Assembly (NCBI GenBank): GCA_963170055.1 | Contig: CAUJGJ010000397.1 | Coordinates: forward strand, 12,145,301-12,209,300 | Reading direction: 5' to 3' | Source: Halisarca cf. caerulea | Lineage: Eukaryota; Porifera; Demospongiae; Chondrillida; Halisarcidae | Length of the DNA: 64,000 bases | In this document: piece after piece, positions 1 to 64,000 of the stretch | Layout of the letters: each line of letters begins with the position of its first letter | Numbering within the stretch: the first letter of the stretch is position 1 | Translations under genes and position numbers: made by a program | The notes under the pieces: model-generated | Databases searched by the model: none | The model's input: only the letters and a program-made list of their open reading frames with translations | What the model was told of the DNA's origin: nothing

Positions 1-867
1 TTCCAGTGGTACATAATCTTCGTGAATGTTCCTTTGTACTGTTCGGATAGAAGGCAGGGCCTCAGGCATGTTCTGCTGTAGGAACTCATAAGCCAGTGGT
101 CCAGCATATATGAACAGTGCTGTTGCAAACTTCTTTAGTATGAGTGGGTGCCTTCTCCCTGTACCTGCTTTGTCTGCATTAGCTTCTGCATTCAAGATTA
201 CTTGCCTTAACATTGGTGTTAACTGGTCAAGAGATCACCTTTGCTTATGGGTATAAGAGCTAGTTGCTGCAGATTGCTGCAGCAAGTAAGATAGGGTTTC
301 ATTCTTCTTCATCAGTTTCTCTATACTATTTAGATATTGGAAAAAATCTGTATTCTTTGTCTGTGCTGGATCAGAGCTTGCCTTTTGCAAATGCCTGGTG
401 ACCCGATAGCTGCGTGACCACTCCATAAGTTTGCCTTCCCCTTTCGCACAGATAAAAGAGGAAGGCTTAAGAAAATCCTGATTATCATTTTGGGTACGGG
501 AGGCTGAGACTTCCCCAGGTGTACTGAAACGATCAGTGAAGGTAGATGAGCTACTCTGCAGTCCAGTAAGGGAGGCAAAGACTCCCCCGGGAGTACTGAA
601 ACAATCGGTGGAGGTAGATGAGCTACTCTGCAGTCCAGTAAGGGAGGCAAAGACTCCCCCGGGAGTACTGAAACAATCGGTGGAGGTAGATGAGCTACTC
701 TGCAGTCCAGTAAGGGAGGCCGCAACTCCCCCAGGAGTACTGAAACGATCAGTGGAGGTAGATGAGCTACTTTGCAGTCCAGTAAGGGAGGCTGCAACTC
801 CCCCAGGAGTACTGAAATGATCAGTGGAGGTAGATGAGCTACTTTGCAGTCCAGTAAGGGAGGCCAA
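1..867 (-). pseudogene. Transposase-like protein fragment with 24-residue repeats
   Basis: Reading down the minus strand from 867, the frame encodes four to five copies of a 24-residue Ser/Thr-rich unit (ASLTGLQSSSSTSTD...FSTPGGV), then a non-repetitive stretch with EKLMKKNETLSYLLQQ. A TGA at 237-235 interrupts it. The same frame then runs open to the window edge with ALFIYAGPLAYEFLQ and LPSIRTVQRN. That last part resembles the helical segment of THAP/P-element/Kolobok-type transposases, which often read 'AYxxL...LPSxRTL'. The gene is cut by the window edge, and one in-frame stop suggests decay, although readthrough or an unseen intron is possible. The family call is inference; the open frame, repeats and stop are direct observations. 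Confidence 0.45.
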
Positions 868-1003
868 GACTCCTCCGGGAGTACTGAAACAATTGGTGGA
901 GGTAGATGAGCTACTTTGCAGTCCAGTAAGGGAGTCCGCAACTCCCCAAGAAGTACTGAAATGATCAGTGGAGGTAGATGAGCTACTTTGTAGTCCAGTT
1001 TTT
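505..1003. repeat. 72-bp minisatellite, seven copies
   Basis: The marker GGTAGATGAGCTAC recurs at 541, 613, 685, 757, 829, 901 and 973, an exact 72-bp period. Because 72 is divisible by 3, the array is a coding repeat of 24 residues on the minus strand. Units differ by a few substitutions. The last unit breaks off at about 1000, where the R2-like LINE begins. Confidence 0.9.
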
Positions 1004-1080
1004 GGATTATAAGAAGACTCAAGAGAAACCTGTTAGGTGACCGTAATCCCAGGTGCGCACAGGAGGATACGAACGCTGGC

Positions 1081-2868
1081 TTGCCGAGCAATTTCACATC
1101 CTTGTGCACCTCGCCTGTAGGGTGTCCCTTGATAAGGGACGTACAGGTGGTGCTGACCCCGTTGAAGCTGTCCAATTTATGGGGTAGAGAGAGTCATGGA
1201 ACGCGGACTAGGAAGAGTAAGATTACCTGGACTAGTGCAAAAGATCAACATCTGATGGAGTTGTACCGGCTTAGCTCAGCTGATCTGTCACTGGGTGTGG
1301 CCAAGAAGCTCCTTCAGAATTGGAGGTCACACTATCCAGAGTACCCAACCACAGCAAATGCATTGATGAAGAGAGTCAGAACTCTGAAGAAGCATGAGAC
1401 AGCGCAAGTGCCTATGGCTGGTTCTGTAGCTGTGACCGAGGGGGAAGAGAGTTCTCTCCCCACCATCTCTGTGCCTGGGGACATAGAGAGGGATGGCCCG
1501 AACATCACCTCCTCGGATGTAAGTGATACTGGGATGCCTAGGGAGGACCCTGGTCCTGCCGAAGGTAGACCTGTAGACACTCAGGGCGAATCAGAAGAGG
1601 ATGTACTTGATTCTGATCCTGGACTGAGAGAGTTAGTAGAGAAGGTAGATCGGATCTACTGCCAGCTGCTGAGGCAGGGTGGAAACCTGAGAGGGAGAAG
1701 AAGCACGAAATGGAGAGGGGTACGTGTGGATGCTGATAGACATGCAGCGATCGACCAGTGGATGAAGGGGGTAAAACCCACGACTCCGCTGGAAGTGAAC
1801 TGTATGGTCTATGCGGCGGCTGTGTCCTTGTGGCCCCCTAAGCCTCCTGAGTCGAAGCTTGAGGAACGGAGGAGAGGAGAGAAGGGCCTCAAGTTTCAGC
1901 GGCTCATCAGCTGGCTAGATGTTGAGATCAAGAGGCAAAGAAGTAAGGTGGCAGCCACCCCGCGGCAAAGGTGGATCAGGCGGAAACTCTGCAGAGAGTT
2001 TCACACTCTTGACCTTTTGAGGCTCCTTGGGAAACGTGAGGAGACACTGGGGAAACTCAGAGTATGGAAGACCCAAGAAAAGCGCAAGAGGGAGCGACAT
2101 GAGTTTAAGCAGGTGAATGATCTCTGGACCGCCCAGAGGAAGTTCCCTCTGAACCGCTCTGACCATCTGCCTCAGCACGCACCTTCCAAGGGACGTGTTG
2201 AGGAGTTCTGGACTGACATCCTTGAGAGAGAAGGCCACATTGATGAGAGAGATGCGGAAGTTCAGGATTGGAAGAGGACAGGGCAATCCTCAGTAGGAGA
2301 CTTGCAACCGGATAGCAAGCTATGCCTGGACTTGGCACGATTTCGGAAAATCGTCAAGAAAGCCAAGCCATGGACAGCCCCTGGTCCAGATGGCATAGTG
2401 AACTTCTGGTGGAAAGTGTTTCCTGAAGCCACTCGGTCCCTGTGAAAGGTGACAGAGCAGCTTTTGAATGCAGAAACGCCTTTCCCGGATTGGTTGGTGA
2501 CGGGCAGAACTGTCCTGATCCCCAAGAGGAAAGGAGAGGAAGAGGACCCTGGGAATTACAGGCCCATAGCCTGTCTTAACACCCAGTACAAGTTTGCCAC
2601 TGCGGTGCTGGCTGACAGCCTTGCGGCTCACGTAGAAGCCACTGGAATCCTCCCTGTTGAGCAACGCACTCTCAGGAAAGGGGCCAGGGGTTGCGTGGAC
2701 TGTCTGGCCGTGGACAAGATGGTGATCACGGACGCCAAGTATAAGGGGTCTCGGACTCTGAGCGTGGGCTGGATCGATTTCGAGAAGGCCTACGACAGAG
2801 TTCCCCACAAGTGGGTTAACTCGGTGCTGATTACCGTCTCAGCACCCGGGTGGGTGAAAGCCTGTGTC
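1081..2868 (+). pseudogene. R2-like LINE protein, N-terminal half (Myb-like, RT fingers)
   Basis: The frame opens at or before 1081. Residues around ITWTSAKDQHLMELYRLS and NWRSHYPEYPTTANALMKR look like a Myb/SANT-type DNA-binding domain, as in R2-clade proteins. The reverse transcriptase begins with WTAPGPDGI (about 2371), then LIPKRKGEE..NYRPIAC, and the first catalytic block WIDFEKAYDRVPHKW. A TGA at 2443-2445 stops the frame; copy 2 has TGT (Cys) at that position, so this is a point mutation. The frame continues downstream until the IS3EU-type insertion at 2869. Compared with other R2-like proteins, the segment between the first catalytic Asp and the GDSLSP block is short in both copies, suggesting an older deletion. 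Confidence 0.75.
2863..2868. repeat. Target-site duplication, left copy (TGTGTC)
   Basis: TGTGTC lies immediately before the TATGG end of the giant element. AGTGTC (18785-18790) follows its right end, matching at five of six positions. In LINE copy 2 the corresponding uninterrupted sequence has the same length once a single 6-bp copy is counted, which fixes the duplication at 6 bp. Confidence 0.8.
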
Positions 2869-2978
2869 TATGGTGGCCCAGAAGGACAACGGGCCGATGC
2901 ACGGACCGACGCACGGAACGATGAACGGAACGATGAACAGAACGAAGAACGGAACGGTGCACGGACCGATGACTCGTT
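2869..2978 (+). repeat. Left terminal inverted repeat plus 12-bp subterminal array
   Basis: The 17-bp terminal repeat is followed from about 2891 by seven degenerate 12-bp units of the type CGATGCACGGAC. Variants read CGATGAACGGAA and CGGTGCACGGAC. The mirror-image array is found at the right end. Subterminal arrays of this kind commonly bind transposase; that role is inferred here. Confidence 0.8.
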
Positions 2979-3119
2979 AGCCCTACATTATACCAATTCG
3001 GCAATCCCGATTATCTACGCGATGGTACTCGACGATCGGTCGGTACGCTATGCAAATCAGTACTCAAACAGCAAAATAGCAACCGAAATAAAAGCTGTAG
3101 ACTGGCAGCTGACTTAATA

Positions 3120-4450
3120 TGCCTAATAAGAGCTTTACAGCTTGCAGATGATACATACCACAATTATATCACAATTATACTGTATGTGACACAAAGATGG
3201 CTGACTATTGAGACCCGAATTAAAGATGACGGACGATATCGAACAAATCATAAAAGGCAAGCGTTATTATTATTACTAGGGGAGAAGGTTGCAGCTAGTA
3301 GATTTGAGGCACGTTGCAGCGGATTTGCCAGTCGTACTGATTTTTCATCAGTCTATCATATACGGTAAACCTACTGCCAATCATATTTGCGTTAAACCAA
3401 ATTGTATTATTGTTATTATAATGCAGCTGTAGACTGATCATTAGTTTATTATAGGTATTAAATGTTTTGAAATTGTGTTTTCAATCACATTGTGTTTATT
3501 GTTGTTGCTGTCAGTGGTGTCGTAAGTTTTGTGCATGCAGTGATCATAGTTGATGTGTTCATTGTTATCTGGCACACTTGTTACTTGACAATGTTCTTGT
3601 TAATTTAAGTCTTAGACTAATTTAAAGTCCACATTTTCATTTGTTTTAAATTTGTTCATCATCATCATCATCATCATATTTAATTTTATTGTTATTTAAT
3701 TGCCACATCAGCCATGAATGTACAGTGTCACAGAGACTTAGTTAGATACTTGGGACTCATGTCTGCCCTCATTTAAAAGTGTCAGTATAAACTCTGGTAA
3801 TGTTTTCTGGCTCTTTTTGTATTTATAACTAATTTTTAAAAAGCATATATATTTTATTATTTTTTAACTGTATATTTTTCATGAAGAGTACCATGTGGCC
3901 AAAGAGCTGCAAATATCAACTGTATAATAATTATGATCATTGCATCATGCATAATTCCTTTCTATATAGAAGCAGAGCTGAGTTGCACCATGCACAATTT
4001 ATTGTTTGAACTTACTGGGTCAAAATGAAGATTATTGTCATGGTATTTCAAAACATTTCTTTGTAAAAGGATGAGGTCAGAACCCAATGCACTCCTCCCC
4101 CTAAATTAATCCACCCCATGCAGGCCAGGTTAGACGGTCTTGAGAGTATTAAGAGACATTTTGGGGCGCCATTGTTGTGAAATCGTTTGAAAGTTTTAAA
4201 TTTGTGTATTCCTTTGGAATGAGATAGCCTAGGGCTCCCAAGTGCTGGTCCACTTTGATGAAGATTCCCAATTATGGCAACAAACATTGTACAGACATTC
4301 CACAGATGTCCTGTAAATGGACATTTTTATCATGAATTATAGAATATGATGTATTATAATGTAAATCATAATACATGCATGGTCACATTATGATAGTGTT
4401 TTATATATTGATACTGGTTATTATCTTGCATCACATGCAAATGTTATAGA
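3120..4450. other. Non-coding left part of the giant transposon
   Basis: AT-rich sequence with no ORF I can support. It contains a short (CAT)n run near 3658-3675. It probably holds the 5' untranslated region or first intron of the transposase gene. Short open frames here, such as 3186-3368 and a minus-strand one near 4048-4287, show no recognisable motif. Confidence 0.5.
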
Positions 4451-4456
4451 GAAGTG

Positions 4457-5763
4457 TTTCTTTTCTGGTTGCCCATATAAGACAATTTTGAAAAGACTGC
4501 AATTGTGTCATGGGATACAAAGAAGGTATACTAATTAAAATGTTATGATTTTATTCACACATTTTATTTTAAATTAATACTAATATTATAAGTCTTCATT
4601 GTACCAGTTAATTTCTGATTCCATTTTAAAGCTTATCATGGCTCAAGCTTTATCTGTGCAAGCTTGGGCTCGGCCGCAAAGGAAGTCGCGGAAATTCAGA
4701 CAAGTATCTGGCAGAACAGATAGTTTTGGTACAAAATCAATGACATGTTTATGTCATTATTTATTTAATTTAGTGAAAAGTATATCTGCATGTGTATGTT
4801 GCCCTGCAGCGTACTGTCACAAAGATATAATGTTTTCAGTTAATATAGTATTCATGGGTTGGATATATGGAGTTTATCATTCATGTACTGACATAAGTAT
4901 ACTATTATAATTACCATATTTATCACAATTATGTATTTACTGGCATACTATTGTATAATAATTATAGAGAAACTTTGTCTCTTCAAGAAGATTGCTTGGA
5001 TATCGCACTGTGTGGCATATATTAAAGACAAAATATCATTTTTGTGTCACAAGGTAATATACGGTTGCTAAGTTATATTGTATGTTAATCAAATTATTAA
5101 TAAAATCATCTGGTGATCCACAGTGACTGAGCATGCATGCATTTGAATTTATACACTAGGAATGAAATGATGAAAATCATGGCGAGAGTAGATCCTGATG
5201 GGACAAAGATGAGGGCTAGCAGAAGATTGAAGAGAAGAGTGTACGCCTGCCAGGTATTACATGGAATTGTGCAATATTGATTACATTTCAATTTACTAAT
5301 CATCTAACCAGCAGCTATGACTATCATATTACTTTAACAATAATATATTTACTCGCAAGGGACCTAATCATGTTTGGCATCTGGATGGATATGACAAGTT
5401 AAGCCCCTATGGTCTAGCAATACATGGATGCATTGATGGGTATGTATATGGCATTGCACTATTATATTAGACCACTTAGTCTATTAAAATGATTAGAGTT
5501 GTTATTATAATTTTATTTGTCATGCTGCATGGAAGTAACTCTCCTGGCTTGCAGTAATTTCATCCCCCCTCCCTTTGTTAGATTCTCTAGAAAACTCTTG
5601 TGGCTAAAACTTGAACCGTTCAATCACAGCCCATACGTTGTTCTTCATCACTACTTGGATGCCATAATGGAAGCTGGAGGTGAGATGTTAAGTATATACT
5701 TTTGCTTCATGCAGGGTACTGTGTTTTGCTCCTGAGCATGTGCTAATATTATTATATACGTAT

Positions 5764-5824
<61 letters not shown>

Positions 5825-6039
5825 GTATATACCGGGAAAAGTTTCGCGGAGTAAAACTTTCGCGAATTCTCAGATTTCACGATTTTCACGAAAAAACTTT
5901 CCCGAATCGCTGCATTTCATATATAGATGTATCGAACAGAGCTAACATTCGTAAAATAAAGTTTTGCGAATGTGCTGTTGACTGCGCGAAATTTGCAAAA
6001 CTTTTAAAATTATCTCCACAAAGCTTTCCAAGTATACGG

Positions 6040-6081
<42 letters not shown>

Positions 6082-8833
6082 TAAATATATATGTGTGCAA
6101 ATTCCTACATCCCGCATGTACAGTACATTATACAGTACATATGTGCTGTGGGATGTAGGAATTTGCATATATAGTGTGCACTCAGTCCAACTAAACTCTG
6201 TCTAGCCCTATACCCGTCTAGCCTCATGTATGTGTAGCCCTATGCTCGTCTAGCCCTATGCCTGTCTTGTTCTAGTCTGATGTGGCCAGACCGAATTCCT
6301 CCATTTGCATTTCCATTTCCTCCTGCTAATGGAGGACTTCGGTCTGGCCACGTCAGACTAGTCTTGTTCTTTGCCCACCTAGCCCTGTACCGGTTTTGCA
6401 ACTTACCCTTGTTCCAAGTGTTTTTGGAGAATCCTTTTTTTGATAATGGCTTTGCACGATCCTGCGTCAATCCTACATCCTTTTACCATTTTTAATGGTT
6501 TTTATACACCCTTGTTCGTACGGTTTCTCCTTTTATAGCGAAATGGTTGCTTGAATAGTTTTCCACTGCAGTTGAGAAGGAACACGATCAAATCTTGTAA
6601 GATGAAGAAACTAGAAATCTATGCAGTTACCTGACTAATATCAATGTACCCATCTAGAAACAAATGCTAGAACAAAAACAGCACAGCAGTCGACGATCAT
6701 CGAAGTACAGACTTTTGTACGTACGCGTATGTCTAGTCTTGCATAGCCATTTTGCTGATCCAAAAATGGCTGATCCGGCGAATGTATGGGATTTGCCTAT
6801 TAATTTTTTTCTTGCTTTAGAAGTGTAGGTGTTGCTTCAAAACCTACAAAAGGCACTTCGCGATAACAATCAGAGCTGCACTGGCAAAAAATGAGACCGC
6901 TGGACCCTTCGTGGTGACCTGTAGCTTATTTCGAAAAAACGACGAAAAAGAATAATAAGAAGATGAAAAAGAAGAAGAATAACAATAATCTTAAAATGGT
7001 ACTGGTGTTGCGTAGTGCTACATTTTCGTCTAAAATTTCGAAGTTCTTCAAAGAAATTGGCCTATTTGCACTAATGTATGGTGGCCATGTTTTTCCGTGT
7101 CAATCCTACATATGGAGTACTACCATGGAGTACTACCGTACTCCATAATAAGTCAGGGACAAACAATCATGCAGGCTATATATAATAGTATTTTAATTTC
7201 CATGATAATTTACTTTCAAATTTGGATGTTCTTTGAGTACTATCATTGTTATGGCATAGTTGCATGCATTAATTAACAAAATATTGTCAATGATGGTACT
7301 AGGGTCGGATATAGTATTGATGCACACATGACCTTCCAAGTATTTACATTTTCCTGCACAACATATGTCAGGTTGTCCCAGAGTGTGCAGAGCTGATTAT
7401 GGCACTGAAAATGGAATGGTTGCAACAGCTCAAATTGCATTCAGAATGGACCGTGGGCTTGATGCAAGAGAAGCCTTTTTGTATGGTCCATCTACAAGAA
7501 ACACAGTGGGTAGCAATAGTAATACATGAGCTACTTCATGCAGACTGTTATATATTATTAATACTATTTGAATGTTACATTGTAATAAATGTGATTGATA
7601 TTTGTTACATGGAATTTGTATCCTTACATGCATGTCTGTAAACCACCATCATATCACAGAATATGCATGATAATGTATATTATATTCCCTGAGTCAGTCT
7701 TATCCTAAATTGTAGCTTAACATTACATGCATTTCGACAATTGAAAGCTGCATTGTCTATACTCAACAAATTAAGTAATTTGGTATAATTACTATAATTA
7801 TATCCCTTATTCATAATTATAGCGCATTGAGGCATGGTGGTCAGTCCTCAAAAGGTTTAAGACTGCATGGTGGATTGAAACATGCAAGGTTGGTTTATAC
7901 TACCTAAACACCATGCAATTTGATTATATTATTCTATTGATGCAGTGACAAAAAATTATTATACAATAATGAACATTTCTAAATATAGGCCCTTTTGGAT
8001 TCTGGAGATTTTAATCCTGAAAGCAATGTTCACAGGTAACAGATTCAGAGTTGTATGTATACAATGTTTTAATAGTTGTGAATCTGTTTCACGATCCCGT
8101 TAAATTTGTGTAGTTATGAGGAAAAATAATCATTAAATTTTAATGACTTAGAATCTACATGCAGTAAATAATAAAAAATGTACAATCTAGTAAGTACATG
8201 ACATTGCGTAACAATTACATGCAAATAGATACACGTCAGGTAAATTTTGCATAATTATTATTACACTGACATTTCTTTCATTTTCTTCTGGGGCTAGAAT
8301 GTGCATTCTTCATGCACTGCAGATACTGCCTAGCATATGCATTTGTACCTGTACTTGAAAGAGAACTCAATGAATTTAGGGACTCATGGAATTCACATAC
8401 TATTAGAAAAAATAGGAATTCCAATGGTCCTGCCGGGAAGCCAGAAGATCTTTATGACATGCCTGCAATGTATGGTAGGTTCAAATTCATGCATGTGCGT
8501 ATATACACAGAATGTGACAGTATCTCATTAATATACGTGTACATAGTTAGTACTATTATAATAATATGAAATGATTCATATTATATTAATTTTATGTAAT
8601 AAGGTAAAAGAGATCAGATTCAAGTGGTGGATGTAGAGCTTTGGAAGCATTTCTATTACAAAATAGAAAGTCAAGGAAATTCTGGATCTCAAAGGAAGAA
8701 ATTTTTCCCTCAATCCTTTAAGGCCCAAGCAGATGCTTTCACATCCTGCATATTTGGAATTAGTAGGAATGATTTTACATCCACGAACATAGTACAGTTT
8801 TACAAGTGTCTTGTGGATTACTTTCAATTATAG
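4457..8833 (+). CDS. IS3EU-type DDE transposase, about 11 exons
   Basis: Well-supported exons are 4991-5053, 5160-5253, 5360-5439, 5582-5679, 7372-7505, 7823-7888, 7989-8035, 8323-8474 and 8604-8833. All have GT-AG borders and compatible phases. N-terminal exons near 4457-4525 (PYKTILKRLQLCHGIQ) and 4663-4712 (LGLGRKG) are tentative. The spliced protein reads GYRTVWHIL, RVDPDGTKMRASRRLKRRVY, GPNHVWHLDGYDKLSPYG, CIDGFSRKLLWL, CRADYGTENGMV, RIEAWWSVLKRF and AYAFVPVLERELNEFRDSWN, ending ...CLVDYFQL. This is an integrase-core fold. The catalytic triad is D in WHLDGYD, D in RADYGTEN and E in RIEAWW, with about 38 residues between the last two. No lesion is visible in the supported exons. It is the likely mobilising enzyme of the 2869-18784 element. 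Confidence 0.8.
5779..5822. repeat. (TA)n microsatellite
   Basis: An uninterrupted TA dinucleotide tract lies in the intron between transposase exons ending at 5679 and starting at 7372. A second short tract is at about 6043-6074. Confidence 0.95.
6093..7149 (+). mobile_element. Hairpin-ended non-autonomous element (copy alpha)
   Basis: About 1 kb, lying in a transposase intron. One end is a hairpin with arms GCAAATTCCTACATCCC near 6098 and its complement near 6155. It then has TCTAGCCCTATGC-type repeats and a core. The other end is a palindrome built on GGAGTACGGTAGTACTCC. The same sequence occurs inverted at 33410-34698, and partial copies lie at about 44973-45122 and 50744-50850. It carries no transposase, so it must be mobilised in trans. 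I cannot assign its superfamily. Confidence 0.75.
6273..6360. mobile_element. 88-bp palindromic MITE with 9-bp duplication
   Basis: The ends are TAGTCTGATGTGGCCAGACC and its near-perfect complement, and most of the element can fold on itself. It is flanked by GTCTTGTTC at 6264-6272 and 6361-6369. The related copy at 33410-34698 lacks it and has GTCTTGCCC at this site. A 9-bp duplication is typical of Mutator-like elements. Confidence 0.85.
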
Positions 8834-9538
8834 TAAACTGCATGCATTTATATTAATTTGCCTAATTAATTCTATATATCATTATAATATATAGACACAG
8901 TTAGTTGCATCAAAACATTCATTCAATGTATAAACTATAATTTCTATATTTTAAACACAGATGATATATATATATATATATAAGGTATATGTCAGCATTT
9001 GGATTCCCTGCATTAATTGTGAGTGATCGCATAGTTACCAAATAATGATACATTACTCATAATTATTTAAATATAATAAGACATTAGAAGTTCAATTAGT
9101 TTGGTTGCATTATACACTTAACATAATATTACATGATTCATTGATAATATGAAAACATTAAATTATATGATTAAAGGCAGTAATTATAATTGTAATAAAA
9201 TAATTTTAAAAGCAATACAATGAAAACACAACAAAGTGATAATTTAAAATATTAATGAAAATAAAACAAATCTCTGAAAGTAAGGCCTGATGTACATAGT
9301 CGAAGTCATCATCATCATATTATGTCATTGATATAATGTGAATCAAAGCATAAACCTAAATCAGGCAGTATAATTGACAATGGAATAAATAAAGCAATGT
9401 AAGGATAACACAACAGTGATCAAATTGAAAGAAATCTCAGAAAAAGTAAAGCTCCCATATATAGTCAATGCATGAAACAACATATTGTCAATAAGGTATA
9501 CTGTTTCAGTTTGACTCATTGATGAGCTAGGATGATAC
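8834..9538. other. Convergent intergenic region inside the giant transposon
   Basis: AT-rich, non-coding sequence between the stop of the + strand transposase and the stop of the - strand kinase gene, which converge here. It contains a short (TA)n at about 8963-8982 and repeated ATCATCATCAT. No gene is seen. Confidence 0.6.
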
Positions 9539-15011
<5,473 letters not shown>

Positions 15012-15070
15012 CGGCCATTTGCCGACTCAAAACGCGGGTGGCCGAATCAAAGCACGTGGCACAGGACTAA
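15012..15070. promoter_or_regulatory. 59-bp divergent intergenic region
   Basis: Only 59 bases separate the kinase start codon (minus, 15011) from the hAT-type start codon (plus, 15071). It is GC- and CpG-richer than its surroundings and contains repeated CGGCCA. The arrangement implies a shared bidirectional promoter, or start sites inside the coding exons. It leaves no room for terminal repeats of a separately inserted hAT element on this side. Confidence 0.5.
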
Positions 15071-17425
15071 ATGGCCGGCCAGAAACGTTTGTCAGCTAGC
15101 ATTGAGAATAAAGAATTTGAGAGTAGTAGCAACAAGAAGCGTCGGGTATCTGTATCAACGTTTGAGAAGTGGCAGGGACAGTTCGATAAAGACCACAGCA
15201 CGCTAACATGGCTGAGGTGCGATAAAGATTCCAAAGATCGCGCGATCGTCGCTACGGTATGGTGCGATGTTTGCCGTAAGTTTGAAGAAAGTATACGCGG
15301 AATGAAGAATTTTTCGAACGTGTGGATTGAAGGTTCTTCTAATCATAAAACTAGCAATATTACAGACCATGCATCGAGTGAACAGCATAAAACGGCAATG
15401 TCTCGTCTTCGTATTCACCAAGCAAAGGCTAGAAATGAGAAGATTACCACATACTCCGCAATAGCCAAATCTCTTTTGACCATCAGCGACAGTGAAAAGG
15501 CAGCATTGAGAAAGAAGTTTGATATTTGCTTTGTTATGGCAAAAGAAGGAATACCATTTGCTAAGTATCCTGTTCTGTTCGACCTAGAAGCGCGACATGG
15601 TTGTGGCTTGGGTATTTCATACAAGAATGCTGGATCTGCTAGATCTTTCACATATTACATTGCTGAAAGTCAACGTCAAAGTTTCATAAATTTATTTTCT
15701 TCTGTACCATACTTCAGCTTTCTGCTAGATGGTTCCACGGATGAAGGTAATATTGAACAGGAAGTAGTGGTTCTTCAGTATTGTAGCAGAAACGATAATT
15801 CATCGGAAATCACATCAATCTGCCGATATTTTTCGATTCAAAGTCCTGGTAAAGCTGATGCGGATGGTCTCATTCAGTGCCTTGGGGATGCACTAAGAGC
15901 AATAGGAATTCACAATCTTCTTGAACGTGACAGTGTTGTTGAAGGTGAGCAAAAGCCTATTCTCATAGGTGGTTGTACTGATGGAGCTGCTGTGAATATA
16001 GCTCAACAAAGGGGCATGAGAGGCAAATTACAAGAGGTACTTCCATGGTTGTTCTGGGGATGGTGTTACACACATCGTCTAGAACTGGCTTGCAAAGATT
16101 CTCTATCCAGCCCAATTTTCAGGGAAGTGGAAGAGATGCTGCTCCGCTTATACTACATCTACCACAAGTCACCCAAAAAGAGTCATGAGCTCCTTGTCAT
16201 CGCCAGTGAGCTAAAGGAAATATTCAGTCTCCCAGATGGTGGAAGCATTCCAATAAGATCCCAAGGATCACGATGGATCACCCACAAGAGAAAAGCCCTA
16301 CAACGATTTGTAGACAGGTTTGGAGTCTACATTGCACACTTGACGAGCCTCTCTGAAGACTCTACAGTGAAAGGAGACGATAGAGCAAAGCTGAAAGGCT
16401 ATGTTAAGAAGTGGGTACAGAGTAAGTATCTGATTGCTAGTGCGATGTATATTGATATCCTAAAGGCACCCTCTATTCTGAGCTTAAGCCTACAGGAAGG
16501 TTCTCTTGACATCGTTCAGGCTCTCCATTGCATATTAAAGTCTGTGAAGGCTTTGAAATCACTCGCTAAAGGTGATCCTCGAGAATGGCCAACTGTTAAG
16601 CTTGTGATTGACAGGATCAAAGAGGAAAATGGAAGTTCAACTTACCAGAATGTCCCATTGAAAAGCTATAGTGAAAGCTCATTTGAACAATGTAAGACCA
16701 TAGCCCTGGATGGAGTTAGCCAATTAGATGATAATATGCGTTGCAGGCTTGAATGGTCAGATCCTAAATTATTGAGATGCCTCATTGTGTTCCTTGATAC
16801 ACAGTGCTGGTTGAAAGGAGCAACATCTAGTCTGATCTCTGATGATGAGGATGATGATGACATGGAAGAAATAAAATCTGCTGTTGAGTATATATCTTCT
16901 ATATTTTCTGTACCGCTAGAAGCAAGAGGAGCTAGTACCCTCATTATAATGGAAGAAATCGAGGATACTGTACAGTACGCTAGGAAATATCTAAATGTTG
17001 TGAATACTGAGTATAAGAAAGTGTGGTACAAACTCCACACTTGCCCAAATGCTAGAAATTGGCCACATGTTATACTTCTTAGTCAACTCTTGTTCAGCCT
17101 GCCCTTTTCAAATGCTCGTGTTGAGCAAATATTTTCAGCATTGAAAGTTGTGAAAACAGCACGCAGAACAAAGCTCCAAACTGGAACTCTCAATGACCTC
17201 CTAGAAATCTACATTGAAGGACCACAGTTAAGCGAGTTTTCAGCTGATCATGCCATTGAACTGTGGTGGAAGAGCTGCAACACTTCAAGACGTGTGAATC
17301 AGCATGAAAGGAAAGAGTACACAGCATCAAGTGGTTCAACATCATCAGAAACCCTTGCTACTGAAGCTGACAAAGAAGAGTTTTCTCTCAATGACTGGGA
17401 TGATTGGTTTATGGATGCTCAATGA
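15071..17425 (+). CDS. hAT-type transposase-like protein, 784 aa, intact
   Basis: A single intronless frame. The N terminus has a basic patch (NKKRRV) and a zinc-finger-like module beginning WCDVC at about residues 64-68, with following histidines (ITDHASSEQH), as in ZNF862/KIAA1586-related hAT proteins. The RNase-H-like core shows Asp in FLLDGSTDEG (about 219), Asp in GGCTDGAAVN (about 302), the CxxH motif in WCYTHRLELAC (about 330) and Glu in SNARVEQIFSA (about 682), the last within the hAT dimerisation region. All expected acidic residues are present, so it could be catalytic. It lies inside the IS3EU-type element and diverges tightly from the kinase gene. I see no hAT terminal repeats or 8-bp duplication around it, so I treat it as a component of the larger element or a domesticated hAT gene. 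Confidence 0.85.
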   Translation: MAGQKRLSASIENKEFESSSNKKRRVSVSTFEKWQGQFDKDHSTLTWLRCDKDSKDRAIVATVWCDVCRKFEESIRGMKNFSNVWIEGSSNHKTSNITDHASSEQHKTAMSRLRIHQAKARNEKITTYSAIAKSLLTISDSEKAALRKKFDICFVMAKEGIPFAKYPVLFDLEARHGCGLGISYKNAGSARSFTYYIAESQRQSFINLFSSVPYFSFLLDGSTDEGNIEQEVVVLQYCSRNDNSSEITSICRYFSIQSPGKADADGLIQCLGDALRAIGIHNLLERDSVVEGEQKPILIGGCTDGAAVNIAQQRGMRGKLQEVLPWLFWGWCYTHRLELACKDSLSSPIFREVEEMLLRLYYIYHKSPKKSHELLVIASELKEIFSLPDGGSIPIRSQGSRWITHKRKALQRFVDRFGVYIAHLTSLSEDSTVKGDDRAKLKGYVKKWVQSKYLIASAMYIDILKAPSILSLSLQEGSLDIVQALHCILKSVKALKSLAKGDPREWPTVKLVIDRIKEENGSSTYQNVPLKSYSESSFEQCKTIALDGVSQLDDNMRCRLEWSDPKLLRCLIVFLDTQCWLKGATSSLISDDEDDDDMEEIKSAVEYISSIFSVPLEARGASTLIIMEEIEDTVQYARKYLNVVNTEYKKVWYKLHTCPNARNWPHVILLSQLLFSLPFSNARVEQIFSALKVVKTARRTKLQTGTLNDLLEIYIEGPQLSEFSADHAIELWWKSCNTSRRVNQHERKEYTASSGSTSSETLATEADKEEFSLNDWDDWFMDAQ

Positions 17426-17647
17426 TACTACTTACTGTACTGGTTATTGGTTAATTGTCTAGTTGCATGTAATCTGATCAACTTTGCTTCTATTTTGTAA
17501 TCATTTCTTTCGGTTTCATTGATTTTGTGATAGGATTTAATATACGTACGTACAGTATTACGTTAAGTATTACAGTATGCAGTATATTTTGGGTTGTTCA
17601 TCAAAATGTTAATAATTTCAACGTCAGAACATGTCCGGCCACTCCTA

Positions 17648-18669
17648 TTAGTGCTCTGACATATTGTCAGATCTAGTCAAGAAAATTATATTTTTCACTG
17701 GAGTGTCTCTGATTGTGACGTCCTCATTTAAAATTCTAGCTCCACTAGAACGAAACAAACAGCACTCTCTCCCTGATAGGCTGTTAAATTTACTTTTCAG
17801 ACACTGAACTAGGGTGGCATAATCATCAGTCCTATTAGCTTTTACCTCTACATACTCTCCATCCCTTTTGAATATGCCCCGCTGAGATTTCTTCATTTGG
17901 CATACTGAGAGCTAATAGACAGAGACACTCTAATGTAATACTTCACTGCATTACTTAACGGTAACTGATATTATAATAATAAAAATTTAATAATTACGTA
18001 ACTATAAGTCAATGTCTACTGAGGGCATGTACTATAGCAAATCACTAATGTATGTGACCTAGTTTCTGATGCAGTCAGAACTGTTACAATAATACAAATT
18101 ATAGTGTCTGACCCCAAACACAAAATTTACATACTACTAGAGTGCAATGCAATCATGTCCTGTTGTCAGTACTAAAACTTACTACCGTTACATATGCACA
18201 TGCCTTTTCAAATATTACATTTAAAATAAGGCAAGTATTCTAAAACAACTTGACTTACAGATACAACATTGCGACTCCTAGATATTCCAGTAGTGGACTT
18301 TTTGTGGGAGCGAGTGGTTGTACTTATAGCAGAACGTTTCCTACTGAACAGGCTATGGCTGCGCTGCTTCCTCCTCAGGGCGTCCGCTTTTTCCTCGATT
18401 TCTGCAAATCGGCTGATCCCTGGCTCAGGCTCTTCACCGAATTCGTCATTGTCGTCGTCGTCATCAAATGTCTTTGACGCAATGAGCCTTTCCGCTGCTC
18501 TTTTAGCCGTGTGGCTAACATTCATCATCTCCATAGCCAACTTGTTTTTACCAACTGGAACTTTCTTGGACATAACTATTCTTGTCGAGCTAACCGTAGA
18601 CTTAACCCTTCCAGACGTCCGCCATTTTGTTTTGTACGTATAGTTTCCATAATACTTTCCGCACATCAC
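17648..18669 (-). CDS. Two-exon gene at the right end of the giant transposon
   Basis: Exon 1 is about 18669-18250. It encodes a basic N terminus, an acidic run (FDDDDDNDEFGEEPEPG), a possible coiled segment (ISRFAEIEEKADALRRKQRS) and an Arg/Ser-rich tail. A donor GTAAGT or GTCAAG lies near 18258-18250. Exon 2 is about 17904-17648 with acceptor CTCTCAG. It encodes EYVEVKANRTDDYATLVQCLKSKF and VTIRDTPVKNIIFLTR, which could form a small ubiquitin-like fold. I do not recognise the protein. It starts only about 115 bp from the right end, so it may be a second gene of the transposon. Confidence 0.5.
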
Positions 18670-18674
18670 TCAAT

Positions 18675-18784
18675 AATGTTGTTCCGTTCCGTCCATCGTT
18701 TCGCGCTTCGTTCCGTGCATCGGTCCGTGCACCGGTCCGTGCACCGTTCCGCGCATCGGTTCGTTACCCTTCTGGGCCACCATA
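18675..18784 (-). repeat. Right terminal inverted repeat plus 12-bp subterminal array
   Basis: On the minus strand this reads TATGGTGGCCCAGAAGG, then about six 12-bp units of the CGATGCACGGAC type (variants CGGTGCACGGAC, CGAAGCGCGAAA). It mirrors the array at 2869-2978. AGTGTC at 18785-18790 is the right copy of the target duplication. Confidence 0.85.
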
Positions 18785-18790
18785 AGTGTC

Positions 18791-20598
18791 AGTTGCCTGC
18801 AGAAGCAGTGGAGAACGGTAATGGAGGTTAGGCAGGAGGGGGGATGTAAGAACACGACCAATTGCCTACAAGCGTGGTCTGTTCCAAGGGGATTCCTTGT
18901 CTCCACTTCTGTTCTGTTTGTCCATTCTTCCTCTATCGCATGCATTAGGGAAGAGCACAGGGTACAGAATCAGACGCAGCACACTGAAGATTAGCATATC
19001 GCATATGCTATACATGGATGATTTGAAAGTTTATGCGGAGAACCCAGCTGCTCTAAATGAGACCCTATCTGTAGTGGATAGAGTTACGAGTGCAGTCGGC
19101 ATGAAATTAGGCTTGAAGAAGTGGGGGACAGCACACTTGAAGAAGGGGAAGGTACTACCGGGCCTGACAACCCTAATCCAGAACCTGATTCAATGCGGTG
19201 TTTGTCACCCCAGGATACGTACAGGTATCTCGGAATTGACCAGTTGTTTGAAACGGACGATAAACTGGTGAAGGACCGTGTTATTTGCGAGTATAGGAAG
19301 AGGCTCCATAAGATATGGAAGTCGCAACGTAACTCCAAGAACAAGGTCGATGCCACCAACGCCTTGGCAGTATCTCTGTTGAAGTATTGTTTTGTGACAG
19401 TGAAGTGGACTAGGAAGGAGCTGCAGGGCCTGGACATTCTCACACGGAAGGTCTTGCGCAGGTATCAATCGCACCATCTAAACGCCTCCCCGGAAGGCTG
19501 TATCTTCCTCGCTCACAGGGGGGTAGGGGGCTCCAGAGCCTTCTGCTTGTCTGGGAGCAGGAGATAGTGAGTCATGCCGTCTATCTCGTGTCGTCACGGG
19601 ATCCGCTCATGGAGGCAGTGCACAAGCACTCGCTTCTGTGGGCGGAGAAGAGTACCTTCAGCTTGTTTCCAACAGCAAGCAAGATCCTGCGTGGGACTGG
19701 ACGTGAGGTGGAGTGGACAGCTAACCCTCCATCGGGTTGGATGAGGATCCTTCGGGAACTTCGGAAGGCTCAGATGTCTCAGTTGCAACTTAGAGCTGCT
19801 CACAAAAGTCATCAGGGGAAATTCTTGAGTGACGTGCATTCAAACATGTCTCTCAATGTTGACTTGTCGTTTCGGTGGATGTGCAAAGGTCAGCTCCGAA
19901 GCACAACGGAAAGCCTTATCATCGCCGCTCAGGACGACTGCCTTTACACGAGATCGTTTAAGGGCAATTGCATGAAACAGGTAGGCGTAACACACTGCCG
20001 TCACTGTGGAGAGGGAATTGAGACCATCAAGCACATCTTGAACCAGTGCAAGAAGAAGGGATTTAATCTCTATATGGAGAGGCACAATAAGGCTTTGTAG
20101 GTCGTGTACTACGACATCTGTAGGCATTATGGGTTTCAGGTGCCGCTGAGATGGTGGGAAGTGAGTCCCGTTCCTGTAACCGAAAATGAGCGAGCTAAGG
20201 TGTTGTGGGACGTACCCATCCCCACGGACATTGAGATTGTCGCCCGTCGACCTGACATCCTCTTGCAGGATAAATAGACCAGGAAACTGTACATTATTGA
20301 CATGGCAGTGGCCTGGGACTATATACAAACAGAGCGGCGTGGTGAGAAGTTGTCCAAGTACGGCCCCCTTAGCGCAGACCTCCGAAGGCAGTTTCCCGGT
20401 TATTCCGTGGTTATTGTCCCGGTGGTCCTCGGCTCATTAGGTGTAGTGTCCAACCACTTGGTCGAAGACCTATGCCGTCTACCTCCGTACGGAGTTGCTA
20501 AAGCGTGGGAAAGCGTCACGGGGATGCAGCGCTCTGTGCTGTGTTCCACTGTACAGATATTGAGGACGCATCTTACAGCTGCCGAGCTGGTGGCCTGA
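18791..20598 (+). pseudogene. R2-like LINE protein, C-terminal half (RT palm, REL endonuclease)
   Basis: This continues the protein interrupted at 2868. It has GDSLSPLLFCLS in a shifted frame near 18888, the palm motif MLYMDDLKVYAE (about 19008) and KLGLKKWGTAHLKKG. The thumb and linker follow through 20100 with shifted frames. A CCHC-like knuckle, THCRHCGEGIETIKHILNQC, is at about 19990-20050. The restriction-like endonuclease motif is ARRPDILLQD...LYIIDMAVAWD at about 20245-20320, then VVIVPVVLGSLGVVSNHL. Stops at 20098 (TAG) and 20276 (TAG) break it. The RPD and D..AVAWD signature is typical of R2/NeSL-type elements. Confidence 0.75.
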
Positions 20599-20802
20599 AC
20601 CCCTATGGGGATCTGCCGCTAGTCACCGACCTGTGAGGACCGCTTTTCCCATATCCGAGGCAGAGCTCTCTTCTCTGACTGATATGAAGGCGCTGAAAGA
20701 CGTGCCCGATAACGGTGAGGGGACTGATGGAAATCCAGGAAAAAGCCTGGGTCGATAAACTGGAGAGATCCGGGCCATACATGGCATACAGTGCAGGCCA
20801 AG

Positions 20803-21577
20803 TTAATGCCTGGACCCGAGAGCCATTAAGTTATGAACTTGACTTGTCGTAGTTCCGTACAGCCTAGTCCAGTTTAAAATAAAGAAAGGTGTGCAGCTGT
20901 CTAATTTGATTCGCTTTTGTAAAATAATCACACTACTGCAAATTATGCATCGGATGGTCACTGTGAGTGTTTCCACAGCACTTTCCACATGACATTGTAT
21001 GGAAACAGTGATTGTGTAATGGACTCCTTCTTGGAGACTTTTTAAGTGTTGTTGTCCCTGCTTTCTCCTCCACTCTTCAATTGACTTTGCTACATCCGTT
21101 CTCACCAGATCAAGGTTTATATTGCTTCCAGGAACTACCATTCTGAATTGTGTTGCTCTCCTTTGTGGCTGCATGTTGTCGCTTTTGTGGAACACGTAAA
21201 TTTCCTGTATGGCTTCATGTTGTAGACTGTTGGCGTGTCTTTGCCAATACTTTCTTTACCTCTTGTACAAAATTATGGATTTTTATTTTGTGTACAGGAG
21301 GAAACTTGAATGGTAGCTGTGAGTTAAGTAGAGTTGGGTTGCTGATATACTCAGAGTTGCTATGAAAGCGCCTCTCTATGTAATTCTCTATCTGTGGTAT
21401 CAAGTTACCGGGATTTTCACTTGTATCCATGGCTGCAATTACCTCAGCATCATCAAAGCCAGCTGCCATTAGGCAATTTGTAATATAGACTGGGAGGGTG
21501 TCTTGCATCATTTTCTTTATATCCACTTGGAATTTTTCCATCTTATCAGGTACACTGTGTAGATAGAATTTCAACAT
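20803..21577 (-). pseudogene. UBA-like/zinc-finger protein fragment
   Basis: Reading from 21577 downward: PVYITNCLMAAGFDDAEVIAAMD..NPGNLIPQIENYIERRF, a helical UBA-like stretch, then PFKFPPVHKIKIHNFVQEVKK. A frameshift near 21195 follows, then IEEWRRKQGQQHLKSLQEGVHYTITV and IRCIICSSVI...LNWTR, like a BED-type zinc finger (C-x2-C with a later W). I have seen this combination in transposon-associated proteins of sponges and cnidarians but cannot name the family. The junctions with the LINE copy on the left and the L2-like LINE on the right suggest it is a remnant. Confidence 0.4.
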
Positions 21578-21599
21578 TATAATTCTGTCTTAATTCGAA

Positions 21600-23955
21600 G
21601 CTTCTTAGAAATTTTATTTCTACTCACTCCCTGCATCATCCCATTAATCAGCCCACACGTATTTCCGAAAATCGTTGCTCTATCCTTGACCTCTTTCTTA
21701 CCTCCCCTGATGTTCCTATCTCCCGGTCTGCTGTGCTTGACTGCACCATCTCTGATCATCTCCCCACCCTTCTTGAAATCAGCTGGTTATCTCCCAAACC
21801 TCCATCAAGAACAGTCACCAGACGCTCTTACAAACATTTCTCACCCTCTGAATTTAATGATGACCTTTCTCAAATACCTTGGTCTGTACTTGATATCTTC
21901 GATGATGTTGACGATAAGGTGTCTCTCTTCAACTCATTTTTCATTGAAATTCTTGATTTCCATGCCCCGCTCAAGACTGTAAGGATCAAAAAACACTGTG
22001 CTCCCTGGATATCCAAATCAATCCGAAGAGAAATGGACAAGCGTAACAAACTCCTCAGAAACTATCTCTCCACCTGTTCCTCTTCCACATGGCTAGAGTA
22101 CAAGTCACAAAGAAATCTAGTTGTCTCCTTGCAGAGGAAAGCTAAGAAAGAATACTTTCACAGACTTATCTCCAAAGTGGTTCCACCCTCTACCCTCTGG
22201 AACACTCTCAAAACTGTTTGCACCGCATCCAAATTCTCTCAATTAGTTCTTCTGTTTCTAACCTACCTGCTCCCACTTGTATCTACTCTCCTTCCTCCAT
22301 CTTGTCTCTATCTTCAACTACTCCTGAATGGTGTGAAGAAGCAAGGGTGGTGATCGTGGCTGTCTTTCCAACTACCGGCCTATCTCTATCCTGCCAGCTT
22401 GCAGTAAACTTCTTGAAAAATGTGTCCAAATGCAGCTGTCTCACCATCTTTCTTCAAATAACCTCTTCTTCTCAAAGCAATCTGGCTTCCGCTCTGGTCA
22501 CTCTACTCAGTCTCTCCTTTTATACTGTACTGACAAGTGGTACAAATCCTTAGACTTTAGAGAATATGTTGCTGTTTTATTTCTTGATGTCTCAAAAGCC
22601 TTCGATACAGTTAATCATGCTCTCCTTCTGTCCAAACTCCAACTCGTTGGTCTTAGCTCTTCTCCTCTTTCCTGGTTTAAGTCCTACATATCAAATCGCT
22701 CTCAGGTTACTTGCATCCTTGACTCAACATCTTCTCCTGGTTTTCCAAGTTGTGGTGTGCCACAAGGCTCTGTTCTTGGTCCTACTCTTTTCTCTGCGTT
22801 CATAAATGATCTCCCTCAGATGCATCCTCCTGATTCCACAGTACTTTTTGCGGATGATACAACAATTTTCCTTTCTGGTAAGGACCCTCACTCCTTGAAC
22901 TCTTCGCTGCAGTCTTGTCTTGATCTGGCAAACATATGGATGACTAACAATGGCTTGAAACTTAATGCCAGCAAAACCAAATGCATGCTCATCCACTCTT
23001 CTCGAGCCAAATGTATTCCTTCCCTAAATCTCCATCTCTCTGATAAGATGATTGAACAAGTACGCACTTTCAAGTTCCTTGGAGTCTACATTAACGACAC
23101 CCTAACTTGGGGAGATCATGTTGACAAGGTAATTTCTAATGTATTGCGCAAGATTAATCTGCTGAGACGTCTCTCCTGGTTTCTTCCCCAATCCCTTCTT
23201 GTCCTCTACCTAAAGTCATATGTCTTGCCAAGTTTTGATTACTGTGATGTTGTGTGGAACAGTTGCACTAAAAAGGATTCAGATCGTCTTCAGACTCTGT
23301 TCAATTATGGCTGGAGAGTTGCTCTCCAACAACCTCGCCATAGCTTGGCAACTGCACTTAGGAAGAAGTTAGGATTCTCATCACTCATCTCTCGTAGGAA
23401 ACTCCACCAGTCTCAAGTCATGTATAACTGTCTTTCTTTTCGTGCTCCTTCTTATCTGTCCACTCTCTTTCAAACTCCATCTCATGATCACAACACTCGC
23501 TCTTCCCACCTACTTAATCTTCCCCCTGTAAAGTCTTCCTATGGACAGAGAGCCTTCAGCTTCTCTGGGGCTTCTCTTTGGCGGTCACTTCCCTCGTATG
23601 TACACACATCAAAATCTATTGAAGAATTTTCAAGACTTGCTGACTGTATTTTCAATGAACTTGTAGCTTAATTCAAAATTCAACTCATCTAATACTCTGC
23701 ATGTTCATATTTCTCTTATATTATTCAATTTTCATTGCATGATATTTATTACTAAGTCAATTTCTTTTAAATGTATTAAATCAAACTTTACTTATTTCTC
23801 TGCTTTTGTAACTTTTTATCACCCCACCCTCTTTGTACTTGCCCTGTGTATCACTTGTATATTCTTACTGGGTGCCTAGAGTAGTAGCCTTTTTGGCTAA
23901 AGGCCTCTCCAGGTTAAATAAGCTTCCGTAACCGTAACCGTAACCGTAACCGTAC
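21600..23955 (+). mobile_element. L2/CR1-type LINE, 5'-truncated
   Basis: It begins inside the endonuclease (RISENRCSILDLFLTSPDVPISRSAVLDCTISDHLP split by a frameshift) and runs to a 3' tail of about five tandem CCGTAA units at 23928-23955. It has no poly-A. 5' truncation and short-repeat tails are characteristic of L2/CR1-like elements. Confidence 0.8.
21630..23671 (+). pseudogene. L2/CR1-type endonuclease-reverse transcriptase
   Basis: The first frame (to about 22230) covers the end of the endonuclease and the linker. A deletion and frameshift around 22230-22430 removes the PDGI region. The second frame (22430-23671) is long and clean. It has KQSGFRSGHSTQSLLL, VLFLDVSKAFDTVNHALLL (first catalytic Asp), CGVPQGSVLGPTLFSAFINDLP, VLFADDTTIFLSGKD (catalytic FADD) and KFLGVYINDTLTWGDHV. 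A thumb and C-terminal tail follow to the stop at 23669-23671. The long open frame suggests a fairly recent insertion despite the 5' truncation. Confidence 0.85.
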
Positions 23956-23969
23956 ATAAAGCCACCCAC

Positions 23970-25471
23970 TGCATCGAAAGAATCCAAACCATTGTACTAT
24001 CGGTGTCGCTATACTATTGTAATGAATGCATTGCAATGGTTGAAAGGAAACAACTCTGCTTACAAGAATGTGGAAATCACAGAGCATTGCCAGGAAAACT
24101 TTGTGGAAACTGAAAACAAGGAAGAGGCAATGGAAGAATCAGGTGTTGTCCGTAGTGATTTCCTGATGCCAGACATACCAGTAAGCAACTATTTACGAGA
24201 AGGTAATTTTCCAGTGTATCAACTTGAGAAGATCACTAGTGCTCCACTGAGCATTTTCAATGAGCAACAACTTGAGGTTTCGGCTTTTCTAACACTTTAT
24301 CCTGATGGAAACAACGGATTTGGTACTCATCGACAAATTTCAATTACACCTTTGGACTATTTTCAATCAAGAATAATGAGTAAAGATTCACGCTGGGCCA
24401 AACACCCATCATATATTCTGGGCGTGTAACATTGTGGAAGCGATAAAATTACAAAGTAGTATATCAATTGCTCTTTGCCTTCGAAATCCAACATCCGGAA
24501 GGAAGAACAAACAAAAGAAAACTTTGACTGCAGGAGATCTACGTAGCACTGAAGTAGGGGAAAATCCCGATGTTCGTGAAAACTGTTACAGCTTCATGCG
24601 AGATATTAGAGGAACTGCAGCATATTGGCAATCTTCAAGGATACAACTGTTTGCAATGCTACGTACACTTGGTCCACCCACTTTCTTTATTACATTTAGT
24701 GCAGATGATCACCATTGGAAAGATTTGATGGTGGTTTTAGCAAGTTGCAGTGGAAGGAATATCTCCAATGAACAAGTGGACGAGCTATCTGATGAAGAAA
24801 GAAGAACACTCATGACAAGCAATCCTGTTGTCACAGCACGTCATTTTCAACACCGCTTCCAGTCCCTAGTGAAAGAAATCATAAAGGGATCTGGAAGGCC
24901 AATTGGAGAGGTAACGGATTTCTTTTGGAGAGTAGAATTTCAATTCAGAGGATCACCACACATCCATTCCTTGTGGTGGATCAAAGATGCAACTAATCTT
25001 GATACAGTAGAGGGAAGAACGACAGCTCCCAACTTTATCGATCGTTAAATTTCTGCAAGAATTCCAGAAGAAGGATGTGGTGAAGACAGCTTGTGGTCTG
25101 TAGTTCTTCGAGTTCAGAAACATAATCATACGTCTACTTGCATCAAGAAGGACAAAAGAAAACAAACAAAAGAATGTCATTTTGACTTTCCACAACCTCT
25201 ATCGTCTACTACTCGTCTCAAGAATAATGAAGATGTAGGTAACAAGTCTCGATTCAATATTCTCAGGAGAACCGATGGTGAAGAAAATGTCAACCCGTAC
25301 AATGCTCCACTACTTTTAGCATGGTAGGCCAACATGGATATACAGTTGATTGGATCGGTTTATGGGACAGCATCTTACATATGCTCGTACATGTGCAAAG
25401 GTGAGAGCAAAGAGGTGAAGAAGGCTATCAGTGATTCCCTCCAATCACTTGCACCCAATGCTTCACTTTGA
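23970..25471 (+). pseudogene. Helitron N-terminal and Rep (HUH) region
   Basis: The reading frame shows YRCRYTIVMNALQWLKGNN (N-terminal Helitron-like domain), IFNEQQLEVSAFLTLYPDG, TAAYWQSSRIQLFAMLRTLG and LGPPTFFITFSADD. The HUH motif is in VEFQFRGSPHIHSLWW (about 24935-24975). RVQKHNHTSTCIKK follows (about 25105-25145), then the tandem tyrosine block YICSYMCKGESKEVKKAI (about 25377-25425). Stops or shifts occur near 24429, 25046, 25325 and 25470. All diagnostic Rep residues are still visible. Confidence 0.75.
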
Positions 25472-25486
25472 AAACGACTATCTAAA

Positions 25487-27800
25487 TTGGGAAACACTAT
25501 GCTTTCACATAGGCAGCTAAGTGGCCAAGAAGCAGCCTATCGGTTGTGCCACTTACCATTAAAGGATTCGTCGCGTAAAGTTGTCTTTGTCAACACTGTT
25601 CCTCCCGAAAAGAGAACAAGGATTCTCAAGAATCGGTCCGAGTTACTTGAGCTGGATGACATGGATACAAATCTTTTTCAACCTGGACTATTTGACAGAT
25701 ATGCTGCAAGACCACAGGAAGATGAATTTGAGAAGATGACGTTGGCTCACTTTTCTGTATGGTATGATAGTGTATATAGGGATGACACACCAAAGGGCAG
25801 CAGCAGTGGGCGTCACATTCAGCCTCGATTCCAACTGCAAGGCAATCCAGGATGGATCAAACTTCGTACAAAGCAAGTGTGCCTACGAACACCCATTATG
25901 ACACCACAAAGTCACGGTGACGAGTATTACTATTCACTGTTGCTGTTGTACATTCCGTGGAGACGTGAGAAGGAGGACTTACTTCAAAAGCATGACAGTG
26001 CATTGTCAGCTTTTATTGCTCGTGAAAAGGAGATGAAAGTGGTGAATTGTGAGCACCATACTTTTGCAGAAGAAGTACAAAGAGCAGTGCAGCAATTGCA
26101 AGCAGTTTCTGATGGCGCATACATGGATTTGGTTGCACCAAATGTTCAACATGGTGAACGGGAAGATGCTACTCATGTACCAGAGGAGTTGGAACATGGT
26201 TTACACAACGCTGAAAATTATGTCCAAGATGAACAGGTGGATGTAGATGCTCTTCCTACGGTAGCAGACGACGATAATGCCAATGGAGCCCTCACACGCA
26301 TGCGCCTCACTGATGAGGCCTTCACGGAATTGGTATGCAATTTGAATGCAAAACAAAGAGAAGCATTCGACATGGTAGTACAGTACACTAGCTCGTTACA
26401 CAAATTTCATCTCGGACAGGAGGCATCACAACCAAAACCCATCCACATCTTCATAACTGGTGGTGCAGGGACGGGAAAGTCTTACGTGATTCGTGCCATC
26501 AGAGAACACATCAAGAGGTCAGTGTGAGGGAGTGATGAAGTGCATGGATGCATGGTCATGGCACCAACGGGTGTAGCTGCATTCAATGTGGACAGCCTAA
26601 CAATTCACAGAGCACTTAATCTTCAAGTTGAACATAGAAGGTCTGCCTACCATTTCAAGTTAACGGCTGTAGCACTTCGAGAGCTGAGGATGCTGTGGAG
26701 AGACATACATACCATCATCATTGATGAAATTAGCATGGTATCTTACAAAGTTCTCCAGTCTGTCCACTATCGACTGTGTGAGATATTTGCCAATGATGAC
26801 ATCTTTGGAGGACTGAATGTGATTGCAGTTGGTGACTTTATCAGCTCTCACCTGTCAATGGACACTTTGTGTTTAGTGTGACTAAACTGCAGTCAAAGCG
26901 CCTGGCATCTCACCTTTGGAAGGACTGCTTTAAAATAGTGGAATTAACTGAAAATGTGAGACAACAAAAGGATTCGTCCTTTTCAGACCTGTTGAATCGT
27001 GTTCGAGTAGGAAAGCAAACGGATCAGGATATTAAGTTGCTGGAAAGTCACATGGTGGCAGGAAATAACATTGATCTTTCAAAGCCACCATTTGAAAAGG
27101 CTCTAGGTTGTTCCCTCGTGTTGCAGATTGCAATGCATTTAATGAAGGAGAATTGATGAAACTCTCTTCTACTACTGCAATCTTTGAATTTGAAGCCGAT
27201 CATGTGCTTTTAGAAAACAGAAGATCGACTTATGGGGCAGTCTCGTATGAGAAAGTGACCGAAGAATTAATTCCAGAGGATGACAAGGAATGTGGAGGAC
27301 TACCAAGAAGGCTAAAGATGGCACTAGGAGCTGAAGTCATGCTACGATGTAACATCAAGTGTGGAGATGGACTAGTGAATGGAGCCCAAGGAGTCATTGT
27401 GGGATTCAAGTGGGGTGGAAAACAGAGTACACAGTCCTCGCGTGGAGCCTTACCTGAGATTGTATATGTAAAGTTTCACGATCCAAGAGTTGGACAGTTC
27501 ATCAAAGTCTGCATCCCCAATGGACAACAGGAGGCAGTGGCTATTGAACCCATGTCGGTGCGATTTTATGGACGGCAGGGCACTGTTCTACAGCGGACTC
27601 AGGTACCCTTGATTTTGTGTTGGGCTGCCACGTTACACAAAGTGCAAGGTCTGTCACTTGATTCTGCTGTGTTAGACCTTGGCGAGAAAGGTTTTGAGGC
27701 CGGAATGTCTTATGAGGCATTAAGTCGGGTGAGGACACTAAATGGCATAGCACTGGTGAAATTTGAACCCAAGAAGCTTCATGCCAACAAAAGGGTGGAC
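25487..27800 (+). pseudogene. Helitron PIF1-type helicase region
   Basis: LNAKQREAFDMVVQY precedes Walker A GGAGTGKSYVIR (about 26459-26495). A TGA at 26525-26527 interrupts it. VMAPTGVAAFNVDSLTIHRAL, Walker B IIIDEISMVS (about 26710) and VIAVGDF follow. A frameshift and short loss near 26850-26880 leads to ELTENVRQQKD. After another shift near 27115 the frame carries VMLRCNIKCGDGLVNGAQG, LHKVQGLSLDSAVLDLG and the motif VI block SYEALSRVR (about 27715). A once-functional helicase, now broken. Confidence 0.75.
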
Positions 27801-28199
27801 AAGGAAATGGAGCGTTTGAGAAGTACACAGCATGCCGTTGCCTGTAGTCAGCCAAGTCAAGACAATTCAGAGGTGCTGCCGGTGGATTTGTCACAGTCAC
27901 AGGAGGATGAACCACCCACTTCTCTTCAAGATATAAGTATGACGGAAACAGATTTGGATGACTTTTTGAGGGAAGTTTTGGAGGAAATGAAGAGAGACGT
28001 ACCAGTACTACAATTATCAAGTCAAGAAATTCACACAACATGTACAAAGGAGGTGAAAGAATTTATGCGCAACATTGAGGACATTCTCAGAAGTAAAAAG
28101 AAAGAGTCAATGGAAGAATTAAAAGAATTGATGGAAGCTAACAAGATTGCTATGAAAACTTTAATAAATGAGGTTAACAAACAGGAAAATGATTTTTTC

Positions 28200-28665
28200 A
28201 ATGTGGAAACTCATGTGGTGGACATGTCTGTACAAGAGGAACTTTTGCCCTCATTTACATCACACTATGTTCCAGTGAGGACCACAGGTGATGGGAACTG
28301 TATGTATAATATCATCTCCATTGCACTGCATGGTACAGAAGAATATGCAGCACATCTGAGAGCAATCACTGTGTACAGCTTATTAGAAAATATGGAACAT
28401 ATGTTTGAGGCGATGTGCCTAGTACACAACTATTATTACGTAATGTGGATCGAAATGAAGAAAATATCACAGCAATTACAGAAAGGGAATGGATCAAACT
28501 TTTACAAGAAGCAGCTCAAGACCAATGCTGGGGAAATCATTTCCACTTGCATGCCTTGTGTCTTATGTTAAAGAGGCCAATATACATGTATGGCTATATG
28601 CAACACAGAAGTGTAGGAGAACTTGTCAGAGTGGATGTACACAGTTCATCTGTGGAAATTGAATG
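28200..28665 (+). pseudogene. OTU-like cysteine protease domain of the Helitron
   Basis: The motif TTGDGNCMYNIISIALHG (about 28285-28335) carries the Asp-Gly-x-Cys pattern of OTU proteases. A frameshift near 28420 moves to the frame with EREWIKLLQEAAQDQCWGNHFHL and RPIYMYGYM, where the catalytic His region would lie. The domain is fused downstream of the helicase in the same polyprotein. The shift makes it non-functional as it stands. Confidence 0.7.
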
Positions 28666-28853
28666 ATTGTTTCAACAGAAAGACAGGAGAATGAACAATC
28701 ACATCAAGTACTTGCCTTTGCTTGAAGAATACCCCGCCATCAGAGGCTTTTTTGACTCTTCTCATTTCACAGCATTATTGCCAACTATGTCCACATCTTA
28801 CTTTTTTCACACCCTTTGTATCATTTAGGTCTCACCGGGGCTGTGAAATGTAA

Positions 28854-28916
28854 CAAGCAATTCGAGTTTAAAAAACTCATGGGCTGCCTACGGCCCTGGA
28901 AACTCGAATCGCTTGG
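28854..28916. repeat. Hairpin A beside the Helitron 3' end
   Basis: Inverted arms CAAGCAATTCGAGTTT and AAACTCGAATCGCTTG with internal GGCTGCCTACGGCC. It is nearly identical, in opposite orientation, to 34877-34940, and more distantly similar to 50627-50693. The distribution suggests the terminal hairpin of a repeat family, possibly Helitron-derived. Confidence 0.7.
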
Positions 28917-28920
28917 AAAT

Positions 28921-29063
28921 CGGCGTTATTGACTAAAATAATATTTCGAAGAACTCTTCTGGTCTAAAAGACCCCTCGCTGATAAAATCAGGTGCAAACG
29001 AATGAATTTCACCGAAATATAGCCGAAAGATTTTGTACCGACTTCGCGTCCACCATGTTGTTG

Positions 29064-29117
<54 letters not shown>

Positions 29118-30207
29118 TGACATCGTTCCGGACGTTCCGGACACTTCCGGTGAAAGTAAAAACAATATAGGGCCGCCTTCCAGCAGCCCAAAAATTATTG
29201 TATTGAGGACTGTGTTTATGCACATGTAATTATATTTTGCAATTATTTACAACTTTTACTTTCTTCTCATGTTTCCAAGGGATTTCAAAATTTGATTTGC
29301 TCCTCATATGACTCTTCATAACTGACATCATATAGGGGCCAGAACGTGCATGCCCCCTATATTATTTCATTTTTGAAAGCAGTCAATAAAATCTTCTTTT
29401 TGTAGTTAGAAATAAAATAAAAGCTTTGGTAGTAAATATTAATATAAGAATCAACCATAGGCCAAACTAGAATAATTCTTAGATTCTTAGATACATACAT
29501 AGGTTCTCCCCACGATGACAAAATTGTCATCATATATCACCCAGTATGAAAGGTTATGCATAAGTTTTATGCTACTTTGAATGTAGGAGCACGTATCGCT
29601 GCTACACACGACACCATCCATTCAAAAATAAAAAAATCTGTGGTGGTAATGACTGCTTCCTCGTCAGCGAAGCACTATTGACGACAACATTAATAATTGT
29701 TGAACTGAATCAAAAGCATATGATTGGCATTTAAATGCGCTTTGTCTAAAAAGAAATTCAAACTATTAAATATTAGGAAAGTCCTAATCTTATGCTACTA
29801 TTAAAGTAACAGCATGTTGCTGTTATGCACAAAGCCATCCCTGAATGAATACCTCTTGATGACATTCTTTAGCTTTCATGTTTTGTGAAGCACCTCTTGG
29901 TCAACAATGTAATATTGTTGAATGTGATAGTCTAACCTAAATGAATTAGATAGAAACCAAAACTGAATTTTTATGCAATTAGACTACATTTCCATGCAGA
30001 CTCCAAGTCTGTACAGCTTTTGCAATGCCCCTGCTCAGAGTCCAGTTATTTGGGGCATCATGCAAATGCATTTAGAGTAGTTATTGCCCATATAGATAAG
30101 GTGGTTGAAATTTAGAGTCCATGTTTGAGCAAACACTTGTAATGAGCCAATTGCATTTAATAAGCAATCCTATAGCCTATAAGGGAAGAATATATGTCAT
30201 TGGGGAG
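28921..30207. other. Non-coding spacer with (TA)n at 29068-29117
   Basis: A dinucleotide TA tract sits in the middle of CpG-containing sequence (GTTCCGGACGTTCCGGACACTTCCGG region near 29125-29150). Beyond 29200 it is AT-rich with no supported gene. Confidence 0.6.
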
Positions 30208-30437
30208 TACAGTGGAATCGCGTTAATTCAACTATGGTTTAACTTGAACATCGCGCTAAATCGAACAAAGTTCGAAGTCCCTGGACAAGCGCTATACAAA
30301 AGTATAGAAAGTCTCTCGTCAGTTCGAATGTCAATCGCGTTAACTGGAACATTTTTAGAGGAACATATTATTTTAAAATGTACATTTAACAACAATGAAA
30401 GTAATAGAGAGTAAATAAATCATAGAACCATTGTTTC

Positions 30438-30830
30438 CTACTCCCTTTGTAGCCTTTCAAGGAAAGAACGGGCTCCACTAAAACACAAGTTACAGGGAAC
30501 TTGCATGCCTTTTTTGTCACCAAGATTTATTGCTTGGCCCGTAACAACCACAGTACAGAAATTCCTAGAATCAGCCTGGAGAAAGTAGCTGATTGTCTTC
30601 GCATATCGCCCAAGTCTCCCTTTGAGGAGGTGCCCGACCACGTCATCGTCCAGTAGAACTGCTACTGCAAATTTGTCCAGGGGATTTGTAGTTTCTACCT
30701 TAGTAGCTAAACTCTGCCCAAGATGCGGAGTCCAGAGATCTTTGTATTCGTGATATCCTCTGATATATGATGACAAGAAGAGCGTTTCTGTGATAGTCTC
30801 GCGTTGCACAGACCCGCTTCTCGCCTTCAT
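30438..30830 (-). CDS. HIRAN-like second ORF of the Tigger element, 130 aa
   Basis: The frame reads IRGYHEYKDLWTPHLGQSL, then NPLDKFAVAVLLDDDVVGHL, GRYAKTISYFLQAD, CTVVVTGQAINLG and MQVPCNLCFSGARSFLERL. The order matches the HIRAN fold (a DNA-end-binding module of helicases): an 'NPxDxxAVxV' strand, 'VGHL' and a C-terminal 'VPC' strand. It starts 90 bp from the transposase start and points away, so both are probably expressed from one bidirectional promoter. It is intact, unlike the transposase. Similar stand-alone HIRAN-like ORFs occur near pogo-type elements in cnidarians and sponges; this is from memory. Its role could be binding DNA ends during transposition. Confidence 0.65.
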   Translation of the reverse strand: MKARSGSVQRETITETLFLSSYIRGYHEYKDLWTPHLGQSLATKVETTNPLDKFAVAVLLDDDVVGHLLKGRLGRYAKTISYFLQADSRNFCTVVVTGQAINLGDKKGMQVPCNLCFSGARSFLERLQRE

Positions 30831-30920
30831 TTTTTAATGCTGACACCACGTGTTCCGCGAAAACAGAACGCCTACAGAGATCTCGAAGCCAGCTGTTCAC
30901 TGATTCGATCAAATTCAGCC

Positions 30921-32477
30921 ATGCCCAGAACACAGAAGTCTGTCTCAATTCGTGACAAGTATAACGCTATTATGGACCTTCAGAAAGGGATGAAAAACAA
31001 TGAAGTGGTGGCTAAGTATGGCGTTCCCAAGAACACTGTTTCAACATGGAAGAAAAATTCCGCAAATTCATAGCTGCCAATAACAGCACCTCAACAGCCC
31101 CTAAACGAAGACGGATTCGCGCTGGTCAGCACGAAGACCTTGATACTGCTTTACTGAAATGGTTCCAACACATAAGGGACAGAAATGTACCAATAAATGG
31201 CAAGGTAATCCAAGAAAAGGCTCTTCAGTATGCCAAAGAGTTGGAAATCGAAAATTTCCATGCCTCAGATGGTTGGCTTGATAGATGGAAGAAGCGTATC
31301 TCCATTTCCTTTAAGGTTGTAGCTGGAGAAAGTGCATCTGTCAGTGAAGAAATGGTTGCACCATGGATCGAAACAACCCTCCCCACAATTCTTTCTCAAT
31401 ATAAAGCGGAGGATATCTACAACGTTGACGAATGTGGTTTATTTTACCAAGCTCTTCCAAATCGTACACTGCATCTTTCAAAGGAAAATTGCCATGGAGG
31501 CAAGTAAAGCAAAGTGAGGATCACTGTTCTCTGTGGTGTCAATGCAGTAGGAGATGAGCTGCCTTTTGTTTGTCATTGGGAAATCTAAGCAGCCGAGATG
31601 CTTCAAGGGAGTCAAGAATTTGCCATGTCGTTATCGTCATCAGAATTAGTCATGGATGGATGCAGAGTTGTTTACTGAATGGCTTCAAGAGTTTGATCAA
31701 ACTGTTTCTGCTGATGGAAGAAAGGTGGCACTCCTTGTAGATAACTGCCCAGCCCACCCACATGTAGACGGTCTCCAGTCTGTCACCCTTGTATTTTTAC
31801 CACCCAACACAACGTCTAAAACACAGCTGATGGACCAAGGTGTTATCCACACCCTGAAAGCATACTGTAGGACACAATTGGTGCGGAGAGCATTACGAGA
31901 AATTGATGTACAATCCAACAAAAGCACCACAGAAATGTCAAGAATTTCAATCTTAGATGCCATGCTAATGCTAAAAGTTGCATGGAGGCAGGTGAAAGAG
32001 AGCACAATTGCTGCATGTTTTTGTAAAGCTGGAATCAATGAAAGTGCCACCAACCACAGCGATGATAATCCATTTGCTGACCTAAGGGAAGGAATGCAAG
32101 AGCTGCAATCCATCCAGCCAGAATTGGTACCAGCCACAGTAACCCCTGAAGAGTGGGTCAATTCTGATGCTGATGTCGAAACTGGTGTTGCAATTACAGA
32201 TGAGGACATCATCCGAGAATATCAGAGAACTCATGACGCTGATGCCAATAGTGATGAGGACAGCGATGATGATTACGAAGTGCATGATGAACCGCAGCCT
32301 CCACCATCCATCAAAGAAGTTCAGGCCGCTATGGACGTGATGCAGCAGTATTCCCTTTATCTGGAAAGTACTGATGTTGCCATACAAGTAACAAAGGTTT
32401 GCTCATCCATTGATGCAGCAATAGTACAACAGAAGAAACAGGCCCAAATTACTGATTATTTTACTAGTACAGTCTAA
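30921..32477 (+). pseudogene. Tigger/pogo DDE transposase, frameshifted
   Basis: The N-terminal CENP-B-like helix-turn-helix is clear: IRDKYNAIMDLQKGMKNNE and YGVPKNTVSTWKKN. A frameshift near 31060 moves to DTALLKWFQHIRDRNVPINGK (second HTH). The core keeps IYNVDECGLFYQALP (first Asp), LLVDNCPAHPH (second Asp, about 31735) and LPPNTTSKTQLMDQGVI (third Asp, about 31830). Breaks at about 31507 and 31560-31650 and a stop at about 31650 inactivate it. The acidic C-terminal tail ends at 32477. Confidence 0.8.
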
Positions 32478-32639
32478 TAACACATTAACTATCACTGTTA
32501 TGACCTTTAGATTGTGTTGAAACACATATTGTACTAAATTCTTATTGAGTTTCATTACTTTCAATAACTGGAACTCTCAATAACTGGAACTTTTTATGAG
32601 GTCCCCTGGAGGTTCCAGTTAACGAGATTCCACTGTATA

Positions 32640-33409
32640 TATTAGTCATGTCTATACATCCTTAGAACAAAGGCAAATGGCTAATCATTACACATTGAAC
32701 CCCATATACAGATAGTCAGTGCCACCTCAACCTTAAGTTTACATCACTCTGCAAATTGAGTACAACTATAAGAGGTTGGGAATTATGGCACAGTATATCA
32801 CCCTTTACATCCTGTACCGGCATATATTGGTACGCAGTATACATTTCTTCTGGTATTTGCTACCTTCATCTGTATGCAGTACCTTTTCCCAAAGTACCTT
32901 CCTTTGGTACACAACTTCCAGTGCCCTTGATGGTAAACAGTATATTAGTATATAGTCTCACATATTGGGCTATGGACATTCCACAGCTCAATGGAGACTT
33001 GCATAGATCACAGTGATCGTACTATTGACTACTTGTGGCCAATTTTGGATACCTTGTGCACCTTAGCACGGAAAAAAATATTACTATAACATGCTGACTA
33101 TATTGATCTGTTGCAAGATCACATTGTATATTCTATTCTTTATTCTATAGCTACACATTTAAGTGATTCTGGCGGATCACACAATGGTACACCTGTACCA
33201 TTAGATATATAGCATTTTATTGCACCATTTTTATTTTGGATTGGAGGAGTTTTACGACCTCTTGCAGACCCTAGTTAAAATGAATCCAATCCTTTGGGAT
33301 GCAAAGCATGCCTACCTCCTCGTGGTGTATCCTGGGACTACTAATATTATAGTAGTGCAGAATGGCATGCATATTAAATGACATTGAAATTGTCACTGTC
33401 ATATATATA
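32640..33409. other. Non-coding spacer
   Basis: AT-rich sequence between Tigger element 1 and the hairpin-ended element. I see no gene, RNA or clear repeat. Confidence 0.5.
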
Positions 33410-34698
33410 TTATGGAGTACGGTAGTACTCCATATGTAGGATTGACATGGAAAAAACATGGCCGCCATACATTAGCGCAAATTTTGTTTTCGTCTGAAAA
33501 CTAGCGATGCAGTACAGTTAGTAACATTTAAAAGTGATATTGGTACCTTTTGACACACTAGCTATAAGATGAAGTAGTTAAAACCCTTCGTAGGCCAATT
33601 TCTTTAAAGAACTTTGCAATTTTAGATGAAAATGTATGGCTACGCAACACCAGTACCATTTTAAGATTATTCTTATTCTTCTTCTTTTTATTCTTCTCGT
33701 CGTTTTTTCGAACTGGGCTACAGGTCGCCACGAAGGGTCCAGAGGTCTCATCTTTCGCCAGTGAGCTCCGATTGTTAGCGCGAAGTGCCTTTTGTAGGTT
33801 TTGAAGCAATACCTACACTTCTAAAGCGAGAAAAAAATTAATAGGCAAATCCCATACATTCGCCGGATCAGCCATTTTCGGATCGTCGAAATGGCTACGC
33901 GAGACTAGACATACGCGTACATGCACATGCAAGGTCTGCACTTCAATGATCATTGACGTCAGCGCTCTTTTCGTTCGATCATTTGTTTCTAGATGGGTAC
34001 ATTGATATTAGTCAGATAACTGCATAGATTTCTAGTTTGTTTATCTTACAAGATTTGATCGTGTTCCTTCTCAACTGCAGTGGAAACCTATTCAAGCAAC
34101 CGTTTCGCTATAAAAGGAAAAACCGCACGAACAAGGGTGTATAAAAACCATTTAAAAATGGTACAAGGATGTAGGATTGACACAGGATCGTGCAAAAAGC
34201 CATTATCAAAAAAGGATTCTCCAAAAACACTTGGAACAAGGTTAAGTTGCAAAACCGGTACAGGGCTAGGTGGGCAAAGGGCAAGACAGGCATAGGGCTA
34301 GACGAGCATAGGGCTACACATGCATGAGGCTAGATGGGCATAGGGCTAGACAGAGTTTAATTGGACTGAATGTACACTGTGCAAATTCCTACATCCCGCA
34401 GCACATATGTACTGTATAATGTGCTGCACATGCGGGATGTAGGAATTTTCACAGTGTACATTCAGTCCAATTAAACTCTGTCTAGCCCTATGCCCATCTA
34501 GCCTCATGCATGTGTAGCCCTATGCTCGTCTAGCCCTATGCCTGTCTTGCCCTTTGCCCACCTAGCCCTGTACCGGTTTTGCAACTTAACCTTGTTCCAA
34601 GTGTTTTTGGAGAATCCTTTTTTGATAATGGCTTTTTGCACGATCCTGTGTCAATCCTACATCCTTGTACCATTTTTAAATGGTTTTTATACACCCTT
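33410..34698 (-). mobile_element. Hairpin-ended non-autonomous element (copy beta)
   Basis: Inverted relative to copy alpha (6093-7149). It begins with the terminal palindrome GGAGTACGGTAGTACTCC, shares the core through about 34132, and then enters a large palindrome. It has no transposase. Copy beta lacks the 88-bp MITE found in alpha. Confidence 0.75.
34133..34698. repeat. 566-bp inverted repeat (palindrome)
   Basis: Left arm from AAGGGTGTATAAAAACC (34133) and right arm ending GGTTTTTATACACCCTT (34698) are near-perfect complements over about 275 bp each. They meet at a hairpin (GCAAATTCCTACATCCC) centred near 34415. In copy alpha only one arm is present, so beta looks like two elements head to head or an arm duplication. 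Confidence 0.9.
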
Positions 34699-34764
34699 AA
34701 TTAATAAAACTGACTAGATCATGATCCCAATATAATATTATCTGGATTATTTAATTTTAAAACT

Positions 34765-34805
34765 TGACACACACACACACAAACACACACACATACACAC
34801 ACACA
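34765..34805. repeat. (CA)n microsatellite
   Basis: A short, slightly interrupted CA dinucleotide tract. Confidence 0.9.
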
Positions 34806-34876
34806 TTTTATAATTATACACCACTACACAATGCCACGCATTACTCAGGGATCTTTCAATTCTGTGAGGATGATCT

Positions 34877-34940
34877 CCAAGTGATTCGAGTTCCCAGGGC
34901 CGTAGGCGGCCCACGAGTTTTTTTAAACTCGAATCACTTG
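34877..34940. repeat. Hairpin B (inverted relative to hairpin A)
   Basis: Arms CAAGTGATTCGAGTT and AACTCGAATCACTTG enclose GGGCCGTAGGCGGCCC. It is roughly 90 percent identical by eye to the reverse complement of 28854-28916. Confidence 0.75.
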
Positions 34941-34944
34941 CTTT

Positions 34945-35929
34945 TTTCTATTTAATAATCTTAAATTGACTGAAATATGTGTTACATAAGGCACAGTAAG
35001 AACATAAGGTCTACAGAAGAATGAGAGAAATGGCAACAAATCGGCAACAGGTTCATGACTTATCTGTTCACCATCATGACTGGCGATCTAGTGGTAAATT
35101 GCATTAAGTAAGACTATTACAGTCATCACTTAAGAAATTATAATGTCAATGTGAGCAATTTGTTATTTTATCATATAGAACTGAACGAATTAGTCAGAAC
35201 TTTAGATGAGAGATTTGTGAGGCACTCTTCGAAATCTCGCCAATATCATCCGCCATCGAGACCAAAAAGGACTTCAAGTGGAAGCCAGAGGAATCCTCCA
35301 GGTAATGCTCCTGAGTGGACTTTAGTAATGCCCAGTTAACACTCACTAACAATTACAACTTCTTTTGGCATCCATTTTCTTTTTCGTATTGTGAAATAAT
35401 TACAGTATTATAGTTATGATATACTTTTGAATATAAATTCAGTATAACGAATAATATTACCATAAATAGACTTCAGTTGTGGAATGGTTTGCATAAATAT
35501 TCAGATATACCTAAATGTATTCATAGCTATTGTAACACCTAATTGTGTTTGGTTCACAATGGTTTAAATGTGGACCGCAAGTTTCTACTTCGCAGGAAGT
35601 ATGTGTATACTGTTTCTGTGATCCGTGCGTGGGAAACCAGGCCTTCCTCCCAGATTTCATTAGAGGATCAGCCTCTCCAGATCTATAAGCAATGTTGCTA
35701 GAAGATTCCACCTATATAGGAAGGTCTGGTCCTATCTCAGGCAACTTGGGTTGTGGGATTTTCAACCCTACAAGGAGAGAAAGGGGAGGGCAGGACATGG
35801 CAATGCAGCAAGGGACATCATACCTTGGTGCATAAAACAAGTATGTCTATAATAGTACAAGTGAACGAACTGCAGTGTGCACAGACGATCACGTTTGACA
35901 TATTCACAAATGCATGTGTGTATTACAGG
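34945..35929. other. Non-coding or unrecognised spacer
   Basis: A possible exon lies at about 35177-35300 (+), encoding ELNELVRTLDERFV and Ser/Arg/Pro-rich residues, followed by a GTAATG donor-like site. I do not recognise it and cannot link it to other exons. The remainder has no supported gene. Confidence 0.35.
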
Positions 35930-36231
35930 AAATACACACACACACACTCACACACACACGTGCGCATGCGCACACGTATGACATATTCACAAATACACAT
36001 GTATTACAGGAAATACACACACACACACATACACGTGCGCACACGCACACGAGTGATGCATTCACAAAGGCATCCAATCATCATGTATTACAGGAAATAC
36101 ACAAACACATACACACACACACACACACGTGCGCACACGAGTGACTCATTCACAAATACATACAATCATCAAGTATTACAGGAAATACACAAACACACAC
36201 ACACACACACGCACGCACACACACACACATG

Positions 36232-36269
<38 letters not shown>

Positions 36270-36343
36270 TACACATGCGCACACGCACACGAGTGACGCA
36301 TTCACAAATGCATACAATCATCATGTATTACAGGAAATACACA

Positions 36344-36394
<51 letters not shown>

Positions 36395-36412
36395 ACACAC
36401 ACACACATACAT

Positions 36413-36453
<41 letters not shown>

Positions 36454-36475
36454 CACATGCAATCATGTGCACAAG
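35930..36475. repeat. Composite minisatellite of CA tracts and ATTACAGGAAATACAC units
   Basis: The block CACAAATxCAT...TATTACAGGAAATACAC recurs five times (about 35905, 35985, 36060, 36150, 36300). The copies are separated by CA tracts of differing length and GTGCGCACACG-type spacers. Long Thr-His and Cys-Val frames here are artefacts of the repeat. Confidence 0.9.
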
Positions 36476-37078
36476 TTTGCACTGTTTTGCTCACACATGA
36501 GATTCGGCAAAGAGTCCCAAATCCCCCAGCCCTTCCATACACAGACCACAAATGGAGCCCTGATGTGTAGCAAGATTAAACTACATGTCTATACATTTAC
36601 GTAATCATAGCAGTACGTCACTAAATAGATGCATGCATGCCCACCTCTATTCAGCATAGTACTAAATTACATACATTTAAGCGTGTTGAATTTGAATACC
36701 ACAGAGATATAAGACTCCATTCATGATTCGGAATCTCTTGAATCCTACACATACATGTGAATATAATACATGCAGAGTCAAAATAGTGCATGTGATGTTG
36801 GCACAATGTTTGTGCAAAATTAAGCTTACACCAAGGTCATCATCCTCATCATGTACAAGAGGGTTTGGATGGAAAATTTCCGCCAGTGGGTCATCTTATC
36901 CCACATCACTAATTCAGGAAAGATACCAAAGAATTCTAAATGATCGATCAGTACTAATTGAGTTGTTTCTGCATATAAAATAAGACGACACAGCTTACCT
37001 TTGATGAATATCATCATCAATTACCAGTCTACCTTCTGCCAATCCATTCATAAGATGGACCCACCTCCACCACACCTT
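36476..37078. other. Downstream flank of the zinc-ribbon transposase gene
   Basis: Possible additional minus-strand coding continues just below 37079 (WWRWVHLMNGLAEGRLVIDDDIHQ, ending at a GTAAGC donor near 36995). A further possible exon is at about 36970-36830. The real 3' end of the gene is uncertain. Otherwise non-coding. Confidence 0.35.
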
Positions 37079-40000
37079 TCAGCGAAAGTTGTCTGTTTTG
37101 GCCTTTCTGCATTGGAAGGGTGACGTGCGATTTGGCCTTCTGCCATCCACAATAAGCTTCTCGCTTGTCACTTCCCTGTCCACGTTTTCATTCTGAATAT
37201 AGATGGAGCATATACGTATACACGTATGCATGTATAGCAAGTATGAATATGTTAGGCACAAGTATATTTTGCTTCTATAGCCCCTAAAAATGATCTATAG
37301 GGGACATCCCCCGGCCCAGTTCCTACGCCTTTTACTAGACTAAGTACATGTACTTACCCAATCCATAACAGCTATGTCCATCCTCATCTGGTATGTCAGA
37401 TCTCCAAAGTGAATCCTTTTGGCAAATATGTAAACAGAGCATGATTAAACGATTCTATCCAAAAGGTATCCCGGCACTGCAATCATGCAAGAAGAGAGAC
37501 AATCCCATGCATAGCTACTGCCTATATAATGCTATAACCCTAACCCATAGGTACATCATTGCATGGAAATTACTAATACTCACCCGAGCATAGCTGTCTG
37601 CATGTCTATAAACTGGTAAAGATTTGATCTTTGCCAAAAAGGCATCCACTGTGGCCTTGTCTGTGATCACTTCTTCGTCAGGGGTATGGTTGGGATGCCG
37701 GCATAGAGAGGTGTAGTGGCAACCAGTATGCTTATCCTGTATTGGGTGACACATACATTTCTTTCAAATGAGCAAAATTAATATTGAATTTAGAAGAATG
37801 ACATTGAGTCCATATATGGCTATACTTGCAAACCTGGTAATGCTCCACAATATTCAGTAGCAGCTCTTTTAGCTTCTTACCAGATCCCCCGCAATTGGCC
37901 ATAGCCAAGTACGCATGGCGTTTAGTGCTGGCTCCTGTGATAAATTCATCATATACCTGACTTAGTTTTTTTATTCTGATGGATCCTTGTTTGAAGCTTA
38001 CTTTTGTCACTAAGCTGGGAAAACCATTTTTTCTCCATGTCCTTTTTGGGTCCTGCCGTGATATTCTTCATGGCATTTGATACTCCTTTTGTCCCTACAG
38101 ATATTGTATGAGGATTTACATGAAACATTGCATGACCATGTATAAACAGGACAATTATATATAGCTCACCATGCCAAGTATCGAAACTGTTGACATACCC
38201 TGCTTCCACAAGCCTCTTAGTGAGCGGTAAGTTCATGTCATGTGCCACCTCTGCCACTACCAATCCTGGTACAGTGGAGCCTCACTTATCCGTACCCCGG
38301 TTATCCGGCGCTTCGATTAACCGGAGGCACGGGTGCCATCTATATTCTAATTGATGCCCACCATTTTCGAGCTGAAAGAAGCTATGGCTAGTACTAGTGC
38401 AGCAGGCCTAGGTAGCAAACGAAAACGAGTAGTTCTTTCATTAGAGAGTAAGCTAGCTATATTAGATCGGTTAAAGTTTGGAGCAACTCAAGCGAAGCTT
38501 GCAGAAGAGTATGGAGTAGGGAAGTCAACCATTGCCGATATTAAGAAAAGCGAGGAGAAGCTTCGTTCCTTCGTATCGACGATGGATGGCTTGGCTGTGG
38601 ACAAGAAAAAGCGCAAAGTCATGCGAGTATCTATTGACGAAAGTCTTGACAAGGCCGTCTATCTTTGGTTTAGTCAGAAACGGAGTCAAAATATGCCGGT
38701 AAGCGGACCTGTTCTCTGTGAGAAGGCTGCCCAGCTCCACGAACAACTACACGAGGGTGGCGACATAACGCCTTTCCAGGCAAGTAGAGGTTGGCTGTGG
38801 CGTTTCTGTCAACGTCACAGCATAAGACAACTCTCCTTGCAAGGAGAAAAAGTTTCATCAAATGTCTCTTCTGTAGCACCTTTCAAAGATGAACTACAGC
38901 AACTGCTAGAACGTGAGAGCCTGACTTTAGAACAGCTGTACAACTGCGATGAGACTGGCCTATGCTACAGAATGCTTCCAAGTAAAACGCTTGCCTCAAG
39001 GTCAGAGAATGAAGCTAGTGGCATGAAAAAGCAGAAGGATCGTATAACACTTCTTGCATGCTCAAATGCAACAGGGATGCATAAATTGCCCTTGATGTTT
39101 ATTGGAAAGGCTGCTAATCCACGTTGTTTTAAGGGCATTAATAAGAAAGCTTTACCTGTTCAGTACTATTTCCAAAAGAATGCCTGGGTCAATTCGGATA
39201 TTTTTTGTGATTGGTTTCATAACCAGTTTGTTCCTGCTGTCACCAAGCACTTGAGAGAGAAAGGACTGCCTGTAAAAGCACTACTCTTACTTGACAATGC
39301 TCCTACGCATCCTGATACAGCCAGCCTGGTTGCCAATGAAGGAAAGATCAAAGCTTTGTTTTTGCCACCCAATACAACAGCTCTTATTCAGCCAATGGAT
39401 CAAGGAGTATTAGAAGCTCTCAAGCGAAGATATCGCAAGTCCCTGTTGCAGAAATTGCTACTAGAGGATCAAGAGGGAAGGTCAATCGTTCAGTTCGTGA
39501 AGGGCATCAATATGAAGGATGTTGTTTACATGACAGCTGCGGCGTGGGACGACGTTCCATGCTCAACTTTGGCAAAATCGTGGAAGAATCTACTTATTAT
39601 GGATGAGTCAATAGCAGGTGAACATGGCGAACCAGAGAGAAATCCAGATGATGAAATGCAGTGCAGTGAAATTGCTCGTCAACTTGATTCCAATCTGCAT
39701 GATGAAGACATTTCCGCATGGATGAGTGGAGACTCCGATGACAAGGGTTATCAGTTACTCTCAGATGATGATATTGTACAACATGTCTCTGAAATAGATG
39801 AGACTAATGACGAAGAGGAAGATGATTATGGCATCGATGAAGAGAAAGATGATATACCCAGTTCTGGAGAAGTCAAGGATATGTTAGATAAATGCATGCT
39901 GTGGTTTGAAAGACAGGATGAAAGCACCCCCACCTCGTTAATGTTGCTTAAAGAGTTGAGGGATTTAGCAGCAAGAAAGCGCTTAATGAAACTTAAGCAA

Positions 40001-41446
40001 TTGAAGCTAGACTCCTTTCTTAAGCCCAATTAAATAATTTATAAACATACTGTATATACATAATATATGGTATGCACCTGTATCCTCATAATCTGTTTTA
40101 CACTATACTGCGTTTTGATTAGACTATATCAATAATATTGTGTACATGTACTGTACTATGATAATGATGCATGCTTCCCGTATACGACCGTTTCACTTAT
40201 CCGACCATAGGCTGGTCCCAAAATAGTCGGATAAGTGAGGCTCTACTGTACATGTGTATAGATGATAGTGCAAGTGCACCAATGCATAGGAATGCACAAT
40301 TTGCACTCACCTCGTTCTTTGACAGATTCCAATACCATCATTGTGGCATCTACCTCACGAGTCTGAGCTACTCGGTGCGTCTCTCTAGAGAGGGTTTGAA
40401 TGCCAGCAACCTTATGTGTAGCACCCAAAATACAGGGTACTGTCGTGTGGTATGCATTTGCTGTGGATTCATGACGGGCATCACAAATCACCCACTACAG
40501 AGATTTAGGATGGTAGATAACATTTCATTGATTATGGGAACTTCAAATTTCATTGTTGACCTACTTCCTGATCACTGTTCTCACTCTTGCATTCACTAAT
40601 GGCTGCACACATTGACTCCACTGCTTCCTCGTGAATTGTGTCCATGTATTTCCTGGTGCGGTACACTGCATGTGGGGGAAGTATTACATTATAAGATTAT
40701 AATACTGTATGACATTGCAGTACATAATTATTACATAGTAGACAGACAAAATTTAATGTGATGTACTTCCTGCAATGTAGTGATCATTGACACACCCAAT
40801 TTTGGCAGCTTTGCTCATGCTTTTGTACTGCTGAGGCAGCACACCACTAGTGGTGAAAGCATGTACCATTCTGTATATTGAAACAAATTACAAATGAAAC
40901 ATACATGCAATGCGTTTCTAGATGAGTCATTCAGAATTAATATGAAATTTTCTCAAAGGTATACTGACAAACCAACCTTGCATTGACATTGTATCTATCT
41001 CCTATGATGGAGGAACTCAACCATCGTCGTTGGTGATTGCATCCAGTGCTTGCGCACACAATGTCTGCGCACACAACATGCCCCTTCATTGTAGTCTGTC
41101 CAATTCTCCAGGCTGTATTGTGGCACTTGTGACACTTTGTGTAGGCCTCCTGAAACAACAGCCTTAGTTGCTGCTCTTCACACACATGAAGTTGATCACA
41201 TGCATCTGGCCTTTCAACCATCATCTGCTTCACCTTGCTATTACTGGCTCCCGGGCATTCGACAGCACCATTATGGAATTCGTAAAACTCCAGTAGCTCA
41301 ACCAGAACATCTCTTGTACTTGCACTTGCACCCTTTCCTGGAATTTTGATCCTAATAGCGTCCAACCTACTGGATATGCCTAACATATCTCTGTCGTCGT
41401 GACAGTAGCACGATATTCTTGGACGCTTCACAGGTATTCTCGCCAT
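37079..41446 (-). CDS. Zinc-ribbon DDE transposase-like gene, about 10 exons
   Basis: Exons from 41446 downward: 41446-40970, 40871-40766, about 40664-40563, 40491-40311, 38265-38171, 38094-38003, about 37966-37833, 37738-37591, about 37480-37362 and 37194-37079. The N terminus has a zinc-ribbon pattern (CHKCHNTAW...VCADIVCASTGCNHQRRW). The core contains VICDARHESTANAYHTTVPCI (Asp), then VVAEVAHDMNLPLTKRL and the hallmark NSFDTWHGTKGVSNAM. Later blocks are WESFNHALFTYLPKRIHF-like residues (IESFNHALFTYLPKRI) and VMDWNEN across a splice. Fish, coral and sponge genomes hold many copies of this family, but I do not know its superfamily name. No stop is visible in the supported exons, so it may be intact apart from the Tigger insertion in its fourth intron. 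Confidence 0.65.
38272..40248 (+). mobile_element. Tigger/pogo element 2, apparently intact
   Basis: 1977 bp, ends CAGTGGAGCCTCACTTATCC and, on the other strand, CAGTAGAGCCTCACTTATCC. It is flanked by TA at 38270-38271 and 40249-40250. It encodes one full-length transposase and sits in the fourth intron of the 41446-37079 gene, in opposite orientation. Confidence 0.93.
38351..40033 (+). CDS. Tigger/pogo-type DDE transposase, 560 aa, intact
   Basis: A single uninterrupted frame. Residues 20-75 form a CENP-B-type HTH (SLESKLAILDRLKFG, LAEEYGVGKSTIADIKK). Residues 85-165 form the second HTH (LDKAVYLWFSQKRSQNMPV, RGWLWRFCQRHSI). The DDE_1 core has Asp in YNCDETGLCYRMLP (about 200), Asp in LLLLDNAPTHPD (about 314) and Asp in LIQPMDQGVLEAL (about 349), the last two about 34 residues apart. 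An acidic region (DETNDEEEDDYG) precedes a short basic C terminus. Length and motifs match active Tigger/jerky-type proteins. The TIRs and TA duplications are in place, so this is a candidate for a currently mobile element. Confidence 0.93.
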   Translation: MMPTIFELKEAMASTSAAGLGSKRKRVVLSLESKLAILDRLKFGATQAKLAEEYGVGKSTIADIKKSEEKLRSFVSTMDGLAVDKKKRKVMRVSIDESLDKAVYLWFSQKRSQNMPVSGPVLCEKAAQLHEQLHEGGDITPFQASRGWLWRFCQRHSIRQLSLQGEKVSSNVSSVAPFKDELQQLLERESLTLEQLYNCDETGLCYRMLPSKTLASRSENEASGMKKQKDRITLLACSNATGMHKLPLMFIGKAANPRCFKGINKKALPVQYYFQKNAWVNSDIFCDWFHNQFVPAVTKHLREKGLPVKALLLLDNAPTHPDTASLVANEGKIKALFLPPNTTALIQPMDQGVLEALKRRYRKSLLQKLLLEDQEGRSIVQFVKGINMKDVVYMTAAAWDDVPCSTLAKSWKNLLIMDESIAGEHGEPERNPDDEMQCSEIARQLDSNLHDEDISAWMSGDSDDKGYQLLSDDDIVQHVSEIDETNDEEEDDYGIDEEKDDIPSSGEVKDMLDKCMLWFERQDESTPTSLMLLKELRDLAARKRLMKLKQLKLDSFLKPN

Positions 41447-41449
41447 TCA

Positions 41450-42190
41450 GCACAATCAGGAGTTTCATTCGAAACAGAAAGCCCTTGACTGCAGTTCTAC
41501 ATTATATAGTGCGGCACGAACGAAATTCCTAGATATGCACACGTTGCTGGCGTCGATCGATCCAACTCGATAACAACCGTGGAGAGGTTAGAATATCAAA
41601 GCTCGGAATGTCGGGAAGAAATTACCGCGGTAGGTGTAGATTGAAGACTTTAAAATGCATTTCTTCGAGCGGCGAAGCACCAGAAGCATCGCTTTCGTCT
41701 TGAATTTATATTAGTAAGTACATAAGTGCAGCAATGTTATATTTGTATGTAGCAATAAGCATTAATATTAGTTTTACAATGGATTATTGGACGTAGTGTT
41801 ATTTCCAGTATATCTCAAGGCCACCATTTTTTTACAAACACGTTTTGGAGAGGAGCAACGCCCCTTTTATACTCGCAGTCCACGTTTAAGAAAAGCCATT
41901 TGTTACATGTGTAGGTACATAACCCTAACCCTAGAGGTAACCCAGGGTATCCCTGAAGAAAAATAAACCAAAAGAAGCAAACAGTAAGCTAGACAAGTTG
42001 AAGTCACATATACAGAAGCCTACCTGTCTACCTTGTCTACCTTGTCTACCAGGTACACACATGAGGATCACAGCACATAAGTAAAAATAAATGCAAGTCA
42101 CACACACATGCACACACACAAATACACATAAATATGTACAATTACAACAAGTACATACAGTACTCCAATACAGTACTTACCAAAGGCCAA
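41450..42190. other. Upstream flank of the zinc-ribbon gene; no gene seen
   Basis: CpG-containing sequence directly upstream of the start at 41446 may hold the promoter. A short CTACCTTGT triplication is at about 42021-42050 and a CA-rich stretch at about 42097-42128. Confidence 0.45.
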
Positions 42191-42191
42191 T

Positions 42192-42890
42192 CAGTCTGGC
42201 TGAGGGGCTGAGGGGCTGAGGAGAGGCTAGAGCTGGCTGAGGGGCTGAGGAGAGGCTGGAGCAGGCTGAGGGGCTGAGGAGAGGCTGGAGCAGGCTGAGG
42301 AGCTGAGGAGAGGCTGGAGCAAGCTGAGGAGAGGCAGCTGACTGAGGAGCTGAGGGGTTGAGGAGAGGCTGAGCAGGCTGAGGGGCTGAGGAGAGGCTGG
42401 AGCAGACTGAGGGGCTGAGGAGAGGCTGGAGCAGGCTGAGGGGCTGAGGAGAGTCTGGAGCAGGCTGAGGGGCTGAGGAGAGGCTGGAGCACGCTGAGGG
42501 GCTGAGGAGAGGCTGGAGCAGGCTGAGGGGCTGAGGAGAGGCTGGAGCAGGCTGAGGGGCTGAGGAGAGTCTGGAGCAGGCTGAGGGGCTGAGAAGAGGC
42601 TGGAGCACGCTGAGGGGCTGAGGAGAGGCTGGAGCAGGCTGAGGGGCTGAGGAGAGGCTGGAGCAGGCTGAGGGGCTGAGGGATTGAGGAGGGGCTGGAG
42701 CAGGCTGAGGGGCTGAGGAGAGGCTGGAGCAGGCTGAGGGGCTGAGGAGAGGCTGGAGCAGGCTGAGGGGATGAGGAGAGGCTGGAGCAGGCTGAGGAGC
42801 TGAGGAGAGGCTGGAGCTGGCTGAGGGGCTGAGGAGAGGCTAGAGCTGGCTGAGGAGAGGCTGGAGCAGGCTGAGGGGTTGAGGAGAGAC
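42192..42890. repeat. 29-bp minisatellite, about 23 copies
   Basis: The unit GGCTGAGGGGCTGAGGAGAG plus GCTGGAGCA is 29 bp. As 29 is not a multiple of 3, each frame cycles every three units, giving a 29-residue Pro/Ser/Leu-rich pseudo-repeat (PQPAPASPQPLSLLQPLLS...). The minus-strand open frame at 42142-42966 is therefore a by-product unless spliced to the neighbouring exons. Confidence 0.92.
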
Positions 42891-42989
42891 GGTCAGGAAT
42901 CCTCTTCCTATCACGGGTCACTGCGATGAAAATAAGCAGGAGCTGAAGTAAAGTTTGTATTACCATATACAGACAATATACATATCATA

Positions 42990-43935
42990 GAATAACTATA
43001 CCACGAACCAAGATGAGCACATTGTGGGCTAAAGCCACAGTTGGCACACTGGCCCTGGCAGGTCTGGTGGTAGTGACCAGCTTGGCCACAGTTCCCACAA
43101 GTCACAGATCTTAGCTGTCTAGCCACGCCTTTATCTACAAATGTTTTCAGCCTGTTGGACTTCTCCAACAACTGGACCATGGCCTCCCTTGACCTCATGT
43201 AGGTTGCCCTGATGTAATTGATTTGCAATATATGACAACTGAAAAGCATACAATGGATTTACAAAGCACTCACCTGAAGAACATTCTGGTCATCTTGTCA
43301 TTATATTTTTCAAGACCCTGCTGGATGAAAGGCAACAAGGATCCATGCTGCCTCAAAAATTGTCCCACATGTGAATGCATGGCATGGATGTACGGCGTCA
43401 CTTTGTTCTTCTGGTAGACCTTGCAGAAAAGGTCTACCCATGTCCTTGCCCTGTCCTAAAACTCAGCAACTGTGACTGAAGTGATCTCAAGCAGGCAAGC
43501 TTAATGACCGGTTGAGGTCAAGGAGTTGCACCCACAAAGACTAAATTGAGCCAACCACAGTAGTTGGCTCTCCAGGTAAGAGGGTACTAATGTCTACCCT
43601 GGCGAAGATCTTCAGCTTCTCTGGGCCTGTGCATTTATAGTAAACGTATATAGTGTAAAGCCAAGAACAATACTTACACTGACAACAGAAGAGAAACCTG
43701 TGAACGTCCTCCTCCACTTCATTTTGGACGAGTCCACTTGAACATTAAAGCCAGAAATCCCAATGCTGGCAACAAAGGCCCTGTGTGTGGTGTGCACTTT
43801 CTTAACTGGGGTTGCTGTTTGGCTCAATCCCTTTACCAGTGCCTCAAACTGTAATTGGACTTTAAGTGTAGTTAAGCCCAGCTGCTTCAGCTGCACATGA
43901 TGGCTACAAATATTAGCTGCTAATGCCGCAAGCAT
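42990..43935 (-). pseudogene. Transposon protein C-terminal exons with CCHC knuckle
   Basis: The exon at about 43935-43680 encodes LTTLKVQLQFEALVKGLSQ and VQVDSSKMKW. The exon at about 43419-43272 encodes VTPYIHAMHSHVGQFLRQHG...FIQQGLEKYNDKMTRMFF. The exon at about 43209-43000 encodes RSREAMVQLLEKSNRLKTF, then CGNCGQAGHYHQTC (CCHC) and CANCGFSPQC. The 'TPYxHA..H....GxxxxFxQQGLEKxND' block is common in sponge and cnidarian transposon proteins. I cannot name the family. Upstream exons were not found, so I call it a fragment. Confidence 0.5.
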
Positions 43936-43939
43936 TTGG

Positions 43940-44970
43940 CCATCAATTTCCTCTCCTGTACATACAGACAGACATATTAGTGTCTATAATTTCAATGTTA
44001 GTGACATGATGCTGGTACAGAAATATAAAAGTTACTAAACATATACATGACCAGGAACACTTTGTATTAGTATTATTAGTATATAACCAGTTTCACTTAC
44101 AGAACAGCAATTTTCTCAGATATTTTCTGGGACATATACTGGTGAACTTGGACCTCTGTTCAAGTATCAATTGGCCCTGCACTTGTGGTTGGATCTACTG
44201 GATCCAAAACAACTGCTGCTCACGTCTCACAAATTTGAATTTTGGGCATATGTCGTAGAAACCACTTGATCAATGACATCGTGTTTAAAATGGAGGAGGA
44301 ATACTGTTGTTCTCTCACTTGTTTTCTTTTCCTAGCCTTCTGTTTAGTTGATTTTCATCAGTGGTTGAGAGAGGTCATTGGAACAATCCATAGTTTGTCG
44401 TTACTTGTGAGTAGAACAGATGCAGTGGAACAAACAAGTCCTATAGTCGTCTTTATTCACATGTTTATTTTAAGTACTTTCAGCTTGTCAGGAAAAGAGA
44501 TCAGTCATTGCACATGGAAGAAGAAAATTCAGACAATGTAGAAAGGAATGGATCATTATAATCTGTTTTAATGATTGCCACACTTGGAGACTGAGTAAAT
44601 GCTTCTTTGTATTAAGAAGATAGACAGACATGAGCAAATAGTTCACTCTGAACTGAGCCTGCACTTTCAGTAAGAATCTCTAATTATGTACCAGCTGTAC
44701 TACGCAGGTATGTTATGGCACTTTTTGCCATAAAACAAAATGGCTGCCATTTCCGAACGCTTCAAATTAACCGCTTTGTTTTAGCTTCCTGAAGGTTTCA
44801 AACCCCAAAAAACAATACAGATAGCAAACTGAACATTCATATTTTACTCGTCCAAAAACATGTTGTACCTGTTTTATGGTTGCTATTTTTCAACCATATC
44901 AAAATTAGCAATACGCAAAAAAGCGGAAAGAAAGACCCTATGAGTTTTGATGCACAAATCGATTCACAAT
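43940..44970. other. Unassigned region
   Basis: There may be minor exon remnants near 44110-44230 on the minus strand, but none with a motif. A plus-strand open frame at 44242-44541 shows no domain. I see no other structure. Confidence 0.4.
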
Positions 44971-44972
44971 AT

Positions 44973-45122
44973 AGGACTGTGCAAAAAGGATCCTCCAAAA
45001 ACCCATGGAACAAGAATAATCTGCGAAACCGGTACAGGGCTAGGTGGGCAAAGGGCTAGACGAGCACTGTGCAAATTCCTACATCACGCATGTTCAGCAC
45101 ATTGTATATATATGTGCTGCTG
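44973..45122 (-). mobile_element. Partial copy of the hairpin-ended element (gamma)
   Basis: Shares ACTGTGCAAAAAGG, ACCGGTACAGGGCTAGGTGG and GTGCAAATTCCTACATC with the arm and hairpin of 33410-34698. It stops within the hairpin (ATATGTGCTGC). Confidence 0.75.
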
Positions 45123-45171
45123 GAAGAACATTTTGGGAGCAACAGGTACGTATGAGGTACAGTTTCAAGCA

Positions 45172-45209
45172 TAGATACTCTAACTTACGTAGGTTAGAGT
45201 ATCTATGGT
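45172..45209. repeat. Short perfect hairpin
   Basis: Arms CATAGATACTCTAAC and GTTAGAGTATCTATG (15 bp, perfect) around an 8-base loop TTACGTAG, itself nearly palindromic. Confidence 0.85.
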
Positions 45210-45261
45210 CCAATTGGGTAAACATATTGCAAAGTGATATGTAAATTTGATTTTATCATGC

Positions 45262-45463
45262 ACAATACAGAGAAAGGCATCAGAAATCAGAGGGCCTAAG
45301 GAGATGCGCTGGAACCCTCTCATGATAAAATGGTGTCTATATCTGAAGTCCCTATCTACAGCAGCTTATGATACTCTGCAAGATGTGCTCAAACTGCCAT
45401 CCACTAGAACATTAAGAGACTACACACATTGGATGGCTGCAAAACCAGGTTACTTGACCACGC
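45262..45463 (+). pseudogene. THAP/P-element-like transposase exon fragment
   Basis: The frame encodes MRWNPLMIKWCLYLKSLSTAAYDTL, then LKLPSTRTLRDYTHWM and GYLTTQ. 'RWxPLxIKWCLYL...AYxxL...LPSxRTLRDYT' is the helical region just before the catalytic core in THAP/P-element-type transposases of sponges and corals. No neighbouring exons were found, so this is an isolated fragment. Confidence 0.55.
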
Positions 45464-46926
45464 AGATGCATTCATGCATGCATAATATTGTGCCAATTAA
45501 TGCATTATGATAATACAGTAGAACCTCACAAATACGACCACCCTCGGGACTGTTGTAAGTGGTCTTAGTTTTGAGGTGGTCTTATTTCTGAAAGTACTGC
45601 CTAGAATAGCATGGCACATCCAGAAATCTTTCCATAGACACAGGATGCACATAAGGCAATATAACCGTAGAAAAATTGTACCATCACACCTCTTTTATTG
45701 TTACTCCATAACGATGTTAAAAAGTGACCCCAAGTTTACTATCTCTTTTTACTGATGTCGTTATTTTAGAGCCTAATGTCCACAGAAAACAGCAGTATCC
45801 ACAAATAAGTAAATAAGCCATATGTCCCACATGTGTTATCTCCTCATATGTAACCACAAGCTTTATCTTGAATTGCTAATCTTACTCCCTTCCAAGTCTC
45901 AATGGGTAAGCTCAGCTGTTGGCCTTAAGCAAGTCAAATGATGGTTTGGATTTAAGCCTACTATACGTGAGCTATGTCTATGGGATGTCAAATGGTTCAA
46001 AATTGGTGTGGTCAAAATAGAACACGCATGTTGTCATATGATAGCTTGTGATGCACATGTGAGTGTTGTGCGAGACAGTATAATATCACAGTACTGCTTG
46101 CTGTTGTGTGGAATGGTGAACTACCACAGCGTGTAATCTTACAAAGATATTCAACAGAATCACTGGATTGTACTTGCTTCTGTTCTTCCTCATGGGACCA
46201 ACTTGGGGCTGTTTGTTCCTAATTAGTGAATTTTCTACATCCTCCATTCTCTTTCATGCTTTGGCAATGGCTTTTGTGTTGGACAACAGCATTTTTGATA
46301 GGAGGCTTGCAAGCGATGGCAACTCCGATGTCATGGGAACTGTAGCTACATGAAAGACCCCAATGCAAGTTCACCTTGTTTTAGCTGACCCCGCAGCCCT
46401 GCGGGCAGCTTCTTCTCCAGCCAGACTGGTCAGTTTGCATTGAACGTAGTATAATTTCTTGATTAGACTATTTATGCAACAATATACATGTGTACATGCA
46501 TATTCACTTAATACAATAATATATATTTATATTATATATATAATATGCATATATACATTATGTGGCTTGGACGGCAGCTCTGATGTCATGGGGACTGTTA
46601 GTGAGTTGGCTGGTCAGGTATAGGGCAACTGCCTCCCTGTCCTGGACCTTACAGCCAGTTTGCATCGAGCATAGTACGTATGTTTTTTCTCCCATCCATG
46701 TATTGCCACTATTTCGACAATAATATACTATTATAATATAGTGAATACGAATTGAAGTGTATGCAAGTAGTGCATGCTATGAATTTAATATAATAAATAA
46801 TTATACCGTGAATGTTAATATAATAATATGCTAAGGTGAAATAATTATTCATGCAATGAATATAAATCTAATTAATGTAAGCAAAAACACACAATGACAT
46901 GCGAAAATTGCCCACCTCTCTACTGC
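45464..46926. other. Non-coding region with a Tigger-like end and a diverged duplication
   Basis: At 45523-45545 the sequence TACAGTAGAACCTCACAAATACGACC resembles a Tigger-type MITE end; its partner is not obvious. Two diverged copies of a 'GATGTCATGGGAACTG ... CAGTTTGCATTGA' segment lie at about 46320-46450 and 46570-46680. No gene. Confidence 0.45.
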
Positions 46927-46932
46927 TCAAAG

Positions 46933-47285
46933 AAGGAGTGAGCCTCGTCTGGTTTCCATGATGGAATGAGAGAGCCCAACACAGAGAGCATTACCCCTTT
47001 GGATGGCGATGGAGATCCTTTGGATGAGGAACTCAAAAGATCTGTGGTCACCAGTAGCTGCCTTCAGCCTTTGGCCAAGGTTTCTGAAGAAATCTTGGGC
47101 CTGTGGACCAAAAGGGCCAAGCATCTCAACCGCGATTGGGATGAACTGATAGGATGAGCCCAGCTGGGCATACTTGAAGACGAGCTGGGCATACTTGCTC
47201 GTCTTCAGTGCTTCTGCACGAGCTGCTGCATTGCCAGGTTCTGAGATGGATCGATGCAGGTTGGAAACACAGAGAGTGCAGTCCT
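46933..47285 (-). pseudogene. C-terminal end of the deleted LINE protein
   Basis: SNLHRSISEPGNAAARAEALKTSKYAQL, then YQFIPIAVEMLGPFGPQAQDFF, LGQRLKAATGDHRSFEFLIQR and ISIAIQRGNALC. Related LINE proteins from corals and sponges end with the same 'F.P...ETLG.xGP...F..LG.R....TGD.R...FL.QR.S.A.QR.NA' pattern. A short 'KYAQLxF' duplication is present. The region normally preceding this part (the 'TDGKRPDG' nuclease-like block) is lost. Confidence 0.7.
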
Positions 47286-47307
47286 GAGGGCTCCAAACGA
47301 GAAGGGA

Positions 47308-47579
47308 TGTTTGAAGCGACTTCCATAAGGTCTGAAGAGGAAATTCAAGCATTGCTTGACAGTAACCGAAGGAACCAGTCAATATTTGAGAGAATAGCCA
47401 GGGAAATGGCCACTGCAGGGTTTAGCAAGACAGCTGCTCAATGCAAGGATAAAATCAAAAAGCTAAAAAACAAGTACAAAAAACTTAAAGATGGCCATGA
47501 TGTCTCCAGGAATAACCGACAAAACTGGACATTTTACGATAAAATGGATGAAGTTCTTGGCACGAGGCATTCAGTCTAA
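47308..47579 (+). CDS. Harbinger-associated MYB/trihelix-like protein
   Basis: The frame encodes EEEIQALLDSNRRNQSIFERIAREMATAGFSKTAAQCKDKIKKLKNKYKKLKDG and ends NNRQNWTFYDKMDEVLG. This is a Myb/SANT-like (trihelix, Myb_DNA-bind_4) domain. Such proteins are the second gene of PIF/Harbinger elements and recruit the transposase. The normal first residues (a 'WTxxEV' segment) are missing or divergent. The start inside 47208-47308 belongs to the neighbouring LINE, so the true N terminus has probably been lost. Confidence 0.65.
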
Positions 47580-47620
47580 CCCCCTGTCACCATAGACACT
47601 AGTGCTGCACCACAGCAAGA

Positions 47621-47866
47621 TCAAAACGATTCAGAAGATGGTGAGGGTGAAACTACAACTGCAGAACATGATGAGACAATAGGCCATGATGTAAATGAAC
47701 AATCTTTGAGTCGGCCAAATCCATTTTCCACCACCATCCGGGGCCGAGACAGTCTGTAGTTGTATGTTTTTTGGCTACATGACAGACCTCTATCAGGAAA
47801 GGGCTTCATTAGCCAAGTTTTCATCGGGTAGGCAGCATCACCTATAAGGTAAGGTGGTACTTGCAC
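47621..47866 (-). pseudogene. Harbinger DDE transposase fragment
   Basis: VPPYLIGDAAYPMKTWLMKPFPD and YNYRLSRPRMVVENGFGRLKD. The 'GDxAYPL.PWLMKPFP' and 'NYRLSRARMVVENAFGRLK' blocks hold the second Asp and the Glu of PIF/Harbinger transposases. The rest of the catalytic domain is absent. Confidence 0.8.
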
Positions 47867-48205
47867 TCCACTGATGTTCTTAGCATAAATGCTAGTATTG
47901 ACAAAAGATTGTAAGAAAACTTTGTACTAGTATGCTCAAATACTGGGAGCTAAACATTTTGTCTGAGTTTCATAGCATTATTAATAGTAAGAGAAAACTG
48001 ACCAGTGATGTCTTATTATATTCACTAACAGTAATTATATTCATGATCGTGAATATGATTACACAGTCATGAATATCATTTCCATGGGCACAGGTCCTGC
48101 TAGCAAAATTGTGTGTGTAAACGGGGCCAGCAAAACCACAGAAAGTGGGCCAAGACCAGTTCCTGTGGTTTTTGCACCTCAACTGGGCCAGTGTAAACGG
48201 GGTAT

Positions 48206-49024
48206 AAGACCTACAGCAATGTGTAGTTCATCATTAGACAAGCGAAGCCCTAGTGATGACACAGGCATGGCATTAAGCCAAGCTCTGGATTATTTTGAAC
48301 TTGCAGCCAAAAGCCGTGCCCTGGATTGAGGATCATTGCAGTTGGAGAGTAGGAATTCCTGCTGGAACTGAACTCTTGGCTGGTCCCATGACTTCTGAAC
48401 ATGGGAAATTCCCATGTCTGGCTGAGGAGTGTCTGATGGAAGACCCTCCCTCCAATTGGATAATGCCAAGTCTCGTTCCTTGTAAGTGATGGTGGATAGG
48501 TGAGGGGGAAGAAGTTGCTGCATAAGCACAGATGCTCCATCAGCTGAGGCCAAAAAGGCAGACGGTGCAAGATGGGCAGCACTTCTTATCCCAAGGCCAC
48601 CAGAGCCCACTGGGGAGAGTGGCTTGTGTAGCCAAGCAGAATCCTCACTGTGGAAGTTGATGTTTGTAATGTGAGAGACGGTGGACAACATCTGGTTGTC
48701 GAAAGACTGGATGGTGGGAGACAAAAATGCCGGAGAGGTACGTAAGATATGAAGCAGTTTCGGGATAGCGAAAGAGTGTCGTAGCAGGACAATAGCATCA
48801 TGGGACTGTAGATGGCAAAGACGCTCACCTATTAGCTTCAGCTGGTTTGTCTTATTCTGGAGGCATTCATTCACTGAGTTTGCATCACCAAGGGGGGAAC
48901 CTAGAAGGGTGGCTTGGCTAGGGTTAACAAACGACAGGTCTGGAAATGAAGACATCGGTGAATCTGCTGATGTCTGGTTGTGGCTGATGAACTCAGACTT
49001 TTCCACATTCAATTGTAAACCTAG
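48206..49024 (-). pseudogene. Post-catalytic region of the deleted LINE reverse transcriptase
   Basis: From 49024: EIEEIGKDLGLQLNVEKSEFISHN, LGSPLGD, LCHLQSHDAIVLLRHSFAIPKLLHILRTSP, WLHKPLSPVGSGGLGIRSA and LAPSAFLAS. A one-base shift near 48290 leads to AWLNAMPVSSLGLRLSNDELHIAVGL, after which Harbinger sequence begins. These are thumb and post-RT blocks of the LINE family. Confidence 0.7.
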
Positions 49025-49050
49025 ATCTTTGCCTATCTCTTCGATTTCCC

Positions 49051-49743
49051 TCAGATTGTAAAATCAATTTTTAGAAGGCCATGATGTTGTGGTAAGTTTC
49101 CTAGGTAAACTCTTGCAGCATGAACAGCAGCTTCAATTCCTCTGGGGACACCAAACCCAAGCTGGGTAGGGGCCAAAAGTTGTGGAATAGATTTCAATGC
49201 ATGGAGACTGGCACATTTGGCTGCAAGCCTTCTAAGAGTACATCCGATAGTGATTGGGCGTATCCCTCCACTCTTCTTCTGTAGGGCGATGAGAGTAGCG
49301 CCAATGGCTCGGGGAGTTCGGCCCTCAAGGATCAAGGTGAGTAGGCCCACCAACGCCTGTAACAGCAGATGTGCCCCATCCCCAGCGGACTGGCTACTGA
49401 GGTCCTTGAGGTGTTGGGGGAGAAGGCCGTCAGAGCCTCCACCGGAACCATTGGGGAAGGATGCAATTGATTTGGTGATTAACTCCAAGTCGACTGGAAA
49501 AGGTAGGGGATTGTCGAAATCCTGCTGGACTATGTTTGACTCGGGATGAGGAGGGGGATGCTTCAGTCTTAATGCACTAAGGGTGATGTCTGAGTGGTCA
49601 GCCATGGTGTCTTCACTGCATGCTAATCTCACAGCTCCCTTGTAATTCCCTTCCTCCAGTTTGCTAGATACTCTATCAGAGAGCCACTTAAGGTGTGGTC
49701 TTGAACTGGTTGAGTTGTTCCTCACTCCTTGGGTAGTAGGCAA
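49051..49743 (-). pseudogene. RT entry region of the deleted LINE
   Basis: NYKGAVRLACSEDTMADHSDITLSALRLKHPPPHPES, then FPNGSGGGSDGLLPQHLKDL, ATLIALQKKSGGIRPITIGCTLRRLAAKCA, LGFGVPRGIEAAVHAARVYL and LLKIDF. That last Asp is the first catalytic residue of the palm. The frame ends two codons later, at the deletion junction. Confidence 0.75.
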
Positions 49744-49759
49744 TCCAGCAGAAGATTCC

Positions 49760-50383
49760 TCATTGATCTGATTTGTTAACTAGTGTGGCTAAATTCCAGC
49801 GCTTACCACCTCTGCAGGGCATCCGGAAAAATTTTTTGGGGAATTGGAGAAGACGGCACCAAGATGGAATATCATTGTGAATGACAACTTGATCAATCGC
49901 AGAGGCCAGCTTTTTTGCTGCAGATACTCTGGATGCCCGGGGAATTCTTTTTATGATTCTGCAGGGCTGGCACAATAATCTTTTCATCTGCTGGATGTCA
50001 TCACTGTTAGCGACGCTAGCGCATGTTGGACTGGGTGTGGGTAAGGAGGTATCAGATCTTGAGTTGCTCGAAGAGATATTAGGAGCGTGATCATTTGATA
50101 AGTGGCTCGTGATTGGTAAAGAAGGGTCAGAACTTGAATCATTCGAAGATATAATAGGAACCTGTTCAGTCGATGAACGGGGTGAGGTCGGTAGAGTAGC
50201 GCTACATCTAGAACCGTTAATAATATTCTCACATCTAACGGGGCTTGACAGTGATGGCCAACAATCGACACATGATCTACCATTTTTGACACATTGGCAT
50301 CTGATACAACGACCATTCTTCATGCAGGAGCAGCATCGGGAAGACAATCGAGAAGAAGGCCGCGATCTCACGCCAGACGCCAT
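49760..50383 (-). pseudogene. N-terminal cysteine-rich region of the LINE
   Basis: Begins MASGVRSRPSS and contains CCSCMKNGRCIRCQCVKNGRSCVDCWP, a cysteine-rich CxC module. Related coral and sponge LINEs start with a 'CxCxKxGRxCxxCxP' module. A Ser/Pro-rich linker follows, then RVSAAKKLASAIDQVV and WCRLLQFPKKFFRMPCRGGKRWNLATLVNK, which joins the RT region after a stop or shift near 49750. Confidence 0.7.
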
Positions 50384-50494
50384 CTTATTCCGCCATCTTA
50401 TTATAATTGACTATTGATTAATAACTGGTAGTTATTACCCGGGGGATAACTAGCATACATGCCCAGTTTTTCCTTTGATCTTTCACAAACTGGG

Positions 50495-50580
50495 ATATAA
50501 ATATATATATATATTATATATAATATATATTATATTTAATATATATATTTGAATATATAATATATATATATATATATGAA
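50495..50580. repeat. AT microsatellite
   Basis: TA and TATAAT repeats upstream of hairpin C. Confidence 0.9.
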
Positions 50581-50626
50581 TAAATACATAGTGTTACAAT
50601 AGAGAATTTATACACTCCAATGCTTT

Positions 50627-50693
50627 GCAAGTGATTTGAGCATGTGCAGCAGCAGCCCCCACGAGTTGTTTTTTTTTAACTCGAATTACTAGT
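50627..50693. repeat. Hairpin C (same family as A and B)
   Basis: GCAAGTGATTTGAG and AACTCGAATTACTAGT arms with a CACGAGTT-T-run middle, in the same orientation as hairpin B but more diverged. Confidence 0.6.
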
Positions 50694-50743
50694 TTGTTCA
50701 CAAATTTCTGAGTAGCAATGATTGTCAAGTGACAAAAATGGTT

Positions 50744-50945
50744 GGATTGAGGATGTATAAAACCATTTTAAAATGGTAAAAGGATGTAGGATTGACACAG
50801 GACTGTGCAAAAAGGCATTATCAAAAAAGGATTCTCCAAAAACACTTGGGAACAAGAAGGGCGAGTCTAGACTTGGGAACAAGAAGGGCGAGTCTAGACT
50901 TGGGAACAAGAAGGGTGAGTCTAGCTAGATGGGGTAATAGGGCTA
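50744..50945 (+). mobile_element. Partial hairpin-ended element (delta) with a tandem triplet
   Basis: Shares GGATGTAGGATTGACACAGG and AAAGGATTCTCCAAAAACAC with 33410-34698. It then runs into three tandem units of about 31 bp (CTTGGGAACAAGAAGGGCGA type) at about 50846-50925. Confidence 0.75.
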
Positions 50946-52168
50946 GGTAGAGTTCGCATGTGGGACATGTCCATAAGCTACTTTAATGGCTTCCCAAAGT
51001 CTGAATTCTTCACAATATGTAGCAGAATTAACGCTAAACACTGCAGACTAAGCTAAGTTCAAACCAGAAAGCGCAATTCTCGTCAGTTTTTTTAATGCAT
51101 ACTGTACTATTTCAGGTAAGGCTCCACGTGGTCCTCCACATTCCTTGTCATCATCCTCTGGAATCAATCTTTCGGTAACTTTCTCGTTGGAAACTGCCCC
51201 ATAAGTTGATATAATAAATATCAGTAAATGTTATAAGTAGTATTAAAATGTTTAATAGTTTATTGCTCGTATAATATCTGTAAAGAAAGGGTGTGGGAGT
51301 ATTTATATGTATATTTAAACATGTGGATTTTGTGTACATATATTGTGCTAACTTATTATGGGTCACACATTGACCCTGGCACTGAGGAGGCGAAGGAGGA
51401 AGAGGCCTCGTTGGTGACAGCATCCTCCTTTCGCGCCTCCTGCAGCGCCGTTCCTTTTGAAGTTGGCTATGCTGTATATGAAAAAAGATTGATCTGTTGA
51501 ACAAAACTACAGAGATTTAAAATTCTATTTACAATGCATGTAATTTCTTCATCTTTGTCATTTTTCTAGAGGGAGACAGTGGGTGTGCATAAAGCATGCA
51601 CTAATAAGGAAAATATTCAATGTAATGCATTTTACTTGCAACTCTTTCCAATTCACTATCTTTCTCCTTTTCCTATATAGAGGGAAACATACACACATAC
51701 ACACACAACAAATTTTACTTACAACTTTTTCAACTTCATCTTTTTCCTTTCTTAATACAGTGGAACCTGTATAATCCGGCACTCATTGGGGAATGGTAAA
51801 CAGTGCTGGATTAGCACGTTGCTGGATTTGTAGAGGTTCTTAGTTTTCTGCCATGCGAATGATGATGCAATAAAACAGGCAGTTGTATTAAGCATATTAA
51901 GCATGTATATGCATACAGCAATGCATGCAGTTAACTAAGTTAATATAGCCCATGCAGTTATTCCAGTTTGAGGAATGCTATGTTTCCGAATATAGCGTAC
52001 TATCTTGGTACTATCTTGCTACAATCTGTGTGGTTATTGTCCACTGCTCCCAATAACATCTTTGTAAGCTCTCCCAGCCATGGCTATGGTGCCTACAGAA
52101 ATACACTAATACTCGCATGTAGAAATAACCCAGGCATGTAAAAACATATCGAATAATAGTATATGTAG
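50946..52168. other. Unassigned region with a Tigger-type end
   Basis: TACAGTGGAACCTGTATAATCC at about 51759-51780 resembles a Tigger/pogo TIR, but no matching right end is obvious. Open frames near 51150-51500 show no domain. Confidence 0.45.
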
Positions 52169-52267
52169 TAGTTATATCCTGTCCAGGTGTGTTACAGCAG
52201 AAATACAGTGCTGACTGACCGAGGGCGAAGCCCGACGTCATCAGCACACCTAAACAGGATATAACTA
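52169..52267. mobile_element. 99-bp palindromic MITE-like repeat
   Basis: The ends are TAGTTATATCCTGTCCAGGTGTG-like on the left (about 23 bp) and the complement on the right, with an inner GAGGGCGAAGCCCGA palindrome. Superfamily unknown. Confidence 0.65.
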
Positions 52268-52463
52268 ATTTGTATCCTGGCAACCGTTCACTGTTTACTG
52301 TTGGTGTGTACAGTCTCATCTAGAGTTGATCAGTTTTAGCCACTTACCCTACCAATTGACAGTTATTGACATCAATTAGGAAGTGTGCATATATCAGTGA
52401 CCTGTGCTACATCACTAATGTCAGCACACTTTTTCCTTTGATCCACCCATAATTTGCCCCACA

Positions 52464-55290
52464 ACACCTTAGCTTGCTCATTTTCTGTTACAGGAACGGG
52501 ACTCATTTCCCACCATCTCAGCGGCACCTCAAACCCATAATGCCTACAGATGTTGTAGTACACGACCTGCAAAGCCTTATTGTGCCTCTCCATGTAGAGA
52601 TTAAATCCCTTCTTCTTGTACTGGTTCAAGATGTACTTGATGGTCTCGATTCCCTCACCACAGTGACGGCAGTGTGTTACGCCTGCCTGTTTCATGCAAT
52701 TAGCCTTAAACGATCTCGCATAAAGGCAGTCGTCCTGAGTGGCGATGATAAGGCTTTCTGTTGTGCTTTGGAGCTGACCTTTGCACATCCACCGAAACGA
52801 CAAGTCAACATTGAGAGACGTGTTTGAATGCACGTCACTCAAGAATTTCCCCTGATGACTTGTGAGCAGCTCTAAGTTGCAACTGAGACATCTGAGCCTT
52901 CTGAAGCTCCCGAAGGATCCTCATCCGACCCGATGGAGGGTTAGCTGTCCACTCCACCTCACGTCCAGTCCCACGCAGGATCTTGCGTGCTGTTGGAGAC
53001 AAGCTGAAGGTACTCTTCTCCGCCCACAGAAGCGAGTGCTTGCGCACTGCCTCCATGAGTGGATCCTGCGATGACACGAGATAGACGGCATGACTTACAA
53101 TCTCCTGCTCCCAGACAAGCAGAAGGCTCTGGAGCCCCCTACCCCCCCCCTGTGAGCAAGGGAGATACAGCCTCTCCTGGGAGGCGTTTAGGTGGTGTGA
53201 ATGATACCTGCACAAGACCTTCCCTGTGAGAATGTCCAAGCCCTGCAGCTCCTTCCCAGTCCACTTCACTGTCACAAAACAATACCTCAAAAGAGATACT
53301 GTACTGCCAAGGTGTTGGTGGCATCGACCTTGTTCTTGGAGTTAAGTTGCAACTTCCATATCTTATGGAGCCTCTTCCTATACTCGCAAGTAACACAGTC
53401 CTTCACCAGCTTGTCATCAGTTGCAAACAAATGGTCAATTCCAAATACATGTACGTATCCTGGGGTGGCAAACACCGCATTGAATCAGGTTCCGGACTAG
53501 GGTTGTCAGGCCCCGGTAGTACCTTCCCCTTCTTCAAGTGTGCTGTCCCGCACTTCTTCAAGCCTAATTTCATGCCGATCGCACTCGCAACTCTATCCAC
53601 TACAGATAGGGTCTCATTCAGAGCAGCTGGGGTCTCGGCATAAACTTTCAAATCATCTATGTATAGCATATGCAATATGCTACTCTACAGCGTGCTGCGT
53701 CTGATTCTGTACCCTGTGCTCTTCCCTATCGCATGCAATAGAGGAAAGTGGACAGACAGAACAGAAGTGGAGACAAGGAATCCCCTTGGAACAGACCACG
53801 CTTGTAGGCAATTAGCTGTGTTCTTACATCCCCCCCCCCCCCTCCTCCCTAACCTCCATCGCCATTCTCCACTGCTTCTGCAGGCAACCAACAGTGGCTT
53901 TTCACCTACTCAGGTGCTGAGACGGTACTCAGTACTGAGTTAACCCACTTGCAGGGAACTCTGTTGTAGGCCTTCTCAAAATCGATCCAGCCCATGCTCA
54001 GAGTTCGGGACCCCTTATACTTGGCGTCCGTGATCACCATCTTGTCCACGGCCAGGCAGTCCATGCAACCCCTGACCCTTTTCCTGAGAGCACGTTGCTC
54101 AGCAGGGAGGATTCCAGTGGCTTCCATGTGAGCCGCAAGGCTGTCAGCCAGCACCGTAGTGGCAAACTTATATTGGGTGTTAAGACAGGTAGCTATGGTC
54201 CTGTAATTCCAAGGGTCCCTGTTCCTCTCCTTTCCTCTTGGGGATCAGGACAGTTCTGCCCATCACCAACTAATCTGGGAAAGACGTCTCCATGTTCAAG
54301 AGCTACTCTGTCACCTTACACAGGGACCGAGTGGCTTCAGGAAACACTTTCCACCAGAAGTTCACAATGCCATCTGGACCAGGGGCTGTCCATGGCTTGG
54401 CTTTCTTGATGATTTTCCAAAATCACGCCAAGTCCAGGCAAAGCTTGCTATTTGGTTGCAAGTCTCCTACTGAGAATTGCACTGTCCTCTTCCAATCCTG
54501 AACTTCCGCATCTCTCTAATCAATGTGGCCTTCTCTTTCTAGGATGTCAGCCCAGAACTCCTCAACACGCCCCTTGGTAGGTGCGTGCTGAGGCAGATGG
54601 TCAGAGTGGTTCAGAGGGGACTTCCTCTGGGTGGTCCAGAGATCATTCACCTGCCATTCTCATGTTGCTCCCTCATACTATTGAGTTTTCCCAGTGTCTC
54701 CTCACGCATCCCAAGGAGCCTCAAAAGGTTGAGAGTATGAAACTCCTTCTTTCCACCAGATCCACTTTTGCCGTGGGGTGGCTGCCACCTTGCTTCTTTG
54801 CCTCTGCTGATGAGCCGCCGAAACTTGAGGCCCTTCTCCCCTCTCCTCTGTCCCTCAAGTTTCGACTCGGGAGGTTTTGGGGGCTGCAAGGACACAGCCG
54901 CCGCATAGACCAATACAGTTCACTTCAAGCAGAGTCTTGGATTTTACCCCCTTCATCCACTGGTCGATCGCTGCATGTCTATCAGCATCCACGCATACCT
55001 CTCACCATTTTGTGCTTCTTCTCCCTCTCAGGTTTCCACCCTGCCTCAGCAGCTGGCAGTAGATCCGATCTACCTTCTCTACCAACTCTCTCAGTTCAGG
55101 ATCAGAATCAAGTACATCCTCTTCTGGTTCGCCCTGAGTATATACAGGTCTAGACCACCTTCGCGAAGCAGGACCAAGGTCCTCCTCCCTGGGCATCCTG
55201 GTATCACTTACGTCTGAGGAGGTGATGTTTGGGCCACCAATCTCCATGTCCCCTGGCAGAGACGGTGGGGAAAGAACTCTATTCCCCATT
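52464..55290 (-). pseudogene. R2-like LINE protein copy 2, degenerate
   Basis: Fragments in order: N-terminal linker (55289-55002), linker (54913-54647), and RT entry and fingers including ILPAEQRALRKRVRGCMDC and MGWIDFEKAYNRVPCKWV (54154-53906). Next come palm YIDDLKVYAE with KKCGTAHLKKGKV (53675-53403), thumb/linker (53290-52835) and THCRHCGEGIETIKYILNQY (near 52660). The YIDD replaces YMDD of copy 1, and a Tyr replaces the last Cys of the knuckle. Frequent shifts show it is older or faster-decaying than copy 1. At the position of the copy-1 stop (2443) it has TGT. Confidence 0.75.
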
Positions 55291-55730
55291 GGTCGCAGCT
55301 ACAGAATCAGCCATAGGTACTTCCGCCATCTGTTGCTTCTTCAGAGATCTTACTCTCTTCATCAACGCATTTGCTGTAGTGAGGTACTCTGAATAGTGTG
55401 ATCTCCAATCTGAAGGAGCCTCTTGGCCACACCCAGTGACGGATCAGCTGAGCTAAGCCGGTACAGCTCCATCAGATGTTGTTGATCTTTTGCACTAGTC
55501 CAGGTAATCCTACTCTTCCTAGTCCATGCTCCATGACTCTCTCTGCCCCGTAAATCGGTCAGCTTCTACAGGGTAAGCACCACCTGTAATGTCCCTTATC
55601 AAGGGACACCCTACAGGCGAGGCACACAAGGATGTGAAATTGCTTGGCAAGCCAGCGTTCGTATCCTCTTGTGTGCACCTGGGATTACTGTCACCTAACG
55701 AGTTCTTTCTTCTTGTAATCCAGTTTGACG
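52464..55730 (-). mobile_element. R2-like LINE copy 2, 3'-truncated, lacking the 15.9-kb insertion
   Basis: Aligns with copy 1 (1009-2868 plus 18791-20210). At the position where copy 1 carries the giant transposon, copy 2 (about 53890-53910) is continuous. Similarity ends at 52464, after AAGGTGTTGTGGG, so the restriction-like endonuclease region is missing. Confidence 0.85.
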
Positions 55731-55734
55731 CAGG

Positions 55735-57070
55735 ACCGGGGGATTAGCCCATGACTGACGGGTGACTGCTTTAGTGTTGCACACGGGCATTATAGCGCTT
55801 TTTGAAAGTTGGGGATTACAGGTGACAAAGTTATAGAATTTGTGGAATTTGTCACATTTTACCTATACGTCATGACCAACAGAAGGTAAACGTTGTAATA
55901 CGTCATCAGTAGTGGGCGCTTACAGTGGTTTAGCGATAGCAGAATCTTTTGAATCTTATCGACTTTGAAAAGGCAAAAAGCCGTTTTGTGCCTTAATAAG
56001 TTTTGTTTAGGTATTTATAGAAGAAGCACATCAATGTTTAGTCGCAATGTTCAAGCTACACTAGTACTGTCAAAAAGGGCCAGGTACCGCCGATATCATC
56101 CTTCCCACCTCGAATGATCGTTGCAGAATGCCGAATCCATGTAAGAAAGTGCTGTGACAGGTAACTGCACTATACTATCCAGGATATCCTAGATCACGAA
56201 TGAAACACTAGCTGAAATCGGCAAAATGTTAGCAGGCTCAGTCTACTTTCTGACTTTGTACTAATCAATTGATTTCGCACGCAAGCTAGTGCCACTGTCT
56301 CTGCGTCTTAGTAGTCAAGTATGCCACTTTCGCCGCAGATATGACTATCAATGACAAGAATATATGCATAAGAACTCACCGATACATGTTGGAACCATTT
56401 AATGAAAAATAGAACTTTCCGCACAACAAATTGTCGACCAGGTCGATGGTTCACGTAGTCGATAACATTGCAGGGCGCTTATTTCCAATGTACCATACGA
56501 ATTTAAATGCCCAATACTGATGATGTGCACCTTACGTCATTCTAAAATGGCGGATTGGAACCGTCCTGCAAATATATCGTGTTTTGGGGACGTGTACCCG
56601 GGACTTTCTCTGAACAACAAAAGAATCCAACGATTTAAAATACTTTTGTCTACTTGTTTTCGCTGAGCGGGGATTATATAAGCAGATTAGCCCAAGATAT
56701 TACTATTTTAATTGTCATTTTTAGCCATTTTTACCCGCTAAAAGTACATTTTTCGTTATAACTATTTCAGTTGGAGTTATATGTTCTCCACTTAGCATCC
56801 ATATCTTAAATGAACTTTACTCTTTCATCTCATGCACGTCCCCAAATCGACGTTTATAGAAAAAGTGTACCTTTTTCAAAATCATTTTTATACTTCTGCG
56901 TATGACACATGGGCCTGTTTTGTAGTTTATTGTTTCGATAAATAACATTAAAACACTAAACAGTTGTAAAAATCGACGTACCTTGTTGTTTGAGCTGTAA
57001 ATTTCGATGTATATATTACCATTTCGAGCGGCGGCCATTTTCTTCCCCAGTCGAAAAGCGCTATAATGAG
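55735..57070. other. Non-coding region
   Basis: No gene recognised. It contains CpG-bearing sequence and AAAATGGCGG near 56540, which could be part of an animal promoter or 5' exon, but nothing can be assigned. Confidence 0.4.
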
Positions 57071-57074
57071 CCTG

Positions 57075-57590
57075 TGTGTTTGAAACGTGTATCGAAATTC
57101 ATGATTAGCATGACATTGCAAGAATTGCAAATAACTAAAAAATAAACTAGCTAAATTTATTTTGTACAAATAACAACAATGATTTGAGAAAGCAAAGTAT
57201 TTATATATTAGCTGACATTGGGAATGTTTGAAATGTGCATCAAAATTCATGAACAGCATGATATTGCAAGAATTGCAAATTAATTAAAAAATAAATTAAC
57301 TAAATTTCATTTTGTGCAAATAGCAAAGATTTGAGAAAGCAAAGTATTTATATGTTTGCTAAAATTGGCAATGTTTGAAACGTATATCGAAATTCATGAA
57401 CAGCATGATATTGCTAGAATTGCAAATAACTTAAAAAAAATAAATTAGCTAAATTTTATTTTGTGCAAATAACGATTTGTGAAAGCAAAGTAACTGTTTA
57501 CTGACATTGGCAATGTTTGAAACGTGCATCCAAATTCATGAAGAGCATGACATTGCAAGAACTGCAAATAACAAATAAGCAGCAATGGTT
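57075..57590. repeat. 144-149-bp tandem repeat, about 3.5 copies
   Basis: The anchor TTTGAAACGTGTATCGAAAT recurs at about 57079, 57228, 57372 and 57516, with diverged sequence between. Units include ATTGCAAGAATTGCAAAT and TTTGAGAAAGCAAAGTA. Confidence 0.9.
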
Positions 57591-57619
57591 GTTTCGTGTT
57601 GCTATAAAGCTCTAGGAGA

Positions 57620-57787
57620 ATGCCTACAGGCAAGCTTTGGTGCATTGTCATTAAAGAAGACTTCCTTACTACACACTATAGTGACGGCGAAGAATTCCTA
57701 AACAAAAATGATGAGCCAATCGGTCCAATTCAGACCGTGAAGCATGTCAAAACCAAAGACAGGCTGCACAAGAGCGACTCCATAAAA
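57620..57787 (+). CDS. Possible first exon of an unrecognised gene
   Basis: MPTGKLWCIVIKEDFLTTHYSD, IGPIQTVKHVKTKDRLHKSDSIK, ending at a GTGAGC donor. A similar-looking exon lies at 62536. Small 'W.IV...' exons with later basic residues are seen at the start of some transposon-linked genes. No downstream exon was found. Confidence 0.35.
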
Positions 57788-57811
57788 GTGAGCGTATTAT
57801 ATGCAGAATAA

Positions 57812-58170
57812 TATTATTCTATCGTGAGAATGGTTATTCGCGCTACAACTTGCATTATGCACGTTACATTTTGAAACCAGTAATCATTCAAATATTATAG
57901 TTCAGTAACATACAAAAATAATTCAATACATTCTATACATACTCTGAAACAATACACAATTGCAGTTACAATAACAAAAATTCTACACAATGTCGTGTTA
58001 TCAGGTCATATTCAAGAGTTCTGTAAAGGTTGTTCTTCGTTTGAAGACCTTTGACATCACGGCAAATTCTTTTTGTCGTCTCTTCGGTGAATTCACTGAT
58101 GCTGACCAATTTCTGAGGATATGGGAAACAAGAACAAGATATACTCCAGGTGAACTTAGAGTTTGTAATA
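57812..58170. other. Spacer with no clear gene
   Basis: AT-rich. Open frames near 57990-58187 have no recognisable domain. Confidence 0.4.
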
Positions 58171-58265
58171 CAGTGAAACCTCTATAATAAGGACACCATT
58201 GGGACAACCATTAGTGAACTGTCCTGCTCATGTATAGAGGTGTCCTTATTTCCGGGGTTTTACGT
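58171..58265. mobile_element. Tigger-type MITE, about 95 bp
   Basis: Left end TACAGTGAAACCTCTATAAT followed by AAGGACACC. Right end GGTGTCCTTATTTCCGGGGT and TTTACGTA, complementary at most positions. It has the start of a pogo/Tigger-type terminal repeat. Confidence 0.65.
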
Positions 58266-58449
58266 ATAATGTAAACATGTCAAAGAAAGGGATGTTAAGT
58301 TCGGCATGCAGAGCAACGGTGTCCTGCTAAAGGAGGTGCCAAATAGTGTGTCAGCAGGGAATTGCTGTACGCACAAGTATAGGAAATACAAGAGTGTGTG
58401 AGTGAGGAATGGTTGAGTGTGTGAGTAGGGAATGCGAATAGTTGAGTGT

Positions 58450-59600
58450 GTGAGTGGGAGTTGTATACTTTCACACTGAACACACATGAGTGTTCTGATA
58501 ATGTGCTGTGGGTGTATGTTAGTATAGTACTGGATATGGTGGAGCTAAAGCCAATCTTCGCACTAGCACCACCCAGCTGCTTTCACACTGAAACACTTGA
58601 CTGTTCCAAAGTGCTGTGAGTATAATTTATTTGTACTGTTATTATGGTTAATGGTGCTAAATCAATGTTTGGCACTAGCACAACCTGTTTTCACACTGAA
58701 ACACACATGAGCCCTATGATGTGCTGTGGGTCGCTTAATAATAGGTCAGTCACTTAGTAGTACTGAATTTGGTTGAGCCAAAATTAATATTTGCACTAGC
58801 ACCCCCTGCTTTCACACTGAAAAACATGACTATTGCAAAGTGCTGCGGGTATAATTTATTGGTACTCCATATGGTGGTGCTAAAACCAATACTTGAACTA
58901 GCACGACCTGCTATCGCACTGAAACACATGAGTGTTCCGAACTGGTGTGGGTGTAATTTATTAGGGCTGGATATGGTGGAGCTAAAACCAATATTTCCAC
59001 TAGCACCACCTGCTTTCGTACTGAAACACTTGATTGTTCCGAAGTGCTGTAGGTATAATTTATTAGTACTTCATATATGGTCGTGTTAAAACCAATATTT
59101 GCACTAGCAACACGTACTTTCACACTGAAACACACATGAGTGTTCCAAAGTGCTGTGGGTGTAATTTATTATTAATAACCCAACACATTCGAAGTGGACA
59201 TACAAGTGTACTTTGAAGATCTGTGGGTGTAATTCAGTTGTACTCTATATAGGGGAACTATAAATAATATTTAACACTAGCACCACATACTTTCACACTG
59301 AACGCACATGAGGGTTTGGATGTGCTGCGGGTGTAAGTTAGTAGTACTGAATATGGTTGTCCTAAAGCCAATACAGTCGAACCTCGTTAACATGAAACTG
59401 CATAACACAAAATATCTTTTAACATGAAATGCTAGCCAAGTCCAAGTGCAGGTCCAAGCATAACATGTAGTACTATTTACATGTAATACTGTTAAGATGA
59501 AACTTTAGCACAGTTCCCTGAGTTTCATGTTAACGAGGTTTGACTGTATTTGCACTATAGCACCACCTGCTTTCACACTAAAACACTACAAAAAAAACTT
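58450..59600. repeat. About 105-118-bp tandem repeat, nine copies
   Basis: The anchor TTTCACACTGAAACAC recurs at about 58470, 58580, 58690, 58808, 58912, 59013, 59118, 59292 and 59570. Each is followed by GTTCCAAAGTGCTGTGGGT-like text and preceded by GCACTAGCACCACC. The last unit is split by a MITE. Confidence 0.88.
59374..59546. mobile_element. 173-bp pogo/Tigger-type MITE
   Basis: The ends are CAGTCGAACCTCGTTAACAT and the complement of ATGTTAACGAGGTTTGACTG, flanked by TA at 59372-59373 and 59547-59548. Neighbouring tandem units give the pre-insertion sequence CCAATATTTGCAC, confirming a single TA target. Confidence 0.93.
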
Positions 59601-60285
59601 ATATTTCCTAGCCAGGAAATGTACAGGAAAATTTGTTGTCCAAATTTCCTGTACATTTCATTGACCTTTCCTGTATCAGGAAATTTAGACATTCCTGCAA
59701 ATACCATGAAATGCAATGTTAATTATTGGTTACTTAATTTAATTATGTGTTATTATGAGATAAAGTCTGCATGCATGATACATATTTTAGATTTGCAATC
59801 ATGACGCCATGCAATTAATAATGCATATTGAATACAGTGTATAATATATAATAATTATATATACAGATATATATGCGTATTATGTTACATGATTAGAACT
59901 GAATTTCGGAATGAATTATTGCTTACAAACATAGCATTATGATAGTGCATATGCAGATAATAATTGAAGAACAACATGGAAGTGTAGGCTTACATGCATA
60001 AATAATTTGCATTCATGATCAATTCCAACCAATGCATGATTTAGCGATACAGAAAACTACGAATAGTTACACCATTGCATGCTATCAAATACTGGATTGG
60101 AGCAATGTCACCAAGGAAAAATGTCAAGTACTTGTTCATGTAACGTTGAAAAAGCCTTCGGGTATCAGGAGAACTTCAAACCTGTATGGGGAAAGAAAAA
60201 CAACATGACTTCATTGATGTTTCAGACTTAATTTTTGGTCCTAATCAGTGCAGAGTACTCAGTACAGCAATACCTTCCAGACTAT
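59600..60285. other. AT-rich region with a palindromic cluster
   Basis: Near 59607-59700 the motif AGGAAATTT/AAATTTCCTG occurs repeatedly in both orientations, as in a degenerate inverted-repeat element. No gene. Confidence 0.5.
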
Positions 60286-60289
60286 TCTA

Positions 60290-60660
60290 GAGAATACTGG
60301 TATATACCTTATGTTCTGAAGTTTAAAGAGGGAGATCCTGTTTATACCAAGAACTTTGGCTCACCCACACGAAAATGACAAGGTTGTTACAAGCTTGTAA
60401 GAGAAGTTGAGAGAGGAGTGTTTACCCCGCTTGTTTTCACAACATCTGGAGGAATGGCCAAAGAATGTCTTGTTTTTTACAAGCGTCTAGCCTCCCTTAT
60501 CGCCACCAAAAGCAATCAACCCTGTGCCCCAGTGATGAAAATGATCCGCTGCATGCTCCATCCAGTTTGCCCTCATTCGCCTGGCAGTCATGTGCCTAAG
60601 AGGTAGCCGGTCTTCATACCATCGAATACCCGCCTTCAACCCTGCTCAGATCCCTCTTGT
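60290..60660 (+). pseudogene. Retroelement C-terminal fragment (VFTPLVFTTSGGM motif)
   Basis: The frame reads REVERGVFTPLVFTTSGGMAKE, then YKRLASLIATKSNQP and PVMKMIRCMLHPVC. The 'REVE.x.FTPLVxSxTGGMG..A...YKRLASL' signature is widespread at the C terminus of retroelement proteins in cnidarians and sponges. The upstream portion (RT and the preceding nuclease-like segment) is missing. Confidence 0.6.
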
Positions 60661-60664
60661 AGTT

Positions 60665-61855
60665 GCTGAAGGCCAAATCGGGCAATAACTATAGTCATTA
60701 TTTGTCCTAATATTTATCAAACATGCATGTTTACATTATTATGCCACTATGTATTGCTGTTGTGGTTTTGAATTAATGAATATCATTTCCGTATAGCTCT
60801 TCTACGTCCCCACCGCCGCTTGTTCACACATCCACGAGCATGCAGGGCGACCGACAATGAATGAAAAATAACGTCAAGAATAATTGTATAGAGGAGAAAC
60901 ACCACCATTATTGCCAAAAGAACAATAAATCAAAGTAAAATCATGCATGTGGCAATAATTTGGGATATAATCGAAGTTAACGCCAGTCCGTCCTAAGGGA
61001 GGCAAAGGGAGGGAGTTGATTAGAGTCACACATGGGGGGGTTAGGGTAACCCTGCCCTTCTAAGTCCCCCCCCCATCACACATGGGGGTTAGGGTAACCC
61101 TTCCTGTTAAGGCTCCCTCGCGCACCCAAGGGCAGGGCTCGCTTCGCTTGCCCTGCCCGTTAAGGCTCCCACGTGCATGCCCTTGGGTGCACTCGGACTC
61201 CTCAATTTTTTTCAATGATAATTCACTCAGAGTTCCTTGACGCCCGCCTATACACACATACGGGCATCTATGTGTATGGGCCCTTCATTTTTTTTCAATG
61301 ACAATTTGTAATGAGTTCCTTGATGCCTGCTCATACTCACACATGGGCAGTGTGAGTGAAACACTGCACATGTCTGGGTATGGGGCGGCTCATACTCATC
61401 ATTTATGTTCCATTCCCAATTGCAATGCCAAAGCATACACACACGTTATGAATTCATAAGTTATATAAGCAAATTCATACTGGTTACTACTTTGCCACAA
61501 CAACCACTTTTCAGAGCTGAACATTCCGTTTCTCATGGAAAGTACCATGCATGCACACATTGGTGTTACTCAGTGTTACAGTAACAATAAAGTCATACAA
61601 AAAGGACCATTCGCATAGAAACAACAGTCAACATTGTAAGACTGTGTCATCATTTCGGCTTTCACTCAGACCCAAAATGTTTGGTCCAGGCATTTATGTG
61701 TGCACAAAAATGGTACTGAAACAGTTGTTAATACATAATATTAAATTTAATTTAGCTAATATGTATTAAATTAGAAAAGCATAGGGCTATCCTAAACGAA
61801 AGTGCTAGGTTAAGTAGCTACTAGCTAGTTACTTAGCTAAAACGGAATCAGATGA
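60665..61855. other. Repeat-rich spacer
   Basis: Around 61000-61170 the motif GGGTTAGGGTAACCCT appears twice, and GGGCAGGGCTCGCTTCGCTTGC forms a hairpin with CCCTGCCC. The motif TTTTTTTCAATGA(C/T)AATT appears twice, at about 61205 and 61290. These look like internally repetitive element remnants. I see no gene. Confidence 0.5.
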
Positions 61856-61879
61856 ACTTCAGTGACACTGCATGAACTC

Positions 61880-62386
61880 ACCTGAATAATGCTCTTCATT
61901 TGACAATGTCTCCTCGTCAGCTAAAGGATTTTCATCGTCAGCTAAAGGATTTTCATGAGATGCACAACTCTCTTGGCATTGGTCAGAGTCATTGTTAATA
62001 TCTTTGAGGCTCTCCTGGCACATCTCGCTGGCCGTCTTGTCTTCGAAATCGATAAGGTCGAAATCTTCTGTCTGATCGGCCAAATAATTCTCATAGCAAA
62101 ATTCACCTGAATTGTTTTCTGAATCATATTCATTGTATCGAAAGGGGCTTTCATCACAGTTAAGGTGAACTTCTGCGGTAAGTGTGCCTTCTCCAAAGAA
62201 GTCTTTTTTGTTTGGAAGAATTTGCATATCTTCTTCTGAATCTCCACGCTCTTCAAATATTGTCGAGTCTGTCGTTCGTTTCTTCATCCTGTATGCAGTT
62301 GATCTACTGGCATGATGTTTTGGAACATCAGCGGCTAATCGTAACTTGTATGGTCCCCTTACACTGCTAAGATGATCGGACGCCAT
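61880..62386 (-). CDS. Unrecognised first exon, divergent pair
   Basis: MASDHLSSVRGPYKLRLAADVPKHHAS, MKKRTTDSTIFEERGDSEEDMQ and a long acidic region with a tandem seven-residue duplication (ADDENPLADDENPLADEE, with 21-bp duplicated DNA at about 61919-61955). It starts about 150 bp from a plus-strand exon at 62536, facing away. A donor GTGAGT-type site lies at about 61880. I do not recognise it; it may be the N terminus of a transposon protein. Confidence 0.4.
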
Positions 62387-62535
62387 GTCACATCATAGAT
62401 AGACTGTATTATATTAGCTACGTAATACACTACGCGGTTCAAATTCTGCGCATGCGCATAGAATTTGGCGGGAGGACATCTGGAATAAACCAGTTTTTTG
62501 AGGTAGTAGTGTCTTTATCGGATCCGGAGTCATAG

Positions 62536-63786
62536 ATGTCGGAGTTGACAAGAGAACGGAGAATGGAGCCATCGCTCGATGAGGAAATGACCTTTGCTTT
62601 AGTAGAATGGTTGGGCGAGAATCTTTTCAGCGTGGTACCGATTGTATGCTCAAGAGAGCCGAAGAAATGCAAGGCGGGCATTACCATGGACTTCAAGTGG
62701 GCCAACCCCAGAACCAAAAAAGAAAAGTTTTACAAAACGTTGATTCTGAAGTTATCGAGTGAGTTCTTCGTTTATACTTCTGTCTGTCTTAACTTGTGAC
62801 TCCAATCACGCACTAAAAATCCAGACAAGTAGATCAGCCTTTTTTATAATTGAAGAAGACATAGTACGTCGAGTGCTTGATTAGCTACACAACCCTGATA
62901 GTAAGGAAATGCTACTCTCTAAACGGAGTCGTGAGACATTCATAATCCCTAAGGACAGGGACTGCTTGATATTGTACTAAGCCTAAGGAAGCACGAAGGG
63001 GTATATGATAGCTGAGGTGATTTTGTTTGTATACAATACGGCATAGCAATTAAGATTGATAATGCCATGTCAGTTGTATCTGCTGTGAACATATTAGAAG
63101 CTTAAGACTTGTGCCCGTCTGTTGTCTGTTCCTGTTAACTGCAACAAGAATACCATTGACTGAACTATAATATGTCCAGTGTTTCATTTCCAATGGTACT
63201 GAGGCAGATCGATTTTGTTCAAGTTTACCTCTGCCACCGTTTTGCTTTAAGACTGAACTGAAGTAAAAAAGCTATAAGCCAACCTTTCATTGGTACAGTA
63301 CTAGTTGACAGACAATTGTTCTTTTCGGATAATTATGTTGATAGTCTAAATTGTAATGCTAACTCTATCTGGACTCAAAGCTCTGGCTGTCATGTGCAGT
63401 CTTTATATCTAGTGGTGTGCAACAGTTCTAATTGCAAAATGCATTTTGTTTTTGTCCTGCTTTACCCTACATGAAGCCAATGGTACGTACATTCTTTGTA
63501 ACACATGTATTATTCATTATGATTAGAATAGTATTTTTACTTTTGGATTATTTAAATTTGTAGAGGACAGGAAAGCACTTAAGGGACTAAAGGATCAAAT
63601 TGTGAATGGGGAGATTTCTCCTGATGATGTCACTTCTGAGGTGCTTAGGGAAGAGGAAAAGACAGTGGACTCCACCACTCCTGAGAAGACACCAACAGGT
63701 GTAAGGGAGCATTTCTGGGGCAAGAGACAGAATGTACGCACTATGTTTATGGTCAGAGATTTTACAGATGGTACAGTAAATATATA
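62536..63786 (+). CDS. Unrecognised two-exon gene, divergent pair
   Basis: Exon 1 (62536-62759) encodes MSELTRERRMEPSLDEEMT, ALVEWLGENLFSVVPIVCS and FYKTLILKLS, ending at GTGAGT. Exon 2 (about 63564-63786) encodes DRKALKGLKDQIVNGEISPDDV and VREHFWGKRQNVRTMFMVRD, ending in a TAA. The first exon resembles, in position and composition, the exon at 57620. No known domain. Confidence 0.4.
62790..63563. other. Probable intron
   Basis: AT-rich, no open frame of note, between the two exons of the plus-strand gene. Confidence 0.4.
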
Positions 63787-64000
63787 ATATGTGTGTGGTG
63801 TGTTGTGTGGGCGACTTCAAGGAGAAAACAGTGCACACTTCCCTGATGTATGCACTCTTGCTGAGCTGTCGCACTGCATGATTTCCTTTTCACACATCTA
63901 CTAATTGACAACATACCACATAATAGCTAAAGTTACCTGTGCGAAATTCTTGCATTGCCTGCAGTAGTTGTTATTGATCGGTTCAGACTGCCTAATTGGC

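Follow-up and report, generated by a model that had tools for sequence, protein, structure and literature searches.

Eukaryotic DNA transposons have mostly been described by their transposase alone, and fungal Starships are large elements with variable cargo made up of non-transposase genes. IS3EU/GingerRoot elements have TA..TA termini, usually a 6-bp target-site duplication (TSD) and a DDE transposase (PMC10045372), and Styx of Zymoseptoria is a large IS3EU-related element with four coding sequences, whose authors propose a two-protein IS3EU ancestor (PMC10853768). Fungal IS3EU families have been described that encode an alpha-kinase and a TET/JBP protein besides the transposase, and the TET/JBP gene is thought to aid the escape of the element from silencing; the rust members of these families have TAYGG..CCRTA termini, terminal inverted repeats (TIRs) longer than 30 bp and a 6-bp TSD (Kojima 2025, PMC12730594). 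The view that IS3EU elements carry mainly a transposase, from which a preliminary description of the present locus started, is outdated in light of these families.

The locus analysed here lies in a stretch of 64,000 nucleotides (the window), and its features are listed in Table 1. The interval is read, with a probability of about 0.78, as a copy of a young, nearly uniform two-gene family of cut-and-paste elements of the IS3EU kind, in which the kinase is an old, selected component of the lineage and not a passenger. The probable assignment to IS3EU is based on the Pfam rva_4 match of the transposase, the rva_4 relatives of this protein and the termini, and the element is set beside IS3EU by means of published descriptions. 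The termini TATGG...CCATA fit the TA..TA ends of IS3EU/GingerRoot (TAYGG..CCRTA in rust members), and the length of the TIR exceeds the >30 bp of rust IS3EU members.

Table 1. Features of the element, its insertion site and its two-ended copies; positions are those of the window.
Feature	Position	Strand	Remarks
Left TSD, TGTGTC	2863-2868		5/6 against right flank
Left TIR	2869-2968	+	perfect over outer 17 bp; 80% identity to right end over about 100 bp
IS3EU-type (Pfam rva_4) DDE transposase gene	4440-8833	+	rva_4 match; Dysidea protein alignment
Transposase exon blocks 1-6	4440-4523; from ~4630; 4983-5054; ~5155-5253; 5360-5439; 5582-5679	+
Second insertion private to window copy	6453-7343		~0.9 kb, boundaries approximate; outside native element
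Transposase exon blocks 7-11	7372-7505; 7823-7888; 7989-8035; 8323-8474; 8604-8833	+
Kinase gene, 14 exons in model	9676-18573	-	775 codons including stop when intact (copy C3)
Kinase domain, exons 8-14, IRAK/RLK-like	9676-11399	-	VAIK, HQDIK, NILID and DFG present in copy C3
Kinase exons 10-14	10875-10770; 10596-10484; 10379-10199; 9998-9936; 9855-9676	-	end of exon 12 (10379-10199) disrupted
Kinase exons 5-9	13363-13283; 13136-12888; 12634-12536; 11399-11248; 11068-10965	-
Kinase exons 1-4	18573-18259; 17881-17699 + 14985-14820; 14701-14539; 13611-13447	-	exon 2 split by hAT insertion
Exon 2, predicted ubiquitin-like domain	14820-17881	-	interrupted in window copy by nested hAT
Nested hAT-type element	14986-17700	+	15-bp TIR CAGTGAAAAATATAA; 5-bp TSD GAGTG; ORF 15071-17425; outside native element
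Right TIR	18685-18784	-	pairs with left end
Right TSD, AGTGTC	18785-18790		5/6 against left flank
Paralogous LINE copy without insertion (empty-site control)	52458-55699	-	aligned across insertion site
Further two-ended copies			C312 12,644 bp; C226 16,819 bp; C150 12,799 bp; C62 12,814 bp; C3 12,631 bp; C69 17,804 bp

The transposase and kinase genes

The multi-exon DDE transposase of the preliminary description was borne out. The product matches the rva_4 integrase core with E=1.2e-36, and nine collinear blocks from 4440 to 8818 align with a protein of Dysidea avara, where two out-of-order matches (E 4.4 and 7.6) were dropped from the count. The nearest transposase is that of this sponge, with 51% identity over 99% of the query, so that the host is probably a sponge too; the protein relatives are rva_4 proteins, the named ones being animal. 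The DDE residues are presumably those in HLDGYDK, RADYGTEN and RIEAWW. In the window copy, the exons from 5155 onward are open; the eight tested exons are uninterrupted by stops in the window copy, C312, C62 and C3 and contain one stop in C150, while transposase exons are missing from the readable sequence of C226, C69 and a C369 copy at 13.21 Mb. Protein P0122 corresponds to a spliced transposase; six of its seven blocks are 93-100% identical to the transposase of locus L045, and the remaining one (73%) runs across introns.

The second gene is composed of a predicted ubiquitin-like N-domain, a middle region and an IRAK/RLK-like kinase domain, and its first exon adjoins the right TIR. The spliced model from C3 matches PF00069 with E=3.2e-38, and the alpha-kinase family is absent from its Pfam matches at E <=1. 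Among solved structures, the kinase domain is closest to plant receptor-like kinases and IRAK4. The frame is intact, with all 14 exons open, in 5 of 8 copies. The full kinase gene of the preliminary description is borne out as to the presence of a kinase and not as to completeness: in the window copy, the hAT insertion divides exon 2, and no more than 181 of the 193 bases of exon 12 align; in C69 and the 13.21-Mb C369 copy, the gene is incomplete within the readable sequence.

The JGI protein P0223 joins kinase exons 1 and 2 across a removed intron, and P0222 joins exons 4, 5 and 6 as modelled. In the former, exon 2 starts slightly earlier than in the model, and in the latter, exon 7 is slightly longer; these transcript-like proteins suggest that both exons start some codons earlier than modelled. 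P0222 and P0223 are probably RNA-derived, because they stand on contigs of about 3.3-3.6 kb and skip introns. Both extend at their ends into introns, which points to incomplete splicing. The small right-end gene that had been proposed as a separate unit was rejected, since it forms exons 1-2 of the kinase gene, as joined in P0223.

A Pfam search of the N-terminal 333 residues of the kinase protein at E up to 10 gave no family, Crinkler header included, where HMMER can miss remote members, and a sequence search of the PDB gave only RIG-I matches that are not significant (E 0.5-0.76). AlphaFold reached a pLDDT of 37.7 for one exon of the middle region alone, so that an Ig-like middle region would be founded only on a conserved C..W..YxC pattern in alignment A1. 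Among the 120 matches listed, of 149 for the kinase protein, none is full-length, and most are plant and bacterial kinases with 25-35% identity over 16-41% of the query. The N-terminal search gave five proteins, three of which (P0224-P0226) resemble other element copies of the same genome.

As for the mechanism, the left gene encodes the transposase, which would recognise the TATGG... ends, cut out the 12.6-kb unit and reinsert it, thereby creating a 6-bp target duplication. From the other strand, the right gene would supply a protein in which an active-looking IRAK/RLK-like kinase domain follows a ubiquitin-like domain and a middle region. The ubiquitin-like domain may bring the kinase to the transposase or a host partner, whose phosphorylation would license or time transposition. 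Such an accessory factor is the most likely role of the kinase, at slightly less than even odds. We infer every biochemical step here; the ends, flanks, copies, exon structure, gene order, past selection and traces of spliced RNA were shown, and mobility is read from copies at different places. A kinase function in IS3EU elements becomes more credible because an alpha-kinase occurs in opposed orientation in the TET/JBP-bearing fungal families (PMC12730594), which is a precedent within the superfamily.

In the same two-gene element, the kinase might instead act on the host, where it would block silencing or an innate response of the IRAK type or linked to ubiquitin, so that the element is tolerated. 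The closeness of the domain to plant receptor-like kinases and IRAK4 and the predicted ubiquitin-like N-domain point in this direction, as does the fungal TET/JBP gene with its supposed help in silencing escape (PMC12730594). However, the closeness to IRAK4 may reflect the kinase family only, the host target is hypothetical, and the pairing of kinase and transposase across lineages is equally well explained by a role in transposition. A host-directed kinase is considered rather unlikely.

Pairing of the two genes across element lineages

Diverged elements contain the same kinase gene, exon by exon. When C3, C40, L044 and L045 were compared, the identity was 57-78% for the kinase domain and 55-63% for the transposase. 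The kinase gene lies within 15 kb of the transposase at 22 of the 27 detected loci of the intron-split transposase lineage, and on the opposite strand at 22 of 22. This count combines N-terminal matches with kinase-domain matches of at least 39% identity (85 chosen from 149, further exons of a locus being mostly omitted, and 30 N-terminal matches, one per locus) and treats two C312 elements separately; with N-terminal matches alone and these two elements as one locus, it becomes 18 of 26. Kinase-domain matches were taken from 132 of 356 candidates. For the transposase, 132 of 242 candidates were scored, so the 27 loci, and the 67 of a second group, are lower bounds.

This second rva_4 group, with at least 67 loci, is uninterrupted at the exon borders of the intron-split lineage, commoner in the genome and mostly without the kinase N-region. 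The N-region was found at three of these loci, which may be misclassed, because all three matches contain read-through stops.

Selection on the kinase was estimated from pairs of elements. For the kinase domain of one pair (C3/C40), omega is about 0.07, with synonymous sites near saturation, and in the close pair C40/L042 it is 0.23 when every compared codon is included. On these sequence comparisons, the kinase gene is a long-standing, selected gene of the element and not recent cargo, given the diverged relatives that carry it, its frequency near the transposase, its constant strand and its conserved kinase domain.

It is very unlikely that the kinase is a passenger, a host gene captured by chance and carried without function. 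Large eukaryotic elements do acquire genes, and two loci of the kinase lineage have neither a transposase nor an element end detected nearby; against this, the kinase is common to element lineages whose transposases are only 55-63% identical, it is strongly conserved against near-saturated synonymous sites, its opposite orientation is constant, and the scored candidates include no close host donor. Recent capture from the host was rejected on the saturation, the donor search among the scored candidates and the orientation. For 19 of the 85 kinase-domain matches examined (39-100% identity), a transposase of the intron-split lineage is nearby. Only four of the other 66 exceed 41% identity (C64:9385, C369:381190, C89:1682155 and C369:12008971), and two of these four have an element end no more than about 4 kb away, at C369:385333 and, with one mismatch, at C89:1680031.

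Two further observations concern the kinase lineage. L043 (C369:12006000-12012000) and C64:7527-9600 are diverged relatives of the kinase gene with no transposase detected nearby; in L043, the two parts of exon 12 are in different frames, and exons 13-14 could not be located. The kinase gene of the window family is also mosaic, with a kinase domain nearer to C40 (78%) than to L039 (65%) and a middle region nearer to L039 (73%) than to C40 (54%), as if parts of the gene had been exchanged between element lineages.

Copies, native size and boundaries of the element

Besides the window copy, six further two-ended copies are present in the 194-Mb source genome, of which C69 has a right part derived from another lineage. 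Near 13.21 Mb of C369 lies an eighth copy, which aligns for the greater part of its length and has both ends outside the sequence read; three more elements (C369b, C78 and C40) have the same ends and diverged interiors. Identity to the window copy is 96-99% in the long shared blocks, most of the loss being due to repeats of different length, and the kinase coding sequence has only 17 variable sites over eight copies, among which counts of nonsynonymous and synonymous changes were uninformative. The near-identical L041 and C69 were left out of one comparison. Five other copies hold the whole kinase gene with its right-end exons, and diverged relatives carry it too, so the case in which other copies never contain these genes does not apply; a large IS3EU-type element that bears a kinase gene and moved with it is supported by both.

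The native size is likely 12.6-12.8 kb, as in four of the six further copies. The 15.9 kb given in the preliminary description is inflated by two insertions specific to the window copy, of which the one at 6453-7343 was searched for a clear TIR or TSD and none was found. The other encodes an open frame of 784 residues, whose Pfam hAT match (20.7 bits, E 0.00036) is just below the cut-off of 21.4 and whose C17orf113-type zinc finger passes its cut-off. hAT elements usually give an 8-bp duplication, and families with 5 bp are named hAT5 (PMC12730594). The hAT protein is absent from C312, C226, C150, C62 and C3, the five other copies containing the site; C69 is without that region. The protein is inside the interval as had been described; as payload it was rejected, being part of a separate transposon nested in the window copy, with its own TIR and TSD, and no native component.

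An element in the Starship sense, with a payload changing from copy to copy, is highly improbable. The extra hAT protein and the range of two-ended elements from 8.4 to 17.8 kb would speak for it, but the former is nested with its own 5-bp TSD, and C312, C150, C62 and C3 match the core of the window copy along its length, with no extra genes seen. The extra length of C226, C69 and C369b consists of stretches of N and ORFs that are retroelement-like by eye, as are the extra ORFs of at least 110 residues in C69 and C369b. The expected copies with the same ends were found, and differing payloads were not seen in the readable sequence: a variable payload was provisionally rejected on the constant kinase gene and the same content of C312, C150, C62, C3 and the window core, where C226, C69 and C369b contain N stretches. 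The terms cargo and Starship do not fit, because the second gene is constant, in the same orientation, at the 22 of 27 loci.

Two shorter elements, L040 (C412:2255082-2258453) and C78:1469675-1478063, retain the two ends together with the first exons of the kinase gene; the kinase domain was looked for in both and not found, and they are probably internal deletion derivatives.

The window interval 2869-18784 is confirmed as a TIR-bounded insertion into a LINE. Its outer 17 bp are perfect inverted ends (TATGGTGGCCCAGAAGG / CCTTCTGGGCCACCATA), the TIR stretches to about 100 bp, and with up to one mismatch the 17-mer occurs at 78 sites in the genome, against 0 for a reversed-pattern control, so the ends are not due to chance. 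The uninterrupted LINE copy is 87.8% identical to the left flank and 92.7% to the right, with a single 6-mer at the junction. The perfect ends, the 5/6 flank match and the uninterrupted paralogue, all noted in the preliminary description, were thereby upheld, the last with revised coordinates (Table 1).

The 6-bp flanks agree at five or more positions in 4 of 10 two-ended copies against 1 of 90 mismatched pairings; C369b and C78 have 6/6, the window copy and C62 have 5/6, and the remaining six have 0-4 of 6. TATGG...CCATA is present at both termini in 9 of the 10; the right end of C312 is altered. An assembly join or segmental duplication, for which only the imperfect target duplication would speak, has a negligible probability in view of the empty site in the paralogous LINE and the same ends with different flanks in seven two-ended copies.

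In C312, C226, C150, C62, C3 and C69, the coding sequence is almost identical, yet the 6-bp duplications are imperfect or shifted (1/6 in C3, 0/6 in C312). At C312:417083-417102 and C78:1469651-1469675, element ends lie a few bases from the end of another element, and the elements appear to insert beside the termini of others.

Comparison with known systems

A literature search found no report on IS3EU in Amphimedon and no title on kinase-bearing animal DNA transposons, most subscription journals being outside the search; within this scope, neither PMC12730594 nor PMC10853768 reports, in the accessible text, an animal IS3EU element with a conventional kinase. The present element shares large size and non-transposase genes with Starships and with Teratorn (PMC6431247), but its 12.6-kb unit has a single second gene, which is constant, in contrast to the variable cargo of the former and the viral genome of the latter. 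Styx is likewise a large IS3EU-related element, and a kinase is not described as a Styx gene in the accessible part of that paper (PMC10853768). TA..TA termini and, by the Pfam match, a DDE transposase are shared with IS3EU/GingerRoot, and the 6-bp TSD usual there is seen in part of the copies; the main text on IS3EU/GingerRoot is without the word kinase (PMC10045372).

IS3EU transposition could depend on a protein kinase as one of its core components. Kinases of unrelated families (the fungal alpha-kinase and, in this animal, the IRAK/RLK-like kinase with its ubiquitin-like domain) would then have been recruited on at least two occasions, and the same opposed arrangement of two genes would have become fixed. 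This generalisation is tentative, with the odds somewhat against it; if true, the movement of a eukaryotic transposon lineage would be governed by its own signalling enzyme. An active-looking kinase kept through deep divergence, together with a different kinase in fungal members of the superfamily, makes it testable whether a transposon uses phosphorylation to control its own movement or to control its host. In genomes of this sort, a gene annotated as a host kinase may in fact belong to a transposon.

As in the TET/JBP-bearing fungal IS3EU families, the transposase and the kinase are encoded on opposite strands, and the rust members are also similar in their termini, their TIR and, for part of the copies here, the 6-bp TSD (PMC12730594). 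The fungal elements, as described in the accessible text, have an alpha-kinase with the TET/JBP gene in between, whereas the kinase of the present element, whose host is probably a sponge, is of the conventional PF00069 type and carries a predicted ubiquitin-like domain; no TET/JBP gene was seen in the element on inspection. What is new here is the type of second gene, in an animal IS3EU member, and not the class of element.
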